In this document: piece after piece, positions 1-62,851 of the stretch | Layout: each line of letters begins with the position of its first letter | Position numbering within the stretch: position 1 is the stretch's first letter | Assembly (NCBI GenBank): GCA_021205755.1 | Contig: JAJPWX010000121.1 | Span: 1-62,851 of the forward strand | From: Lachnospiraceae bacterium | GTDB taxonomy: Bacteria > Bacillota > Clostridia > Lachnospirales > Lachnospiraceae | Direction of reading: 5' to 3' | DNA length: 62,851 bases | Translations under genes and position numbers: made by a program | Notes under the pieces: model-generated | Seen by the model: only the letters and a program-made list of their open reading frames with translations | The model's database searches: none | Told to the model about the DNA's origin: nothing

Positions 1-111
1 CCGCCTTACATATTACGAAAATGTTAATAATATTAAACTTTCACTACAAATACGAAGTCTTCTTTTGGGACACCAAAATAAAAACCAGTAGTGGTACAAT
101 CGCTGTAAGCG

Positions 112-140
112 TTTCACTTGTGAATTATTATGTGTAAAAT
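112..140 (+). promoter_or_regulatory. Candidate promoter of the acidic wall protein
   Basis: A TTTCAC hexamer (112-117) and TAAAAT (135-140) are separated by 17 bases, about 80 bases before the first gene. A short inverted repeat TTCAC-TT-GTGAA (113-124) overlaps the -35 and could be an operator. The -35 is poor, so this is tentative. Confidence 0.35.
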
Positions 141-218
141 CTTTTTGCACACATTCAAAGTGCGAATGCAATTTCCCTGACGAAAAGTTCGGATCAGGCA
201 TAGTTAGGAGGATAATTT

Positions 219-3200
219 ATGAGAAATAAGAAACGGTTTGCGGCGCTTGCGCTGGCAACGGTGCTGGCAGTTTCTCAGGTGACTGCGGTGGCGCCGACGT
301 CAGCCGTGGTGGCGGAAGAGACGGAGGAAGCGGAATATGAATTTTCCGAAAATTCCGAAACCGATGATTCATCAGACTCTTCTGATACGGAAGCCACATC
401 GGATGCAGAAGAGGAATCATCAGAAGAGAATGAAGGAGAAGATTCATCCCAGAGTGAAGAGACTGAGGATGAGTCTGATGCAGAGACTGAGGAGTCTGAG
501 GATGATTCCGAGACTGACGACGAGGAAGACCTGAACGTGGGCATTACTCTGGCTGGTGTGAGTGAGAACGGCATCAGCGTAGCCAGTGAGGATGGTGACG
601 AGGAGACAGAGGGAGAAGAAAACACGGAAGAGGATGGAGAATCCGAATCCTGGTGGATCGATGTCGACTGGCAGAATAGCACCAATCGCCTGCTGGTTGG
701 AGAGACGGTTTCTGAGATCGTCTACCTGCAGCATCACTATTATTATGAAGAAGATGAAGACGGCTGGTGGACAACGGAAACAATTCCTGTGGATGAATAT
801 ACCTTTACTCTTGGTTACGATACTGGAAGTCTTGACGTATCCACAGACACGACAGAAGATGGTTATGGGTTGATCCTGAATGTCGGAGGTATCGAGGAAG
901 GAGATGTAACACTAACCATTCGTCTTTACGATGAAAGCAGTGAGATGATTGTAAAAGATTACCTGTATTTTTATGTCTCCGACAGTGGCTATTATTATAT
1001 GACAGCGGATGATTCAGATGGGATTACGGTTCCGCTGGGAGAAAGCTATGATGTGACGGAGGCTGGATTTACACTCTATTATGTTTCTGAGGTGGATGGT
1101 GATGTTGTAGAGACGGCGATAGACAAAGAGGATTATTCTCTTTCAGTGGAAGGCTGGGAAGATTACTGCTTTGAATCACTGGAAGGTACGATCCTGACGA
1201 ACCGCATTTATACGGATGGCACCTATGCCTGGGTTGTAGCGTATAACAGTGAAGGAGAGTACCTTGCTGGTACCTCGGTCGGGTTTGACAACCTGGATTA
1301 CAACATTGAGCTGTCCCTGACAGATGAGCATCTGAATGAGTATGGAGCCTACATCGTCTATGGGTATGAGCAAACGGTAGCGCTGACCCAGTCAGAAGAT
1401 GACGAGTATAAACTCCCGGATGGATACTATGTTGTATGGGATATTGAAGATGAATCCGGATTGCTCAGTACGGTTGACAGCGACGACACCAGCCTGACGC
1501 TTGAGGTAACGGAAGAAGATGCGGACTATGACAGCTGGTGGGCGAAAGTGTATGCCGCGGTGTATTATGAGGGCAATGAAATCTGCTCTGCGGACAGAGA
1601 TTTTGAAATTGTGATCCCGTATGCGGAATATTATACATGGGAAGATACGACTCTTGCCCTCGGTGAGGGTGGTTGGTACGAAGCGAATGTAGGCTGCTAC
1701 GTGCGCAGCTATGAGTATCCATATGGGGAAAATACGTCCGTACAGGTGACTGATCTTTCAGTGGTTTCTCAGTATGAGTATACAGAGGATGGCGAGCAGC
1801 TGACCGATGATGTCATTTCTCTGGAAGGCGACGCAGAGTCCGGCTGGAACATTGGAACAAATACGTATGGCTATGCGAATATGCGCGCTACCTATACGGA
1901 TGTGGACGGTGAGGAGCAGACCTTTGCGTTTACCATCTATGTAGAAGGCGAATACTACAATCTGAATTATGCTTATCTGGAAGAAACAGATGGGAGAGTA
2001 CAGGTTGACAGTACAATCACTATTGACACCTCACTTGAGTATGTATACACAAATGACGATGGTGGTGCAGAATACGAAACCATTGAAGACTATCTGAGCG
2101 AGGGATTCTCTCTGAATTATAGTGACTATGACGAGGACATCATAAGTGTAGAAATTACAAATGATGGAGAAGACAGCCCGGAACGTATGCTGGCTGTTAC
2201 CGGTCTCGCAGAAGGCGGTACCGATCTTTATCTCTATGTGACGAATGAAGATGGTGATGTGGTCGCGGATGTCTGGCTGTGGATTGAGGTGACAGAGGAT
2301 TATTACGTATTATCTTACGAAAGTGAAGCTCTCCCCCTGGGAGCAACAGTAGATATGGGGGATTTGGAGTCCAACAAATACGTCGTCTATACTCTGACCC
2401 ATTATTATACAAATGATGAGGGCGAGAGCGTTTCAGAAGCAATTAATCTCACCAGTGACAATAGCTATATTGAGATAGAAGGCTATGATGATGGCTGCCT
2501 GGAACTGGTGGATGAAGATGGTACGCAACTGACCAGAACAAACACATGGGAAACATGGGCAGATGTACACGTGATGCTTTATAACGATGATTCTGAGGAA
2601 TATGAAGAGGTTGCCAGCTGTGGAGTCGTGTTTAGTGAGCTGCCTTATGATGTTTCACTTACAAATGATTCACTTGACGGCAACTGGGTAATTTATGCGG
2701 GAATTGATATGACCGTGTCTTATGAGTTGTCAGAAGACAGCGATACAATTCCGGATGAGGCAGAGTGTATCTGGGCTGTGCAATACTGGGATGACGACGA
2801 GCAGGAGATGCTGGACGTTTATGAGGAGCTGGCGACTTGGACAGATAATGAGGATGGCACGATCACGATTTTGACTTATTCCGATGAGAGGGATATCCGG
2901 GTCAGTTTGCAGGTAATATATGGCGATAATGAGATTATCTGGGTGGAAGAGTGGATTACTACGATGTCGGAAGGCAGTTACCTGAGTATCTATGTAGAAA
3001 ATTACGGCCTTCTGTTCGGAGAAACGAAGGATATCATTGCGGTTTATGGCAATGATTCAGAAGCGCTTACCGTTACAGCTGTGGAAGTAGTAAACTATGA
3101 AGACTGGGATACATACGAAGCCGGTGAGACAACGGATACTGTCTACGCGTCCGTATCAGGAAACAGTGAAGACGGCTGGACAGTGACCGGAAACACGGAA

Positions 3201-4982
3201 GGAAACAATGGCTTGGCTGTTCTGAATGTTACTTATGTAGATCCATATACCGGTGAAACTGCGACTGCAGTGATTGAAGTCTGGGTCGGCGGATCCAGTA
3301 CCTATTTTGATTATGAATCAGAGTGGGAAATCAATCGTCCGGAAGGAGACAATACTATTGAGATTCCTGTGGCGCTTTATGAAGAAACGGTAGATTACGA
3401 TGAAGAGAGCGGCGAATGGGTGAAAACAGGGCCTTACGTGATGCCGATCTATGAGATTTACTATCTGAGTGATTATGATTCCGATGTGCTGGACATCTCC
3501 TGGAGCATTCAGGACGATGGGACAGCAGTATTCACTGTGACAGGACTGGAAGAAGGCTGGTCGAACTTTGCATTTAGCATCCTAACAGGGGATAGCGAAG
3601 GTAATACCTGGGAAGAAGGCTACGAGTGGATCAACGTCTCAGTCAACGGTAAGCTGGATGCGAATATGGATGCGGAAGAGTACACCGTGGAAAAAGAGTA
3701 CGGAGATGAAGAATTTAACCTGATTGAGGAGATTGAATTGGCTACGGATTCGGATGCGGAAATTCAGTATACGATCCTTCAGGGAGAAGACGTGGTCGAG
3801 ATCGATGAGAATGGAAACATTACTATCATTGGTGTCGGCACAGCTGTCATCAAGGTGTATGTCGAGGAAACCAATACCTACTCCTACGCAAAGGTGAATA
3901 TTACCATTGAAGTAGACAAAGCCGACGCCACTATCACGGGTACAGATTCTTATGAAGTGACCTATGGCTCGACATCCGAATTCTATCTGGAAGACATCCA
4001 GACGACCGGCGATGGAACACTCTCTTATGAGGTAACGAGCGGCACGGCGGTGGTATCGGTAGACGAGACCGGTCTGGTGAAAGTTTTGTCAGCTGGTACA
4101 GCTGAGATTACCGTATCTGCGTCGGAGACGGATCTGTACAAAGCAGCAACTCTCACGGTTACTGTAACTGTAAATGCAGCTGAAACGGAATCTGAGACGA
4201 CTGCGACGGAGTCGGAGACAACAGCCACAGAGTCTGAAACGACAGCAACCGAGACTGAGAGCGAAACAAAAACTCTGTACATCATCGAAGCGGCAACAGA
4301 TGATGAGTATACGATCGGCAAAGACTCCAGCGCAGTAGTCAAGTGCAATGGGGAGCTTTCCGAGTTTATCAGTGTAGCAGTGGATGGTGTGACGGTAGAT
4401 GCTTCGAATTATACACTGACAGAAGGTTCTACGATCATTACCTTTACGCAGGATTATATGGATACCCTTTCTGTAGGCGTACACACCGTGACATTAACCT
4501 ATACTGGCGACAGAACCGTGAATGCACTGCTGACAGTGAAGGAACTGACATCAGATTCTGAGACGGAATCCGAGACGGAGACCACGGCAGCTGGATCTGA
4601 GACAGGGACGGAATCTGAAACGACAGCAACGGAGTCTGAGACCGATGCTGCTGGTTCTGAGACCGATGTGAACGGAAATGAAACGGATGCCTCTGGCTCT
4701 GAGACCGATGCCGCTGGTTCTGAAACTGACGTGGACGGCACGGAGACGGATGCGAACGATTCTGAGACAGATGAGAGCGGTACAGTAACTGAGTCTGAAA
4801 CAACGGCCGCAGAGACAACAGCAACAGCAACGGAAACGACGGCGACAGATTCTGAAACGGATTCCTCAGTAGCGACCGGTGATAACAGCCCGATTGAGAT
4901 CTATGTGGCTGTAATGCTTCTGGCGATGTCGATCCTGATGGCAGGGACGCTTTACAGAAGAATGAATAAGAACGTGAAATAA
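219..4982 (+). CDS. Large acidic cell-surface protein with Ig-like domains
   Basis: A 1587-residue secreted protein whose function is not recognised. Residues 1-33 form a signal peptide. Residues 34-150 are an Asp/Glu/Ser-rich stretch. Residues about 256-695 and 695-1140 are two diverged copies of one ~440-residue unit built of beta-rich, Tyr/Asp/Glu-rich modules. Residues 1145-1320 look like bacterial Ig-like (Big) repeats. Two SET-rich linkers (about 1321-1350 and 1443-1548) flank one more beta domain. The C-terminus has TGDNSP (about 1553-1558), a hydrophobic helix and a basic tail. That is the layout of a sortase substrate but without LPXTG. The start has a strong ribosome site (AGGAGG). 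A hairpin terminator follows. A role as adhesin or wall-spanning scaffold is inference. Confidence 0.85.
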   Translation: MRNKKRFAALALATVLAVSQVTAVAPTSAVVAEETEEAEYEFSENSETDDSSDSSDTEATSDAEEESSEENEGEDSSQSEETEDESDAETEESEDDSETDDEEDLNVGITLAGVSENGISVASEDGDEETEGEENTEEDGESESWWIDVDWQNSTNRLLVGETVSEIVYLQHHYYYEEDEDGWWTTETIPVDEYTFTLGYDTGSLDVSTDTTEDGYGLILNVGGIEEGDVTLTIRLYDESSEMIVKDYLYFYVSDSGYYYMTADDSDGITVPLGESYDVTEAGFTLYYVSEVDGDVVETAIDKEDYSLSVEGWEDYCFESLEGTILTNRIYTDGTYAWVVAYNSEGEYLAGTSVGFDNLDYNIELSLTDEHLNEYGAYIVYGYEQTVALTQSEDDEYKLPDGYYVVWDIEDESGLLSTVDSDDTSLTLEVTEEDADYDSWWAKVYAAVYYEGNEICSADRDFEIVIPYAEYYTWEDTTLALGEGGWYEANVGCYVRSYEYPYGENTSVQVTDLSVVSQYEYTEDGEQLTDDVISLEGDAESGWNIGTNTYGYANMRATYTDVDGEEQTFAFTIYVEGEYYNLNYAYLEETDGRVQVDSTITIDTSLEYVYTNDDGGAEYETIEDYLSEGFSLNYSDYDEDIISVEITNDGEDSPERMLAVTGLAEGGTDLYLYVTNEDGDVVADVWLWIEVTEDYYVLSYESEALPLGATVDMGDLESNKYVVYTLTHYYTNDEGESVSEAINLTSDNSYIEIEGYDDGCLELVDEDGTQLTRTNTWETWADVHVMLYNDDSEEYEEVASCGVVFSELPYDVSLTNDSLDGNWVIYAGIDMTVSYELSEDSDTIPDEAECIWAVQYWDDDEQEMLDVYEELATWTDNEDGTITILTYSDERDIRVSLQVIYGDNEIIWVEEWITTMSEGSYLSIYVENYGLLFGETKDIIAVYGNDSEALTVTAVEVVNYEDWDTYEAGETTDTVYASVSGNSEDGWTVTGNTEGNNGLAVLNVTYVDPYTGETATAVIEVWVGGSSTYFDYESEWEINRPEGDNTIEIPVALYEETVDYDEESGEWVKTGPYVMPIYEIYYLSDYDSDVLDISWSIQDDGTAVFTVTGLEEGWSNFAFSILTGDSEGNTWEEGYEWINVSVNGKLDANMDAEEYTVEKEYGDEEFNLIEEIELATDSDAEIQYTILQGEDVVEIDENGNITIIGVGTAVIKVYVEETNTYSYAKVNITIEVDKADATITGTDSYEVTYGSTSEFYLEDIQTTGDGTLSYEVTSGTAVVSVDETGLVKVLSAGTAEITVSASETDLYKAATLTVTVTVNAAETESETTATESETTATESETTATETESETKTLYIIEAATDDEYTIGKDSSAVVKCNGELSEFISVAVDGVTVDASNYTLTEGSTIITFTQDYMDTLSVGVHTVTLTYTGDRTVNALLTVKELTSDSETESETETTAAGSETGTESETTATESETDAAGSETDVNGNETDASGSETDAAGSETDVDGTETDANDSETDESGTVTESETTAAETTATATETTATDSETDSSVATGDNSPIEIYVAVMLLAMSILMAGTLYRRMNKNVK

Positions 4983-5030
4983 GATATGTAAAGAATATAT
5001 ACGGCGAAAGCAGATAATTTTGGGAAATAA

Positions 5031-5098
5031 GACAAGCCGGATACTTCGGATGGGTAACCACGGGGTATCCGGTTTGTCATTCTTTTTGATTTTTTCCT
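5031..5098 (+). terminator. Rho-independent terminator after the wall protein
   Basis: GACAAGCCGGATAC (5031-5044) pairs with GTATCCGGTTTGTC (5065-5078), one mismatch, followed by a T-rich run. Confidence 0.85.
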
Positions 5099-5152
5099 TG
5101 AATCGTTATTAGGGGTATGGTAATCTTACGATATAGATGGGAGGGCAAGTAT

Positions 5153-5692
5153 GTGGATAGAAATGTAAGTATCATAAATGATGTGGATGGGAATCGAATC
5201 GTGATGATAAACGATATAAAATTTAAAGGAAAAAGAAGGGTTAATTGGGAGGATGTAGAAGCGTATCTGAAACAGTATGTGGGTGAGTTCTATTCGATTG
5301 CTGCTACAGGGGAAGTAGTATATATAGGAGCGGAACTTCCAGATGAGTATACCAGGTCAAATTATACAGCCAGATTAAAGGGTGGAAGTGCGAAAGCAAA
5401 AGCGAATGCAGCTCAGGCTCTTCCAGAAATGATAGAAATTGCGGATGGAAAGTGTTTTGAAGAAAACCGCAAAAGCAAGCATAATAACGATGCCAGATTT
5501 GGGTGGTATCGCTATGATACTCGTTTTGCTCTGCCGGTTTATAATGAATATGGAGAAGTGGAGAGATATAATGTTTTTCATGCGCTGATGCTGATGCGGC
5601 ATGCAAAGGATGAAAAGCTTTATTTATATGATATAATGGAAATAAAAAAAGAAGCGAGAAACCTTTTCCAATCCGAAGATTTTACTCAGTGA
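5153..5692 (+). CDS. Uncharacterised protein of about 179 residues
   Basis: No function recognised. The reading frame opens at an ATG at 5117, but the GTG at 5153 has a good ribosome site (GGGAGGG, 5139-5145) at proper spacing and is the better start. The protein is mixed charged, with no signal peptide or membrane segment. It has a Lys/Ala-rich central stretch (RLKGGSAKAKANAA) and conserved-looking motifs GWYRYDTRF and RHAKDEKLYLYD near the C-terminus. Proteins of this look occur as lone ORFs in Lachnospiraceae (from memory). A hairpin ACCCACT/AGTGGGT (5697-5727) follows and may end transcription. It sits alone between the wall protein and glgX. Confidence 0.65.
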   Translation: MDRNVSIINDVDGNRIVMINDIKFKGKRRVNWEDVEAYLKQYVGEFYSIAATGEVVYIGAELPDEYTRSNYTARLKGGSAKAKANAAQALPEMIEIADGKCFEENRKSKHNNDARFGWYRYDTRFALPVYNEYGEVERYNVFHALMLMRHAKDEKLYLYDIMEIKKEARNLFQSEDFTQ

Positions 5693-5696
5693 AAGA

Positions 5697-5727
5697 ACCC
5701 ACTTCCTTTTAAAATATTTTAGTGGGT
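5697..5727 (+). terminator. Hairpin after the uncharacterised gene
   Basis: Perfect 7-bp stem ACCCACT (5697-5703) / AGTGGGT (5721-5727) with an A/T-rich loop. There is no clear T-run after it, so termination is only probable. Confidence 0.4.
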
Positions 5728-5805
5728 GAAATGGTATTTGTCAAGAATTATTTTGACACATATGATTGAAAAAAACGAAAAAACAAGGATGGAGACGAAA
5801 CAGCA

Positions 5806-7932
5806 ATGAACAAACAGAATATGACTTATGATTACCCCCTGTCGATCCGCCCGATGCGGGAGATCAATGGATTTCAGGTGCGGCCGGGGTATTTTGATAT
5901 GAATGGGGCGATGGCGCTGGATTCCGGTGTGAACTTTACGGTACACACGAAGGAAGGAAGATCCTGCGAGCTGCTTTTGTATAACCCGAAGGAGGAGGAG
6001 CCGTACGCGGTGCTTCCGTTCCCGGAGGAATATAAGATCGGGGATGTCTACTCGATGATTGTGTTTGGGCTGGACATTGATAAATTTGAGTATGCTTACC
6101 GCGTGGACGGGCCGTATGACCCGGAAAAAGGGCTGATTTTTGACAGGAATGCGGTGCTGCTGGATCCGTACGCAAAGGATGTGGCCGGGCAGCGGCTCTG
6201 GGGCGTGAAGAAGCTGGACAGCTACCGCGCCCGGGTGATGAAGGATACCTTTGACTGGGGCGCGATGCCGCAGTCGAAGAAGGAGCTCAGTGACCTGGTG
6301 ATCTATGAGCTGCACGTGCGCGGGTTTACGCAGCATCCTTCTTCGGGAGTTTCCCATCCGGGAACCTTTGACGGACTGCGTGCGAAGATTCCTTATCTGA
6401 AGGATCTCGGGGTCAACGCGGTGGAATTGATGCCGATTTTTGAGTTTGATGAGACCCGCGACGCCAGGGTTGTGAATGGCCGGCAGCTGCTGGACTACTG
6501 GGGGTACAACCCGGTCTGCTTTTATTCGCCGAACTCGAGCTACGCGGCATCTGCTGCGGTGCACCGAGTCAGCGGGGAACTGAAGAACCTGATTCGGGAA
6601 CTGCACAAAAACGATATCGAAGTGATTTTGGACGTGGTGTTCAACCACACGGCGGAGGGCAATGAGCTGGGGCCGACGTTCAGCTTCAAGGGCTTTGACA
6701 ATCGTGTCTATTATATGCTGACGCCGGATGGAAATTATTATAATTTTAGCGGCTGCGGCAATACCTTAAATTGCAATCATCCGATCGTTCAGCAGATGAT
6801 CGTGGACTGTCTGCGTTATTGGACGATCAACTACCGTGTGGATGGATTCCGTTTTGATCTGGCGAGTATCCTTGGGCGCCATGAGGACGGGACGCCGCTG
6901 AATAATCCGCCGCTTCTGCGTTCCCTGGCTTACGACCCGGTGCTGAGCAATGTTAAGCTGATCGCTGAGGCCTGGGACGCGGGCGGGATGTATCAGGTCG
7001 GAAAATTCCCGGCGAGCCGCCGCTGGGCGGAGTGGAACGGCCGCTACCGCGATGTCATGCGTTCCTATTTAAAGGGCGATAACTGGGTGTCCAGTACGGC
7101 GGCCTGGAGCCTGGCGGGGTCGGGCGACCTCTACGGCGGGGCGTATGAGGACGGGAAAGGAAACTATGTGGGATATAATTCCTGTGTGAACTTCCTGACT
7201 TGCCATGATGGTTTTACGCTGTATGACCTTTATTCTTATAATGAGAAGCACAATGAGGCCAATGGCTGGAACAATACGGACGGCGCGAACGACAACCGCA
7301 GCTGGAACTGCGGCGCGGAGGGAGAGACGGATGACCCGAATGTGAACCGCCTCCGCCGCAAAATGATCCGCAACGCCTGTGCAGTGCTGATGTGCAGCCG
7401 CGGAACACCGATGTTCTATGCCGGGGACGAGTTTGGCAACACGCAGTATGGCAACAACAACGGTTACTGTCAGGACAACGAGATTTCCTGGCTGGACTGG
7501 AGTTTCCTGGAGAAAAACCGGGACATTTATGAGTTTTTCAAATTTATGATTCATTACCGTTTCCGCCATCGCGTGATCCAGAAGCGCCTGCCGGACGCGG
7601 TCTGCGGGATGCCGGCTATTCGGGCGCATGATGTAAATCCGGAGATTACGGATCTGCCGCCAAACGCGCCGACGATCGGTGTAAGCTTTGCCGGGTACGA
7701 CCGTCAGAAGGGGCGCGATGACATCGTATATGTGGTTGTGAATTCCTACTGGGAGGAGGTCGAGATCGGCCTGCCGCAGATTCCGCATGGGGGCGCGTGG
7801 TACCTGAGTGTCAATACCGGCGGCGATGAGTGTGGTAGATATTGCTACGAGGAGAACGAAGAACGTCGGATCGACGGAAAGTTTGTTATGCAGCCGCGTT
7901 CCGTGGCAGTATTCGCGGGGCGGCCTTATTGA
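5806..7932 (+). CDS. glgX: Glycogen debranching enzyme / isoamylase-type GH13
   Basis: A 708-residue GH13 enzyme expected to hydrolyse alpha-1,6 branch points in glycogen or limit dextrins in the cytoplasm. It has no signal peptide. The N-terminal part is an isoamylase-type carbohydrate-binding (CBM48) beta-sandwich. The catalytic barrel shows all four family regions: DVVFNHT (I), DGFRFDLA with the nucleophile Asp (II), LIAEAWD with the acid/base Glu (III) and FLTCHDG (IV). Length fits the GlgX/TreX group. It stands alone, with no other glycogen gene in the window. The ATG is preceded by GGAG at 5792-5795. Family assignment is firm; exact substrate is inference. Confidence 0.93.
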   Translation: MNKQNMTYDYPLSIRPMREINGFQVRPGYFDMNGAMALDSGVNFTVHTKEGRSCELLLYNPKEEEPYAVLPFPEEYKIGDVYSMIVFGLDIDKFEYAYRVDGPYDPEKGLIFDRNAVLLDPYAKDVAGQRLWGVKKLDSYRARVMKDTFDWGAMPQSKKELSDLVIYELHVRGFTQHPSSGVSHPGTFDGLRAKIPYLKDLGVNAVELMPIFEFDETRDARVVNGRQLLDYWGYNPVCFYSPNSSYAASAAVHRVSGELKNLIRELHKNDIEVILDVVFNHTAEGNELGPTFSFKGFDNRVYYMLTPDGNYYNFSGCGNTLNCNHPIVQQMIVDCLRYWTINYRVDGFRFDLASILGRHEDGTPLNNPPLLRSLAYDPVLSNVKLIAEAWDAGGMYQVGKFPASRRWAEWNGRYRDVMRSYLKGDNWVSSTAAWSLAGSGDLYGGAYEDGKGNYVGYNSCVNFLTCHDGFTLYDLYSYNEKHNEANGWNNTDGANDNRSWNCGAEGETDDPNVNRLRRKMIRNACAVLMCSRGTPMFYAGDEFGNTQYGNNNGYCQDNEISWLDWSFLEKNRDIYEFFKFMIHYRFRHRVIQKRLPDAVCGMPAIRAHDVNPEITDLPPNAPTIGVSFAGYDRQKGRDDIVYVVVNSYWEEVEIGLPQIPHGGAWYLSVNTGGDECGRYCYEENEERRIDGKFVMQPRSVAVFAGRPY

Positions 7933-8074
7933 GAAGCCAGACTTATAAAACTGGAAATTCTGCAGGGGAGGGTTTGTCCTGTCAGCAGGACGATTTAGAA
8001 CAGCAAACCGCAGAGCAGTGCTTTGCTTCAGATGGAATTGTTATAAAGAAATAATTATAATCAGGAGACCAGAC

Positions 8075-8512
8075 ATGGAGAAAACCATCCGCATACAATA
8101 CTTAAATGACCAGATCAAACATCTGGAATATATTGACGGAAAGTCGGACTGGATCGATCTGCGCGCGGCTGAGGACATCACGATGAAAAAGGGAGAGTTC
8201 CGTCTGATTCCGCTTGGCGTGGCGATGCAGCTGCCGGCGGGCTATGAGGCGCACATTGTTCCGCGCAGCTCGACGTATAAGAATTTTGGCATCATCCAGA
8301 CAAATCACATGGGAATTGTGGACGAGACATATGCGGGACCGAACGACTGGTGGTATATGCCGGCCTACGCGCTGCGCGATACCGAGATCCACAGGAATGA
8401 CCGTATCTGTCAGTTCCGTATCATGGAGCACCAGCCAAGCTTGTGCTTTGAGACGGTCGGAGAACTGGATGCTCCCGACCGTGGCGGGATAGGGAGTACG
8501 GGGAAAAATTAA
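8075..8512 (+). CDS. dut: dUTP diphosphatase (trimeric dUTPase family)
   Basis: A 145-residue cytosolic enzyme that should hydrolyse dUTP to dUMP and pyrophosphate, keeping uracil out of DNA. Motif 1 is DLRAAED, motif 2 [10 protein letters not shown], motif 3 [14 protein letters not shown], motif 4 RICQFRI and motif 5 RGGIGSTG. Motif 3 is longer than the usual G-[IV]-D-x-x-Y-R-G form, and motif 5 lacks the usual Phe before GSTG, so this is a divergent subgroup. The reading frame extends upstream to 8018, but the ATG at 8075 has AGGAGA (8063-8068) and starts where the family starts. A strong hairpin follows immediately. Confidence 0.85.
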
Positions 8513-8547
8513 TCGGATAGGGGGAAAGTCTTTTCCCACTATCCGAT
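8512..8547. terminator. Strong hairpin between dut and arcC
   Basis: ATCGGATAG (8512-8520) pairs perfectly with CTATCCGAT (8539-8547), extended inward by GGGAAA/TTTCCC. It lies between two convergent genes and may act on both strands. The T-run is weak. Confidence 0.6.
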
Positions 8548-8599
8548 GTTGTGCGCAGGACTGCGAAAGGTATTTTCCGGCTGTAGGGTGGGGCTCTTT

Positions 8600-9526
8600 T
8601 CAGGCAATCACGGTTCCCGTCTTGCCAAGGTAGGCGTCTTTCGCTTTGTCGAGCGAGGTGATAATCGCGCTGCGCCCGGCTTTTTGGGAGACGAAATGGA
8701 CGGATGCTTCGACTTTCGGGAGCATCTGGTCTTTTCCGAATTCTTCATTGTGAATATGTCCCAATGCCTCAGAGACATTCATCTCATGAATGGCCTGCGG
8801 GTTCTCAGAACCATATCCTAAGTATACATACTCTTCATTGGTCAGGATCAGCAGCAGATCCGCGTCGACCAGGTCTGCAAGGCGCCCGCTGACGGCGTCT
8901 TTTTCTATGACGGCACTTGCGCCCTTCAGATTATTTCGCTGCTTCAGCACGGGGATGCCGCCGCCTCCGCCCGCGACGACGATGTGCCCGGCGTTGACCA
9001 GTGTGTTGATCGCGTCAATCTCTACGATGTCAAGCGGCTTCGGAGCAGCCACGATACGGCGGAAGCCTTTTCCGGGTTCTTCGATGACATAATTGCCTTT
9101 CTTCTCTTCCTCAGCAGCTTCCTCTGCGTTCAGATAGCGGCCGATCACTTTGACCGGATGATAGAACGCCTCATCATAGGGATCCACGGTCACCTGCGTG
9201 AGGACGGTAGCCACCGTTCGGTAAATGCCGCGGGAGAGCAGCTCAGAGCGCAGAGTGTTTTGAATATCGTAACCGATGTAGCCCTGGCTCATCGCGGAAC
9301 ACAGCGCAACGGGTGCGCTGTAGGTCTCGTGGGTCTTCGCGTATTCATTGATCGCGGTGTGGATCATGCCTAGCTGCGGTGCGTTGCTGTGTGTGATGAT
9401 TAGCTGCGCGCCTTCTTCTATAAGGTCAGCGAGGATTTTCGCCGTGTGGAGCACGGCATCCCGCTGCTCCGGGAAAGTAGTACCCAGCGCCTTGTGGCCG
9501 AGCGCTACGACAACTCTTTTTTTCAT
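8600..9526 (-). CDS. arcC: Carbamate kinase
   Basis: A 308-residue amino-acid-kinase fold enzyme that transfers phosphate between carbamoyl phosphate and ADP. Visible family marks are the N-terminal VALGHKALGTTFPEQ loop, THSNAPQLG, VTVDPYDEAF, the GRYL segment, RRIVAAPKP, the Gly-rich VVAGGGGGIPV and the EKDAVSGRLADLVDADLLLILT nucleotide region. Classic ArcC has GGNA where this has GHKA. No arginine deiminase or ornithine transcarbamylase gene is nearby, so it probably serves another source of carbamoyl phosphate, such as purine or oxamate/agmatine breakdown (inference). Convergent with dut. Confidence 0.9.
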   Translation of the reverse strand: MKKRVVVALGHKALGTTFPEQRDAVLHTAKILADLIEEGAQLIITHSNAPQLGMIHTAINEYAKTHETYSAPVALCSAMSQGYIGYDIQNTLRSELLSRGIYRTVATVLTQVTVDPYDEAFYHPVKVIGRYLNAEEAAEEEKKGNYVIEEPGKGFRRIVAAPKPLDIVEIDAINTLVNAGHIVVAGGGGGIPVLKQRNNLKGASAVIEKDAVSGRLADLVDADLLLILTNEEYVYLGYGSENPQAIHEMNVSEALGHIHNEEFGKDQMLPKVEASVHFVSQKAGRSAIITSLDKAKDAYLGKTGTVIA

Positions 9527-9607
9527 AGTCTGTCTGCCCTTTCTTTGTGATAGCTTTTCTAAGATGATTATATCGGCCTGTCATTGAAAATGCAATCGTT
9601 TTTTCAG

Positions 9608-9636
9608 GAATATTCCCAGAGGCTGTCCCATATATA
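9608..9636 (+). promoter_or_regulatory. Candidate sigma-E-type promoter of the spoIIIA operon
   Basis: GAATATT (9608-9614), a 14-base spacer, then CATATATA (9629-9636) resemble the sporulation sigma-E consensus, which drives spoIIIA in Bacillus. The predicted transcript start falls on or just after the ATG at 9640. So either translation begins further in or the mRNA is leaderless. Confidence 0.45.
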
Positions 9637-9639
9637 TGA

Positions 9640-10653
9640 ATGGAGAAAACAATCCGGGGAGGAATTTGCCTGCAAAAGGAGTCACTCTGCTGCCTCCTGG
9701 CTGCGCCGGTAGCGCGCATGCTTTCGAACTGCGCTCTGGATATGGAGAAGCTTCAGGAGATCCGCCTGCGGGTGGGCAGACCGGTATTGGTGCGGTATCA
9801 GGGACGGGAATTTGTGCTTTGCCGGCCGGGAAAGCTTTCGCCGAAGGCCGCGGACGGGTACCGAATTACGGAAGAGGACTTGAAAGAGACGCTGGAATAT
9901 GTCTCTGGTTATTCCCTGTACGCGTTTGATGAGGAGGTGCGGCAGGGGTTCCTTACGGTACAGGGCGGGCATCGGATCGGACTGGCGGGGCACGCAGTGA
10001 TGGAAGGAGACCGGATTCGGTCGCTTCGTTCGATTTCCAGCCTGAATATTCGCCTCTCGCACCAGATCCGGGGCTGTGCGGATCCGCTGATGTCCTGGAT
10101 GTATGAGGAGGGCGAGGTGTGCAGTACCCTGATTCTTTCTCCGCCAGGAGGAGGAAAGACAACGCTGCTGCGGGATCTGATCCGTCAGATTTCAGATGGC
10201 GGCGTGTATGGAGATGGCAGGACGGTAGGAGTCGTAGATGAGCGCTCAGAGCTCGCCGGTTCGTATCTGGGGGTGCCACAAAACGATCTGGGAATGCGCA
10301 CGGATATCCTGGACGGCTGTCGTAAGCCGGAAGGGATGATGATGCTTCTGCGCTCGATGGCGCCGGAGGTTATTGCGGTGGATGAACTGGGGAATGGGAA
10401 GGACGGGGAAGCAATTGAACAGGTATTTACATGCGGCTGTCGTCTGCTTGCGACGGTACACGGCGCATCAATGGAAGAAATGAAACACAAGCCGCTTCTG
10501 GAAAAGCTGCTGCGGGAGCGGGCGTTTGACCGTTATGTGGTGCTTGCAGACAGAGGGAAGCCTGGAGAAGTACGGGAGATTTATGATCGGGATGGGGCGC
10601 TTTTATTCCCGCGAAGCAAGGAGCCAGGGAACTGTACTTCCATGGATATTTGA
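9640..10653 (+). CDS. spoIIIAA: Stage III sporulation protein AA (secretion-type ATPase)
   Basis: First gene of the eight-gene spoIIIA operon, which with SpoIIQ builds the channel joining mother cell and forespore. The product is a cytosolic VirB11/GspE-like ATPase of up to 337 residues. It shows EIRLRVGRPV near the N-terminus, Walker A SPPGGGKTT (about residue 168), and the Asp-box region EVIAVDELGNGKDGEAI followed by a conserved His-containing LLATVHGAS. The true start is doubtful. Family alignment suggests about 20 residues before EIRLR, but no ATG, GTG or TTG with a ribosome site lies in the right place. The ATG at 9640 is kept as the longest choice. Confidence 0.93.
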   Translation: MEKTIRGGICLQKESLCCLLAAPVARMLSNCALDMEKLQEIRLRVGRPVLVRYQGREFVLCRPGKLSPKAADGYRITEEDLKETLEYVSGYSLYAFDEEVRQGFLTVQGGHRIGLAGHAVMEGDRIRSLRSISSLNIRLSHQIRGCADPLMSWMYEEGEVCSTLILSPPGGGKTTLLRDLIRQISDGGVYGDGRTVGVVDERSELAGSYLGVPQNDLGMRTDILDGCRKPEGMMMLLRSMAPEVIAVDELGNGKDGEAIEQVFTCGCRLLATVHGASMEEMKHKPLLEKLLRERAFDRYVVLADRGKPGEVREIYDRDGALLFPRSKEPGNCTSMDI

Positions 10654-10692
10654 CTTTATGGCAAAGAGGATGGAAAAATAAGGGAGAATGGA

Positions 10693-11220
10693 ATGCGTGT
10701 AGCAATGAAAATGTGTGGGCTGCTCTGCATTTTCGGAGCCTGTTGCCTTGCGGGGATGGAACAGGAACGCCGCCTGAAGCAGCGATGGCTCTTTTTGAGC
10801 GAAGTAAGAGAAACCCTGCAATTTCTGGAGAAAGAGATGACCTGGCACTGTACTTCACTGGATGAGGCTTTGCGATGCGCGGCGGAAGGATGTAAAACAT
10901 TTTTGAAAGCAATTCTTCTGGACTGTGCGAAACAGGTGGAAAGCCGATGTGGTCTTTCGTTTCGGGAAATCTGGCGGACGAGCGTTTCGAAAACTCTTTC
11001 ACCGGGTTTTTTGAATGACACACAGTATCAGTGCTTTCTGGAACTGGAAATGGCACTTTGCGGCACGGATACCGTATCGCAGAAGACACAGTTACAGAAG
11101 TTTGAACAGCGTTTTTTGGACATCTGTGAAGGTGCGCATGCGGAATGGAAGGAAAAAGGGGCGCTTTACCGGCGGCTGTCGGCGGCGGCAGGGCTGGCCG
11201 CGGTGATTCTGTTAGTATAA
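10693..11220 (+). CDS. spoIIIAB: Stage III sporulation protein AB
   Basis: 175 residues with a hydrophobic segment at each end (about 8-20 and 161-175) and a helical middle resembling the cytosolic helices of type II secretion GspF proteins. It is thought to anchor the SpoIIIAA ATPase at the mother-cell membrane. Typical motifs are RETLQFLEKEM and a Cys-rich helical centre. The ribosome site is GGGAGAATGGA just before the ATG. It lies 39 bases after spoIIIAA and 20 before spoIIIAC, as expected in the operon. Assignment rests on operon position, length and topology. Confidence 0.9.
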   Translation: MRVAMKMCGLLCIFGACCLAGMEQERRLKQRWLFLSEVRETLQFLEKEMTWHCTSLDEALRCAAEGCKTFLKAILLDCAKQVESRCGLSFREIWRTSVSKTLSPGFLNDTQYQCFLELEMALCGTDTVSQKTQLQKFEQRFLDICEGAHAEWKEKGALYRRLSAAAGLAAVILLV

Positions 11221-11240
11221 GAGTTGTTTAATGGTGAAAA

Positions 11241-11435
11241 ATGAGTATAAATCTGATTTTTAAAATCGCGGCGGTAGGAATTCTGGTTTCTGTCCTGAGC
11301 CAGGTGCTCAAACAGAGCGGCCGGGAGGAACATGCCTTTCTGACCAGCCTGGCGGGGCTGCTTCTGGTTCTGTTCTGGCTGGTGCCTTACATCAGTCAGC
11401 TCTTTGAAACGGTAAAGACCCTGTTTTCTCTCTGA
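11241..11435 (+). CDS. spoIIIAC: Stage III sporulation protein AC
   Basis: A 64-residue integral membrane protein with two helices (about 6-24 and 33-52) and the family signature FKIAAVGI...VLKQSGREE. It belongs to the SpoIIIAC/AD family of very small membrane parts of the feeding-tube channel. Length matches the family. Placed in order between AB and AD. Confidence 0.92.
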   Translation: MSINLIFKIAAVGILVSVLSQVLKQSGREEHAFLTSLAGLLLVLFWLVPYISQLFETVKTLFSL

Positions 11436-11521
11436 TCAGAAGAGGAGCGGAGGCAAGAAGCTTTTGCCGACGGGTGCCCAGAGCAGCCCTCAGATATGGA
11501 AAGAAAGGGAGAGAGTCTGCC

Positions 11522-11905
11522 ATGAATATGATGAAAATCGCCTGCCTGGGGATTTCTGCGGCCCTGCTTGGGCTATTTATGAAAGAGGTGCGCTCCACGT
11601 TTTCGGCATTGATCAGCCTCGCTGCATGTCTGCTGATTCTTTTTTACACCCTGGCCAGACTCTCCTCCATCTTTGAACTGATGGAGACACTCGGCAGCTA
11701 TGTTTCCTCGCAGAGAAGCTATTTTAAAATTCTTCTGAAAATTATCGGAATGACGTACATTGCTGATTTTGCGTCCAGCCTTTGCCGTGATGCGGGATAC
11801 AGCGCGATTGCCGGACAGATTGAGATATTCGGGAAAATTTCAATCCTTGCGATCAGCGCGCCGATTATTCTGGCACTGATGGAGACGGTGTATTCTTTTC
11901 TGTAA
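11522..11905 (+). CDS. spoIIIAD: Stage III sporulation protein AD
   Basis: A 127-residue membrane protein with about four helices, belonging to the same family as SpoIIIAC but longer. The segment GMTYIADFASSLCRDAGYSAIAGQIE is a clear family hallmark, followed by KISILAISAPIILALMET. The open frame begins at 11474, but the ATG at 11522 has a purine-rich ribosome site (GGGAGAG) and begins just at the first membrane helix. It directly precedes spoIIIAE; a copy of a dispersed repeat (11902-11924) spans its stop codon. Confidence 0.93.
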   Translation: MNMMKIACLGISAALLGLFMKEVRSTFSALISLAACLLILFYTLARLSSIFELMETLGSYVSSQRSYFKILLKIIGMTYIADFASSLCRDAGYSAIAGQIEIFGKISILAISAPIILALMETVYSFL

Positions 11906-11924
11906 CAGTTCGAAACAGCATCGA
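11902..11924 (+). repeat. Dispersed repeat, copy A
   Basis: A 23-base sequence at the end of spoIIIAD, ending ACAGCATCGA, nearly identical to copies at 15028-15050 (inverted) and 30893-30915. See the findings. Confidence 0.6.
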
Positions 11925-11946
11925 GCGGTCGGGAGGAAAAGGGCAA

Positions 11947-13110
11947 ATGTGCGGAAAAAAATCGTTGTCGCTGCTTTTGCTTTGCGTTCTTTTTTTATTG
12001 CTTTTTGCTTTTACACCACTTCGGCCAGCCGCCTCGTCGGAGTCAGAAGAATCTGATCTTCTGGAGGCGGCGGAGGAATATCTGGCGTTGGATGAGATTG
12101 AGGAGACGCTCTCGGAGCTGCTGGATACGGAGAAATTTTCCTTCTGGGAGACTGTAAAAGCGCTTCTTTCCGGAACTGTGCCGTTTCACTGGGACGGGCT
12201 TGTATCAATCTTTTCCGGACTGCTGCTTGGCGAGTGGAGGCAGCAGAAGCAGCTTGCCGCTCAGCTTTTGCTCGTGGCACTTGTCTCAGCAATCTTTTCG
12301 AACTTTGTGCGCGTGTTTGACAGCCGGCAGATTTCGGATATCAGTTTTTATATGACTTATCTGGTGATTACTGCGCTTCTGCTGGATGCGTTCTCCGGGC
12401 TGGTCCAGATGGTCGCGGATACCTGCGCCGCTCTTAATACTTTTGTAGAAATTTTGCTGCCATCTTACGTGATTACCATTGTGCTGAGTGCGGGTTCTGT
12501 CACGGCAATGGGTTTTTACGAGGTCGCCGTGCTGGCGGTCGGGCTGATCCAGGCTGCGGTGATCCGCCTGGTACTCCCAGCGATCCGTTTTTACATGGTT
12601 GTGCTGCTTTTGAACCAGCTTTCCTCCGACGCTGTTTTCTCCAGACTGGCACGTTTTCTGGAGACCGTCATTTCCTGGGGAACCAAATCTCTGCTGGGAG
12701 TGGTGGTGGGACTGCAGACCGTGCAGTGCCTGGTTACACCGGCGGTAGATTCTCTGAAAAATTCCGCGCTTAGCCGGATGATATCTGTTATTCCGGGCAT
12801 TGGCTCGGTGCTGAGCGCAGCGGCGGAAACAGTGGCGGGATCCGCGGTTGTGATAAAAAATGCGGTCGGTGTGGCTGGAATCCTTGCGCTTTTGATGATC
12901 TGTCTGGCGCCGCTTGTAAAGCTTGCGGCCTGCGTTTTGCTGTTTCGTCTGATCTGCGCGGCAATTCAGCCTGTTTGCGAAAAACGGATGGTGGAAGGAA
13001 TTGAGAGTATTTCCGACGGAACCCTTCTGCTGCTGCGCGTATTGCTGTCGGTACTTGCCATGTTCGCAATCCTGCTGGCGATGATTACCGCCGCAGTCAG
13101 GGGTGCGTAG
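11947..13110 (+). CDS. spoIIIAE: Stage III sporulation protein AE
   Basis: A 387-residue polytopic membrane protein of the SpoIIIA channel. It has an N-terminal signal-like segment (about 6-24), an acidic helical extracytoplasmic stretch (LEAAEEYLALDEIEETLSELL), then six or more membrane helices from about residue 95. The ISDISFYMTYLVITALL and KSLLGVVVGLQTVQCLVTPAVDSLK segments are typical of the family. GGGAGG precedes the ATG. Length (about 390-400) is standard. It lies between AD and AF as expected. Confidence 0.94.
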   Translation: MCGKKSLSLLLLCVLFLLLFAFTPLRPAASSESEESDLLEAAEEYLALDEIEETLSELLDTEKFSFWETVKALLSGTVPFHWDGLVSIFSGLLLGEWRQQKQLAAQLLLVALVSAIFSNFVRVFDSRQISDISFYMTYLVITALLLDAFSGLVQMVADTCAALNTFVEILLPSYVITIVLSAGSVTAMGFYEVAVLAVGLIQAAVIRLVLPAIRFYMVVLLLNQLSSDAVFSRLARFLETVISWGTKSLLGVVVGLQTVQCLVTPAVDSLKNSALSRMISVIPGIGSVLSAAAETVAGSAVVIKNAVGVAGILALLMICLAPLVKLAACVLLFRLICAAIQPVCEKRMVEGIESISDGTLLLLRVLLSVLAMFAILLAMITAAVRGA

Positions 13111-13136
13111 GCGTCGGCGGAAGGGAGGAGAAAACA

Positions 13137-13700
13137 TTGACACAGTGGATGAAGACACTGGCGGGCAGTATGTGTATTCTGACGATTTTTACGCACCTGG
13201 TGCCGGATGGGCGATTTGCGAAATACGTCCGTTTTTACGCGGGGCTGGTGTTTTTACTGCTGGCGGTAAATCCAATTCTGGAGCTGCTGGGAGATGGAAG
13301 TCAGCTGGAACAGCTGCTGGAACTGGAATTTTTAAAGGAAGAATACTATGACCTGGAAACGGCGGCGGAGGGACTCTCGGACCTGAAAAACGATCAGATT
13401 CTGGTGGCTTTTCAGACGGAACTGGAACGGCAGGTGAGTGAAATTGCTTCGGCGTATGGTCTGACAGTGATTTCAGCGGAGGTTGTCTTTGGCGAAGACG
13501 GATACTCCGTAGAATCTGTATCTGTGACAGTAGAAAAACCTTCCGGAGAAGGAGAGAATTCGTCTTTAGAAAATCAGGCAGACGACGCTCTGGAGCAGAC
13601 GAAAAAGGAACTTGCCGGCCTTTATCTGCTGCCGGAAAGTGAGATAAAGATGACCTGGAGCGAATCGAATGCACAGGGAAATCCTGAACGGTTACCCTGA
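13137..13700 (+). CDS. spoIIIAF: Stage III sporulation protein AF
   Basis: 187 residues with two N-terminal membrane helices (about 10-26 and 33-52) and a soluble C-terminal domain facing the intermembrane space, with the ring-building fold shared by AG and AH. It starts at TTG with an excellent ribosome site GGGAGGAG (13123-13130). FRMV-type motifs are replaced here by RFAKYVRFYAGLVFLLLAVNPILELL, which is typical. It follows AE at 26 bases. Confidence 0.9.
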   Translation: MTQWMKTLAGSMCILTIFTHLVPDGRFAKYVRFYAGLVFLLLAVNPILELLGDGSQLEQLLELEFLKEEYYDLETAAEGLSDLKNDQILVAFQTELERQVSEIASAYGLTVISAEVVFGEDGYSVESVSVTVEKPSGEGENSSLENQADDALEQTKKELAGLYLLPESEIKMTWSESNAQGNPERLP

Positions 13701-13735
13701 AACTGGTTCTGGAAGAAAGAGAAGGGCGGGAGGAT

Positions 13736-14320
13736 ATGCGTCAGTGGCGCGACAAATGGAAAAGTATAAAAAAGGATCAGATTGTCATTCTTTTGCTCTT
13801 TGGCCTTTTGCTGGTAGTGATTGCGTGGCCCTCCGGCGACGGAGCGGATGAGGCATCCTCTGTTTCTGAGCAAGAGGCATCCGCACAGACTCCTTCGGCG
13901 AATCTTTCATCGGAAGAGGATGCAGAGAATCTGACGACGGAATTGGAAACACGGCTGTCCGGAATCCTGAGCCAGGTGCAGGGGATCGGCGAAACGCGTG
14001 TGATGATAACCCTGAAATCGGATGGGCGAAAGATTGTCGAAAAGGACACGGAGCAGTCAGAAGAAAAAGAAGAGAGTACAGATGAGGGCAGTTCTTCCTC
14101 CTCCTGGCAATCGTCGGCCGGTGAAAGTACGATTTATGAGAAAGCCTCGGATGGAAGCGAGACACCCTTTGTGACGGAAGAGCTTGCACCGGAAATCCTT
14201 GGGGTACTGGTGATTGCGCAGGGGGCGGATGATTCGCTCGTTGTGACAGAGATTACGGAGGCGGTGATGGCATTATTTGGCGTGGAGGCGCATAAGATCA
14301 AAGTAATGAAGATGGAATAA
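13736..14320 (+). CDS. spoIIIAG: Stage III sporulation protein AG
   Basis: 194 residues with a single N-terminal membrane helix (about 18-33) and a soluble domain that, in Bacillus, forms a large ring in the space between the two membranes. Marks include LETRLSGILSQVQGIGETRVMITLKSDG and PEILGVLVIAQGADDSLVVTEITEAVMALFGVEAHKIKVMKM. An Ser/Glu-rich linker of about 35 residues interrupts the domain, as is common. The ribosome site is GGGAGG just before ATG. Confidence 0.94.
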   Translation: MRQWRDKWKSIKKDQIVILLLFGLLLVVIAWPSGDGADEASSVSEQEASAQTPSANLSSEEDAENLTTELETRLSGILSQVQGIGETRVMITLKSDGRKIVEKDTEQSEEKEESTDEGSSSSSWQSSAGESTIYEKASDGSETPFVTEELAPEILGVLVIAQGADDSLVVTEITEAVMALFGVEAHKIKVMKME

Positions 14321-14337
14321 AAAATAAGGAGGATCAG

Positions 14338-15009
14338 GTGAAAAAACTATTTAAGAAAAACCAGATTATCATTACAACGCTGGCGATTATGGTCGCGATT
14401 GCAGGCTATCTGAATTACTCCGGACGGATTCTGGAGGAAACGGCGGACGCAGTGAGTTCCGACGACAGTACCGTGCTTTTGACAGATGAAATTGAGGAGA
14501 ATACATATGTAGATACCTATACGGATATTGTCAGTCTGGACGGGGACGGCTCGGAGAATTCCACTACCGATGAAAGCGGCGCTTCCGATACAACGGAAGC
14601 GGCTGTCGGGGAGGCTGTGCTGGCGAGTACGACAGTCAGCAGTGCGGGTGAGATTCTCGCCGCGGCGAAGCTGAGCCGGGAACAGGTGCGCTCAAAGACG
14701 AAAGAAGAGCTGCAGGAAATGATTGACAGCTCAGAACTTACAGACGATGAAAAGCAGGAAGCTGTCACTGCGATGACGACTCTGACGGTAAATGCGGAGA
14801 AAGAGTCGGCGGCGGAACTGCTGCTCGAAGCAAGCGGTTATACAGACTGTGTGGTGAGTATTACAGATGATACGGTGGATGTGGTTGTAAATGCTTCTTC
14901 TCTGACGGAAGCACAGCGTGCTCAGATTGAAGACATCGTAAAGCGCAAGACGGAGGTGGCGGGAGAGAATATTGTGATAACGCCGGCAGCAGCGGCGGCA
15001 GAAGAATAA
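14338..15009 (+). CDS. spoIIIAH: Stage III sporulation protein AH
   Basis: 223 residues; last gene of the operon. One N-terminal membrane helix (about 10-24) anchors it in the mother-cell membrane. A Ser/Thr/Asp-rich linker leads to a C-terminal YscJ/FliF-like domain that binds SpoIIQ across the gap. The family motif YTDCVVSITDDTVDVVVNASSLTEAQRAQIEDIVKRKT is clear. Translation begins at GTG after AAGGAGG (14325-14331). No strong terminator follows; instead an inverted copy of a dispersed repeat does. Confidence 0.95.
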   Translation: MKKLFKKNQIIITTLAIMVAIAGYLNYSGRILEETADAVSSDDSTVLLTDEIEENTYVDTYTDIVSLDGDGSENSTTDESGASDTTEAAVGEAVLASTTVSSAGEILAAAKLSREQVRSKTKEELQEMIDSSELTDDEKQEAVTAMTTLTVNAEKESAAELLLEASGYTDCVVSITDDTVDVVVNASSLTEAQRAQIEDIVKRKTEVAGENIVITPAAAAAEE

Positions 15010-15027
15010 AAACAGAAAACCGCCTTT

Positions 15028-15050
15028 TCGATGCTGTTCTGAATTGTTAC
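15028..15050 (-). repeat. Dispersed repeat, copy B (inverted)
   Basis: The reverse complement ends CAGAACAGCATCGA and matches copy C at 30893-30915 at 21 of 23 positions. It lies just downstream of spoIIIAH. Confidence 0.65.
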
Positions 15051-15190
15051 AAAAATTTGACAAAACAGGAAAGCGTGTGGTAGGATATGGGAAGAGGAAA
15101 AGGTGAAAAATGAACCGAAGTATGATCCGCGGGAAAAGGGACATTGTTTTCTGCGGCAGAGATAAAAACAGAAAGATGAAGGTGATCGGT

Positions 15191-16453
15191 ATGTACAGAA
15201 AAAAGAGGTATATGCTGCTGCTTGTCATGCTGATGGGGCTTTTGCTCTGTGCAGGAAGTGTGAAAGCTTCGGAAACGACAGAAAGCACGGAGAGTGCGAG
15301 CACTACGGAGAATGTGGTCAAGACAGCCACTGTTGTTTCCGGCGGGCGGTTTGTGACGAAGACAGCCGGGCTGAAATACTGGTACGCCGAGGGAGGCTAC
15401 GCCAAAAATATCTGGCTGAATATTGACGGCGGAATCTATTATTTTGATTCCAAAGGCGTCTGCCAGACCGGCTGGTTTACCTATAATGGCAATACCTATT
15501 TTGCAAATAAAAAGGGCAAAATTTATGTAAAAAAATGGAAAACCTCCGGTACGAAAACGTATTACCTGCGCGCGAGCGGTGTTATGGCGCAAAGCCAGTG
15601 GCTGAAGATCAGCGGAAAATATTATTATTTTAACGCCAAAGGACGTCTGGTGACCGGAAAAATATTTAAGGTAAATGGAAAATATTATTGTGTGGACGGC
15701 TCTGGTGTACGGGTGTGCAGCAGTTGGGTGACAAAGGATGGAAACAAGTATTACTTTAACGCCTCAGGCGTACGTGTGCAGGGAAAGTGGAAAAAGATCA
15801 ACGGGTCTTACTATTATTTTGATGACGATGGAATACTGCAGACGAGCCAGTGGATCGGTGATTATTATGTAGATGAAAATGGCGTTCGCCTGACGGATTG
15901 CGTGGTGGATGGCTATACGCTGGATTCGGATGGCAAGAAGGTAGAGGAAGTGTTTGACGGAAAATATATTTTTGTCGGCGACTCCCGCGTGGTCGGCATG
16001 GCGAGTGCGGTTTCGGATTCCAATACCATTTTTATCGGAAAAGTCGGAGCGGGCTACAGCTGGTTGAAGAGCTCCGCCAGCTCAATACTGGCCACATACC
16101 TCGATGCCGATCCGGACGCGAAGGTGATTTTTGCCTTTGGAATTAATGATTTGGGAAATATATCTTCTTATATTACTTACTACAATACACTGATTGCGAA
16201 GTATACGGATACGGAGTTTTATATGATGGCGGTGAATCCGGTGAACGAGACTACCGCGAAAAAATACGGATATTCCGTGACGAATACCCAGATAGCCGCT
16301 TTTAATACCAAGCTGGAAGCTGCGTTCTCTTCCATATATCTGGATACCTACTCGTACCTGAACACGAACGGATTCAGTACCTCAGACGGAATCCATTATA
16401 CCTCAGCTACTTATAAGACAATCTATAGCTATGTACTTTCTCTGATTGGATGA
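15191..16453 (+). CDS. Secreted SGNH hydrolase with cell-wall-binding repeats
   Basis: About 420 residues. A signal peptide (MYRKKRYMLLLV..., cut near GSVKA) is followed by a run of about nine choline/glucan-binding-type repeats of ~20 residues (Trp-Tyr-Tyr-Phe plus Gly pattern, such as KYYYFNAKGRLVTG). The C-terminal SGNH/GDSL domain has GDSR with the serine nucleophile, GINDLG (block III) and DGIHYT with the Asp-His pair. It probably deacylates or trims a wall polymer from outside the cell (inference). The frame opens at 15110; 15191 gives a proper signal peptide and has AAGGTGAT upstream, but 15110 is also possible. Confidence 0.85.
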   Translation: MYRKKRYMLLLVMLMGLLLCAGSVKASETTESTESASTTENVVKTATVVSGGRFVTKTAGLKYWYAEGGYAKNIWLNIDGGIYYFDSKGVCQTGWFTYNGNTYFANKKGKIYVKKWKTSGTKTYYLRASGVMAQSQWLKISGKYYYFNAKGRLVTGKIFKVNGKYYCVDGSGVRVCSSWVTKDGNKYYFNASGVRVQGKWKKINGSYYYFDDDGILQTSQWIGDYYVDENGVRLTDCVVDGYTLDSDGKKVEEVFDGKYIFVGDSRVVGMASAVSDSNTIFIGKVGAGYSWLKSSASSILATYLDADPDAKVIFAFGINDLGNISSYITYYNTLIAKYTDTEFYMMAVNPVNETTAKKYGYSVTNTQIAAFNTKLEAAFSSIYLDTYSYLNTNGFSTSDGIHYTSATYKTIYSYVLSLIG

Positions 16454-16502
16454 AATCTGTACGGATTGTGTGCGGCAAAGACATAGATGATATAATGGAT
16501 GA

Positions 16503-16547
16503 TACAGAAAACCGCCCGGGCGAATCGCCGCGGACGGTTTTCCTTCT
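16503..16547. terminator. Bidirectional terminator between SGNH hydrolase and codY
   Basis: GAAAACCG and CGGTTTTC arms enclose a GC-rich inner stem, lying between two convergent genes. T-rich sequence follows on the plus side and TTCTGT on the other. Confidence 0.75.
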
Positions 16548-16554
16548 GTTTCGA

Positions 16555-17337
16555 TTATAAATTCTTACTCTTTTTGATTTCCTCAAGCTCATCAAAGACA
16601 TAATCATTCAGCACTTTAATGTAGGTTCCCTTCATTCCGGAGGAGCGGGACTCAATGACTCCGGCGCTCTCAAATTTGCGGAGTGCATTTACGATGACGG
16701 AGCGTGTAATTCCGACACGATCCGCAATTTTGCTTGCAACCAGGATGCCTTCTGTGCCGTCCAGCTCGTCAAAAATATGGATGAGAGCTTCCATCTCAGA
16801 AAACGAAAGCGTGCTGATTGCAGACTTCACAATCTGAATTTTGCGGTTTTCTTCCGCATTCTCTTCGTTGACGGAACGCATCATTTCCAGACCGACTACC
16901 GTCGTGCCGTATTCACTCAGGATAATGTCGTCAATATCATACTGGCTGCCGTATTTGTACATGAAGACGGTTCCAAGACGCTCTCCTGCAATGTCAATCG
17001 GGTTAATAATAGCCTGATACTGCTTGACATTTTCCCCGACAAAACCAAGGGTCTCCAGATTCACATTTTCTTTCGTAGAGAGTACGCCCAGAAGACGCTC
17101 ATTCAGCAACGGGTCAATAAAACCGCCGACCCGATCTACGATCAGCTCCCGGATTTCCTCTACCTCGTCGCACAGCCCTACGCCAAGTACCTTGCCCTTG
17201 CGGCTGATTACCAGGATATTTGAGTTTAAAATTCCGGTCAGCACGTCACAGATGTCATTAAAAACCACCTTGCTGGTGTTATTATTGTGTAACAACTGGT
17301 TAATTTTTCTGGTTTTATCCAGCAACTGTACACTCAT
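16555..17337 (-). CDS. codY: GTP- and branched-chain-amino-acid-sensing repressor CodY
   Basis: 260 residues, the normal length. An N-terminal GAF domain binds isoleucine, leucine or valine (MSVQLLDKTRKINQLL start, then NPIDIAGERLGTVFMYKYG). A C-terminal winged helix (ALIHIFDELDGTEGILVASKIADRVGITRSVIVNALRKFESAGVIESRSSGMKGTYIKVLN) binds DNA. CodY represses nutrient-starvation genes in low-GC Gram-positives and links nutrition to sporulation and surface genes. The frame extends to 17412 but ATG at 17337 has AAGGAGG. It lies downstream of topA, and a CodY box stands in the space between them, pointing to self-control. Confidence 0.97.
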   Translation of the reverse strand: MSVQLLDKTRKINQLLHNNNTSKVVFNDICDVLTGILNSNILVISRKGKVLGVGLCDEVEEIRELIVDRVGGFIDPLLNERLLGVLSTKENVNLETLGFVGENVKQYQAIINPIDIAGERLGTVFMYKYGSQYDIDDIILSEYGTTVVGLEMMRSVNEENAEENRKIQIVKSAISTLSFSEMEALIHIFDELDGTEGILVASKIADRVGITRSVIVNALRKFESAGVIESRSSGMKGTYIKVLNDYVFDELEEIKKSKNL

Positions 17338-17442
17338 TTGATACCTCCTTAGCACCCATGCTTTCCTTTGTTTTCGTGCCTGAGAGGGCAGACACCAAAC
17401 CCGATCACGCAAGTTCTAAACTGTTAAACAATCTTATCATGT

Positions 17443-17457
17443 AATTTTCAGAAAATC
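17443..17457. promoter_or_regulatory. CodY-binding box upstream of codY
   Basis: AATTTTCAGAAAATC matches the published CodY consensus AATTTTCWGAAAATT at 14 of 15 positions. It is about 105 bases upstream of the codY start, in the topA-codY gap. Confidence 0.75.
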
Positions 17458-17520
17458 AATACAAAATAATCGAATTTGATATATATTTTGACAAATTTTG
17501 TTGCTGGACTGTCAGGTGTA

Positions 17521-19596
17521 TTATTCTTTCGCGTCGTTTGCGCAGACGTAACCGCAGGCTTTGTCTTCACAAACCAGCCGCGCTCCCTTCTCCACCATAT
17601 ACCCGCCGCACTGGGGGCATCGCTTGGACGATGGCTTTGCCCAGGACATGAAATCACATTCCGGCGCACTCTCACAGCCAAAATAGCGGCGTCCCTTTTT
17701 GGTCTTGCGGATCACCAGATCTTTTCCACACTTCGGGCAGGGAATGCCGATCTTTTCCAGATAAGGCTTTGTATTGCGGCACTCCGGAAAGCCCGGACAG
17801 GCAAGAAACTTGCCGTGCGGGCCATATTTTATGACCATATTTCGGCCGCATTCCTCACAGACGACATCAGAGACTTCGTCCGCAATCGTGACCTTTTCCA
17901 GGTTGATCTCCGCGGCTTTGACTGCTTCATCCAGATCCGGATAGAAATTCTCAACAACCGTTTTCCAGTTGGTCTTTCCTTCCTCAATGGAGTCCAGAAG
18001 AGATTCCAGGTTTGCAGTAAAATTTTCATCCACAATCGCCGGAAAAGCTTCTTTCATAATATTGTTGACGATTTCGCCGAGCTCGGTCACGTAAAGGTTT
18101 TTATTCTCTTTGGTCACATACCTTCTGGCAATGATGGTAGTAATTGTTGGTGCGTAGGTACTTGGACGGCCGATGCCTTTTTCCTCCAGTGTGCGCACCA
18201 GGGAAGCTTCTGTATAGTGGGCGGGCGGCTGTGTAAAATGCTGTTTTGCTACAGCCTCCCCGGCTCTCAGAATCATCCCTTTTTCAATATTGCCGCGGAT
18301 TGTGCGGTTTTCATCCGGTTCCTCTTCGCTGTCTGTGTAAACACTGCGGAACCCGTCGAAGAGCAGGCGGGAGGCAGATACAGTAAAGCGGTATCCGGCC
18401 GCGCCAATGCGAACGGAGGTTGCCTCATAGCGGGCCGGAGCCATCCGGCAGGCGGTGAACCTCCTCCAGATCAGCTGATACAGGCGGAACTGGTCGCGTG
18501 TCAGCGAATCCTTCACCATGACTGGGGTCAGGGAAAGATCCGTTGGCCGGATGGCCTCATGCGCGTCCTGGATTTTCTTGCCGTCATTTTCTGTCTTGCC
18601 GGGAGCTTCCGCTGCATATTCTGCCCCATAGTTTGCGGTAATGTATTCTTTTGCGGCAATAATCGCCTCATCAGAAATACGGGTGGAATCCGTACGCAGA
18701 TAGGTGATCAGACCGATCGTACCGCTTCCTTTGATATCAATTCCCTCGTACAACTGCTGCGCCAGACGCATGGTTTTCTGTGTAGAGAAATTCAGAGCGT
18801 TTGCAGCCTCTTGCTGTAGGGTACTGGTCGTGAAAGGCAGCGGTGGTTTCTTAAGCCGCTCACTTTTTTTCACTTCTTCCACGGTGTATTCCGCTCCCTC
18901 CAGCGTACGAAGGATTGCGTCCATTTCTTCTTTGGAGGTGATGTTCTGCTTTTTGTTCGTACCAAAAAATTTCGCGGTCAGCGGCTTTTTCTCATCGCCA
19001 ACAAACAACTCGACATCAAGTGTCCAGTATTCCTCTGGAATAAAGGCTGCGATCTCATCCTCACGATCTGCGATTATGCGCAGGGCAACCGACTGTACCC
19101 GGCCGGCGCTCAGGCCCCTCTTTACCTTTTTCCAGAGCAGCGGGCTGATTTTGTACCCCACCATGCGGTCCAGAATTCGGCGCGTCTGCTGGGCGTCCAC
19201 CAGATCCATGTCAATCGCGCGCGGATGCTTGATGGATTCCTTCACTGCGCTTTTGGTGATTTCATTGAAGGTGATGCGCTTTTGCTTTTTCGGATCAATC
19301 TTCAATGCCTCGGACAGATGCCAGGATATCGCTTCCCCTTCGCGGTCAGGGTCGGTTGCAAGATAAACCTTATCCGCTTTTTTCTCTGCTTTGCGAAGCG
19401 CAGAGAGCGTCTCCCCCTTTCCGCGAATGGTAATGTATTTTGGTTCAAATCCGTGCTCTATATCAACGCCCATCTGACTTTTGGGCAGATCACGGACATG
19501 TCCTCCCGAAGCCATTACTTCATAATTAGAACCAAGGAATTTTTTGATTGTCTTTACTTTCGCAGGTGACTCGACAATCACCAGATTCTTTGCCAT
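17521..19596 (-). CDS. topA: DNA topoisomerase I (type IA)
   Basis: A 691-residue enzyme that relaxes negative supercoils through a single-strand break. It has the Toprim domain (KNLVIVESPAKVKTIKKFL, then YLATDPDREGEAISWHL), the catalytic Tyr in GLITYLRTDSTRI, and three C-terminal zinc ribbons with Cys-x2-Cys pairs (CEECGRNM, CPKCGKDL, CPQCGGYM). Length matches Firmicute TopA. It begins 7 bases after the dprA stop, so comM, dprA, topA and perhaps codY form one transcription unit, an arrangement seen in many Firmicutes. Confidence 0.97.
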   Translation of the reverse strand: MAKNLVIVESPAKVKTIKKFLGSNYEVMASGGHVRDLPKSQMGVDIEHGFEPKYITIRGKGETLSALRKAEKKADKVYLATDPDREGEAISWHLSEALKIDPKKQKRITFNEITKSAVKESIKHPRAIDMDLVDAQQTRRILDRMVGYKISPLLWKKVKRGLSAGRVQSVALRIIADREDEIAAFIPEEYWTLDVELFVGDEKKPLTAKFFGTNKKQNITSKEEMDAILRTLEGAEYTVEEVKKSERLKKPPLPFTTSTLQQEAANALNFSTQKTMRLAQQLYEGIDIKGSGTIGLITYLRTDSTRISDEAIIAAKEYITANYGAEYAAEAPGKTENDGKKIQDAHEAIRPTDLSLTPVMVKDSLTRDQFRLYQLIWRRFTACRMAPARYEATSVRIGAAGYRFTVSASRLLFDGFRSVYTDSEEEPDENRTIRGNIEKGMILRAGEAVAKQHFTQPPAHYTEASLVRTLEEKGIGRPSTYAPTITTIIARRYVTKENKNLYVTELGEIVNNIMKEAFPAIVDENFTANLESLLDSIEEGKTNWKTVVENFYPDLDEAVKAAEINLEKVTIADEVSDVVCEECGRNMVIKYGPHGKFLACPGFPECRNTKPYLEKIGIPCPKCGKDLVIRKTKKGRRYFGCESAPECDFMSWAKPSSKRCPQCGGYMVEKGARLVCEDKACGYVCANDAKE

Positions 19597-19603
19597 AGAA
19601 ACC

Positions 19604-20683
19604 TCACTTCATTTTTACATAAAAATTTTGCTCCGTCTCTTTAATCAGGCCCTTCAGTTCGAGCGACAGAAGACTGTCGCAGAGGTCGGACAGGGACAGA
19701 GCCGTGTTTTCCTGTAGTTCCCACAGGCTTTTCCCGTGCAAACCGACCTTACTATACACTAATTTTTCCGTAGGTGCAAGTGGAATGTTTGCCATTGTTT
19801 TCTTTGGCTGCCGTTTTCTTTCGGGAAAGACGCTTTCGGTGAATTCTTCGACGGATAAAATCAGTCCTGCCCCCTGTGAAATCAGTTCGTTACAGCCGTA
19901 ACTTAACTCATCGTCCGGACGTCCGGGAACGGCGTAGACCTGTCTGCCCTGATCCAGGGCAAATTCTGCTGTGATCAGCGAGCCGCTTTTTTTGCGGGCT
20001 TCCACTACGACAACGACATCTGCCAATCCACTGATGATCCGGTTTCGCATTGGAAAATGCGTCGGCATCGCTTTTGTTCCTGCCGGAAATTCGGAGATTA
20101 GCCCTCCGTTTTTGGCAAGACGGGAGAAAAGCTGCTGGTGTGAAGCCGGATAGCAGACATCTACGCCGCAGCCGAGCACAGCATAGCTTTTGCCGTTTTC
20201 CTCCAGTGCCGCCCATTGTGCGGCGCCGTCAATCCCATAGGCTGCGCCGCTGACGATGACTCCGCCGCAGTGCACCACCTCTCGCGCAATTGCTTCGGCC
20301 ATAGCACGTCCGCCAGGAGTACACATACGCGCGCCGACAATCGCCACAGAACGCACATTCTCCGACGGTAATTCGCCACGCAGAAAAAGGCCATACGGAC
20401 GGTCGCGCAGAGGCTCCAGACGCCGTGGATAGTCCTCCTGTACGGCGCTGATAAATTGGATTCCCATGGATGACTGCACCTGTACAATTTCCGCTGGGGT
20501 ATGTTTTTGCTTATAATCGATCACCTTTTGCACCCATCGGCATCCGCGGTCCCGCAAAAAGGTCAGTTCTTCCGCTGAAGCTTCCCAGACCTTGCGGGGA
20601 TTTTGAAAGCAGTGCAGCAGAACCTCCCGCTGCGTTCGATAGATTCCCGGAATACTGCAGAACCATTCCCAGTATGGTTCCAT
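19604..20683 (-). CDS. dprA: DNA-processing protein DprA
   Basis: About 359 residues. DprA loads RecA onto incoming single-stranded DNA during transformation. The Rossmann-like core has VAIVGARMCTPGGRAMAEAIA, VSGAAYGIDGAAQWAAL, AVLGCGVDVCYP, MRNRIISGLADVVVVVEA and GSLITAEFALDQGRQVYAVPG. The N-terminal WEWFCSIPGI helix-hairpin part and a C-terminal winged-helix-like end are present. Two starts are possible: 20683 (GAGGG upstream, fits family length) and 20719, directly after the comM stop with GGAG, which would couple translation. Confidence 0.95.
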   Translation of the reverse strand: MEPYWEWFCSIPGIYRTQREVLLHCFQNPRKVWEASAEELTFLRDRGCRWVQKVIDYKQKHTPAEIVQVQSSMGIQFISAVQEDYPRRLEPLRDRPYGLFLRGELPSENVRSVAIVGARMCTPGGRAMAEAIAREVVHCGGVIVSGAAYGIDGAAQWAALEENGKSYAVLGCGVDVCYPASHQQLFSRLAKNGGLISEFPAGTKAMPTHFPMRNRIISGLADVVVVVEARKKSGSLITAEFALDQGRQVYAVPGRPDDELSYGCNELISQGAGLILSVEEFTESVFPERKRQPKKTMANIPLAPTEKLVYSKVGLHGKSLWELQENTALSLSDLCDSLLSLELKGLIKETEQNFYVKMK

Positions 20684-20722
20684 TGCATTTCCCTCGGTTG
20701 ACTGTAAAATCATTCCCATTTT

Positions 20723-22246
20723 TTACTCCAGATATTTTGACGGCCGGTACCGCACTGCTTCGCTAAGATGCGGGATACCGATTTGAACACTGCCATCCAG
20801 ATCTGCGATCGTGCGGGCAACGCGCAGCATTCGGTGACAGGAACGGGCGGTCAGATGCTTTGTCTCGTAGACCTGCTGCATAAAGCGGTCTTCTTCTAAA
20901 CCGAGTGCGCAGTATCGCTCCAGCAATGGGGCCGGAAGGCCGGAATTAAAGCGGATACTGCTTCCGGCATAGCGTTTTTCCTGGATTGCCTGCGCCTGCA
21001 GGACGCGCTCCCGGATCTGATGGCTGGCTTCTTCTTTTTCATTGCCGGACAGCTCCTGATATGACACGGGGCGTACCTCTGCATGCAGGTCAATGCGGTC
21101 CAGAAGCGGGCGGCTGATTTTATGCAGGTAGCTTCGAATTTCCCCTTCCGAGCAGGTACAACGTGTGCGGTCAGGATAGAACCCGCAGCGGCAGGGATTG
21201 CGCGACGCGACCAGCATGAAGTCTGCAGGAAAGATATATTGCCCGCTGTTCCGACAGATGCGCACTTCGCCTTCTTCCATTGGCTGCCGCAGAATTTCCA
21301 GAGTTTCTCGTTGAAATTCTGGCAGCTCATCGAGATACAGGACGCCCCGGTGTGCGAGGCTGATCTCTCCGGGTTGCGGAATATTGCCTCCGCCAGCCAG
21401 TGCGGCGGCGGTAATGGTGTGGTGCGGCATGCGGAATGGCCGTTTCAGAAGGATTCCCTCTTTGGGCAGAGTACCGGCGACACTGTGAATCTGTGAGGCT
21501 TCCAGCGCCTCGTCCGGATGGAGGGGAGGAAGAATTCCAGGAATCCGCCGTGCAATCATCGTTTTGCCGACGCCGGGCTGCCCGGTCAGGAGCAGGTTGT
21601 GCATACCTGCTGCCGCGATTTCTGCTGCACGTTTTGCCATAGCCTGTCCGCGGATATCCGCGAAATCTTCCTCCATGCCAGAAAAAGGCTCCTTTAATTT
21701 TTCTTCTATATTAATAGAGACTTCCTTCAGCTGCTGTACGCCAAGCAGGTGGTTTACCACTGCGCGCAGGGAGGCGGCACCGTAGACAGCAATGCCCTGG
21801 ATGACGCCGCCTTCTATCGCGTTTTCCTCAGGAACAATACAGGAAGTAAAGCCCGCCCGCCTGGCTTCCATGACCATGCCAAGAATTCCCGGAATCTGGC
21901 AGATACTGCCGTCCAGGCCTAACTCCCCAGCAAAAAATATGTGCTCAAGCGCCTGCTGCGGCAGGTAAGAATGAGCCGCGAGTAAAGCTACTGCGATCGG
22001 CAGATCGTAACCGGAGCCGGATTTGCGAATATCCGCCGGAGCGAGATTAACCATAATGCGTTTGGGCTGTATATGAAAACCGGAATTGCGCAGAGCAGTC
22101 CGTACCCGCTCCTGTGCTTCTTTTACTTCAGAAGCCAGATAACCAACCATGGAGAATACAGGGAGACCATCACTCACATCTGTCTCTACCGAGATTAACC
22201 GACACTGCACGCCGTTTAGAGCGGCAGTATATACCTTACTGTACAA
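20723..22246 (-). CDS. comM: ComM/YifB family AAA+ ATPase (Mg-chelatase-like)
   Basis: 507 residues. The N-terminal ChlI-like domain begins MYSKVYTAALNGV, then PVFSMVGYLASEVKEA and MVNLAPADIRKSGSGYDLPIA. The AAA+ core has Walker A TGQPGVGKTMIARRIPGILP, Walker B GVLYLDELPEF and the Cys-rich loop NPCRCGFYPDRTRCTCSEGEI. In other bacteria ComM is a hexameric helicase that helps branch migration during natural transformation. Its coupling to dprA agrees with a recombination role. No other competence genes are in the window. Confidence 0.94.
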   Translation of the reverse strand: MYSKVYTAALNGVQCRLISVETDVSDGLPVFSMVGYLASEVKEAQERVRTALRNSGFHIQPKRIMVNLAPADIRKSGSGYDLPIAVALLAAHSYLPQQALEHIFFAGELGLDGSICQIPGILGMVMEARRAGFTSCIVPEENAIEGGVIQGIAVYGAASLRAVVNHLLGVQQLKEVSINIEEKLKEPFSGMEEDFADIRGQAMAKRAAEIAAAGMHNLLLTGQPGVGKTMIARRIPGILPPLHPDEALEASQIHSVAGTLPKEGILLKRPFRMPHHTITAAALAGGGNIPQPGEISLAHRGVLYLDELPEFQRETLEILRQPMEEGEVRICRNSGQYIFPADFMLVASRNPCRCGFYPDRTRCTCSEGEIRSYLHKISRPLLDRIDLHAEVRPVSYQELSGNEKEEASHQIRERVLQAQAIQEKRYAGSSIRFNSGLPAPLLERYCALGLEEDRFMQQVYETKHLTARSCHRMLRVARTIADLDGSVQIGIPHLSEAVRYRPSKYLE

Positions 22247-22645
22247 GAAAAAACCTCCTTTTAGAACCGATATTTTGAAAAATTGATGATTTTTTGCTGT
22301 GAAAAACAGACTTTAACTTTTGTAAAAAGAAAGGGCGTACAGATTATGTACAAACAAATTTAAGGGAATTTATAAAATTATTTTGCTTATGATATACCAA
22401 AACAATTGATTTGTCAATCACTAAAATAGAAAATACGACATACATTTTTCATGGATTCCAATGAGCAGACAATCAAAGCGACAGGAGTGCGGCAGGTATC
22501 AAAAGGGCTGAGAAACAGGATATACGGGAAGAGATATAGGCTATGAAAATCTTCAAAAAAATGGAATTGCTATGAAAAAACGAGAAAAAAAGAGAATAAA
22601 TGAGTATAGAAAAGATTTCTCTGCGATAAACAACTCAAAACGAAG

Positions 22646-22674
22646 TTGCATAATCCCTTCATTTTCACTAATAT
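22646..22674 (+). promoter_or_regulatory. groESL promoter
   Basis: TTGCAT (22646-22651), a 17-base spacer and TAATAT (22669-22674), placed so that transcription begins inside or just before the CIRCE operator. Confidence 0.65.
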
Positions 22675-22686
22675 AGGCATTGTTCG

Positions 22687-22713
22687 TTAGCACTCGAATT
22701 AAATGAGTGCTAA
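22687..22713. promoter_or_regulatory. CIRCE operator (HrcA-binding)
   Basis: TTAGCACTC (22687-22695), nine bases, GAGTGCTAA (22705-22713): a perfect match to the HrcA operator. Heat shock should therefore induce groESL by release of HrcA. hrcA itself is not in the window. Confidence 0.98.
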
Positions 22714-22755
22714 TAAAAAGAAAAATAGCAAATACCATCTAAGGAGGAGTTCGAT

Positions 22756-23043
22756 ATGAAGTTAGTACCGTTGGCAGACAGAGTTGTACTGAAGCAGCAG
22801 GAAGCAGAAGAGAAAACAAAGTCAGGTATTATTCTGACAAGCAAGACGCAGGAGAAACCGCAGGAAGCGGAAGTAGTTGCTGTGGGACCGGGCGGAATGG
22901 TAGACGGCAAAGAAGTGAAGATGACAGTCAAGGCCGGCGACCGCGTGATTTATTCGAAATACGCTGGAAATGAAGTAAAGCTTGATGAGGAAGAATATGT
23001 GATCGTAAAGCAGAGCGATATTCTTGCAATCGTGGAAGATTGA
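22756..23043 (+). CDS. groES: Co-chaperonin GroES
   Basis: A 95-residue Cpn10 that caps the GroEL folding chamber as a heptamer. It has LVPLADRVVLKQQEAEEKTKSGIILTSK with the mobile loop, GPGGMVDGKEVKMTVKAGDRVIYSKYAGNEVKL and the C-terminal YVIVKQSDILAIV. AAGGAGG stands 9 bases before the ATG. It precedes groEL by 70 bases under the CIRCE-regulated promoter. Confidence 0.98.
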   Translation: MKLVPLADRVVLKQQEAEEKTKSGIILTSKTQEKPQEAEVVAVGPGGMVDGKEVKMTVKAGDRVIYSKYAGNEVKLDEEEYVIVKQSDILAIVED

Positions 23044-23083
23044 GATACAAGAGAGATTGAGAAAAACGGTTATCAGACTTTAA

Positions 23084-24733
<1,650 letters not shown>

Positions 24734-24830
24734 TTCCGGCGCACCCGCATGGAAAGCGGCAGACCCTCCTGCCGGTAAATCACCGTCAGGGAGAGTTCGG
24801 TACGAATATGTGAAAAGTTTGTAAAAATGG

Positions 24831-24862
24831 GGGTAAACTTGTAGAAGTTTACCCTCATTTGT
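24831..24862 (+). terminator. Terminator after groEL
   Basis: GGGTAAACTT (24831-24840) and AAGTTTACCC (24845-24854) form a perfect 10-bp stem with a GTAG loop, followed by a T-rich stretch. A weaker hairpin CGGCAG/CTGCCG lies 70 bases earlier. Confidence 0.8.
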
Positions 24863-25022
24863 GCTACAATACATTTCATAGTATGGTTGCCGGATGCCCC
24901 TGTTTCGGATTGTCCGGTTGCCGGGATATGCTTTTATAAATACAGAAGCGGCGATTCGGATAAGCCGGTTGGCAGACTGGCATACAGAATTGATTCGGGC
25001 TGCCGTGAAAAGGAGCGGGCAG

Positions 25023-25712
25023 ATGGACGACCGGAAACTGAAAGACAGGGCAAGGAATAAGATCCGGGAGGAGTGGGGAAAGCTGAAGCTGCTTTCATGG
25101 AAAGGCAGATTTGCGTATGTGTGGGACTATTATAAGTGGCTGATGGTGGCCATCATTGCCATTATTGCCGGTATTAATCTTGGTATCACGATTTACCATA
25201 ATCTTCAGATGGATACGTTGTTATCTGTGTATATGGTGAATTGCAATAGCTACTATCTGGATTCGGAGACGATGCTGGCAGATTATACGGAATACATCGG
25301 AGGCATCGGGGAAAAAGAAGAGATCACGCTTGATACCAGTACGATTCTGAATGATGACGACGCCTCTACCGGTTACGCTTATCAGATGAAGTTTACCGCG
25401 GTTATTTCTGCGAAGCTGGCGGATGTTGTCCTTATGGATGTGGAAAAGTTTGAGGAGTACGCAGGATGGAGTTATTTTTCGGATCTGCGGGAGGTACTTA
25501 CGGACGAAGAACTGGAGAAATGGTCGGATCTCATCGTCTGGCTGGAAGATGAGGAAGGCGAATCTATTCCGTGCGCGCTTGACCTGACAAACGCCGCGAA
25601 GCTGGGCGAGTATGAGGCTTATCTGGATACGGTATATGGCGGAGTGGTTGTAAACTCTGAGGCAGACATTGAGATGGTGCGATCGTTCCTTGAGTGGCTG
25701 TTTGAAGAGTGA
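25023..25712 (+). CDS. Uncharacterised single-pass membrane protein
   Basis: 229 residues from the ATG at 25023, which has AAAGGAG at correct spacing; the open frame starts at 24894. A basic N-terminal part (DRARNKIREEWGKLKLL, then WKGRFAYVWDYYKWLM) is followed by one membrane helix (about residues 38-58) and an acidic soluble domain of about 165 residues. The domain ends VVNSEADIEMVRSFLEWLFEE. No function is recognised. The helix and tail order suggests a type II membrane protein with its domain outside the cell. It is followed 77 bases later by another small membrane protein and then by guaB. Confidence 0.7.
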   Translation: MDDRKLKDRARNKIREEWGKLKLLSWKGRFAYVWDYYKWLMVAIIAIIAGINLGITIYHNLQMDTLLSVYMVNCNSYYLDSETMLADYTEYIGGIGEKEEITLDTSTILNDDDASTGYAYQMKFTAVISAKLADVVLMDVEKFEEYAGWSYFSDLREVLTDEELEKWSDLIVWLEDEEGESIPCALDLTNAAKLGEYEAYLDTVYGGVVVNSEADIEMVRSFLEWLFEE

Positions 25713-25789
25713 GACGTCACTTGAAATGACTGCGCTGAAAAGAGCGGAAAATAGTTGTTTTCTGCGGATATAAAAGGAGGAAAAAGAAA

Positions 25790-26290
25790 ATGGGTGACAC
25801 GTACAGAGAGATTATGGTAAAGCCGGAGGCAACGGCGGGGAAAAAGTTCCTGAAAGGATTTTTCCCGGTGATGACCGGAATCTGTGTGGTATTTGGAGTG
25901 GTCTTTTGGCCAATCCTGATTCTGGCGTTAGGTTTTCTTCTGTTGTCGATCTTTATCGGGCCGAAGATGGAGGTAGAGTATGAGTACCTCTATGTAAACG
26001 GGGAACTGGATATTGATGCGATCTATTCCAAGCAGAAACGCAAGAGAATCTGCAGTTATGATATGGAGCATCTGGAAGTTCTTGCACCGATGAAATCCCA
26101 TGCGCTGGATGCTTATCTGAGCCGTCCGGGGACAAAGTATGATGACTATACTTCAAAAAAGGAACCTCAGAGGAGCTATATGCTGGTATTTAACGGAGAA
26201 AAGGGACAGAAAATCATTGCGGTAGAACTGGACGATGAAATTCTCAATGATATTCGCCGCATCGCTCCGCGCAAGGTGAATTTGTATTAA
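25790..26290 (+). CDS. Small membrane protein, possibly DUF6106 family
   Basis: 166 residues with two closely spaced membrane helices (about 25-45 and 43-58, a hairpin) and a soluble C-terminal domain containing EYLYVNGELDIDAIYSKQKRKRICSYD, and ending DIRRIAPRKVNLY. The pattern resembles bacterial PH-like domains (inference). It resembles a conserved Lachnospiraceae family that I recall as DUF6106; I cannot check this. AAAGGAGG precedes the ATG. It lies just before guaB, but guaB has its own promoter. Confidence 0.7.
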   Translation: MGDTYREIMVKPEATAGKKFLKGFFPVMTGICVVFGVVFWPILILALGFLLLSIFIGPKMEVEYEYLYVNGELDIDAIYSKQKRKRICSYDMEHLEVLAPMKSHALDAYLSRPGTKYDDYTSKKEPQRSYMLVFNGEKGQKIIAVELDDEILNDIRRIAPRKVNLY

Positions 26291-26300
26291 GATGAATCGT

Positions 26301-26337
26301 GATTCATTTTCTTTCGGCTTTGTAAGGAAAGAAAATC
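26301..26337 (+). terminator. A/T-rich hairpin before guaB
   Basis: ATTTTCTTTC and its near-perfect complement GAAAGAAAAT lie around a ten-base loop, preceded by an ATGAATC/GATTCAT palindrome. It probably separates the membrane-protein gene from guaB. Confidence 0.45.
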
Positions 26338-26352
26338 TGGATGGAAAAAAGG

Positions 26353-26381
26353 TTGACATGATAAGCGGGATTTGATAGACT
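26353..26381 (+). promoter_or_regulatory. guaB promoter
   Basis: Consensus TTGACA (26353-26358), a 17-base spacer and TAGACT (26376-26381), 38 bases before the TTG start. No purine riboswitch fold was seen in the short leader. Confidence 0.75.
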
Positions 26382-26391
26382 AGCGGAATAA

Positions 26392-27873
<1,482 letters not shown>

Positions 27874-27988
27874 CGAAACGGGAGCGCATGTGAAGCAGAT
27901 TGGATAGGAAGGCAGATACTCGACGGTTTTATGACAAATATTGGAATGTGAGGCGGTTGCCGACAGACAGAGGATGAAGGACACCAGT

Positions 27989-28765
27989 ATGGGTAGGAGA
28001 GAACAAAAGGAAAAAGGAAAAATCAGAATGAGCAGGGTCCTGATTTGGACCGCTGTGATTGTTTTTACAGCGGTAGCGGTGGGCCTTTTGCTCTCTCTGC
28101 TTCCCAAAGACGACATGGATATTGACGCCCTTCTGAATGAGACACTTCTGATCGAGACTGAGCCGCCTGCGACGGAGGCAGAGACAGAAGAGGATGCGAT
28201 GGTCGTTCCGGATCCGGGGATTGATGTGCAGCTGCTGACGATCAACGACTGGTCGCGGCCGGGAGAGTATTGTGACGAGATTACCAACATTGTGATTCAT
28301 TACCTTGCCAATCCGAAGACGACCGCACAGCAGAACCACGATTACTTTGAAAGCCTGAAAGACAACGGCGATCTGATCGAAAGCGGCCAGATCACGGAGG
28401 ATGAGGCAGTGTCCATGAGCGCGAATTTTGTGATTGGCATCGAGGGCGAAATTATTGAGTGCGTGCCGCCAGGTGAGATCGCATATGCATCGAACAGCGC
28501 GAACCACTATTCTGTCTCCATTGAGAACTGTCATCTGGATACGACCGGGCAGTTTACAGAAGAGACTTACGAATCACTGGTAAAGCTGACCGCCTATCTG
28601 GTCGATATGTATGATCTGGATCGAGACGCGATTATCCGTCATTATGATGTGACGGGCAAAGCGTGTCCGCTCTACTATGTGGAAAACGAAGATAAGTGGG
28701 AAGCGTTCAAGGACGATGTGATGGCATACATAGAAGAATGCCGGGAAGCAGCGGAAGCGGAGTGA
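27989..28765 (+). CDS. Membrane-anchored N-acetylmuramoyl-L-alanine amidase
   Basis: About 258 residues. A single N-terminal membrane helix (VLIWTAVIVFTAVAVGLLLSLL) and a Glu/Thr-rich linker precede an Amidase_2 domain that cuts the bond between muramic acid and the stem peptide. Zinc ligands are visible as the His in IVIHYLAN and the His/Cys pair in IIRHYDVTGKACPLYY; the Glu-containing HYSVSIENCHLD segment is also typical. The open frame starts at 27941, but ATG 27989 has GAAGGA at proper distance. It may act in sporulation or wall turnover (inference). The next gene begins directly at its stop codon. Confidence 0.87.
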   Translation: MGRREQKEKGKIRMSRVLIWTAVIVFTAVAVGLLLSLLPKDDMDIDALLNETLLIETEPPATEAETEEDAMVVPDPGIDVQLLTINDWSRPGEYCDEITNIVIHYLANPKTTAQQNHDYFESLKDNGDLIESGQITEDEAVSMSANFVIGIEGEIIECVPPGEIAYASNSANHYSVSIENCHLDTTGQFTEETYESLVKLTAYLVDMYDLDRDAIIRHYDVTGKACPLYYVENEDKWEAFKDDVMAYIEECREAAEAE

Positions 28766-30418
28766 GTGGCGCTGGGGCAACGAACGGTGTTCGGACATTT
28801 GCGGAGGCGAAGCTTTTCGGAGAACATCTGGGAGAAATTGCAGGGAATGGTCAGAGAAAATTATGAAAAAATTTGCGCGGGTGAGGAGGTCAGAGAACAT
28901 CTCATTCAGCTGCGCGAGGAACTGAAAGAGGAAAACGGTCGGCGTGAGTTTGCTTATCTTCTGGGAGGCGATTTTTCAAAGCTTTGTGGTCTCCTTTCTC
29001 ACGAAGATCCTAAGGTTCGAAAAAATGCTGCGCTTGTGCTTGGAAAAATGGAATCGGAAGATTTGCTTCCGGTTCTTTTTGACGCCTATAGAAAGGAAAA
29101 GACGCTCTTTATCCGCGCAGATTACCTGAAAGCGATGTCCGAGCTGGATTATCGGCCGCTTCTGCCTGGGCTGGAACAGCAGCTGGCCGCTCTGCGCGAT
29201 GTGCAGGAATGGCAGCCGGAGGAGTGGAAGCATGTATCAGAGGAAATCCGGATGCTGCAGACGATGGTGCTTCGCTGCAGCGGCGTCCGTCATCATCGAT
29301 TTTCAGGTGAGAAAGAGCCGGAGAATGTGATTCTGCTTACGAATCGGCGTCAGAGAGAGGTGACTGCGGAGCAGGTTCAAAAGGGAAAGATTACCATGCT
29401 TGCCGGAGGGGTCCGCGTGGATGGCGCGTCTCTGAAGGATATTCGTCAGATTCGGACTTATACAGAGCTGCTCTTTCCGGTGAAGACGAGAACACTTCCG
29501 GCTGATCAGCCCGCGCAGTGCGGAGAGCTTCTGGCCGGGCCGATTCTTATGCTGCTTGACCGGATTTATAATGGGGCGGGAGCATTTTTGTTTCGTGTAG
29601 AGTTAAGAGGGCAAAATACGGGCAATTCTCCGCGCGGGGAGCAATCACCACGTGGGGAGCGAGGCGCCGCTTCCGGAGCAGATCTGTTCTGTGTGGGACA
29701 ATATCAGGAGAAAAAGGGAATTTACCTTCGAAAATTCTCGGATGCCCTGGAAAAAGCATCGGGCGCACGCCTGATCAATTCTGTGACCGACTATGAGGTC
29801 GAAGTGCGTCTGGTTCTGCGCAAGGACGGCACCTTTGCTGCCATGCTGAAGCCGTCCTCGTCGTTTGACGGCCGCTTTGATTACCGGAAAGAAGTCGTAG
29901 CGTCCTCCATTGCGCCGGTGAATGCCGCCCTGACGGTTTATCTGGCAAAGCCCTGGCTGAAGGAGGGAGCACAGATTCTGGATCCTTTCTGTGGGGTCGG
30001 GACGATGCTGATCGAGCGCAGCCGTGCAGTGAAAACCGGAACGATGTATGGGCTTGATCTTTTTGGGGAAGCAATCGAGAAAGCGCGGCGCAACACACAG
30101 CGGGCCGGCTGTATTGTAAACTATGTGCATCGGGATTATTTTACCTTCACGCATGAATATCTTTTCGATGAAGTAATCACAGATATGCCGCAGACTGCGC
30201 CGGAAGGAACCAGGGGAGCATTGCGCGAGCTTTACCATCGGTTTTTTGAGACGATCGGCAAGCTGCTGAAAGAAGAGGCAGTGCTGGTAATCTATTCGTC
30301 GGAACCGAACTATGTGCTGGAATCCGTGCGTATATGGAACGAATTCCGTATCGAGAAGAGATTCCTGCTCAATGAAAAGAATAACACGACGGTGTTTGTG
30401 ATATGCAGAAAAATATAA
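28766..30418 (+). CDS. HEAT-repeat / SAM-dependent RNA methyltransferase fusion
   Basis: About 550 residues. The N-terminal 130 residues carry HEAT-like helical repeats (SHEDPKVRKNAALVLGKMESEDLLPVLFDAY). A middle region has no clear motif. The C-terminal 190 residues are a UPF0020/Trm14-type Rossmann methyltransferase: ILDPFCGVGTMLIERSRA (motif I), YGLDLFGEAIEKARRN, then TDMPQTAP at the place of the usual NPPY/DPPY motif. It probably methylates tRNA or rRNA guanine (inference). The start is uncertain: GTG at 28766 touches the previous stop, and GTG 28787 is an alternative. Likely cotranscribed with the amidase. Confidence 0.8.
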   Translation: MALGQRTVFGHLRRRSFSENIWEKLQGMVRENYEKICAGEEVREHLIQLREELKEENGRREFAYLLGGDFSKLCGLLSHEDPKVRKNAALVLGKMESEDLLPVLFDAYRKEKTLFIRADYLKAMSELDYRPLLPGLEQQLAALRDVQEWQPEEWKHVSEEIRMLQTMVLRCSGVRHHRFSGEKEPENVILLTNRRQREVTAEQVQKGKITMLAGGVRVDGASLKDIRQIRTYTELLFPVKTRTLPADQPAQCGELLAGPILMLLDRIYNGAGAFLFRVELRGQNTGNSPRGEQSPRGERGAASGADLFCVGQYQEKKGIYLRKFSDALEKASGARLINSVTDYEVEVRLVLRKDGTFAAMLKPSSSFDGRFDYRKEVVASSIAPVNAALTVYLAKPWLKEGAQILDPFCGVGTMLIERSRAVKTGTMYGLDLFGEAIEKARRNTQRAGCIVNYVHRDYFTFTHEYLFDEVITDMPQTAPEGTRGALRELYHRFFETIGKLLKEEAVLVIYSSEPNYVLESVRIWNEFRIEKRFLLNEKNNTTVFVICRKI

Positions 30419-30435
30419 AGCGCTCCTGTATCATA

Positions 30436-30639
30436 ATATGATTCGAGCGACAAAAGGGATATGATACTACGGATTGCTACGTGCTTCGCACTCTCGCAAT
30501 CCTAAAAACACTCAGAATCCGCTCATTTTGACCAAAAATCATGGTCAAAATGGCTACTTCTTCGTGTTTTTGCGGTCCCCAAGGTCATGAATAGGAACGC
30601 AAGCGTTCCATTCCTGACCTTTTGTCCCTTGTATCATAA
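30436..30639. repeat. MITE-like palindromic element
   Basis: About 204 bases bounded by inverted ends (30436-30457 against 30618-30639, 18 of 22 matched, core GACAAAAGG/CCTTTTGTC). Inside are nested hairpins: GGATTGC/GCAATCC, AAAAACAC/GTGTTTTT enclosing CATTTTGACC/GGTCAAAATG, and AAGGTCA...GGAACG/CGTTCC...TGACCTT. No ORF. It fills most of the gap between the methyltransferase gene and tRNA-Gly. Confidence 0.65.
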
Positions 30640-30702
30640 TATTGTTATAATTGTATATAAATTTGGAAAAATTCAAAAATTGAAAAAATTTCAAAAAAAG
30701 TG

Positions 30703-30731
30703 TTGACAGGACGGGAAAGATGTAGTATAGT
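30703..30731 (+). promoter_or_regulatory. tRNA-Gly promoter
   Basis: Perfect TTGACA (30703-30708), a 17-base spacer and TATAGT (30726-30731), 50 bases before the tRNA. Confidence 0.85.
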
Positions 30732-30781
30732 ATGCATTGTTCGACGGACAGAGATACGGAGTTGAGCAGAAAACAGAAGAT

Positions 30782-30853
30782 GCGCGAGTGGCTCAGTGGT
30801 GGAGTACTGCCTTGCCAAGGCAGGGGTCGCGGGTTCGAATCCCGTCTCGCGCT
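30782..30853 (+). tRNA. tRNA-Gly (anticodon GCC)
   Basis: A cloverleaf is visible: acceptor GCGCGAG/CTCGCGC, D-arm GGCTCAGTGGTGGAG, anticodon stem CTGCC/GGCAG with loop TTGCCAA (anticodon GCC), and T-arm CGGGTTCGAATCCCG. The discriminator base is T and CCA is not encoded. Confidence 0.97.
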
Positions 30854-30865
30854 TGTGAATGAAGG

Positions 30866-30892
30866 TTCAGGATATTCCTGGATCTTTTTTTT
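30866..30892 (+). terminator. Terminator after tRNA-Gly
   Basis: CAGGA/TCCTG stem with a three-base loop, flanked by partly paired bases, followed by eight T residues. Confidence 0.8.
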
Positions 30893-30915
30893 GTAATAGT
30901 TCAGAACAGCATCGA
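30893..30915 (+). repeat. Dispersed repeat, copy C
   Basis: Contains CAGAACAGCATCGA; matches copy B at 15028-15050 and copy A at 11902-11924. Here it forms the left arm of a folded element. Confidence 0.65.
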
Positions 30916-31061
30916 AATGAAAAACAGACTGTGCAGGTTTACCTGCTAAAGGCTGTATTTTCATTTCGGGATGGGCGGAGACGCCCATCAAGCCTCAGAC
31001 ATATGACGCGTAAGCGGCATATAGCCTTCGAAGAAGGCGGTCTGTGGCCTGCTGTTCGAAC
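30899..31061. other. Highly structured multi-helix element between tRNA-Gly and asnA
   Basis: Nearly every base can pair. P1: 30899-30911 with 31050-31061. P2: CGAAATGAAAA (30913-30923) with TTTTCATTTCG (30958-30968), capped by GCAGGT/ACCTGC. P3: GATGGGCG/CGCCCATC with a GAGA loop (30970-30989). P4: GCCTCAGAC (30992-31000) with GTCTGTGGC (31040-31048), one mismatch, enclosing a GTAA-capped hairpin (31001-31022) and GCCTTC/GAAGGC (31024-31038). It could be a non-coding RNA, an asnA leader or an immobile repeat. No T-box specifier or antiterminator motif was found. Confidence 0.65.
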
Positions 31062-31179
31062 AGTTCAGAATAGCGTTAGGCAGATATTTGACTTACCTGA
31101 AAATCCATGTATAATAACCATAGAAAACGCAATGGAACGATTTCCGTAATCCTGTAAGAGAGAAAGGGGAACCCGAAAA

Positions 31180-32187
31180 ATGAGTCAAGTAGTAATACCT
31201 GAGAACTATCATCCCAGCTTAAACAATTATGAAACGCAGGAAGCGATCGGCATGATCAAGAATCTGATGCAGAGCAAGCTTTGCATGGCATTGAAACTGA
31301 AACGCGTGACAGCCCCGTTGTTTGTGGATCCGGCCACTGGCCTGAATGACGATCTGAATGGCGTGGAACGACCGGTTTCTTTTGAAATTCCGGACGCTGG
31401 GGTTGACGTCCAGGTAGTCCATTCTCTTGCAAAGTGGAAGCGTATGGCGCTCTATCGCTATGACTTCCATGTGGGAAATGGTTTGCTTTGCGACATGAAT
31501 GCCATCCGTCGGGACGAGGAGCTGGATAATCTCCATTCTGCCTATGTAGACCAGTGGGACTGGGAAAAAATCATTACGGCGGAAGACCGGAATTTTGATT
31601 ACCTGAAAATGACGGTGAAGCGTATCGTGGAATCCATCTGCAATACGCTGGATGAGGTAAAATACCGCTATGAGCAGCTTGACACCGAGCTGTGCCGCGA
31701 GATTTCTTTCATCACCTCTCAGGAACTGGAAGACCTCTATCCGGACATGACGCCAAAGGAACGCGAGAATGCTTACGCGCGAGAGAAGAAGACAATTTTT
31801 ATTATGCAGATCGGTGATCTGCTGAAATCAGGCGTTCGCCACGATGGGCGCGCTCCGGACTACGATGACTGGAAGTTAAATGGCGATCTGCTTTTCTGGC
31901 ATGAACCCCTGCAGTGTGCGCTCGAGGTTTCTTCTATGGGTATTCGCGTAGACGCAAAATCGCTCGACGAACAGCTCACGAAGGCTGGGTGTGATGAGCG
32001 AAGGAGCCTTCCATTCCATCAGATGCTTCTGGAAAATAAGCTTCCGCTGACGATTGGAGGCGGCATTGGCCAGTCACGGATCTGTATGCTTCTGCTGAAA
32101 AAAGCCCATGTCGGCGAGGTACAGGCCGGTATCTGGGACGAAGGGACTGTGAAAGCCTGCCGTGAGGCGGGAATTGAAATCCTCTAA
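31180..32187 (+). CDS. asnA: Aspartate-ammonia ligase (asparagine synthetase A)
   Basis: 335 residues. AsnA makes asparagine from aspartate, ammonia and ATP; its fold is related to class II aminoacyl-tRNA synthetases. Clear family segments are YETQEAIGMIKNLMQSKLCMALKLKRVTAPLFVDPATGLNDDLNGVERPVSFEI, VHSLAKWKRMALYRYDF, GLLCDMNAIRRDEELDNLHSAYVDQWDWEKI and the C-terminal LTIGGGIGQSRICMLLL. GAGAGAAAGGGG precedes the ATG. It is the only gene between tRNA-Gly and the convergent yolD. Confidence 0.97.
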   Translation: MSQVVIPENYHPSLNNYETQEAIGMIKNLMQSKLCMALKLKRVTAPLFVDPATGLNDDLNGVERPVSFEIPDAGVDVQVVHSLAKWKRMALYRYDFHVGNGLLCDMNAIRRDEELDNLHSAYVDQWDWEKIITAEDRNFDYLKMTVKRIVESICNTLDEVKYRYEQLDTELCREISFITSQELEDLYPDMTPKERENAYAREKKTIFIMQIGDLLKSGVRHDGRAPDYDDWKLNGDLLFWHEPLQCALEVSSMGIRVDAKSLDEQLTKAGCDERRSLPFHQMLLENKLPLTIGGGIGQSRICMLLLKKAHVGEVQAGIWDEGTVKACREAGIEIL

Positions 32188-32220
32188 CAGCCGCTTGGAG
32201 CATTGTATGAGGCGGCATGA

Positions 32221-32706
32221 TTAACAAATGAAATCAAAGGCGGAAGCATCTATAATCCCGGCACCCTGCACATCAGCCAGGTCGCTAAAGTGGATTTCCC
32301 GGATGAGTTCGCCTTTTTCTCCCTGGATGCCGGTAGCGATACGTATGTTTTGATACGATGGATCAAATCTGCTCACCTTACCAGAGAGGGAGACATAGGA
32401 TCCTGTATCATTGTCGGAAGGATCCGGTTTGAAATAAATGACTGTCACGTCCATTCCGGGCTTTACCTGCGCAAGCTTGCCGGAGAGAATTTCTGCCTCC
32501 TCTTCCGATAATTCAACGCGTGCCGTGAGCAGAAGCTTTCCGGCCTCTTCCCCCAGCCGGTCACTGTGCCCGCGCAGGGCAGCAAAGGGCGCAAAAATCT
32601 TCGCCCGATCCGCAAGCGGCATTTTCGGGTGTCTGCGGTAAATCGCCGGATCTGCGGGCCAGCGTTTATTTATAATGTCTTTGTATTTTTCCTCTGAAGT
32701 AGTCAT
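32221..32706 (-). CDS. YolD-like protein, partner of the Y-family polymerase
   Basis: 161 residues, no membrane segment. It has PADPAIYRRHPKMPLADRAKIFAPFAALRGHSDRL, then a C-terminal beta-rich YolD-type domain (MDVTVIYFKPDP...GKVSRFDP). YolD proteins are commonly encoded next to UvrX/DinB-like polymerases and are thought to work with them in translesion synthesis. Here the polymerase ends 76 bases upstream on the same strand, so one operon is likely. Confidence 0.85.
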   Translation of the reverse strand: MTTSEEKYKDIINKRWPADPAIYRRHPKMPLADRAKIFAPFAALRGHSDRLGEEAGKLLLTARVELSEEEAEILSGKLAQVKPGMDVTVIYFKPDPSDNDTGSYVSLSGKVSRFDPSYQNIRIATGIQGEKGELIREIHFSDLADVQGAGIIDASAFDFIC

Positions 32707-32782
32707 AGTTGTATTTGCTCTCTCTGAAAATGATTTTATCCGGTATATTTTTGCAAATCCTTGCTCTGTTTGCAGGCTGACG

Positions 32783-34258
32783 CTATGCTTTGTGTCCTCC
32801 GATCTGTCCGTTGCGTTCCCGCATGGTCGCGCCCTCCTCGAAGTTTGTGCCCTTCAGGATGGCGTTTTTGCCGTAGCGCCGCTTGATGGAGGCGACGGCC
32901 GCCTGTAATTTCTTTTCTTTTTCCTGCTTTTCCGCATCGGTAAACAGATCCAGCTGGAACACGCCCTCGTCCGGGATGACATGACCGGCGGCAATGTTGA
33001 TTTTGCGGACGGTCAGGCTTCGATCGGCAATCTTATCAAAGATTCCGACCGCGGCGTCAAGGATGACAGAGCCAAGGTTGGTCGGGGTGGCAAGCCGGCA
33101 GCTTCCGTGCGCCGGCTTCGGGACGACACGCCCATAGTGGTCTGTTTTTGTGTCTCCGTAAAAGGTGCCTTTGTCCACATTCTCGCGGTCGTAGGAGATA
33201 TCCAGGGTCAGCTGATCTGTCACCAGCCCTTTTTCCACAAGCTGCAAAACCAGACTGTCGGCCATTTCGCGGACGATGATCCGAGCCTGACGATACGGAT
33301 AGGGTTCGGAAAGCACCTGACCTTCCGAGATGCTGTTGTTATCCGTTTTGTAGTTCTTAATCTGCTCCATCGTGACTGGCTCGATGCCCCAGGAATGATC
33401 CATGAGAATTTCCGCGTCGATACCAAATGTCTTATAGAACCATTCAGGATCGTTCAGGCTTTCTCTGGCGACGTCCCCCATGGTGTAGAGATAGTGCTTT
33501 TCCAGTTTCCTCGCGGTCGCCCCGCCGACTCGCCAGAAGTCCGTCAGCGGCCGGTGATCCCACAGATTTGCCCGGTAGCTGTATTCGTCAAGCTCAGCGA
33601 TCCGAACCCCGTCCTTATCGGCAGGCACATGCTTAGCCACAATGTCCATGGCTATCTTTGCAAGGTAGAGATTCGTCCCGATGCCAGCTGTGGCAGTGAT
33701 GCCGGTGGTGTAAAGGACTTCACGAATCATGGTCATCGCCAGTTCATGGGCCGTCATATGATACGTAGAGAGGTAAGCCGTCGCGTCAATGAAGACTTCA
33801 TCGATGGAATAGGAAAAAATATCTTCCGGCGCGACATATTTCAGGTAAATGCGATAGATTTGTGCGGATGTCTCGACATACAGCTTCATCCGCGGCGGGG
33901 CGATGATGTAGGAGAGCTCCAGCCAGGGGTCTTTTTCCAGCGCTTCCGCGTCCCAGGAAGCCATTGCAAATTCTGCTTTCGGGTTACGGCTGATGCGGCG
34001 AAGCCGGGCGAGCCTGGCAGCGTTGACTTCCTTTACTTTTTGTACAACCTCAAAAAGTCTCGCTCTCCCGGGAATACCGTGTGCTTTCAGGGAAGGGGAG
34101 ACGGCAAGACAAATGGTTTTTTCTGTCCGGGAAGCGTCTGCCACGACCAGGTTAGTCGTCAGAGGGTTCATCTGGCGGTCAGCAGCTTCACAGCTTGCAA
34201 AATAAGATTTCAGGTCAATCGCGAGATAAGTGCGCCTGGAAGTTGAATTTGCAGACAT
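32783..34258 (-). CDS. Y-family DNA polymerase (UmuC/UvrX type)
   Basis: About 491 residues. It should copy past damaged template bases. The palm has YLAIDLKSYFASCEAADR (metal-binding Asp and steric gate region) and FSYSIDEVFIDATAYL (catalytic SIDE-type Asp-Glu). The helix-hairpin-helix region has FWRVGGATARKLEKHYLYTMGDVA, and a little-finger domain follows. The start is placed at ATG 34258 (GGAG about 10 bases upstream) rather than the open-frame start 34336. A stable hairpin (34300-34328) sits in its leader. No LexA box was seen. Confidence 0.92.
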   Translation of the reverse strand: MSANSTSRRTYLAIDLKSYFASCEAADRQMNPLTTNLVVADASRTEKTICLAVSPSLKAHGIPGRARLFEVVQKVKEVNAARLARLRRISRNPKAEFAMASWDAEALEKDPWLELSYIIAPPRMKLYVETSAQIYRIYLKYVAPEDIFSYSIDEVFIDATAYLSTYHMTAHELAMTMIREVLYTTGITATAGIGTNLYLAKIAMDIVAKHVPADKDGVRIAELDEYSYRANLWDHRPLTDFWRVGGATARKLEKHYLYTMGDVARESLNDPEWFYKTFGIDAEILMDHSWGIEPVTMEQIKNYKTDNNSISEGQVLSEPYPYRQARIIVREMADSLVLQLVEKGLVTDQLTLDISYDRENVDKGTFYGDTKTDHYGRVVPKPAHGSCRLATPTNLGSVILDAAVGIFDKIADRSLTVRKINIAAGHVIPDEGVFQLDLFTDAEKQEKEKKLQAAVASIKRRYGKNAILKGTNFEEGATMRERNGQIGGHKA

Positions 34259-34299
34259 AAAAATACGCTCCTTTTTCATGCGCAGAGACAAAGAGGAAA

Positions 34300-34328
34300 G
34301 ACAGGAATCCTTCATCGGATTGCCTGTC
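34300..34328 (-). other. Leader hairpin of the Y-family polymerase gene
   Basis: ACAGG-AATCC and GGATT-G-CCTGT pair around TTCATC with a one-base bulge, about 40 bases before the polymerase start. No T-run follows on the minus strand, so a regulatory or mRNA-stability role is only possible. Confidence 0.4.
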
Positions 34329-34419
34329 CTTATCATAGCATAAATTTCTGCCTTTGAGGAGAGATATTTGCGGGATGTGTCTGTGTAAATGTGAATGGGA
34401 ATGGATGGACGCGATCCCG

Positions 34420-34929
34420 TTATTTCCGCATGATTTTCAATGCGATCTGAGCCATTTCCTCTGGACTTTCCTGGCCTCCCTCAGTGAGAGAGTGTGTCAG
34501 CAGGGAGAACAGTCCTCCCGCTTCGAATCGGGCCGCATATTCGGTAACGGGCTGTGTCTTTTCCTCTGTATGAATTGCGTTATACAGAAAATCGGTAAAT
34601 ACCGAAAAACAGTCAATCAAAAGCCCCATCAGGTGCGCCTGTTCCAGAAGCTCCGTCAGTTTTCTGTGTTCCTGAAACCAGGAGAAAAAGAGGGAAAGCG
34701 CCCGCTCCTCATCTCCCTGTGCGTCAGAGACCATCTGCTGCGCGACTTTCCGGAAGTGCTGTAGCAGAATATCTTCTTTGGAAGAATAGGTGCGGTAATA
34801 TGTCATGCGGGATATTCCGGATTTTCTCGCAATGTCAGTGACCGTGATGTATTGATACTCCTTTTGCTCCATTAAGGAGGTCAGCGCGGTAAAAATACAG
34901 TCCTTTGTTTTTTCTTTGTCCTGTGCCAT
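34420..34929 (-). CDS. TetR/AcrR family transcription regulator
   Basis: 169 residues. The N-terminal helix-turn-helix is QYITVTDIARKSGISRMTYYRTYSSKEDILLQHF, the standard TetR DNA-binding domain. The C-terminal part is a helical ligand domain of the TetR_C type, with LFFSWFQEHRKLTELLEQAHL and YNAIHTE. The targets are not known. It is on the same strand as the downstream polymerase but 160 bases away, so it may regulate itself or the neighbouring FKBP gene. Confidence 0.9.
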   Translation of the reverse strand: MAQDKEKTKDCIFTALTSLMEQKEYQYITVTDIARKSGISRMTYYRTYSSKEDILLQHFRKVAQQMVSDAQGDEERALSLFFSWFQEHRKLTELLEQAHLMGLLIDCFSVFTDFLYNAIHTEEKTQPVTEYAARFEAGGLFSLLTHSLTEGGQESPEEMAQIALKIMRK

Positions 34930-35006
34930 TTGAACAATCCTTTCTCTTTAAAAATCATATGTTGAGCAGTTGTCATTCATGTTGAAAATGCAGTGTTGAA
35001 ACCAGC

Positions 35007-35507
35007 TTACTCATAGATGCCATTGATCGTTACTTCGAATACAGCTTCCTGTCCATTCAGATCATCTACTCCGTAATCCTCGGGGAAGGTCACAGTCACT
35101 TCCACCGTGTCTCCCGGATGATAGCCGATCAGCTGCTCTTCAAAGTCATCGATATAGGTACCGGAACCGATGGTGAGATCTGCACCTGCTCCATCCGTGC
35201 TTCCGCCGGAAAATTCAACGCCGTCTACGGAACCGACATAATCAATGTTTACAGTATCTCCGTCTGCCACGGTCAGGGAGGTGTCTGTCGAATAGGAAAC
35301 CGTTTCCTCTGTCGAGACTTCCTCTGTGTCGTCTGTGGAACTGCCAAAAGGCTGGAAAGCGTCAACAAGAATGACAATGATCAGGATTGCTATAAGAGCG
35401 GCCGGAATTCCAATGGAAAGCGTTTTTTTGATTTTTTTCCGCTGTTCCTTTTTTGCCCGCTCTGCCGCGCGCCTCTGTTGTGCCAGTTTTTTGTTTTCCT
35501 TTTTCAT
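35007..35507 (-). CDS. Membrane-anchored FKBP-type peptidyl-prolyl isomerase
   Basis: 166 residues from ATG 35507 (GAGAGAGG upstream; open frame to 35558). A lysine/arginine-rich cytosolic N-terminus (KLAQQRRAAERAKKEQRKKIKK), one membrane helix (IGIPAALIAILIIVILVDAF) and a Thr/Glu linker lead to an outward FKBP domain: GDTVNIDYVGSVDGVEFSGG, DLTIGSGTYIDDFEEQLIGYHPGDTVEVTVTFPEDYG. It probably speeds folding of exported proteins. Divergent from the dnaK-like gene, so two folding helpers share one control region. Confidence 0.87.
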   Translation of the reverse strand: MKKENKKLAQQRRAAERAKKEQRKKIKKTLSIGIPAALIAILIIVILVDAFQPFGSSTDDTEEVSTEETVSYSTDTSLTVADGDTVNIDYVGSVDGVEFSGGSTDGAGADLTIGSGTYIDDFEEQLIGYHPGDTVEVTVTFPEDYGVDDLNGQEAVFEVTINGIYE

Positions 35508-35882
35508 AATTGATTCCTCTCTCCCCTGCCATGGGGTATCGGTTTGGTTACTGGTCACATCAGGCTAACCGCATTGCACAGTGAAACGAGTATGTGGCCG
35601 GGGTATGTTTCGCAATAACTTGCTTTACTCTACGAAAAATATGTGCACATTTTGTGTACGAATTGCGAAGAAAATGTCAAAACAAAAGAGTATGTAACAA
35701 AATGGGCGTGAAATATTTCGTTTAGAAAAATTAGAAAAATTTAATGAACATAACTGCAATATATGTAACATTACAAACTTTAGTGGCTTGATTTTCTGCT
35801 TCTGGAAAGCTATACTTTTGCAGAGACAGAAAAAAGGAGTGAAAGTAAACTCTTAGAATCAGATAAATTGGAGGACGCAAAA
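35508..35882. other. 375-base divergent control region, FKBP gene / dnaK-like gene
   Basis: Contains the dnaK-side promoter (listed) and an ATGTGCACAT palindrome at about 35650. No CIRCE element is present and no ORF was seen. Confidence 0.5.
35788..35816 (+). promoter_or_regulatory. Promoter of the dnaK-like gene
   Basis: TTGATT (35788-35793), a 17-base spacer and TATACT (35811-35816). Confidence 0.65.
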
Positions 35883-37646
35883 GTGGGAAAAGTAATTGGT
35901 ATTGATCTTGGGACAACTAACAGCTGTGTTTCAGTGGTGGAGAATGACCAGCCGGTCATTATACCGAATTTAACCGGCGGACGTACGACGCCGAGCGTGG
36001 TGGCGTTTGCAAAAAACGGAGAGCGGCTGGTCGGCGACGCGGCGCGTCGGCAGGCAGTGACGAATTCCTCAAGGACGATTACCTCCGTGAAAAGACATAT
36101 GGGATCAGACTGGGATATCCGCATTGACGGGAAGCAGTATAAGCCCCAGACGATCAGTGCAATGATCCTGATGCAATTGAAAAAGGACGCAGAAGATTTT
36201 CTGGGAGAGAGTGTGACGGAGGCTGTGATCACAGTGCCGGCGTACTTCAATGATATTCAGCGCCAGGCGACCAAAGATGCGGGGCGCATTGCGGGACTGG
36301 ATGTGAAGCGCATCATCAATGAGCCGACGAGCGCTGCGCTTTCTTACGGGCTTGACCACGGCGAGCCGCAGAAGGTTATGGTATATGATCTGGGCGGCGG
36401 TACGTTTGATGTTTCGATCATTGAAATCGGTGAGGGACTGATCGAAGTGCTGTCGACATCCGGAGACAATCATCTGGGCGGCGATGATTTTGACGCGCGC
36501 ATCTCTGACTGGCTGGTTGCGGAATTTAAATCCGAGCATCGAACCGATCTCTCGCATGACGTTGCGGCGATGCAGCGGATCAGAGAGGCGGCGGAGCAGG
36601 CGAAAAAGGAGCTTTCTACCTCCGAGAGCACGAACATTGTGCTGCCATATCTGACGCAGATCAGAGGAGAAGCGGTTCATCTGGAGCGGACACTGACGAG
36701 AAATAAATTCAATGAACTGACGGCAGACCTGGTTCGCCGGACGGAGGTGCCGGTGCAGACTGCACTTTCTGACGCGGGAATCACCGCGGCGCAGCTGGGC
36801 AGGGTGCTTCTGGTCGGCGGTTCGACGAGAATTCCGGCTGTGCAGCAGAAGGTATTCCAGCTGACCGGCAAGGAGCCGTCTAAGAATATCAATCCGGACG
36901 AGTGTGTGGCGCAGGGAGCCGCGATCCTGGGGAGTACGCTTCAGGGGAACTCTCTGATGGCGGCGGACACGGGCATGAACCTGCTGCTGATGGACGTCAC
37001 GCCGCTGAGCCTGTCGATTGAAACGGTAGGCGGAGTGGCGACGCGGCTGGTAGAGCGCAATACGACGGTGCCATACCGTTACTCGCGTGTATTTTCTACG
37101 GCAGCGGCCTACCAGCGCGACGTGGAGATCAATGTGCTGCAGGGCGAGCGCACGATGGCGCGCGACAACAAATCCATCGGAAAATTCCGTCTCAAAGGGA
37201 TTCGCCGCGCTCCGGCAGGCGTGCCGCAGATCGAGGTGACCTTTGACATTGACGCCAATGGAATCCTGAAGGTATCCGCAAAGGATCTGGATACGCAGAA
37301 AGAGCAGTCGATTACGATCACGGCGGATGACCGTATGTCTGAGTCAGAGATTCAGCAGGCGATCTTTGAGGCACAGGCGTATGCCGGAGCGGATGATCAG
37401 AGACGGGATGCGATCGAGATCACGAATGAAGCGCAAAGCCTTCTGGCCAAAGCACAGCAGGCGTACAAGGATCGGAAGAAAGAGCTGGACAAGAATGCCG
37501 CTAAACAGATCAAGAATGACTGCAACGCGCTGCAGAAAGCGCTGTCCAAATTCCGGCTGGACAAGATGACCGACCAGGATCTGGAGAATGTAAAGAGCGC
37601 GAAAGAAGCGCTGGAGCGGTCAAGCTCGCAATATCTTGGAATGTAA
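35883..37646 (+). CDS. Stand-alone Hsp70 chaperone (DnaK paralogue)
   Basis: About 587 residues. The ATPase domain has IGIDLGTTNSCVSVVEN, VYDLGGGTFDVSIIEIGEGLIEVLSTSGDNHLGGDDFD and VLLVGGSTRIPAVQQ. The substrate domain has DVTPLSLSIETVGG and VFSTAAAYQRDVEINVLQGER, then a helical lid. The C-terminal acidic disordered tail of housekeeping DnaK is absent. GTG at 35883 with GGAGG is the best start and gives the usual MGK(V)IGIDLGTTNS beginning. It lacks hrcA, grpE and dnaJ neighbours and lacks a CIRCE box, so it is probably a second, specialised Hsp70. Confidence 0.92.
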   Translation: MGKVIGIDLGTTNSCVSVVENDQPVIIPNLTGGRTTPSVVAFAKNGERLVGDAARRQAVTNSSRTITSVKRHMGSDWDIRIDGKQYKPQTISAMILMQLKKDAEDFLGESVTEAVITVPAYFNDIQRQATKDAGRIAGLDVKRIINEPTSAALSYGLDHGEPQKVMVYDLGGGTFDVSIIEIGEGLIEVLSTSGDNHLGGDDFDARISDWLVAEFKSEHRTDLSHDVAAMQRIREAAEQAKKELSTSESTNIVLPYLTQIRGEAVHLERTLTRNKFNELTADLVRRTEVPVQTALSDAGITAAQLGRVLLVGGSTRIPAVQQKVFQLTGKEPSKNINPDECVAQGAAILGSTLQGNSLMAADTGMNLLLMDVTPLSLSIETVGGVATRLVERNTTVPYRYSRVFSTAAAYQRDVEINVLQGERTMARDNKSIGKFRLKGIRRAPAGVPQIEVTFDIDANGILKVSAKDLDTQKEQSITITADDRMSESEIQQAIFEAQAYAGADDQRRDAIEITNEAQSLLAKAQQAYKDRKKELDKNAAKQIKNDCNALQKALSKFRLDKMTDQDLENVKSAKEALERSSSQYLGM

Positions 37647-37665
37647 ATAATGAATATTTATCGAG

Positions 37666-37689
37666 TAGGAGGCGGGCTTTTGCCTCCTA
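37666..37689 (+). terminator. Hairpin after the dnaK-like gene
   Basis: TAGGAGGC (37666-37673) and GCCTCCTA (37682-37689), perfect 8-bp stem; weak T-run. Confidence 0.55.
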
Positions 37690-37748
37690 TTCGCTCGCGT
37701 GGGCTGCGTCCGGCGATAGCCGGAAACCCCATTTCGAAGCCCTGCACA

Positions 37749-37778
37749 TAAAAAGAGCAGAGGAAAATCCCCTGCTCT
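37749..37778 (-). terminator. Terminator of pta
   Basis: AGAGCAG (37754-37760) pairs with CTGCTCT (37772-37778). Read on the minus strand it is followed by five T residues, as expected for a pta terminator. Confidence 0.8.
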
Positions 37779-37802
37779 GTGTCTTTTGGCCTATGTAAGA
37801 TA

Positions 37803-38783
37803 TTACGCCATCACAGCGGTGATCAGCGCCATCTTGTATACCTCGTCGGCGTTGCAGCCGCGGGAGAGGTCGTTGATCGGTGCGTTCAGTCCCTGAAGGA
37901 TCGGGCCGAATGCGTCGAAGCCGCCAAGTCTCTGCGCGATCTTGTATCCGATGTTGCCGGACTGGATCTCCGGGAAGATAAAGGTATTCGCCTGGCCTGC
38001 GACCGGGGAGCCCGGGAACTTCAGCTGGCCGACTTCCGGAGAAACCGCAGCGTCAAACTGCATTTCACCGTCTACTTTCATATCCGGATAAGCAGCTTTC
38101 AGCTTCGCAGTGGCATTTGCTACCTTTGTGACGTCATCGCCCTTTCCGGAGCCCTTTGTGGAGAAGCTCAGCATCGCTACCTTCGGGTCGATGCCAAAAT
38201 AGGAAGCAGTCTTTGCTGTCTCAACAGCGGTCTCTACCAGAGCATCCTCATCCGGAGCAATCTGGATCGCGCAGTCGCCCATCGCGATGCGCTCCTCCAC
38301 GCCGTCCTTCTCACGGATCAGGATAAAGCTGGAGCTGACGCTCTTATTGCCAGGCTTTGTCTTAATCAGCTGCAGAGCCGGACGAACCGTATCCGCTGTC
38401 GAATAGGTAGCGCCGCCGAGCAGGGAATCTGCTACGCCCATCTTTACAAGCATGGTGCCGAAATAATTGCCTTTCTTCAGGCTCTCACGGCACTGCTCCT
38501 CGGTCATCTTGCCCTTGCGCAGCTCTACCATCTTTGCAACCATCTCTTCCATACCTTCATAGGTCAGAGGATCGAGAATCTGGACGCCGTCGATGCAGAA
38601 GCCGCCTTTTGCCGCTGCAGCTTTCACTTCATCTACATTGCCTACCAGTACCGGCTGCAGAAAATCACCGCCCTTTACAAGACGATCAGTAGCGGAGAGG
38701 ATACGCGCGTCTGTACCTTCCGTGAATACGATTTTTTTCGGATTCTTTTTCAATGTCTCAACTAAAGTTTCAAACAAATCCAT
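37803..38783 (-). CDS. pta: Phosphate acetyltransferase
   Basis: 326 residues, the standard short Pta. It exchanges acetyl-CoA and acetyl phosphate in acetate fermentation. Marks include KKIVFTEGTDARILSATDRL, GGATYSTADTVRPALQLIKTKPG, GDCAIQIAPDEDALVETAVETAKT, VAMLSFSTKGSG and DGEMQFDAAVSPEVGQLKFPGSPVAGQANTFIFPEIQSGNIGYKIAQRLGG. ATG 38783 has GGAGGG upstream; the open frame begins at 38867. Acetate kinase, its usual partner, is not next to it. Confidence 0.96.
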   Translation of the reverse strand: MDLFETLVETLKKNPKKIVFTEGTDARILSATDRLVKGGDFLQPVLVGNVDEVKAAAAKGGFCIDGVQILDPLTYEGMEEMVAKMVELRKGKMTEEQCRESLKKGNYFGTMLVKMGVADSLLGGATYSTADTVRPALQLIKTKPGNKSVSSSFILIREKDGVEERIAMGDCAIQIAPDEDALVETAVETAKTASYFGIDPKVAMLSFSTKGSGKGDDVTKVANATAKLKAAYPDMKVDGEMQFDAAVSPEVGQLKFPGSPVAGQANTFIFPEIQSGNIGYKIAQRLGGFDAFGPILQGLNAPINDLSRGCNADEVYKMALITAVMA

Positions 38784-38973
38784 AGGTCTGTCCCTCCAAA
38801 GAATTATTTTGCGGCGGCTGCCGGGATGGCATGCGGGAAACGGTTTGCTCGCGAATTCATTCCGCAAGAGATTTCCCGGCCGCGCTTTCTATACAATTTA
38901 CCACTAACTTTTTCACAATGCAAGCGGAAGCGGGAAATTTGCCGAAAAAATAGGTAACCGGGCAGCTTCACTT

Positions 38974-39027
38974 CACGAATGGTCACCCTGAACGCACGAA
39001 TGGTCGATTTGAATGCACGAATTGTTA
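38974..39027. promoter_or_regulatory. Three 21-bp-spaced LytTR-type binding repeats before the response regulator
   Basis: CACGAATGGTCA at 38974, CACGAATGGTCG at 38995 and CACGAATTGTTA at 39016: an exact 21-base period. Read in reverse, ACCATTCGTG fits the LytTR consensus [TA][AC][CA]GTTN[AG][TC]G at 9 of 10 positions. A TATAAT box begins 35 bases after the start of the last repeat, with no -35, as expected of an activated promoter. Confidence 0.75.
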
Positions 39028-39050
39028 TACCAACCAGATGAAATCTCTGG

Positions 39051-39056
39051 TATAAT
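39051..39056 (+). promoter_or_regulatory. -10 box of the two-component operon
   Basis: Perfect TATAAT. The position for a -35 (39028-39033) does not resemble TTGACA and abuts the third repeat. Confidence 0.65.
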
Positions 39057-39193
39057 ACAAAGGGATTTTCTGAGTTTTTGTGCATAAAATCGAAAAAATA
39101 AGTGACAATTCGAAATAATTTGGCGCAGAACGCCTATTATTTCTTTGAATTGCCGCCGAACGTTGTAGGAAACGTTCTGAAGGAGAAATTGGC

Positions 39194-39907
39194 ATGCGGA
39201 TTGCGGTTTGTGACGACAATGTAAGAGAGCAGGAGCAGATGCTCCGAATGCTGCGGGAATACGATCCCACCCAGCAGCCGGAATGCTTTGAAAGCGGGAA
39301 AGATCTGCTGGCGGCGGCAGCGAAAGAGCCGCCCTTTGACATTGTATTTCTGGATATATATATGCCCGGCGAAAATGGCGTGGAGACTGCAGATAGCCTG
39401 CGGACACTTTCTGCCGCTACGGGAATTGTGTTTGTTACTACCAGTGTGGATCATGCGGTGGACGCTTTTTCCCTCAATGCGCTCCATTATCTGGTGAAGC
39501 CTGTGACAATCGAAGGCATCACGGAAGCTTTTCGCCGTCTGTCGGAGACTCGCAGGAAAAAGCGGCCGGTGATTGCCCTGTCTTCAAGCAACGGCAGTCA
39601 CACGATCTTCCTCGACGAGGTCAGCTACATTCAGAGTGTGGGGCACGCGAAGGAGCTTCATTTGACGGATGACCGGGTGATTCGGGTATGGATGCCCATG
39701 GAAGAGCTGGAGCCGAAACTGGGCGAAAACTTCCTGAAGCTGAACCGGAGCTTCCTTGTGAACATGGAGCAGATCGAGCAGATGCTGATGGACTCCTGTA
39801 TCCTGCGCAATGGAACACGCCTGGATTTCGCCCGCAGGGAACGCACGGCGATTCGGGCAGCTTATGACAGATATCTATTTGCTCGCCTGGGCAACAGGGG
39901 GGGGTGA
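39194..39907 (+). CDS. LytTR-family response regulator
   Basis: 237 residues. The receiver domain has the acidic pair in AVCDDN, the phospho-acceptor Asp in DIVFLDIYMPGENGVE, Thr/Ser in VFVTTS and Lys in YLVKPV. The C-terminal LytTR DNA-binding domain has the IFLDEVSYIQSVGHAKELHLTDDRVIRVWMPMEELEPKL and FLKLNRSFLVNMEQIEQM pattern. Such regulators (AgrA, ComE, VirR) bind pairs of ~10-base repeats spaced two helical turns apart, which are present upstream. It ends in a run of eight G residues and is followed after 6 bases by the kinase gene. An inverted repeat GAACGTT/AACGTTC precedes its ribosome site. Confidence 0.95.
   Translation: MRIAVCDDNVREQEQMLRMLREYDPTQQPECFESGKDLLAAAAKEPPFDIVFLDIYMPGENGVETADSLRTLSAATGIVFVTTSVDHAVDAFSLNALHYLVKPVTIEGITEAFRRLSETRRKKRPVIALSSSNGSHTIFLDEVSYIQSVGHAKELHLTDDRVIRVWMPMEELEPKLGENFLKLNRSFLVNMEQIEQMLMDSCILRNGTRLDFARRERTAIRAAYDRYLFARLGNRGG
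39897..39904 (+). repeat. G8 homopolymer at the end of the response regulator
   Basis: Eight G residues encode the last codons of the regulator (Arg-Gly-Gly-stop) and double as the ribosome site of the kinase. Slippage here would alter the regulator's C-terminus and the ribosome-site spacing of the kinase. Confidence 0.7.
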
Positions 39908-39913
39908 TGTGAA

Positions 39914-41305
39914 ATGGAAATTTTTACCGTGAGCTTTTATCTGAGACATTGTTTCGGATTTTTCCTGCAATTCGGGGGTGGGATTCTTCTTTGTCTGGCT
40001 CCTTTTGCGGAGGAGGCCTTTCGCATTTCCCGCAGGCGTGCCATAGTCGGCTGCAGCGCCTTAGTAATGGCTGCCTCCGCCTTATTTCCGATTGCCATGT
40101 GGATAGAAAAAATCAGCCAGACATCCTTCCAGGCACTCATTGCAAATGGATATATGATGGCTGCGCTTGTTATCTTTATTGTGTTTTATTTTTGGGTTCT
40201 GCAGGTGGAGACAGTCAAAAAGCTGATTGTGCTGGTGCTGGCATTGTTTTATGCAGTGACGCAATATCTTCTTGTCAATATGGGGCTCTCGCTGCACCCC
40301 GGAGAAGAAATTCCGGAGATCTACGCCCCTCTGACAACTGCACTTTTTGCCGGTACAACTGCACTTATGCTTCCCGCTTCAATCATGCTCATGAAGCGGG
40401 CCGTATGGAAATATCTGATAGAAATGGAAATTGAAAGCATCCGCAGAGAGTTTTATGTGCTGCTTGTGATCACATTTCTCTACTTTGCCATCATGATTTT
40501 CTATGCTTCTGCTCCGTATGATCTGCTCGTAAAGTTCTGGTGGTGCATTGTGCCGCCCATGCTTTTATCCGTGTTAGTGCTCACTATTTTCTATTGGAAC
40601 GTATTCCAGGAATCTGTGCGCCGAAAGAGCGAAAGTGATGAACACAAAGCGCTGGAAATTCAGAAATTACAGTATGAAAATATCATGCGGGAGATGGAAC
40701 AGACCCGAATGCTGCGTCACGATATGCGCCACTCACTGAACCATCTGTCGGAGCTGCTTGCCGAGGGCGATGAGGATTCCATGAAATCGTATCTTTCTGA
40801 GCTGTCCGTGCAGACCAGCCACAGAGATACAGTCAATTACTGCAAAAATACCACCGTCAACGGACTGCTGCAATATTACACAGGAATGGCGGCGGACTGG
40901 AACATCCAATGCAAGGTGCGGGCGGAGTGCGGCGACGTCGGCATTTCTCCGGTTGACCTGACCGTCCTTTTGGGAAATGTGATGGAAAATGCCATCCATG
41001 CCTGCGAAAAGATAGAGGAAAACCGCTGGATAACGGTAGAAATCGGTGTAATCAATGGCTCCATGCTGATACAGGCCGCAAATCCCTGTAAGAGCGTGCA
41101 TCCCTCCGGCAAATATCGTCTGGACGGAAGCTTCCTTCCGGCAAGCGCGTATGTGAGCGACCGGATCGGCGGCGGCTACGGATTGTACAGCCTGGAACGA
41201 ACGGCGCTGAAATATGGCGGGAACGCGACCTTTCAGTACGACGAACAGAGCAAAATCTTTACCACGCGTGTCCGTCTGAACCTGTACCCGGCGAAGGCAG
41301 TCTGA
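39914..41305 (+). CDS. AgrC/ComD-type membrane histidine kinase
   Basis: 463 residues. The N-terminal 235 residues hold about six membrane helices. The H-box region is MRHDMRHSLNHLSELLAEG (phospho-His in RHD). The ATPase domain is of the GHKL/HATPase_c_5 kind: N-box LLGNVMENAIHACEKI, then GGGYGLYSLERTALKYGG. This topology is that of peptide-pheromone or cell-wall-stress kinases paired with LytTR regulators. No agrB/agrD pair is visible nearby, so the signal is unknown. Translation probably depends on the G-rich stretch ending the previous gene. Confidence 0.92.
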   Translation: MEIFTVSFYLRHCFGFFLQFGGGILLCLAPFAEEAFRISRRRAIVGCSALVMAASALFPIAMWIEKISQTSFQALIANGYMMAALVIFIVFYFWVLQVETVKKLIVLVLALFYAVTQYLLVNMGLSLHPGEEIPEIYAPLTTALFAGTTALMLPASIMLMKRAVWKYLIEMEIESIRREFYVLLVITFLYFAIMIFYASAPYDLLVKFWWCIVPPMLLSVLVLTIFYWNVFQESVRRKSESDEHKALEIQKLQYENIMREMEQTRMLRHDMRHSLNHLSELLAEGDEDSMKSYLSELSVQTSHRDTVNYCKNTTVNGLLQYYTGMAADWNIQCKVRAECGDVGISPVDLTVLLGNVMENAIHACEKIEENRWITVEIGVINGSMLIQAANPCKSVHPSGKYRLDGSFLPASAYVSDRIGGGYGLYSLERTALKYGGNATFQYDEQSKIFTTRVRLNLYPAKAV

Positions 41306-41395
41306 AATTGCCGCACGGTTTCGTGAAATAGCAGGCAGTTCGGTATTGTCGCGCAGCTTTACGAAGGATTGACCGTTTGAAATTGCTGCCGATTC

Positions 41396-41405
41396 CACGA
41401 ATGGT
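41396..41405. promoter_or_regulatory. Lone LytTR-type half site
   Basis: CACGAATGGT, identical to the repeat core at 38974 and 43643, but without a partner 21 bases away on either side. It lies after the kinase gene and before the nuclease fragment. Confidence 0.35.
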
Positions 41406-41435
41406 TTAAACCGCCTGGCGATGTAGTCCGACCGG

Positions 41436-41864
41436 ATGGTGCATGCCACGCTGAAAGGCGATACGAAGACGATGGAGGAAATCTTGCAGTTTGCACACGA
41501 TACAGAAACGCCTCTTTTGGACTACAACGATGAGACCGAGTTGACTGCGATCGTGAATCTTGTTTATCTTGCGGCACGTGACAGTTATTACGTGGAAAGA
41601 GAGAACAAGGCGGGAGAAGGCTATACTGATTTTATCTTTTATCCGGAGCGGGCAGGCGATGATGGAATTATTCTCGAACTGAAAGTGGACGACACGCCGG
41701 AGACGGCGATTGCTCAGATCAAGGACAGAAAATATATGCTGAAGTTTCAGGGAAAGATGGCGGAAAGAAAGCGCCATGCCGGACGGGTACTGTTGGTCGG
41801 AATCAGCTACGATCGAAAGAAAAAAGACCACCATTGCAGGGTTGAGATAGTGGATAATATATAG
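41436..41864 (+). pseudogene. C-terminal PD-(D/E)XK fragment of an AAA-ATPase-like protein
   Basis: 142 residues matching only the last quarter of the 533-residue family member at 56554-58155. The nuclease core is intact: EGYTDFIFYPERAGDDGIILELKVD, AIAQIKDRKY and VLLVGISYDRKKKDHHC. The N-terminal AAA domain is missing and upstream sequence holds no ribosome site, so this is probably a truncated relic. Retained activity as a small nuclease cannot be excluded. Confidence 0.75.
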
Positions 41865-42178
41865 ATAGGGCAGAGCATTTCTCGAATAAGAAAATAGATA
41901 TCTAAACGCAGCGGCGTATCTGATATCTGCAATTAAGACAAAAGTAGTCGGGAGTAGTGATACTTCCGGGTCACACCCTGGCCAGATTTACGTTATTTCA
42001 ATCTCTACGAGTGTGACCTATAACGGCATCTGGCCAATTAAAATCGCTTCGTGATGGTTTATCCTGCCCGATTTTGGGGCAGGATGCCACCTGTCGAGGG
42101 GCCAGATGCCATGTAATCTCTACGTTCTCGCCCTTGACCACGCAGCAAGTGCGAAGTACTGTCCTGAACAATTACAAA
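41865..42178. other. 314-base gap with folded palindromic sequence
   Basis: GGTCACAC (41969-41976)/GTGTGACC (42011-42018); ATCCTGCC (42061-42068)/GGCAGGAT (42078-42085); and GGCATCTGGCC (42025-42035), which can pair either back with 41980-41988 or forward perfectly with GGCCAGATGCC (42100-42110). No ORF seen. A diverged copy of the dispersed repeat may lie at 42157-42176. Confidence 0.55.
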
Positions 42179-42433
42179 TCAGACAACAATAGCGGTCTCT
42201 GCCAGAAACTTTTTGGCTTTTTCGTATTCGTCTACGGTAGAATCCAGAACTTTACATGCGTGCTCCCTTGAGTAACCTTCATTTTTTATAAGAGAATCAA
42301 CACATATTATAAGCTTTTCGGCCATTCCTTTGTCAATACCTTTCTCAATACCTTTCTCAATACCTTTCTCAATACCTTTCTCAATACCTTTCTCGGTTGC
42401 CTTGTCCAATGCTTTCGTTAACCAGTCTTCCAT
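42179..42433 (-). CDS. Possible separately translated C-terminal product of the Rpn gene
   Basis: 84 residues in the same frame as the nuclease, beginning at ATG 42433 (MEDWLTKALDK) with AAGGAAGGAGG ending nine bases upstream. It contains only the EKGI repeats and the helical tail, without the nuclease domain. The layout matches the intragenic RpnS antitoxin described for Escherichia coli rpn genes. Expression is inferred from the ribosome site alone. Confidence 0.5.
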   Translation of the reverse strand: MEDWLTKALDKATEKGIEKGIEKGIEKGIEKGIDKGMAEKLIICVDSLIKNEGYSREHACKVLDSTVDEYEKAKKFLAETAIVV

Positions 42434-43114
42434 TTTCGTGATCCTCCTTCCTTCAGGTTCATTTTGCGTGATTTGAAATCTCTGGTCTCCTGACACGGCC
42501 GCCAGGAGATTCAGTACATCCTCTACGTGTTTCATCTCTTGCACAGAGGGAGTATATTTGTGATTTTTCCTCATCTGTACAAAATAATCTGCGACGATTC
42601 GAAAGTCGCTTTTAAACTTTGCGACTGTCTCCTCATCAAGCCATGCGATTTCGAATATATTTGCCCGATAATCATGAACATAACGTCCCAGTTCCTCGTC
42701 CGGTGCGCCGACCACACTGTAAAGACTGCGGGACTTCTGTCCCCAGCGGCGGTCTGCCCCGAAGTACAGGACGAGGGTCACGACAGGGTATCTGACGTCT
42801 CCCTGCGTCAGCTCGTCACGATACGCTGCACCGTCATAGCCAATCACGCGCAGGGCGATGTCCGGATCCCGTGACGTCTGGTTTTCCAGACCGAGCAGGC
42901 CGATGCGCACCTGGCCTTTCGTCCAGTATTTAGCGACATCCCGCTCCTGTCCGTGAATGGCATCTGCTGCCTTATACTGGCTTAGCGTACCGGACATTTC
43001 GAGATCATCCGCATTCACGGTGTCTTTGCCATTGTAAATAAGGACATTCACGATGTCGGCAAAGACGTCCGGATAATCTTCCAGAAGTTTTTCTGTGATG
43101 TCTTTTTCTGCCAT
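42179..43114 (-). CDS. Rpn-family PD-(D/E)XK nuclease with EKGI repeats
   Basis: 311 residues from ATG 43114 (AGGAGG upstream; open frame to 43243). The N-terminal part (YPDVFADIVNVLIYNGKDTV, then VRIGLLGLENQTSRDPDIALRVIGYDGAAYRDEL and YPVVTLVLYFG) matches the Rpn/PDDEXK_2 transposase-like nuclease family. The C-terminal part has a tandem EKGI x4 stretch (12-base repeat) and a helical tail (LIICVDSLIKNEGYSREHACKVLDST). Rpn proteins are linked to recombination and phage defence. A strong internal ribosome site and start lie at 42433 (see findings). Confidence 0.85.
   Translation of the reverse strand: MAEKDITEKLLEDYPDVFADIVNVLIYNGKDTVNADDLEMSGTLSQYKAADAIHGQERDVAKYWTKGQVRIGLLGLENQTSRDPDIALRVIGYDGAAYRDELTQGDVRYPVVTLVLYFGADRRWGQKSRSLYSVVGAPDEELGRYVHDYRANIFEIAWLDEETVAKFKSDFRIVADYFVQMRKNHKYTPSVQEMKHVEDVLNLLAAVSGDQRFQITQNEPEGRRITKMEDWLTKALDKATEKGIEKGIEKGIEKGIEKGIDKGMAEKLIICVDSLIKNEGYSREHACKVLDSTVDEYEKAKKFLAETAIVV
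42328..42394 (-). repeat. 12-base tandem repeat in the Rpn gene
   Basis: About five near-identical 12-base units (plus-strand unit AATACCTTTCTC) encode the EKGI tetrapeptides. Gain or loss of units keeps the frame. Confidence 0.85.
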
Positions 43115-43233
43115 ATGTTTTCCTCCTGATTTTATCATGTAATGCAAAAAATGAAAAGTCCCCGATCGAGTATGTACGTCATCGTCATATCTGCTGGGCG
43201 AGCATCTGATGGCTCGTTTTAGATAGTGAAAAT

Positions 43234-43262
43234 ACAATACCACAAAAAGATAGAAGAGTCAA
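43234..43262 (-). promoter_or_regulatory. Promoter of the Rpn gene
   Basis: On the minus strand TTGACT (43262-43257), a 17-base spacer and TATTGT (43239-43234). Confidence 0.6.
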
Positions 43263-43375
43263 GCACAAAAATAACAAATCGAAAAAAATAAAATAAAAAG
43301 GTGTATAATATATATGGATGCAAAATGGAGATTCTTCACCGTAAACTTTGCGAGATAGAGAATGGAAGAGACTGT

Positions 43376-43406
43376 GAACCGGTTTAAATAACATTTGAAC
43401 CGGTTC
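43376..43406. promoter_or_regulatory. Paired GAACCGGTT palindromes (candidate operator)
   Basis: GAACCGGTTT at 43376-43385 and the perfect palindrome GAACCGGTTC at 43397-43406 are exactly 21 bases apart. A third copy (43612-43620) lies in the spacer after a TTGACA (43603-43608). The central CG and the dyad are typical of LacI-type operators (inference). No LacI-family gene is in the window. Confidence 0.5.
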
Positions 43407-43447
43407 AGAGCATATGGTCTGTCACGCTTAAGGGGGGATGCCTGTCC

Positions 43448-43540
43448 ATGGCTGTCGAACCTAAGTCCATGCTGTCTAAAAAGCTCCGGAACTGTCTGTT
43501 CCGAAGCTATTCAGTCTGTTCGATTTCTACCCCTGTCTAA
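43448..43540 (+). CDS. Possible 30-residue peptide upstream of the pilus operon
   Basis: ATG 43448 follows AGGGGGGAT (43430-43438). The peptide is MAVEPKSM..., basic in the middle (SKKLRN), with two cysteines seven residues apart, and a TAA stop. It might be a leader peptide or chance. There is no export signal, so a pheromone role is weak. Confidence 0.25.
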   Translation: MAVEPKSMLSKKLRNCLFRSYSVCSISTPV

Positions 43541-43621
43541 TGAATTTCTATAAATGGTTTACAACTGTTGGAGAAAGCTCTATTTCTGTCATAAAAAAGT
43601 CCTTGACATTTGAACCGGTTT

Positions 43622-43676
43622 AACGAATGATACAAGAGATTTCACGAATGGTAGGATTTGACTTCACGAATGGTCA
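43622..43676. promoter_or_regulatory. LytTR-type binding repeats before the pilus operon
   Basis: AACGAATGATAC at 43622, CACGAATGGTAG at 43643 and CACGAATGGTCA at 43665 (periods 21 and 22). The last copy is identical over 12 bases to the first copy upstream of the response regulator. A TAAAAT -10 at 43699-43704 lies 34 bases after the start of the last repeat, nearly the same spacing as at the regulator's own promoter (35). Confidence 0.75.
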
Positions 43677-43748
43677 CTTCGGGGAAAGAGAATTCTGCTA
43701 AAATAAGCACGATAAAAGTTTTCAGGAAAGAAACGTCGGTGGTGGATC

Positions 43749-44390
43749 ATGACGGAAAAAAATGTGCAGGAGCTAAGCCGTGAGGAACTCCTGGGACTGC
43801 TTGCAGATCAGGAAACTGAGATACAGAATTTAAAAACAGAGCTTACGGCCGCGCAGGAGGAGAAGCGCAAACGGTACAAAAAGAAGTACTGGTCGACGCT
43901 GAGAAGTACGATTGCTACGCTGGTTGTCGTAGCGGCGGTGGCGGTGCTGGTGGCGGTATTGCTGCTTCCGGTGCTTCGAATTTACGGAACATCCATGACG
44001 GATACGTTGAACAACGGGGATATTGTGGTTTCTGTAAAAGGCACAGAGGTACAGACAGGCGACATCATCGCTTTCTACTATAACAATAAAATCCTGGTCA
44101 AACGTGTGATTGCCTCAGCGGGCGACTGGGTGGATATTGATGAGGACGGCACAGTCAGTGTCAATGGTGAAGTCCTCGACGAGCCATATGTGACAGAAAA
44201 GGCGCTCGGAGAGTGTGACATTGACCTTCCCTACCAGGTACCCGAAGGGCGGGTATTTGTGATGGGAGATCACCGGGAGGTTTCTCTGGATTCGCGCAGC
44301 TCCTCCGTAGGCTGCGTCGCAGAGGAAGAAATCGTCGGAAAACTGATTTTCCGTGTGTGGCCGCTTGGCGCATTCGGCTGGATCAGCTGA
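43749..44390 (+). CDS. Type I signal peptidase of the pilus operon
   Basis: 213 residues. A coiled-coil-like N-terminus (EELLGLLADQETEIQNLKTELTAAQEEKRKRYKKKYW) is followed by one membrane helix (about 56-76) and the S26 peptidase domain: IYGTSMTDTLNNGD with the catalytic Ser82 and KILVKRVIASAGDWVDI with the catalytic Lys118, then FVMGDHREVSLDSR. Dedicated signal peptidases often head pilus operons (for example SipA in streptococcal FCT loci), acting as processing enzyme or chaperone. Here Ser and Lys are both kept, so it should be active. It is 29 bases from the adhesin gene. Confidence 0.93.
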   Translation: MTEKNVQELSREELLGLLADQETEIQNLKTELTAAQEEKRKRYKKKYWSTLRSTIATLVVVAAVAVLVAVLLLPVLRIYGTSMTDTLNNGDIVVSVKGTEVQTGDIIAFYYNNKILVKRVIASAGDWVDIDEDGTVSVNGEVLDEPYVTEKALGECDIDLPYQVPEGRVFVMGDHREVSLDSRSSSVGCVAEEEIVGKLIFRVWPLGAFGWIS

Positions 44391-44419
44391 ATGTCAAACA
44401 TAAAGTAAGGGTGAAATAA

Positions 44420-47400
44420 ATGAAGAAAGGCAGGAGGACAAACAGAAAAGCTGGCGGACACTGGTCAAAGATGCTGGTGTTCCTGGCATGCGTGGTGGTA
44501 TTCTGTACGACCTACGCTTTGATTCTGCCTGCCATAACGATGGAAGTCGAGACATCGACCGAGACATCTGCAAGCGCAGACGCCGAAGCTTCCAATTCCG
44601 AAACGCTGGAAACGACCGCAGCGAGCACAGTCGAAGAGACTGTGACGGAGGGTGGTACGACAGGATCCGATATTACGACTGCATCCGGGTCGACGGCGGC
44701 CGAAGCGACGGCGAGTACGGATAGTGGGACAACTGCCTCTGATTCCGATACGACCGGGAATGCGGACGGCGGGACAACTACATTGGATGCAACGACTAAT
44801 ACAGATGGTGAGACAACTGCCTCAGGAACAACAGGCAGTACGGATAGTACGGTTGCCGGGCTGACCGTCTCTGGGACGGCGGAAAGCACAGTTGCCGGGA
44901 CATCCGGCTCCGGGACAACAGAAAACACAGCATCTGGGACGGATGAAGGGACAGGCTCGTCGGGAGAGAGCAGTGCTACAGATGGCTCTGCATCTGCGGC
45001 GGCATCCACGACAGAAGACTCCATCGGAGATGCTTCTGGAACAGTAGCAGAAAATGAAATGTCGGCATCCGAAGTCGATGACGAAAGCCTCAACGAAACC
45101 GAGTTTGAGAACGTTGAGACCGAAAGCGAAACAGAAACCGAGTCTGAAACTGAGAGTGAGACGGAATCCGAGACAGAGGCGGATGTACGCTCTTATACAT
45201 ATGAAGACGACAATATTTTGGTGGAAGTGAGCCTTCCCCTGGATAGCACTGTCCCGGAGGACGCCGTGCTGACTGTCACCGTGATTACTGAAGAAGATGA
45301 TAACTACAATTATGAGGATCTGACCGGGCAGGCAGAGTCTGCCGTGGAGGGAGAGATCGAAGAGGTTTATTTCTATGACATCAGCTTTTTCACCACAGAC
45401 GGGGAGGATGGAGAATATATTCCGGTCAGTGACGAGGCAACAGTCACACTGACCTACAAGGAGAAGACACTCGCGCAGGAAGACTTGAACGCTTCGGTGT
45501 CCGTGCTGCACTATGAAGAGGAAGATGCGGAACCAGTTGTATTGGAGGAAGTCGAGCTCACAGGCGATGGCGAGAGTGAGCCGGAGACACTGACCTTCCA
45601 GACGGAAGGATTCTCGGTTTTCGCAGTGGTGACGGTGGCAGAGGATACCAGTTCTGTAAGCAAGGTAACAATAACAGACGATGTGATAAATAATCTTGAT
45701 GGTAGCATCTATGTTATTGCTGATTATAGCGGTACCTATGCAATGATGGCGGCATCCTATGATACGGAAGGTCTGAGTAAAGCGGCCGTGTCAACTACAT
45801 CGTCGCAGTGGACATTTACAGTAACAACGGGGGGCTATTATATCTCTTCAGGTGGCAGTTACCTGACAATGGGTTCCGGCGGCGTTCTTTCCCTTACTGA
45901 CAGCTCGAGTGATGCTACCGTGTTTAGTGTTGATACATACACGTATAGTAGCACAACCTATTTGCAGCTTTCTGCTACAGTAGGAGGGACTATTTACTAT
46001 ATCAATCAGTCTGGCGGCACAGGTGGGACAAAATTTATAGGATACACGAATTCAGCGGCAAGTGGTCAGAACAGCAGGCTTTTGCTGTATACGGTAACCC
46101 AAGGAACGGCTTCTTCTGGTGATGTGACAGTGGCAGATTTGGATGGCAAAAGCTATGCGATTGTGAACCTGAATACTTCTGCCCGCACTTATGCGTTACT
46201 TTCAACTGCTGCATCTAGTGGAGGACTCTGCGGCGGTCAGGTTTCTGTGATTGACGATTCAGATAATTCAGGCACCATCTATGTGTCTGGCGAGGATATT
46301 ACGATATGGACGTTTGAGGCGACCAGTACATCGGGAGTGTATTATATCTATACTACCGATTCTAATGGAGATAAGTTATATTTAAATATTACAGGTACAA
46401 GTCAGAGCAGTGTGACTACAAGCACTACCCCGGTAGCAATTACCGTAACGGCGGGTACGGGTGATTACAAAGGGCAGGTCAGGCTGTCTACCTCCAGTGG
46501 GGCGCTGAACTGGTACGGAGGCAGTAATGCCAGTAATCTGGTTTTTGGCGGTTACAATGGGCTGGGAAAAAATGAATACCAGACGCTTTGCGAGGTGAAG
46601 GAAATCAGTGGGTCTTACCTGGTGTATGATCTGAATCTTGGCGGGGATGTTTCTCTAGACACAGCCAGTGGGAGTGGGTGGTACGCGTATAGTGATGCGA
46701 CCGGGACCTGGGCTGCGAGTGATACCCCTTCTATTACCTCGGTATTTCAGACAGTAGATGGAACGAGTACGGAAACGTTGTATAGTGTTTCCGGTAAGGG
46801 AGATAACGGCTACTGCACCTATGTATCGGGGCAAAGGCTTGATATTGCCAAACAACTGATTGAGGCTCAAAAATCTCCAGGCAAGGAGTTTCGCTTTGAC
46901 GGCTGGGAGGCTACAATTACGGATGATAGTGGAACGATTGTGACCTATACCTTTGCTGAAAATGCTGCGATTGAGGAGGTCGACGCAGACGGCAATATTT
47001 ATATTTATGATACAAGTGGAGAATTAAGAAAACTGCCTAGCGGCACTGTCCTTACAGGTATCTGGACAGAGATCTCGGATATTGTCATGTTTTTCGTGAA
47101 CTATTCCGGTACGGTTCTTGATGTGGAAGGAGACGTTACCGGAAGAAATTCGAATGAGTTCACCGGTATCATCGCGATTGGCCATGTATATTTCGGCTCC
47201 ACGCGGGTGGGTACAGATGGAACCTTTGCGACGGACTCAGATGAGGACATCCGGGCAGTGTTTGCGAACTCAGTGGATTTGACCAGTGAGTATGTACAGC
47301 TTGTGATTGATTACGCGACTATATATGACAGCTCTGCGTCGAATGGTTATTCCTTTTATAATGAAGCGGAGGGTATTAACCCCAGCGAACTGGAAGAATA

Positions 47401-49879
47401 TCTGCTGAACTTTATCCAGGCGAATAGTAATGTTAAGATTAAAATCAGTACATCAGATAATTCGAACAATCCTACGATCGACAATGCAAATGCGACGGCG
47501 GAAAACTATTCAGTGCGCTGGTATGTATTGAAGGAACAGAATGACGGCTGGCACGTCGATGGCGTCATGGTGGCAAAGACAGTTGAAATGACGCTCACGA
47601 AGAACTTCTACGGGATTACAGAGACAGAAGTCGACGCAATGCTTAAGAATGGTACGCTGGAGACAGAGACCGATACGAATGGAAAAGTTACTGTGACGGA
47701 TACATCGACTTACTGGATTCCTCTGAAATTAGGTGGACAGGATTATCTTAACATTTCCGCCAAAAGTGACAGCCAGTACGAATATAATGGGAAACAGGGC
47801 GATGAATTAAGCTATCAATGGGTACTGCATCTGGTTCAGGATGAGCTATACTCTCTGGAGGAGAAAAATTATACGCTCAGCGGATATGATGTGAGTACTA
47901 TCCTTTCACACACGTATTCGAATGGAAGCAATGAGACAGTGTCTTCAGCTACGGCTTATACAACGGAAAGCCTTACTGCATCTTCTGTCAAAGGCGGGAC
48001 TTCGGAGGAGTTGACTTTCTCCAATTTCTATACGGACTCCGGAACGGGCGCTCTGGCAGTCCAGAAGGTCAATGAGTCGGGGAGCAGCTTACCCGGTGCG
48101 GAGTTTACACTTTACAGTGATCGGGAGATGAAAAATCAGGTAACATCCGCTCAGCCAGCGAGCGGCACGGCAACCTCTGATTCATTCGGTGTGGCATATT
48201 TTTATAATTTGACTGAGGGTACCTACTATCTTGCGGAGACAGCAGCGCCGACCGGATACGTGGCAAGTACGACAACATGGAAGGTGGTTGTGTCAATATC
48301 TGGGAGTGATGTGACCGTGACCTTATACGAGTCCGATGAGAATGGTGTGTATTCGGATGAGGCAGGGTATACTGGAACAGCTTCTACTGCTGGTACGACT
48401 TACTATAGCTACAGTTCCGGCGGGTGCATTCAGTATCTGGGGGTTATAAATACTATCCAGCCAGATACCCTGGAGATTACGAAGACATTTTCTGGACTGA
48501 CCAACGCGCAGATGCAGGCCATCTATAACGCGAGTACATCAGATAACGATTATGAAACTACTTACAATGCAGTAACTGGAACCAGTGATAGTGGTCATTC
48601 TATTGGTCCATACTACATAGAACTTAAGGACGAAGATGATAATACCATTACTAAACTATATCTTCAGGATGCTACGAGTTCAACGACATATTCTTACACC
48701 TGGTTGCTGACGAAAGATGACTTATCGAATGAAGACTTGGATCAGATATGGACGGCCATTGAGCATTATTATAAATACGCAGACTACACAGACACGACAG
48801 TCGCCGCGCAGGTCAATGGAACGTCGCAGACAGTGTCGGTGAATCTGACTTCAGGGACAGCATCCGTTATTGCGGATCTGAGTTCGGTAACGTCTGGTGA
48901 GAGTAACAGTATTACTATCGAGAATACATATAAGAATACGTTTACACTGAGTCTTTCGAAGGTGGACAGTGTTACAGGAGAAGCACTTGAAGGTGCGGAT
49001 TTCAAAATATATGGTCCCTACTCGGAGTCAACGAACACAAAGGATTCCATTACTTATACATCGAACCAGACGGTGTATACGCTTTACTATATAGAAACGA
49101 TTACATCCGGAACGGATGGAATTGCGACAATCGATGGATTGACATTATCCAATGATGCGAATGTTTTTGCGTATGTACTGGATGAATCCGTGGCACCGGC
49201 AGGGTATGTGGCATCGACTGGTCCGATCGTCATCGAAGTTACCGTGGACGATGATAATTACTCCGCTGGAGTTTACAGTGTAACAATGCCAAACACGAAA
49301 GTGACGACCCTGACAGCAAATAAGGTCTGGTCTACTAACGCCTCATCCACGCCGGATACGCCGGTTACACTGGTTCTTTATCGGCAATCATCAGATGGAA
49401 CGGTGACCGAGACCGTTGGCTCCATTACACTGGACGGAACTACAGATGCTGATGGCGAATCAGCATCGTGGACGGCTCTATGGGAAGACCTGGCAGTCTA
49501 TGACGGGACGAAAACGGAAAATCCGGTCGGATCAGGTACCTACACTTATGGAACCTGGACGTACTATCTGCGTGAGGAAGCAACAAACGGTTACGAGACG
49601 ACCTATTCGCTGGATTATACCGATGCGAATACAACATATACCGTTGAGGGAACAGAAACGTTGACTGTGTCCAATGGAAACGGCGGAACAGAGACGCTCG
49701 AAGCCGTAAAGGCAACAATGGGTAACGGTACTTTGAGCACCGTAACGGTGATCAACAGTGCGGTATATGAACTGCCAAAGACTGGCGGAACAGGGGAATG
49801 GCCCTGTTATCTGGCTAGTCTGCTTCTGGCAGTCATGACCCTTATAATATATAAAAAACTTAATAACAAGACAGAATAG
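44420..49879 (+). CDS. LPXTG pilus tip adhesin, 1819 residues
   Basis: The largest gene in the window and probably the pilus-tip subunit. The N-terminus has a signal/membrane segment ending TTYALILPAITME, a motif I recall from Clostridia pilus adhesins. Residues 45-255 are a Ser/Thr/Glu-rich stalk. Residues about 257-420 include a ZU5-like beta domain. A long central part (about 425-1200) holds repeated beta-rich modules with no recognised fold. SpaA/Cna-B-type domains start near residues 1210, 1507 and 1629. The end is LPKTGGTGEW (from about 1784), a membrane helix and a Lys-rich tail, a canonical sortase signal. The ligand is unknown. Confidence 0.92.
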   Translation: MKKGRRTNRKAGGHWSKMLVFLACVVVFCTTYALILPAITMEVETSTETSASADAEASNSETLETTAASTVEETVTEGGTTGSDITTASGSTAAEATASTDSGTTASDSDTTGNADGGTTTLDATTNTDGETTASGTTGSTDSTVAGLTVSGTAESTVAGTSGSGTTENTASGTDEGTGSSGESSATDGSASAAASTTEDSIGDASGTVAENEMSASEVDDESLNETEFENVETESETETESETESETESETEADVRSYTYEDDNILVEVSLPLDSTVPEDAVLTVTVITEEDDNYNYEDLTGQAESAVEGEIEEVYFYDISFFTTDGEDGEYIPVSDEATVTLTYKEKTLAQEDLNASVSVLHYEEEDAEPVVLEEVELTGDGESEPETLTFQTEGFSVFAVVTVAEDTSSVSKVTITDDVINNLDGSIYVIADYSGTYAMMAASYDTEGLSKAAVSTTSSQWTFTVTTGGYYISSGGSYLTMGSGGVLSLTDSSSDATVFSVDTYTYSSTTYLQLSATVGGTIYYINQSGGTGGTKFIGYTNSAASGQNSRLLLYTVTQGTASSGDVTVADLDGKSYAIVNLNTSARTYALLSTAASSGGLCGGQVSVIDDSDNSGTIYVSGEDITIWTFEATSTSGVYYIYTTDSNGDKLYLNITGTSQSSVTTSTTPVAITVTAGTGDYKGQVRLSTSSGALNWYGGSNASNLVFGGYNGLGKNEYQTLCEVKEISGSYLVYDLNLGGDVSLDTASGSGWYAYSDATGTWAASDTPSITSVFQTVDGTSTETLYSVSGKGDNGYCTYVSGQRLDIAKQLIEAQKSPGKEFRFDGWEATITDDSGTIVTYTFAENAAIEEVDADGNIYIYDTSGELRKLPSGTVLTGIWTEISDIVMFFVNYSGTVLDVEGDVTGRNSNEFTGIIAIGHVYFGSTRVGTDGTFATDSDEDIRAVFANSVDLTSEYVQLVIDYATIYDSSASNGYSFYNEAEGINPSELEEYLLNFIQANSNVKIKISTSDNSNNPTIDNANATAENYSVRWYVLKEQNDGWHVDGVMVAKTVEMTLTKNFYGITETEVDAMLKNGTLETETDTNGKVTVTDTSTYWIPLKLGGQDYLNISAKSDSQYEYNGKQGDELSYQWVLHLVQDELYSLEEKNYTLSGYDVSTILSHTYSNGSNETVSSATAYTTESLTASSVKGGTSEELTFSNFYTDSGTGALAVQKVNESGSSLPGAEFTLYSDREMKNQVTSAQPASGTATSDSFGVAYFYNLTEGTYYLAETAAPTGYVASTTTWKVVVSISGSDVTVTLYESDENGVYSDEAGYTGTASTAGTTYYSYSSGGCIQYLGVINTIQPDTLEITKTFSGLTNAQMQAIYNASTSDNDYETTYNAVTGTSDSGHSIGPYYIELKDEDDNTITKLYLQDATSSTTYSYTWLLTKDDLSNEDLDQIWTAIEHYYKYADYTDTTVAAQVNGTSQTVSVNLTSGTASVIADLSSVTSGESNSITIENTYKNTFTLSLSKVDSVTGEALEGADFKIYGPYSESTNTKDSITYTSNQTVYTLYYIETITSGTDGIATIDGLTLSNDANVFAYVLDESVAPAGYVASTGPIVIEVTVDDDNYSAGVYSVTMPNTKVTTLTANKVWSTNASSTPDTPVTLVLYRQSSDGTVTETVGSITLDGTTDADGESASWTALWEDLAVYDGTKTENPVGSGTYTYGTWTYYLREEATNGYETTYSLDYTDANTTYTVEGTETLTVSNGNGGTETLEAVKATMGNGTLSTVTVINSAVYELPKTGGTGEWPCYLASLLLAVMTLIIYKKLNNKTE

Positions 49880-49903
49880 GGAGACGAAAGGAGAAACAAA
49901 AAA

Positions 49904-51484
49904 ATGAAACGGTTGAAAAAACTTTTAGCAGTACTGGTGACGATGATTACGGTGATCGCCATGGCGATACCAGTATCTGTAAGTGCAGCTGGAGATTATA
50001 CGGTGACTATTATACCAAATGACAGTGCTACCCATACATTCACTGCTTATCAGATTTTCAGCGGTACCATATCATCCGATGGAGTGACATTGACGGATAT
50101 TGAATGGGGAAGAGGAGTAAATGGGGCTGCCCTTTTGTCTGCGATAATTGATGCAAATGCAGACTCTACTTCGGGAAATGTCCTTTATAATACGATTACT
50201 GATCCAACCACATTTACATCCGCAGCGGATGTGGCTGATTGGCTTTCAGACAATGCGAATACTGAGGGATTTGCAGAGGCATTTGCAACGCTGGCATTAA
50301 GTTGTTTAGGAACAGCCGCGGGAACAGTAACTGCAGCAGACGGTGATGGATATTACAGAATCACTGGTTTGGATGCTGGCTATTACTTGATTACAGATGA
50401 AGTAACAGGCGGCAATGGAAAGGCATCTGATACGCTTCTTTCGGTCTTGAGTAATGTGACGATCACAGCGAAGTCGGAGCTTCCTTCTGTGATGAAAACA
50501 GCGAATACAGATACAGCCAGGATCGGGGATACAATTACATATACCATTACGGGTACACTAACAGGGGCGAATCTGACGAAAACTCCGTATTCCTATACTC
50601 TGATCGATACAATGGAAAGCTGCCTGGATCTGGTTTATACTTATCCGTCTGGAAATACATCAGATGTGAATGGCGGAGTGACAGTAACGGTAAACGATGG
50701 AAACAACACGTATGATGTAACACAGTATTTCACCATTACTTATGTGACAGATGGCAGTGGAAACCATGTCCTGACGCTCACTTGTGATAATGTAACTTCT
50801 ATGGGTAGCGTTTCAGTATCAAATGACACTGTATTTACGATTACGTATTCTGCAACGGTAAACAGCAATCTTGGTGACGGAAGCATTGAAAACACGGTGC
50901 AGCTGATAACAGAAGAGTATCAAACTCCAGAAATTAAAGAAACCGTTTATGCAATTGACCTAAACATTACAAAGACAGATGGGTCCACAGGCGATGTAAT
51001 CACAACAGGCGCAACGTTTGTGCTGAAGAATTCTAGTGGAGAATATCTGCAAGTCGATACAAACAATAAAGTTTACAAATGGGTAACAGAAAAGGACGAT
51101 GCTTCTGAATTGACAACCGATAGCCTTGGAAAGCTCAACGTTTATGGTCTCTCTGCGGGTACCTACTATCTGGAAGAGATCGTGGCACCGGAAGGCTATA
51201 ATCTGTTGGTAAGTGACCTGACAATCGTGATCACTGCGGCTACGGATGCTTCCACGGGTGAACTGACATCCCTGAAATATACAGTTGATGGCGGAGCATC
51301 TCAGAATGGAACGATTAGCACAACCGGTAATTCTGTTGCTATAACTGTTGAGAACAACCAGGGCGCAACCCTTCCGAGCACCGGTGGCATCGGCACCACG
51401 CTTCTTTACGTGTGCGGCAGCATCCTTGCACTGGTGATTGTGGTTCTGCTGATTACGAAGATTCGTATGAAAGCGGAAGACTAA
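49904..51484 (+). CDS. Major (backbone) pilin, isopeptide type
   Basis: 526 residues. Signal peptide 1-28 (cut near SVSAAG), an N-terminal domain, a fimbrial isopeptide-formation D2-type domain beginning TITAKSELPSVMKTANTDTARIGDTITYTITG (a probable pilin-motif Lys), and a Cna-B/SpaA domain with the E-box YYLEEIVAPEGYNLL. The sorting signal is LPSTGG near residue 489, followed by a membrane helix and RMKAED. Sortase C would link subunits through LPSTG and the pilin lysine. AAAGGAGAAA precedes the ATG. It lies 24 bases after the adhesin and before the sortase, the usual order. Confidence 0.94.
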   Translation: MKRLKKLLAVLVTMITVIAMAIPVSVSAAGDYTVTIIPNDSATHTFTAYQIFSGTISSDGVTLTDIEWGRGVNGAALLSAIIDANADSTSGNVLYNTITDPTTFTSAADVADWLSDNANTEGFAEAFATLALSCLGTAAGTVTAADGDGYYRITGLDAGYYLITDEVTGGNGKASDTLLSVLSNVTITAKSELPSVMKTANTDTARIGDTITYTITGTLTGANLTKTPYSYTLIDTMESCLDLVYTYPSGNTSDVNGGVTVTVNDGNNTYDVTQYFTITYVTDGSGNHVLTLTCDNVTSMGSVSVSNDTVFTITYSATVNSNLGDGSIENTVQLITEEYQTPEIKETVYAIDLNITKTDGSTGDVITTGATFVLKNSSGEYLQVDTNNKVYKWVTEKDDASELTTDSLGKLNVYGLSAGTYYLEEIVAPEGYNLLVSDLTIVITAATDASTGELTSLKYTVDGGASQNGTISTTGNSVAITVENNQGATLPSTGGIGTTLLYVCGSILALVIVVLLITKIRMKAED

Positions 51485-51572
51485 TGAATAACGAACAGGC
51501 TTTTCCTGTGTAATTGCGAAGATTTAGACAGATATGACGAAACGACAGAAAAAGCCGCACGGAGAGGCTGGT

Positions 51573-53648
51573 ATGAAGAAAAAAAAGAGCGGACATATTT
51601 CGACGATTGTATTGATAGTGGGTCTGCTTGTCAGCCTTTCCATGCTGCTTTACCCCACGGTTAGCAACTGGTGGAATTCGCGTCATCAGTCTCAGGGTAT
51701 CGCTTCCTATGTGGAAGCGTCGGATGAGATGGATGCGGCGACCTATCAGGAGATCTGGGACAGTGCGGTGGCCTACAATGAGGAGCTGGCGCAGGACGGC
51801 GTTCGCTGGTTCATGAGTGAAGAGCAGGAAGAGGAATATCTGCAGCAGCTCGATGTGACCGGAACCGGGATTATGGCTTATATTGAAATCCCGGCGATTG
51901 ATGTGACGCTGCCGATCTACCACGGGACAGAGGAGTCTGTGCTGCAGGTCGGCGCGGGACATATCGCCGGGAGCTCTCTCCCTGTCGGCGGGGAGAGTAC
52001 GCACTGCATTATTTCCGGGCACCGGGGGCTGATGAGCGCGGTACTGTTTACAGACCTGGATGAACTCGTAGAGGGCGATATTTTTATCATTTACACGCTG
52101 AATGAGACGCTGACGTACGAGGTGGATCAGATTCGCATCGTGGAGCCGGATGAGCTGGAAGATCTGGAAATCATAGAGGGTGAGGATCTGTGTACGCTGG
52201 TGACCTGTACGCCTTACGGGATCAACAGCCATCGGCTTCTGGTTCGCGGCCATCGCACTGAGAACCGTACCGAGACGCTGGTCACCATGGACGCTACCCA
52301 GATCGATACGACGCTTGTGGCAGGAGTCATCGCCGCGGGGATGCTGTTCTTGCTGATGATTGGCCTGTTAATTGTGACCGTCGCAAAAAGCAGCAGAAAG
52401 TCCCGGGAGCGGAAAGCTGGAGATTTGAAGGCGGCGGAGCAGGCTGAAACTCATGCGCGGGCTCCGGATGAAATGAAGTCGGAAGACGACGGGAAAACTC
52501 TGGAAAAAGAGGAATCAGACGGTGTGGGCAAAGCTCCACGCGAAGAGAAATCGGCAGACACCGAAAATTTGCCGGATGAAGAGAAGCAGAGTGTGCGGCA
52601 GCCGCGGAGACGAAGAAAGGAGGCAGGCCAGATGGAGAAAAAACAAAATATTCTTCGGAGAGGCAGCCGTTCTTCGGCATTCCTTCTGGCGGTGATACTG
52701 ACGGCGGCGCTTCTTTTGACGGCGACGGTTCTGGTTTGCTTCTTTGATTTGTCGGTACATGCAAAAGAGCTTCCGGATCTGGACGCGACAGGCTCCATTA
52801 CGATTGAACTGTGCGACTCTACGACCGGGGATGCGATTGTGGGAGCGACGATGGAATTGTATCTGGTGGCGGCCGCAGAGACGGAAAACGCGGATTACTG
52901 GTGGAGCTACACTGGGGAATTTACTGGGTGCGCTTACTCACTGGGAGACCTTACATCCAAAACGCTGCCGACGGCGCTGGCAGACTATGTGTCAGCGAAT
53001 GACATCAGCCCGCTAGACACGGCAAAGTCCGATGAGGACGGAAACATTGTCTTTGCAGATCTTTCGGTAGGGCTGTATCTGATCGTGCAGACGGAAACGG
53101 CAGACGGATATGAGCTGCTGGCTCCATTTCTTGTGACGGTTCCCCTGGAAAACGAAGAAGACGGGAGCTGGATTTACGATGTAGAAGCGCTGCCGAAGCC
53201 GGGCACGGCGAGTACGGAGACGGAAACATCTGCCCCGGTTGATACGGAAACCGAAGAGCCGCAGACAGGCGAAACGGAGCAGAGTGAGCCGCCTGCCGAA
53301 ACCGAGACGGAAAGCGAAGCGCAGAGCGAGCCGCTCACCGAAAAAGAGACGGAGCATGAAGCGCAGAGCGAATCTCCCGGTGAAACGGATGCAGAGCGTG
53401 AAGCGCAGAGCGAGACACCCGATGAAGCCGTCACGGAAAGTAACACAGAGAGCGAAACATCCGGCGGAACCGGCACGGGAACGGAAGAACAGAGCGGAAA
53501 AACGTCTGAGAGCGATACTTCCTCGACCACAGACGCCGTGCAGACAGGCGATGAAACGCCGCTTGGCAGATGGGTGGCTGTGTTTCTGATTTCAGCGGCA
53601 GTTTTGCTGGTGATGGACGGACGGAACCATCAGAGAAAACAGATATAA
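51573..53648 (+). CDS. Class C sortase fused in frame to a minor pilin
   Basis: 691 residues from ATG 51573 (GGAGAGG upstream; open frame from 51534). Residues 1-280 are a class C sortase: N-terminal helix, catalytic His150 in IISGHRG, Cys212 in TLVTCTPYG and Arg221, then a C-terminal membrane helix. A charged linker of about 70 residues leads without a stop into a second signal/membrane segment after Met354, a SpaA-like pilin domain (ITIELCDSTTGDAIVGATMELYLV) and a Glu-rich stalk. The end has VQTGDETP, a membrane helix and a basic tail. The pilin part has its own ribosome site. Either a fusion or two products from one frame. Confidence 0.88.
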   Translation: MKKKKSGHISTIVLIVGLLVSLSMLLYPTVSNWWNSRHQSQGIASYVEASDEMDAATYQEIWDSAVAYNEELAQDGVRWFMSEEQEEEYLQQLDVTGTGIMAYIEIPAIDVTLPIYHGTEESVLQVGAGHIAGSSLPVGGESTHCIISGHRGLMSAVLFTDLDELVEGDIFIIYTLNETLTYEVDQIRIVEPDELEDLEIIEGEDLCTLVTCTPYGINSHRLLVRGHRTENRTETLVTMDATQIDTTLVAGVIAAGMLFLLMIGLLIVTVAKSSRKSRERKAGDLKAAEQAETHARAPDEMKSEDDGKTLEKEESDGVGKAPREEKSADTENLPDEEKQSVRQPRRRRKEAGQMEKKQNILRRGSRSSAFLLAVILTAALLLTATVLVCFFDLSVHAKELPDLDATGSITIELCDSTTGDAIVGATMELYLVAAAETENADYWWSYTGEFTGCAYSLGDLTSKTLPTALADYVSANDISPLDTAKSDEDGNIVFADLSVGLYLIVQTETADGYELLAPFLVTVPLENEEDGSWIYDVEALPKPGTASTETETSAPVDTETEEPQTGETEQSEPPAETETESEAQSEPLTEKETEHEAQSESPGETDAEREAQSETPDEAVTESNTESETSGGTGTGTEEQSGKTSESDTSSTTDAVQTGDETPLGRWVAVFLISAAVLLVMDGRNHQRKQI
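52632..53648 (+). CDS. Minor pilin translated from an internal start (candidate)
   Basis: 338 residues beginning MEKKQNILRRG at ATG 52632, with AAAGGAGG (52615-52622) nine bases upstream. The first 45 residues form a complete signal peptide (SAFLLAVILTAALLLTATVLVCFFDLSVHA). One Cna-B/SpaA-like domain, a Glu/Ser/Thr-rich wall-spanning stalk of about 120 residues and the TGDETP anchor follow. Its shape is that of a base pilin that fixes pili to the wall (inference). See the fused entry for the whole frame. Confidence 0.65.
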   Translation: MEKKQNILRRGSRSSAFLLAVILTAALLLTATVLVCFFDLSVHAKELPDLDATGSITIELCDSTTGDAIVGATMELYLVAAAETENADYWWSYTGEFTGCAYSLGDLTSKTLPTALADYVSANDISPLDTAKSDEDGNIVFADLSVGLYLIVQTETADGYELLAPFLVTVPLENEEDGSWIYDVEALPKPGTASTETETSAPVDTETEEPQTGETEQSEPPAETETESEAQSEPLTEKETEHEAQSESPGETDAEREAQSETPDEAVTESNTESETSGGTGTGTEEQSGKTSESDTSSTTDAVQTGDETPLGRWVAVFLISAAVLLVMDGRNHQRKQI

Positions 53649-53670
53649 TTGTATATAAGGCGACAAGAAA

Positions 53671-53706
53671 CAGGCTCCCGGTACACCTCTGTGTATCAGG
53701 AGCCTG
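53671..53706 (+). terminator. Terminator of the pilus operon
   Basis: CAGGCTCC (53671-53678) and GGAGCCTG (53699-53706) with an inner TACA/TGTA pair make a long stem; a short T-containing stretch follows. Confidence 0.8.
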
Positions 53707-53849
53707 CTGTATTCTTCTGGATTAAACCACTGTCTCGATCAGGATGAAACTGCCTGTAATTGTTTTTTTACGCAGGACAGTAAATTTTTGCCGACAGTTA
53801 TCTTAACCGTATTGAGGAAAGGTAAAATTAAGATTTTTTGCTCTGGTGG

Positions 53850-53878
53850 TTGTATTTAAATAAAACAAAGTATATAAT
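53850..53878 (+). promoter_or_regulatory. Promoter of the AAA/DUF4143 gene
   Basis: TTGTAT (53850-53855), a 17-base spacer and TATAAT (53873-53878), 56 bases before the ATG. Confidence 0.7.
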
Positions 53879-53933
53879 AAAAGTGTGATTATGACACACG
53901 AAAACATATATAAAAATGTGATGAGGTGCATGC

Positions 53934-55271
53934 ATGGAACGATTGATTTTGAATAAGCTGCTGGATTGGAAGAATTCTCCTTATCGTAAACCACTGATCG
54001 TAAAGGGCGTGCGTCAGGTAGGTAAGACCTGGCTTCTAAAAGAGTTTGGCAGACGATATTATGAAAATACTGCTTATTTCAACTTTGATGAAAACGAAGA
54101 ATACAGGCAGTTTTTTGAAACTACAAAAGACGTAAACCGGATTCTGCAGAACCTGATGCTGGCAAGCGGTCAGAAAATTGTTGCTGAGAAAACACTCATT
54201 ATTTTTGACGAAATTCAGGACTGCCCTAAGGTTATTAACTCCATGAAATATTTTTGTGAAAATGCGCCGCAGTACCATATTGCCTGCGCTGGCTCTTTGC
54301 TGGGCATTGCCCTGGCAAAGCCTTCTTCATTTCCTGTAGGAAAGGTCAACTTTATGCAGATTGACCCTATGACCTTTACAGAGTTTTTACTCGCCAATGG
54401 GGATGGAAACCTGGCTGAGTATCTGGAAACGGTGAATACGATCGAGCCGCTCCCGGATGCCTTCTTTAACCCTCTATACGAAAAGCTTAAGATGTATTAT
54501 GTGACTGGAGGAATGCCCGAATCCGTGAAAATGTGGACGGAAGCACGGGATGTTTCCGCCATGCAGGAGGCTTTGTCCGGAATCATTGGCGCCTATGAAC
54601 GTGATTTTGCCAAACATCCGAATATCAGTGAGTTCCCCAAAATTTCAATGGTCTGGAAGTCCATACCGTCCCAGCTGGCCAGAGAGAACAAGAAATTTAT
54701 CTACAAGGTTGTCAAAGAGGGGGCACGAGCCCGCGAATACGAGGATGCTTTGCAGTGGCTGGTAGATGCCAGGCTGGTGCATAAAATTTATCGCAGTTCT
54801 GCGCCTGGTCTTCCTGTTTCTGCTTATGATGATCTTTCGGCTTTCAAGATTTATCTGGTGGATGTGGGGCTGCTTCGCCGTCTGGCTCAGCTGGCACCGA
54901 CCGCTTTTGGGGAAGGGAATCGTTTGTTTACGGAATTTAAGGGAGCATTGACAGAAAACTATGTTCTTCAGACATTGCTTACACAGTTTGAAGTGACTCC
55001 CCGGTACTGGACACAGACAAATCCTCCGTATGAGGTGGATTTTCTCATCCAGCGGGAAAATGATATTTTCCCGCTGGAGGTCAAATCCGAAGCAAATACG
55101 ACGAGCAAGAGTCTTAAGAAGTTCAAGGAACTATTTCCGGATCAGGTGAAGCTTCGTGTGCGATTCTCCCTGGACAATCTGAAGCTGGACGGCGATATGC
55201 TGAATATCCCTTTGTTCATGGCAGACAAGACAGACCGACTGATTGGTCTGGCTTTGGAAAAGCACTTTTAA
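53934..55271 (+). CDS. AAA ATPase with DUF4143 (AAA_14 family)
   Basis: 445 residues. Walker A is KGVRQVGKTWLLKEFG, Walker B LIIFDEIQDCPK, sensor-like HIACAGSLLG. The C-terminal DUF4143 part has a nuclease-like NPPYEVDFLIQRENDIFPLEVKSE motif, resembling a PD-(D/E)XK core. These proteins are common in gut anaerobes as lone genes. Their role is unknown, with links to toxin-like or defence functions only suggested. It has its own promoter and is followed directly by the broken sigma gene. Confidence 0.9.
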   Translation: MERLILNKLLDWKNSPYRKPLIVKGVRQVGKTWLLKEFGRRYYENTAYFNFDENEEYRQFFETTKDVNRILQNLMLASGQKIVAEKTLIIFDEIQDCPKVINSMKYFCENAPQYHIACAGSLLGIALAKPSSFPVGKVNFMQIDPMTFTEFLLANGDGNLAEYLETVNTIEPLPDAFFNPLYEKLKMYYVTGGMPESVKMWTEARDVSAMQEALSGIIGAYERDFAKHPNISEFPKISMVWKSIPSQLARENKKFIYKVVKEGARAREYEDALQWLVDARLVHKIYRSSAPGLPVSAYDDLSAFKIYLVDVGLLRRLAQLAPTAFGEGNRLFTEFKGALTENYVLQTLLTQFEVTPRYWTQTNPPYEVDFLIQRENDIFPLEVKSEANTTSKSLKKFKELFPDQVKLRVRFSLDNLKLDGDMLNIPLFMADKTDRLIGLALEKHF

Positions 55272-55316
55272 GCGAGTTCATTCATAGAATAAAGAAAACC
55301 GCTTAGAGGTGCTTTT

Positions 55317-55679
55317 TTGGAAACATTTAAAAAGCCGTTGTCCTCAGAAGAAGAGAAAGCGTATCTTGTACGATACCAGAAAGGGGACATGGAAGCCAGG
55401 AATCTGTTGATAGAGCACAATCTAAGGCTGGTGGCGCATATAGCGAAAAAATATCAGTCGTCCGAGCTGGATCCGGATGACCTGCTCTCGATCGGGATCA
55501 TTGGACTCATCAAGGCTGTGACAACGTTCGATTGTGAGAAAAATTCAAGGCTTGGGACATATGCGGCTCGCTGCATTGAAAAACCTATCCGCTCGCCAAC
55601 GCGTTTTCGGGTGAGAAAAAAGCAGTCAGAGAAGACAGATGGCGGATTTTTGCTCAGTTTTCAGATAATAATTATCTGA
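55317..55679 (+). pseudogene. Truncated sigma-K-like sigma factor (N-terminal half)
   Basis: 120 residues from TTG. FKKPLSSEEEKAYLVRYQKGDMEARNLLIEHNLRLVAHIAKKYQ and DDLLSIGIIGLIKAVTTFD are regions 1.2 to 2 of SigK/SigE-type sigma factors. The family sequence continues through LGTYAARCIE and is then lost: KPIRSPTRF replaces the expected NEIL, and about 25 unrelated residues end at a stop. Regions 2.4 to 4 are absent, so it cannot work alone. The break is at the site where the skin element splits sigK in Bacillus subtilis. No 3' half is in the window. Confidence 0.75.
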
Positions 55680-56209
55680 TGTGCAGGACAAAGGATGAAA
55701 TTGTGCGCTATGCGCCGTTATGTGTTTATCGTTTCCGCCTGATTGTGCCGCACCGGCTTGTGGATGCGCAGCTTTGTAATCAGCAATACCATAGCTATGA
55801 AGAAATCGAGGATGTTCCCGCCCGCCTGAAGTGGTGCCGCCATCACATGGGTCTGATGCAAAAAGAGGTGGCAGAGAAAATCGGCATTACACGCGGTCAC
55901 TATACGAAATTTGAAAGCGGAGAGACCGATTATATTCCGAGTGATGTTGCGGACAGGCTTGCAGAGCTGTTTCATGTGCCTGTAACGGATTTGCTGGACG
56001 AGTACAATTCCTTCCTGTATAACGGTCAGCGGGAAATGCTTCTGGACTGTCGAAAGCGCCTGGGGTTGAATCAAAGAGCCTTTGCCCGGCTGATTCAGGT
56101 TCCCGCCGCCACACTTCAAATATGGGAGTCCGGGAAAAAGCGGGTTACGAAAAGTTCATGGGAGAAATATCTCAGAGACTACATAAAAGTAAATGAAGTT
56201 TGTTCATGA
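55679..56209 (+). CDS. Double helix-turn-helix (XRE-type) regulator
   Basis: 176 residues. Two XRE-like domains are visible: RLKWCRHHMGLMQKEVAEKIGITRGHYTKFESGETDYIPSDVADRLAELFHVPVTDLL (about 49-106) and RLGLNQRAFARLIQVPAATLQIWESGKKRVTKSSWEKYL (about 126-165). The N-terminal 45 residues (YAPLCVYRFRLIVPHRLVDAQLCNQQYHSYEEI) have no known fold. Its ATG overlaps the stop of the sigma fragment, so the two are translated together. Typical of regulators on mobile elements. A terminator follows. Confidence 0.82.
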   Translation: MCRTKDEIVRYAPLCVYRFRLIVPHRLVDAQLCNQQYHSYEEIEDVPARLKWCRHHMGLMQKEVAEKIGITRGHYTKFESGETDYIPSDVADRLAELFHVPVTDLLDEYNSFLYNGQREMLLDCRKRLGLNQRAFARLIQVPAATLQIWESGKKRVTKSSWEKYLRDYIKVNEVCS

Positions 56210-56227
56210 ATGCTGAAGAGAAAAAGT

Positions 56228-56261
56228 GGTCTGGTTCAATTTGAGCCAGACCCAAATTTTT
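56228..56261 (+). terminator. Terminator after the double-HTH gene
   Basis: GGTCTGG (56228-56234) and CCAGACC (56246-56252), extended inward, followed by AAATTTTT. Confidence 0.85.
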
Positions 56262-56267
56262 GATGCG

Positions 56268-56351
56268 CAGAGCCGGACAGGGAATTTTGCGGCTAAAGCC
56301 GCACCCGGCTCGCGCAGGCGAGTAGGAGTCGAAAAGGCCGACTCCTACTCG
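56268..56351. other. Folded GC-rich palindromic block
   Basis: GAGCCGG (56270-56276)/CCGGCTC (56305-56311) encloses GCGGCT/AGCCGC (56289-56302). Next to it is a perfect 13-bp stem CGAGTAGGAGTCG (56319-56331)/CGACTCCTACTCG (56339-56351). It has no T-run. It lies in the 344-base gap before the AAA/nuclease gene; the rest of that gap shows nothing clear. Confidence 0.6.
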
Positions 56352-56553
56352 ATTGGAAGGAAACAATATACGGAAGGATCAAGACGGGGCCAGGTTGGGA
56401 TCAAGATGGGGGCAAGAAAAAAAGAGGCTTGCCCGATCAATAAATCAATGACAAGACTGAAAAAATCTGTTACACTAAGGATCAATACAACGGATGAACA
56501 CAGCGGGGATGCTGTCGGAGCGAATGTAAGTGAAAACGCAGGAGATGGTGGGA

Positions 56554-58155
56554 ATGGGATTGTATTATAGTCCGGGAAAAGAAGCTTTCAGACAAATCCG
56601 GAAAGTGGAGTATGTGGACAAGTCCGGCATGATTTCTTTTGTGAACAGCCGGATCAATGTCCCCAAAAAATTCATATGTTTCACCCGTGCGAGGAGATTT
56701 GGAAAATCCTATGCGGTAAAGATGCTTTGCGCTTATTATGATTATAGCTGTGATTCCGGAGAATTGTTTCAGGACTTAAAAATTGCCGGGGATGGCTCTT
56801 ATAAGACGCATCTCAATCAGTATCATGTTATCTATATAGATATTACCTGGTTTATATCGCAGCTTCTCAGTCAGGGCAAAAGCATAGACCAGATCGTGCT
56901 GCTGATGCAGAGTCAGGTGATCGAAGAGCTTGCGAGTGATTATCCGCAGGTAAAAGGCGGGACAGACCTTCCGACTGCGCTTTTTCAGATCGCGGAGTCT
57001 ACAGGGCGGCAGTTCGTTTTTCTGATTGACGAGTGGGATGCGATTTTTCGAGAAGCAGCTGATAATAGTCTTGTGAAAGAGCAGTATTTGAATCTGCTTC
57101 GGGGCTTATTCAAAAGTCCTGTAACCAGCAGAGCTATTGCTGTGGCATATATGACTGGCATCCTTCCAATCAAAAAATATGGAAAACAGTCAGCCCTGAC
57201 CGATGTTCTGGAACTTACTATGGTCAACCCTGGGAATCTGGCTTGTTATGTCGGTTTTACGGAAGATGAAGTGAAGACTCTCTGTAAGGAACATGAGTTG
57301 AATTATGAGGATATGAAACGCTGGTATGATGGATATTCGTTTGATGACAGCGGATCTGTCTATAATCCGAATTCTGTCATGGAGGCAATCTCCATGCGTA
57401 ATTATGATACGTATTGGGCGAATACGGAAACATATGAGTCTCTGAAATCTTATATAGAAGAAGACTTTGACGGAATTCAGAGTGCTCTGAAAAGTATGCT
57501 GAGCGGACAGGATGTTCCTGTCAATATACGGAAATTTCAAAACGACATGAGCATTCTGAAAAACAGGGATGATGTTTTTACTTTGCTTATCCATCTGGGA
57601 TACCTGGCATATGACAGGAATACAAAGACGGTACGCATTCCAAATGAGGAAATCCGACAGGAATTTATTACCGCTATCGAAGACAGCGAAAAACACGTAG
57701 AACTTGCAAGACTGATTGTGCGGTCCAGACAACTTCTAAAGGATACACTGGCAATGCGCGAGGATGCTGTGGCAGAAGCAATCGAGTCGGTACATCAGTC
57801 TTCGGCTGCACCTCTGTTTTACAATAATGAACAGGCACTTCGAAGCGTGGTTCGCACGGCGTATATGGCTTGTATAGACGAGTATGCGGAAATTCAGGAG
57901 CTTCCTACCGGCCATGGATATGCAGATCTGGTTTATCTGCCCCGGGCAGGCTCGCCCTTACCGGTACTTCTGATTGAACTGAAATGGAATGAATCCGATG
58001 ACGGTGCGATTGCACAGATTAAAGATCGTAAATATCCGAAACAGTTGGAAAACCTGCGGCATGATATTCTTCTGGTTGGGATCAATTATTCAGAGAAAGA
58101 TCCGAATAAAAAACACACTTGCAAAATAGAAAAGCAAACGATCCAAAACAGGTAA
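56554..58155 (+). CDS. AAA-ATPase-like / PD-(D/E)XK nuclease protein
   Basis: 533 residues. It has the N-terminal AAA-ATPase-like domain (AAA-ATPase_like, DUF1703 group): GKEAFRQIRKVEYVDKSGMI, FTRARRFGKSYAVKML (Walker A-like) and FLIDEWDAIFRE (Walker B). A C-terminal nuclease domain follows: GHGYADLVYLPRAG, PVLLIELKWNESDDGAIAQIKDRKYP. The family is abundant in gut Firmicutes and its role is not established. ATG 56554 fits the usual MG-[LI]-Y start and has AGGAG; the open frame begins at 56530. A relic of a paralogue lies at 41436-41864. Confidence 0.9.
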   Translation: MGLYYSPGKEAFRQIRKVEYVDKSGMISFVNSRINVPKKFICFTRARRFGKSYAVKMLCAYYDYSCDSGELFQDLKIAGDGSYKTHLNQYHVIYIDITWFISQLLSQGKSIDQIVLLMQSQVIEELASDYPQVKGGTDLPTALFQIAESTGRQFVFLIDEWDAIFREAADNSLVKEQYLNLLRGLFKSPVTSRAIAVAYMTGILPIKKYGKQSALTDVLELTMVNPGNLACYVGFTEDEVKTLCKEHELNYEDMKRWYDGYSFDDSGSVYNPNSVMEAISMRNYDTYWANTETYESLKSYIEEDFDGIQSALKSMLSGQDVPVNIRKFQNDMSILKNRDDVFTLLIHLGYLAYDRNTKTVRIPNEEIRQEFITAIEDSEKHVELARLIVRSRQLLKDTLAMREDAVAEAIESVHQSSAAPLFYNNEQALRSVVRTAYMACIDEYAEIQELPTGHGYADLVYLPRAGSPLPVLLIELKWNESDDGAIAQIKDRKYPKQLENLRHDILLVGINYSEKDPNKKHTCKIEKQTIQNR

Positions 58156-58180
58156 AAGCAGACAGACGAACAAGCTCTCT

Positions 58181-58396
58181 TTAATCGGCTTGCTCGCCTG
58201 TTTTTCTATTCGAGACAGTTTCAATAACCGAGTCGAGCAGAAGCTCCTTTTGAGCAGCAGGACAATCCAGATTCTTTATATACTGGCTGACGGTTTCCGC
58301 GTGGATGCCGGCGGCACGCTCTGCCAGTTCTTTTTTTCCAGCTTCTGTTTTGGGATAATGAACAATCACATGGATTTCAGCACTTTTTCTTGCCAT
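58181..58396 (-). CDS. Small conserved protein of 71 residues
   Basis: Starts MARKSAEIHVIVHYPKTEAGKKELAERAAGIHAETVSQYI and continues KNLDCPAAQKELLLDSVIETV. The start at 58396 has GGGGG upstream; the longer open frame (to 58519) lacks a ribosome site. It is a compact alpha/beta or helical protein with no known function. Similar small proteins sit on integrative elements of Clostridia (from memory). It is convergent with the AAA/nuclease gene. Confidence 0.7.
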   Translation of the reverse strand: MARKSAEIHVIVHYPKTEAGKKELAERAAGIHAETVSQYIKNLDCPAAQKELLLDSVIETVSNRKTGEQAD

Positions 58397-58733
58397 AACA
58401 GGCACCCCCTGGTATTTCAGTTTATGTATTAGAAGTTGTCCGCTATTACCTTGAATTGTAGCCCACGAAATATAGTATGATTTGTGTTTCAAATCTGAAT
58501 GACCGGTGATATAATTCATTCGAACAACTGATGACCAATACTACGGATTTCCTTGTGATTCGTTTCCAATGCCGCGCCGGTTCGTGAATCTTTAGTCCTT
58601 TGAAGTGAATACATCCGGCGGGGTCTGAACGAGAATCATTCGAAGTCCTTGTATCAGCATGATACCATGCGACAGACAAATATGCATTGAGCGCCGATTG
58701 ACTGTGAATTGACAAAAATAGGTGGTGATCTTT
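58397..58733. other. 337-base gap between divergent genes
   Basis: A divergent promoter space. TTGACA at 58708-58713 lies too close to the STAND gene start for certain use. No ORF, repeat or RNA fold was recognised. Confidence 0.4.
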
Positions 58734-60215
58734 TTGGAACGTTGCGACTTTGCTTCTGTCATGGCAATCATCAAAAAATATATCAGTGAAAATAATGATA
58801 TGGGACAGTTGGATTTTCTCTATTCCCTTTTTGATGATTTTGTCAGCAGCGATGAAGGAAGGGATTTTGACTTTGATAATGGCCTTGTCTGCCGGTGGAT
58901 GAATGGACAGGCTAAGGTGAGTCCGCGAATCACAAAGTACTATACAGACGAACAACATCAGCGGAACCTGGCGCGGGATATATATCAAAATATTCTGCCG
59001 GTCATGTTCGATAGTGCGATGGCTGTGCAGAAGATATATGAATTGGTGATCGGAGATGAGTCTATCTCCGAACGGAAGAAGATGGAATTGATAGAGCCGT
59101 GTCCCTGCAAGAATGAAAAGGAGGATGCAGATTTTATTGCGCCGGTTCTTTACTTTAGCATGGATCGTGACTTTGTGAAGCGAGATGCGCAGACGAAAAA
59201 ACTGTTGGCCTGCGGGGATCTTTCTCCTGTGCTGGCTGGCTTTATTATGGGAAATGAGGTACCGAAACCCTGCCGGTATTTTTGCGGACGGGAACAGGAA
59301 CTGGAACGCCTTCATGAAATGCTTTCGGACCAGGGAAAGGTGTTCCTTTATGGAATCGCCGGCATTGGCAAAAGTGAAATCGCGAAAGCCTATGCGAAGC
59401 AGTACAAAAAAGAATACACAAATATTGTATACATCATTTACAGCGGTGATCTGCGTCAGGATATGATTGATCTGGACTTTATTGACGACAGGCCAGATGA
59501 GAGCGAGGAAGAACGTTTCCGCAGACATAATCGTTTCCTTCGTACGTTAAAATCGGATACTCTGCTGATTATTGATAATTTTAATGTTACAGCGACCAAG
59601 GACAGCTTTCTGTCAGTTGTGATGAAGTATCGCTGCCGGATACTTTTTACTACACGAAGCCGGATGGATCACTACGCTACGATGGAACTTTCGGAAATTT
59701 CGGATAAAACCGCATTGCTGAAATTGATGGGGCGCTATTATTCCGAAGCAGGAAATCACGAGTCGGAACTGTCTGAGATCATTGATACTGTTCATCGGCA
59801 TACGCTGGCGGTGGAGCTTGCTGCACGCCTGTTGGAGCATGGCATACTGGAGCCACACACTTTGCTGCAAAAATTGCAGGAGGAAAAGGTTGCTCTTGAC
59901 AGTACGGATCGAATATCTATAAAAAAAGATGGAAAGCCGATGAAGGAAACCTATTATGGGCATATTCATACCCTGTTTTCCTTATATCTTCTTTCAGAAA
60001 AACAGCAGATGCTGATGAGAAATATGGTGTTGATTCCATTAACTGGCATTGCTTGCCGGCGGCTGGCTGACTGGCTTTCCCTTCCAGATTTAAACTTGAT
60101 AAATGACTTGATCGAGATGGGATTTATTACTCCGTTGCCTGGACGATGTGTTGCACTGCATCCGATGATTCAGGAAATAGCTCAAACAGATTTGAAACCG
60201 TCTATTGCCAATTGA
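58734..60215 (+). CDS. STAND NTPase, N-terminal part of an interrupted gene
   Basis: About 493 residues from TTG 58734 (GGTGGTGAT upstream). An N-terminal helical region of about 175 residues (FASVMAIIKKYISENND..., WMNGQAKVSPRI) precedes an NB-ARC/AP-ATPase core. The core starts at FCGREQELERLHEML, with Walker A LYGIAGIGKSEIAKAYA, Walker B SDTLLIIDNF and the sensor RILFTTRSR. A winged-helix-like part ends LHPMIQEIAQTDLKPSIAN. The next codon is TGA, and the frame reopens straight into a TPR-like protein. STAND NTPases with TPR sensors act as signal switches, often in phage defence; that role is inference here. Confidence 0.85.
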   Translation: MERCDFASVMAIIKKYISENNDMGQLDFLYSLFDDFVSSDEGRDFDFDNGLVCRWMNGQAKVSPRITKYYTDEQHQRNLARDIYQNILPVMFDSAMAVQKIYELVIGDESISERKKMELIEPCPCKNEKEDADFIAPVLYFSMDRDFVKRDAQTKKLLACGDLSPVLAGFIMGNEVPKPCRYFCGREQELERLHEMLSDQGKVFLYGIAGIGKSEIAKAYAKQYKKEYTNIVYIIYSGDLRQDMIDLDFIDDRPDESEEERFRRHNRFLRTLKSDTLLIIDNFNVTATKDSFLSVVMKYRCRILFTTRSRMDHYATMELSEISDKTALLKLMGRYYSEAGNHESELSEIIDTVHRHTLAVELAARLLEHGILEPHTLLQKLQEEKVALDSTDRISIKKDGKPMKETYYGHIHTLFSLYLLSEKQQMLMRNMVLIPLTGIACRRLADWLSLPDLNLINDLIEMGFITPLPGRCVALHPMIQEIAQTDLKPSIAN

Positions 60216-61046
60216 ATGCTTCTGTTAAGTAAGCTGCAAGATATCTGTCTACATCGCGGTTTGGATATTACATACTATAAAGTCATGTTCCAGACTATTG
60301 AAAATATCATCTCACTTGCGGAAAAGGATGATTTGCAGAGCTACCTGCGTTTTCTGGAAGATGCGTTCGCTTATATGGTCAACTATCATTACGAAAAAGG
60401 AATGAATCTGGTTTTACAGGAAATGCAATCACTTGCAGGACAGCCAGATGTAGGGACAATTGAGGACAGAGCATTGCTTCTCGATTATCGTGCCTCCCGT
60501 GAAAAAGATCAGGAGAAGGCGGTCAAACTGGATGAGGATGCACTTGCTCTTCTGCCAATAATCAGTACGGAGAACTCGCTGTTGGTATCCAATATCCATT
60601 CGAATTTGGGTGCAAGGTACCGAAAAATGCAGAAATATGATCTGGCCCGACATCACATGGAGACAGGAATTCAGATTATGGAGAAATATCAACCGGCAGC
60701 CATGAATGACTGTATTGCTCAGATTGCAAATTACGCTGTCTTTCTATGCGATACCGGAGAACCTGATCGTGGTTTATATGCCTTACGCAAACTGGCACGA
60801 ACGATCAAAGAAAATAATTCAGACATGTGCGGTGATTACGCGGTGGTGCAGGAGACGATAGGCAGCATTCTTCTGCTGCAGGGAAAGATCTTAGAGGCCG
60901 GAGAACATTTTAAAAAGGCCACTGCCATATATGAAATCATATGGGCAGATTCCCCGGAACTGATAGAAGCAAAATATCAGGAGATTATGAACCTTTATCC
61001 GCAAGCCAGCATTCATATTGCGCAGGAATTCTTATCTAAACACTAA
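60216..61046 (+). CDS. TPR-repeat C-terminal part of the STAND protein
   Basis: 276 residues in exactly the same frame as the NTPase, separated from it only by one TGA. It has TPR-like helical repeats, for instance SNIHSNLGARYRKMQKYDLARHHMETGIQIMEKY and DYAVVQETIGSILLLQGKILEAGEHFKKATAIYE. The ATG just after the TGA has no ribosome site of its own. In relatives I recall, the NTPase and TPR parts form one chain and a Cys stands near this position. It is either the tail of a gene broken by a nonsense mutation, a coupled second gene, or a read-through product. Confidence 0.75.
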   Translation: MLLLSKLQDICLHRGLDITYYKVMFQTIENIISLAEKDDLQSYLRFLEDAFAYMVNYHYEKGMNLVLQEMQSLAGQPDVGTIEDRALLLDYRASREKDQEKAVKLDEDALALLPIISTENSLLVSNIHSNLGARYRKMQKYDLARHHMETGIQIMEKYQPAAMNDCIAQIANYAVFLCDTGEPDRGLYALRKLARTIKENNSDMCGDYAVVQETIGSILLLQGKILEAGEHFKKATAIYEIIWADSPELIEAKYQEIMNLYPQASIHIAQEFLSKH

Positions 61047-61080
61047 TTACGGTAATAATCAATTAACTGAGTACCAGAAA

Positions 61081-61110
61081 AGATGACTCTGACAGGGGTC
61101 ATCTTTTTTT
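61081..61110 (+). terminator. Terminator after the TPR gene
   Basis: AGATGAC and GTCATCT arms, then seven T residues. Confidence 0.88.
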
Positions 61111-61130
61111 GCGATATTTAAATGTGAAAT

Positions 61131-61163
61131 CCAGTCAAATTCCGCTCAATTTCCACTCAATGA
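61131..61163. repeat. Three tandem 11-base repeats
   Basis: CCAGTCAAATT, CCGCTCAATTT and CCACTCAATGA run head to tail with an 11-base period, about one helical turn. They lie 170 bases before the parM-like gene and may be binding sites for a partition, replication or integration protein. Confidence 0.6.
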
Positions 61164-61332
61164 CCTTTTCCACGCCTTACGATAGACTATTTCTGCAAGC
61201 AACCAGTACCAGACTTTAAAATCCGGTATGAATCTGGTGGCAAAAGAATAGAAGGGAGGCGTTTTGTTTTGCAACTACAAATGTTGTCTGAACGACAACA
61301 GACAAGCACAGTATCAAGGAGGATGAAAGAAC

Positions 61333-62256
61333 ATGAGAGAACTGAACAGTACAAAAATCATTGGCGTAGATCATGGTTATGGCAACATTAAAACGGCAAA
61401 TACTGTCACGCCAACAGGAATTACCGCCTATGACACAGAACCGATCTTCTCAGGAAATATTCTGGAATATGGCGGGAGCTATTATCGTATCGGGGAAGGA
61501 CACAAGGAATTTATTGCAGATAAGGCAGTGGATGAAGATTATTTTCTGCTGACTCTGATGGCTGTTGCGAGAGAGATGAATCTTTGCGGCATCAGAAGCG
61601 GGAATGTTCATCTTGCCGCCGGATTGCCGCTGACCTGGATACGGAAGCAAAGAGAGAACTTCAGGAGTTACCTGCTTTGCACTCCGGATGTGCAGTATCG
61701 CTTCAATGGGAAGGAGTATTCCATTCATTTTACCGGATGCAGTTTGTATCCACAAGGGTACCCTGCCATTGTCAACCGCTTGGGCGATTTTAAAGGAACA
61801 AATCTTCTGGCAGACATTGGAAACGGTACGATGAATATTCTTTATGTCAACAACAAAAAAGCAGTCGAGAACCGCTGCTGGACTGAAAAGTTTGGAGTCA
61901 ATCAGTGCATGATTGCTGCCAGAAATGCCATTTTGGACAGCTTCGGAGTAAAGATTGAAGACGCGACTGTGGAACAGGTACTTCGCTTCGGGAATGCCGA
62001 TATCGGCAAGCCGTATCTGGAATGTATCATTGCGGTTGCCAGGTCTTATGTGAAGGATATTTTTGCTACACTCCGCCGTTATGAGTACAATCCCGATTTA
62101 ATGCGGCTGTATGTGGTTGGAGGCGGTGGCTGTCTGGTGAAAAATTTTGGTAATTACGAAAAAAATCGGGTAACGATTGTGGACGATATTTGCGCAACTG
62201 CCAAAGGATATGAATATCTGGCCTACACCAGCCTGCGCAGGAAGGAGCAGTCATGA
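61333..62256 (+). CDS. ParM/StbA-like plasmid-segregation actin
   Basis: 307 residues. It has actin-fold phosphate loops: IIGVDHGYGNIKTAN (phosphate 1), LLADIGNGTMNILYV (phosphate 2) and LYVVGGGGCLVKNF (adenosine). ParM filaments push DNA copies apart. Such genes occur on plasmids and on Tn1549/CTn-type integrative elements. AAGGAGG lies 8 bases upstream. It overlaps the next small gene by four bases (ATGA), the usual parM-parR coupling. Confidence 0.92.
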   Translation: MRELNSTKIIGVDHGYGNIKTANTVTPTGITAYDTEPIFSGNILEYGGSYYRIGEGHKEFIADKAVDEDYFLLTLMAVAREMNLCGIRSGNVHLAAGLPLTWIRKQRENFRSYLLCTPDVQYRFNGKEYSIHFTGCSLYPQGYPAIVNRLGDFKGTNLLADIGNGTMNILYVNNKKAVENRCWTEKFGVNQCMIAARNAILDSFGVKIEDATVEQVLRFGNADIGKPYLECIIAVARSYVKDIFATLRRYEYNPDLMRLYVVGGGGCLVKNFGNYEKNRVTIVDDICATAKGYEYLAYTSLRRKEQS

Positions 62257-62636
62257 GCCGGAATATCTGGAGTACAAATCTCCGCTTTAATCTGGATAAA
62301 GACACGCAGCGCAGAGCATGGGAATATTTGCAGACGATGGACCGGCAAGTGTTTAAGTCATACAGCCAAGTAATCGCGCTGTCACTTGTGGATTATTTTG
62401 AACGATATTATCGCCGTCAGGATGATCCCTATCTGGAAACGCGGGAAAAAGAAGATCAATTTGTCTCACGGATTGTAGAGGCAGTACAGGTGTCAATGGA
62501 GAAAACACTGCCGCTGTTTCTTGCCGGATGTATGGCAGGAACCAGGCAGAAAGAAGAGTCACAGACAAAGGAGGTTACTTTCCCACATAGTGAAGACCCG
62601 GAAACGGATATAGACTGGGATTTTCTTGGAGAGTAA
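62253..62636 (+). CDS. ParR-like partner of the segregation actin
   Basis: 127 residues. The N-terminal part (NLRFNLDKDTQRRAWEYLQTMDRQVFKSYSQVIALSLVDYFERYY) resembles a ribbon-helix-helix DNA-binding protein. The C-terminal part is variable and acidic, as in ParR adaptors that join the centromere site to ParM. Position and overlap with the parM-like gene support this. Sequence evidence for the family itself is modest. Confidence 0.72.
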   Translation: MSRNIWSTNLRFNLDKDTQRRAWEYLQTMDRQVFKSYSQVIALSLVDYFERYYRRQDDPYLETREKEDQFVSRIVEAVQVSMEKTLPLFLAGCMAGTRQKEESQTKEVTFPHSEDPETDIDWDFLGE

Positions 62637-62661
62637 TACCGAAACAATGAGGAGGTGAACC

Positions 62662-62851
62662 ATGACCGAATATCTGACAACCGGTGCAAATCTGCCGCCA
62701 TATATGATTTTCCCCAAATTTCTGCTGGACAGCGGTTTGTCTGAAACAACGAAGCTGCTCTATATGTTGCTTCTGGATCGGACGAGGCTTTCTATGAAGA
62801 ATGATGGCTGGACAGATGCACAGGGTCATGCGTTCATCTACTTTACGATTG
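62662..62851 (+). CDS. RepA-type replication initiator, N-terminal part (runs off the window)
   Basis: 63 residues are visible, beginning MTEYLTTGANLPPYMIFPKFLLDSGLSETTKLLYMLLLDRTRLS and FIYFTI. This matches the N-terminal winged helix of RepA_N/RepA-like initiators of Firmicute plasmids and integrative elements. GGAGGTGA precedes the ATG. With parM and parR it forms a replication/partition module. The 3' end is outside the window. Confidence 0.8.
   Translation, partial: MTEYLTTGANLPPYMIFPKFLLDSGLSETTKLLYMLLLDRTRLSMKNDGWTDAQGHAFIYFTI

Follow-up and report, generated by a model that had tools for sequence, protein, structure and literature searches.

A class C sortase and a minor pilin are encoded by one uninterrupted reading frame in the pilus operon of a Lachnospiraceae bacterium, and a second species, Lachnospiraceae MAG MO.3_6 (G027), in which the frame is read from two pieces, shares the fusion. 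The sequence features considered here are best explained if the fusion arose by loss of a stop codon and the resulting chain is a precursor that would be cut into a sortase and a probable basal pilin, and if free pilin is made in addition from an internal start; the probability of this reading is put at about 0.5. The pilus operon is otherwise ordinary; it is the arrangement of sortase and pilin in one frame that is new. The window referred to below is the whole stretch of DNA that was analysed, 62,851 nucleotides of contig JAJPWX010000121.1 (assembly GCA_021205755.1).

The fused frame and its sortase part

The frame runs from 51534 to 53648 (704 aa), or over 691 aa when counted from ATG 51573, with ATG 51534 as an alternative sortase start, and it contains no internal stop. 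The first-pass annotation, which had placed a sortase and a pilin in one stop-free stretch at 51573-53648, is thus confirmed. From the N-terminus the frame holds a class C sortase, a second membrane helix, a linker, a signal peptide and a SpaA-type domain, then a stalk rich in Glu and the anchor VQTGD (Table 1). The match to the NCBIfam class C sortase family NF033745 has an E-value of 6.8e-82 and 274.4 bits (cut-off 160); in the fused frame the Pfam Sortase domain (PF04203) spans aa 117-241 and the Pfam SpaA domain (PF17802) aa 420-537, the latter with 31.9 bits (cut-off 23.1). His150, Cys212 and Arg221 are presumably the catalytic residues, and the family score and all three positions fit the full class C sortase that had been proposed.

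A hydropathy scan of the chain gave four membrane segments, at aa 9-27, 252-270, 370-388 and 663-681. The second is the C-terminal, post-catalytic helix of the sortase (mean hydropathy 2.83), and the third is the signal peptide of the pilin. In class C sortases the active site is covered by a lid, which often carries an Asp-Pro-aromatic motif. No such motif was seen by eye upstream of the catalytic domain, and the fold model of the chain (pLDDT 37.8) is too poor to be read for a lid.

The sortase does not end as a polypeptide of its own, which is the norm of gene structure and not a criterion of the family, since the first stop that it reaches is that of the pilin. Because no stop stands between the start of the sortase and the end of the pilin, the sortase can be translated only as the leading part of a chain that goes on into the pilin, unless the ribosome shifts frame or drops off. 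The computed masses, 75.2 kDa for the chain from 51573 and 36.1 kDa for the pilin from 52632, agree with the products of about 75 and 36 kDa expected beforehand. Antisense to the sortase lies a 266-aa open frame (51453-52253, minus strand of the window), which is presumed to result from codon composition.

Table 1. Coordinates of the features discussed in the text; positions refer to the window unless a locus is given.
Feature	Position	Strand	Basis
Signal peptidase I, first gene of the operon	43749-44390	+	TIGR02227, 121.1 bits (cut-off 47); PF10502
Large adhesin-like pilin with SpaA domains and C-terminal ELPKTGG anchor, 1819 aa	44420-49879	+	PF17802, two stretches; sequence
Major pilin (isopeptide D2 type), LPSTGG anchor, 526 aa	49904-51484	+	TIGR04226, 49.5 bits (cut-off 30)
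Class C sortase part, with N- and C-terminal membrane helices (51597-51653, 52326-52382)	51573-52382	+	NF033745, PF04203, hydropathy
His150	52020-52022	+	Sequence, numbered from ATG 51573
Cys212 (TLVTC)	52206-52208	+	Sequence, numbered from ATG 51573
Arg221	52233-52235	+	Sequence, numbered from ATG 51573
Stop-free linker, 83 codons, charged (Lys, Arg, Glu), predicted cytoplasmic	52383-52631	+	Sequence, codon statistics
AAAGGAGG, Shine-Dalgarno before the internal pilin start	52616-52623	+	Motif scan
Internal start ATG with the signal peptide of the pilin (third membrane segment)	52632-52763	+	Hydropathy, sequence
Mature minor pilin (candidate): SpaA domain (52791-53144), Glu-rich stalk, anchor	52764-53645	+	PF17802; profile matches to solved pilins
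Lys189 of the pilin	53196-53198	+	Invariant in 9 of 9 aligned pilins
Sorting signal VQTGD with hydrophobic segment and charged tail, stop TAA (53646-53648) included	53538-53648	+	Sequence
Double sortase (genomes G579, G631, G658 for L152-L156)	L152:3572-5581	+	
Double sortase	L153:3478-5796	-	
Double sortase	L154:3003-5342	-	
Double sortase	L155:3956-6028	+	
Double sortase	L156:2416-4290	-	
Double sortase, 598 aa (G252, family of the window)	L138:2603-4396	-	Pfam, two Sortase stretches

The operon and its genome

The genes of the operon follow one another in the order signal peptidase I, adhesin, major pilin, and the fused frame of sortase and minor pilin. The signal peptidase has both a GTSM (Ser) and a VKR (Lys) motif, which we take to hold its catalytic dyad. 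The major pilin reaches 82.4 bits against NF033902, under the cut-off of 95 for that family. Elsewhere in the genome there are three further class C sortase matches above the family cut-off, two on contig C126 and one on C47; their frames, of 338, 346 and 309 aa, have ordinary stops at their ends.

The joint between sortase and pilin

The linker scores as coding solely in the frame of the sortase, with a codon log-odds of 0.12 in that frame and of -0.13 to -0.50 in the five others. A stop-free linker of such composition is not rare, since 4-19% of shuffled or simulated copies were open as well. At the end of the linker, a spacer of 8 bases separates AAAGGAGG from ATG 52632, an ATG in frame with the sortase, and the complete in-frame pilin start that had been described at the joint is therefore present.

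The matches to the anti-Shine-Dalgarno sequence at the starts of the operon are GGTG, GGTGA, AAAGGAG, GGAG (AAG for ATG 51534) and AAAGGAGG. The internal start at ATG 52632 appears well formed, since AAAGGAGG is the longest match among the operon starts compared. This sequence stands 4-9 bases ahead of an ATG twice in the window, both strands counted, against 0.20 expected in shuffles, and AAGGAGG with a spacer of 5-10 bases precedes 6 of 2129 ATGs on the two strands.

A second species with the fused frame

Genome contigs were scanned with six exact peptide patterns, which reach close relatives only, and one organism was found, the MAG G027, with two contigs. Contig L041 ends and contig L042 begins within the joint region, and both are stop-free in frame across the joint, so that the fused frame of G027 is pieced together from two contigs of a draft MAG. 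The overlap of their ends is 113 bases with four mismatches, three of which are synonymous in the sortase-pilin frame. The Shine-Dalgarno sequence (AGAAAGGAGG) and the ATG are present at the joint as in the window, and the linker has 34 codons, versus 83 in the window. Thus the only close relative found when homologous joints were surveyed, as had been proposed, is fused too. Upstream on L041, signal peptidase, large adhesin and major pilin were recognised by eye in the order seen in the window. At a second locus of G027 (L043), three stops lie between sortase and pilin.

Between the window and G027 the sortases are 92% identical over 246 columns, and the pilins 61%. In a quick sortase tree of 87 rows the two form a clade (marked 100*); its branch is long (0.6), and no third sequence stands close to it.

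The joint of G027 also bears on the suspicion that an error of assembly or sequencing removed a stop. The genome of the window is in 136 contigs, G027 is a draft MAG, and its contigs end in the joint itself, all of which would suit such an error. However, the window, the end of L041 and the start of L042 are all open at the joint though they differ from one another, and the codon statistics of the linker favour the sortase frame. A lone sequencing error is unlikely since the joint is stop-free in G027 as well, and an artefact of either kind is considered very improbable.

Survey of relatives

The searches covered 98 relatives and sets from the genus (47 genomes), family (397), order (344) and phylum (398); these sets overlap and are mostly samples of larger groups, and the results hold among the matches listed. 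Among 101 distinct class C sortase frames, which were drawn from the best-scoring loci rather than from all matches and among which one gene can appear in partial copies, a sortase that runs into a pilin was seen only in the window and in G027. In two of these frames (L023 and L036) the sequence breaks off at the end of a contig, and the frame of L138 continues into a second sortase. From the relatives to the phylum sets, no further sortase-pilin fusion was found among the matches listed. None of the order-level matches listed with frames of at least 444 aa ends in a pilin, the window's own genome aside and as seen in the regions of all except G603 (448 aa). Many, though not all, of the family-level matches with long frames were covered, and no sortase-pilin frame was seen among them; L138 is a double sortase, and in L132 and L133 the frame is open for longer on the upstream side only. 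A scan of viral contigs gave no sortase-pilin match. In plasmids a coverage of 80% of the query was reached nowhere, and the best match showed no sortase-pilin frame. In the open-licence literature, no report of a natural sortase-pilin fusion was recognised among the matches listed, though one may already have been described.

Three genomes (G010, G036 and G008; loci L045, L044 and L046) resemble the window in that a sortase is followed by a minor pilin on the same strand and in the same frame. Their sortases have, by eye, a C-terminal hydrophobic segment and a charged tail as in the window, and their pilins are homologous to that of the window (27-39% identity). Unlike in the window, one stop (TAG, TAG and TGA, respectively) separates the two genes, and the pilins end in LPQTG where that of the window has VQTGD. 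Since such same-frame neighbours with a single stop are a plausible starting state, loss of the stop would be the simplest origin of the fusion. In G010, a smaller frame downstream of the LPQTG pilin looks sortase-like by eye. The phase of the frame from sortase to next gene (39:20:23 of 82 for phases 0, 1 and 2) was left unused, as the picker of next genes was crude and some of the genes were not pilins.

It had been suggested that the tie would be a new way to fix the enzyme at the pilus base. The distant relatives examined have separate genes, and tying is therefore no general way of doing so.

The minor pilin

The signal peptide of the pilin was recognised by eye as a hydrophobic segment followed by A/V-x-A, that is VHA|KELPDL in the window and ARA|KELPDL in G027, which places a candidate cut after VHA, between 52763 and 52764. 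The sequence KELPDLDATGSIT that follows the signal peptide is common to both species.

A profile was built from nine pilins, a misplaced sortase row (L134) being left out, and it matched solved Gram-positive pilins, namely 4hss (E 8.5e-13) and 7woi (E 1e-06). In all three alignments shown, Lys189 falls on the lysine that the solved pilins have in AYPKN, VYPKN or NPKD, which we take to be the pilin motif of the YPKN type. Lys189 is thus probably the acceptor for the major pilin. With this acceptor and a C-terminal anchor to the wall, the minor pilin is read as a probable basal pilin, at the base of the pilus. The term is a working reading and not a settled membership, since the anchor is VQTGD (53538-53552) in both fused species instead of the canonical LPxTG; in the seven other pilin rows it is LPQTG. 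A change of the anchoring enzyme may have accompanied the fusion.

Fold models were poor for the pilin as well (pLDDT 53.3). Foldseek gave no match at E up to 0.001, and its list, with the minor pilin FctB of S. pyogenes among the weak ranks, is given no weight because of the quality of the models.

Selection or drift at the joint

Both parts of the frame are under purifying selection between the window and G027, with a dN/dS of about 0.06 for the sortase domain (dS 0.73) and of 0.13 for the pilin domain (dS 1.17). The tail behind the sortase is weakly constrained, its dN/dS being 0.61 over 32 codons against L041 and 0.99 over 17 codons against L042. When neutral drift was simulated for the 32 aligned tail codons, the probability that they stay open was 0.24-0.50 at a distance of 0.56; for the whole tail it was 0.27-0.50 with the 34 codons of G027 and 0.03-0.13 with the 83 codons of the window. 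Drift alone could therefore keep the joint open, and the open joint in both species was rejected as a proof of selection on account of these simulations and of the open shuffled linkers.

It is possible, though the balance is judged to lie against it, that the loss of the stop was a harmless accident, without advantage in stoichiometry or placement. The sortase would then work with or without the trailing pilin, and the working pilin would come mostly from the internal start. That the tail is weakly constrained and that the simulations are compatible with chance retention speaks for such an accident, as do the length of the internal Shine-Dalgarno match and the restriction of the fusion to two species among the loci surveyed. 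Against it, the frame survived a net length change of 49 codons between species at a dS near 1, a point to be read with the chance of 1 in 3 that one length change keeps the frame.

Another run-in lies in the genome of the window, on contig C47 (L064:7403-9562, minus strand), where the C-terminal end of an adhesin-type frame with an EMPEAGG anchor leads on in frame, with no stop between, to a minor pilin from the family to which that of the window belongs. The remaining upstream adhesin is in another frame, no Shine-Dalgarno sequence is visible before the ATG of the pilin, and the locus looks like a deletion or a decayed locus. This paralogue indicates that in-frame run-ins can arise by accident and without evident use, and to that extent it favours the harmless accident.

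A proposed precursor, cut into sortase and pilin

In the preferred reading, that of a cut precursor, the stop between neighbouring same-frame genes for a sortase and a minor pilin would have been lost in one small lineage. The chain is predicted to cross the membrane in such a way that the sortase faces outwards, the linker lies in the cytoplasm and the pilin, behind its signal peptide, faces outwards again. Cutting after VHA by a signal peptidase, perhaps that of the operon, would release one sortase (43.9 kDa) and one basal pilin (31.3 kDa before sorting) side by side, while the internal start at ATG 52632 would supply further pilin. Lys189 would then accept the major pilin, and the VQTGD end would be attached to the wall by another sortase. 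The A/V-x-A residues kept in both species are a point for the cut; the point against it is that cleavage of a signal peptide that forms the third membrane segment within a longer chain is an assumption.

The first-pass annotation had proposed two products from the frame, a sortase-pilin chain and a free pilin, and had seen in the former a sortase that stays tied to its substrate. Since the only close relative found shares the joint, the internal Shine-Dalgarno sequence and the ATG, two products are plausible as judged from the sequence. The lasting tie is doubted, because an A/V-x-A site is present in both species and the operon encodes a signal peptidase I that has both the Ser and the Lys motif; cutting at the signal peptide would free the pilin from the sortase. 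If the signal peptide were nevertheless left uncut, the sortase would be linked through a cytoplasmic loop to a pilin that marks or holds the base of the pilus. The single chain and the probable acceptor lysine would agree with this, and other class C sortases are joined by a similar loop to a second sortase domain, which indicates that such loops can be lasting architectures. However, attachment of VQTGD to the wall would leave the pilin bridging membrane and wall, and together with the kept cleavage site this makes a permanent tie improbable.

It is likewise doubtful, but conceivable, that the chain is cut slowly or not at all and that the sortase carries its basal pilin in cis as a starter for a single pilus. 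The major pilin would be received on the lysine of the pilin, and the sortase would be retired once the base had been handed to the wall. The fusion would then be one case of a more general tendency of class C sortases to be linked, by way of the C-terminal helix, with the exported protein that is encoded next in the operon.

To our knowledge, it is not fully explained how a pilus polymerase and its base subunit come together in one place and in the right proportions. If the cut one-chain precursor exists, it would provide sortase and basal pilin as a co-located pair in a ratio of 1:1.

Other sortase fusions and comparison with known systems

Double sortases were found in five single frames of 625-780 aa from stop to stop, all from one genus of family f5, in which two sortase domains are joined by a helix, a loop and a helix. 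By eye, the second copy lacks the TLxTC cysteine in L152, L155 and L156, and it has TLLTC in L153 and L154. In L138, the second sortase domain is presumably of class B, from the appearance of its TLSTCAYEY motif. These double sortases are built like the fused frame: behind the C-terminal helix of a class C sortase, a loop leads without a change of frame to a second exported domain. They differ in that the partner is a second sortase domain without a pilin anchor, whose membrane segment presumably stays uncut. The likeness suggests that the C-terminal helix of class C sortases eases fusion to other exported domains. Among the matches listed from the open-licence literature, no fusion of a class C sortase to other exported domains was recognised, though such fusions may already have been described.

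Two other kinds of long frame were also seen. In L157:490-2088 (plus strand), a BlaR1-type M56 peptidase domain is followed by a sortase domain in one frame, and the usual cysteine is missing by eye (TLITPVPFG). The class C sortases of L158 and L160 (G520 and G581) and of L159 (G655) have C-terminal regions that extend about 150 aa past the second helix; nothing named was found by Pfam at E up to 0.01 in those of L159 and L160.

In streptococcal pilus operons with SipA, the sortase and the basal pilin are separate genes, and in this respect the fused frame differs from them. One report describes these operons as having a signal-peptidase-type protein together with a basal pilin, as in the window (PMC4049620). 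According to the same report, the SipA homologues of S. suis and S. agalactiae have an apparently intact dyad (PMC4049620). The signal peptidase of the window, with its Ser and Lys motifs, is like these homologues and unlike SipA of S. pyogenes (PMC4049620).
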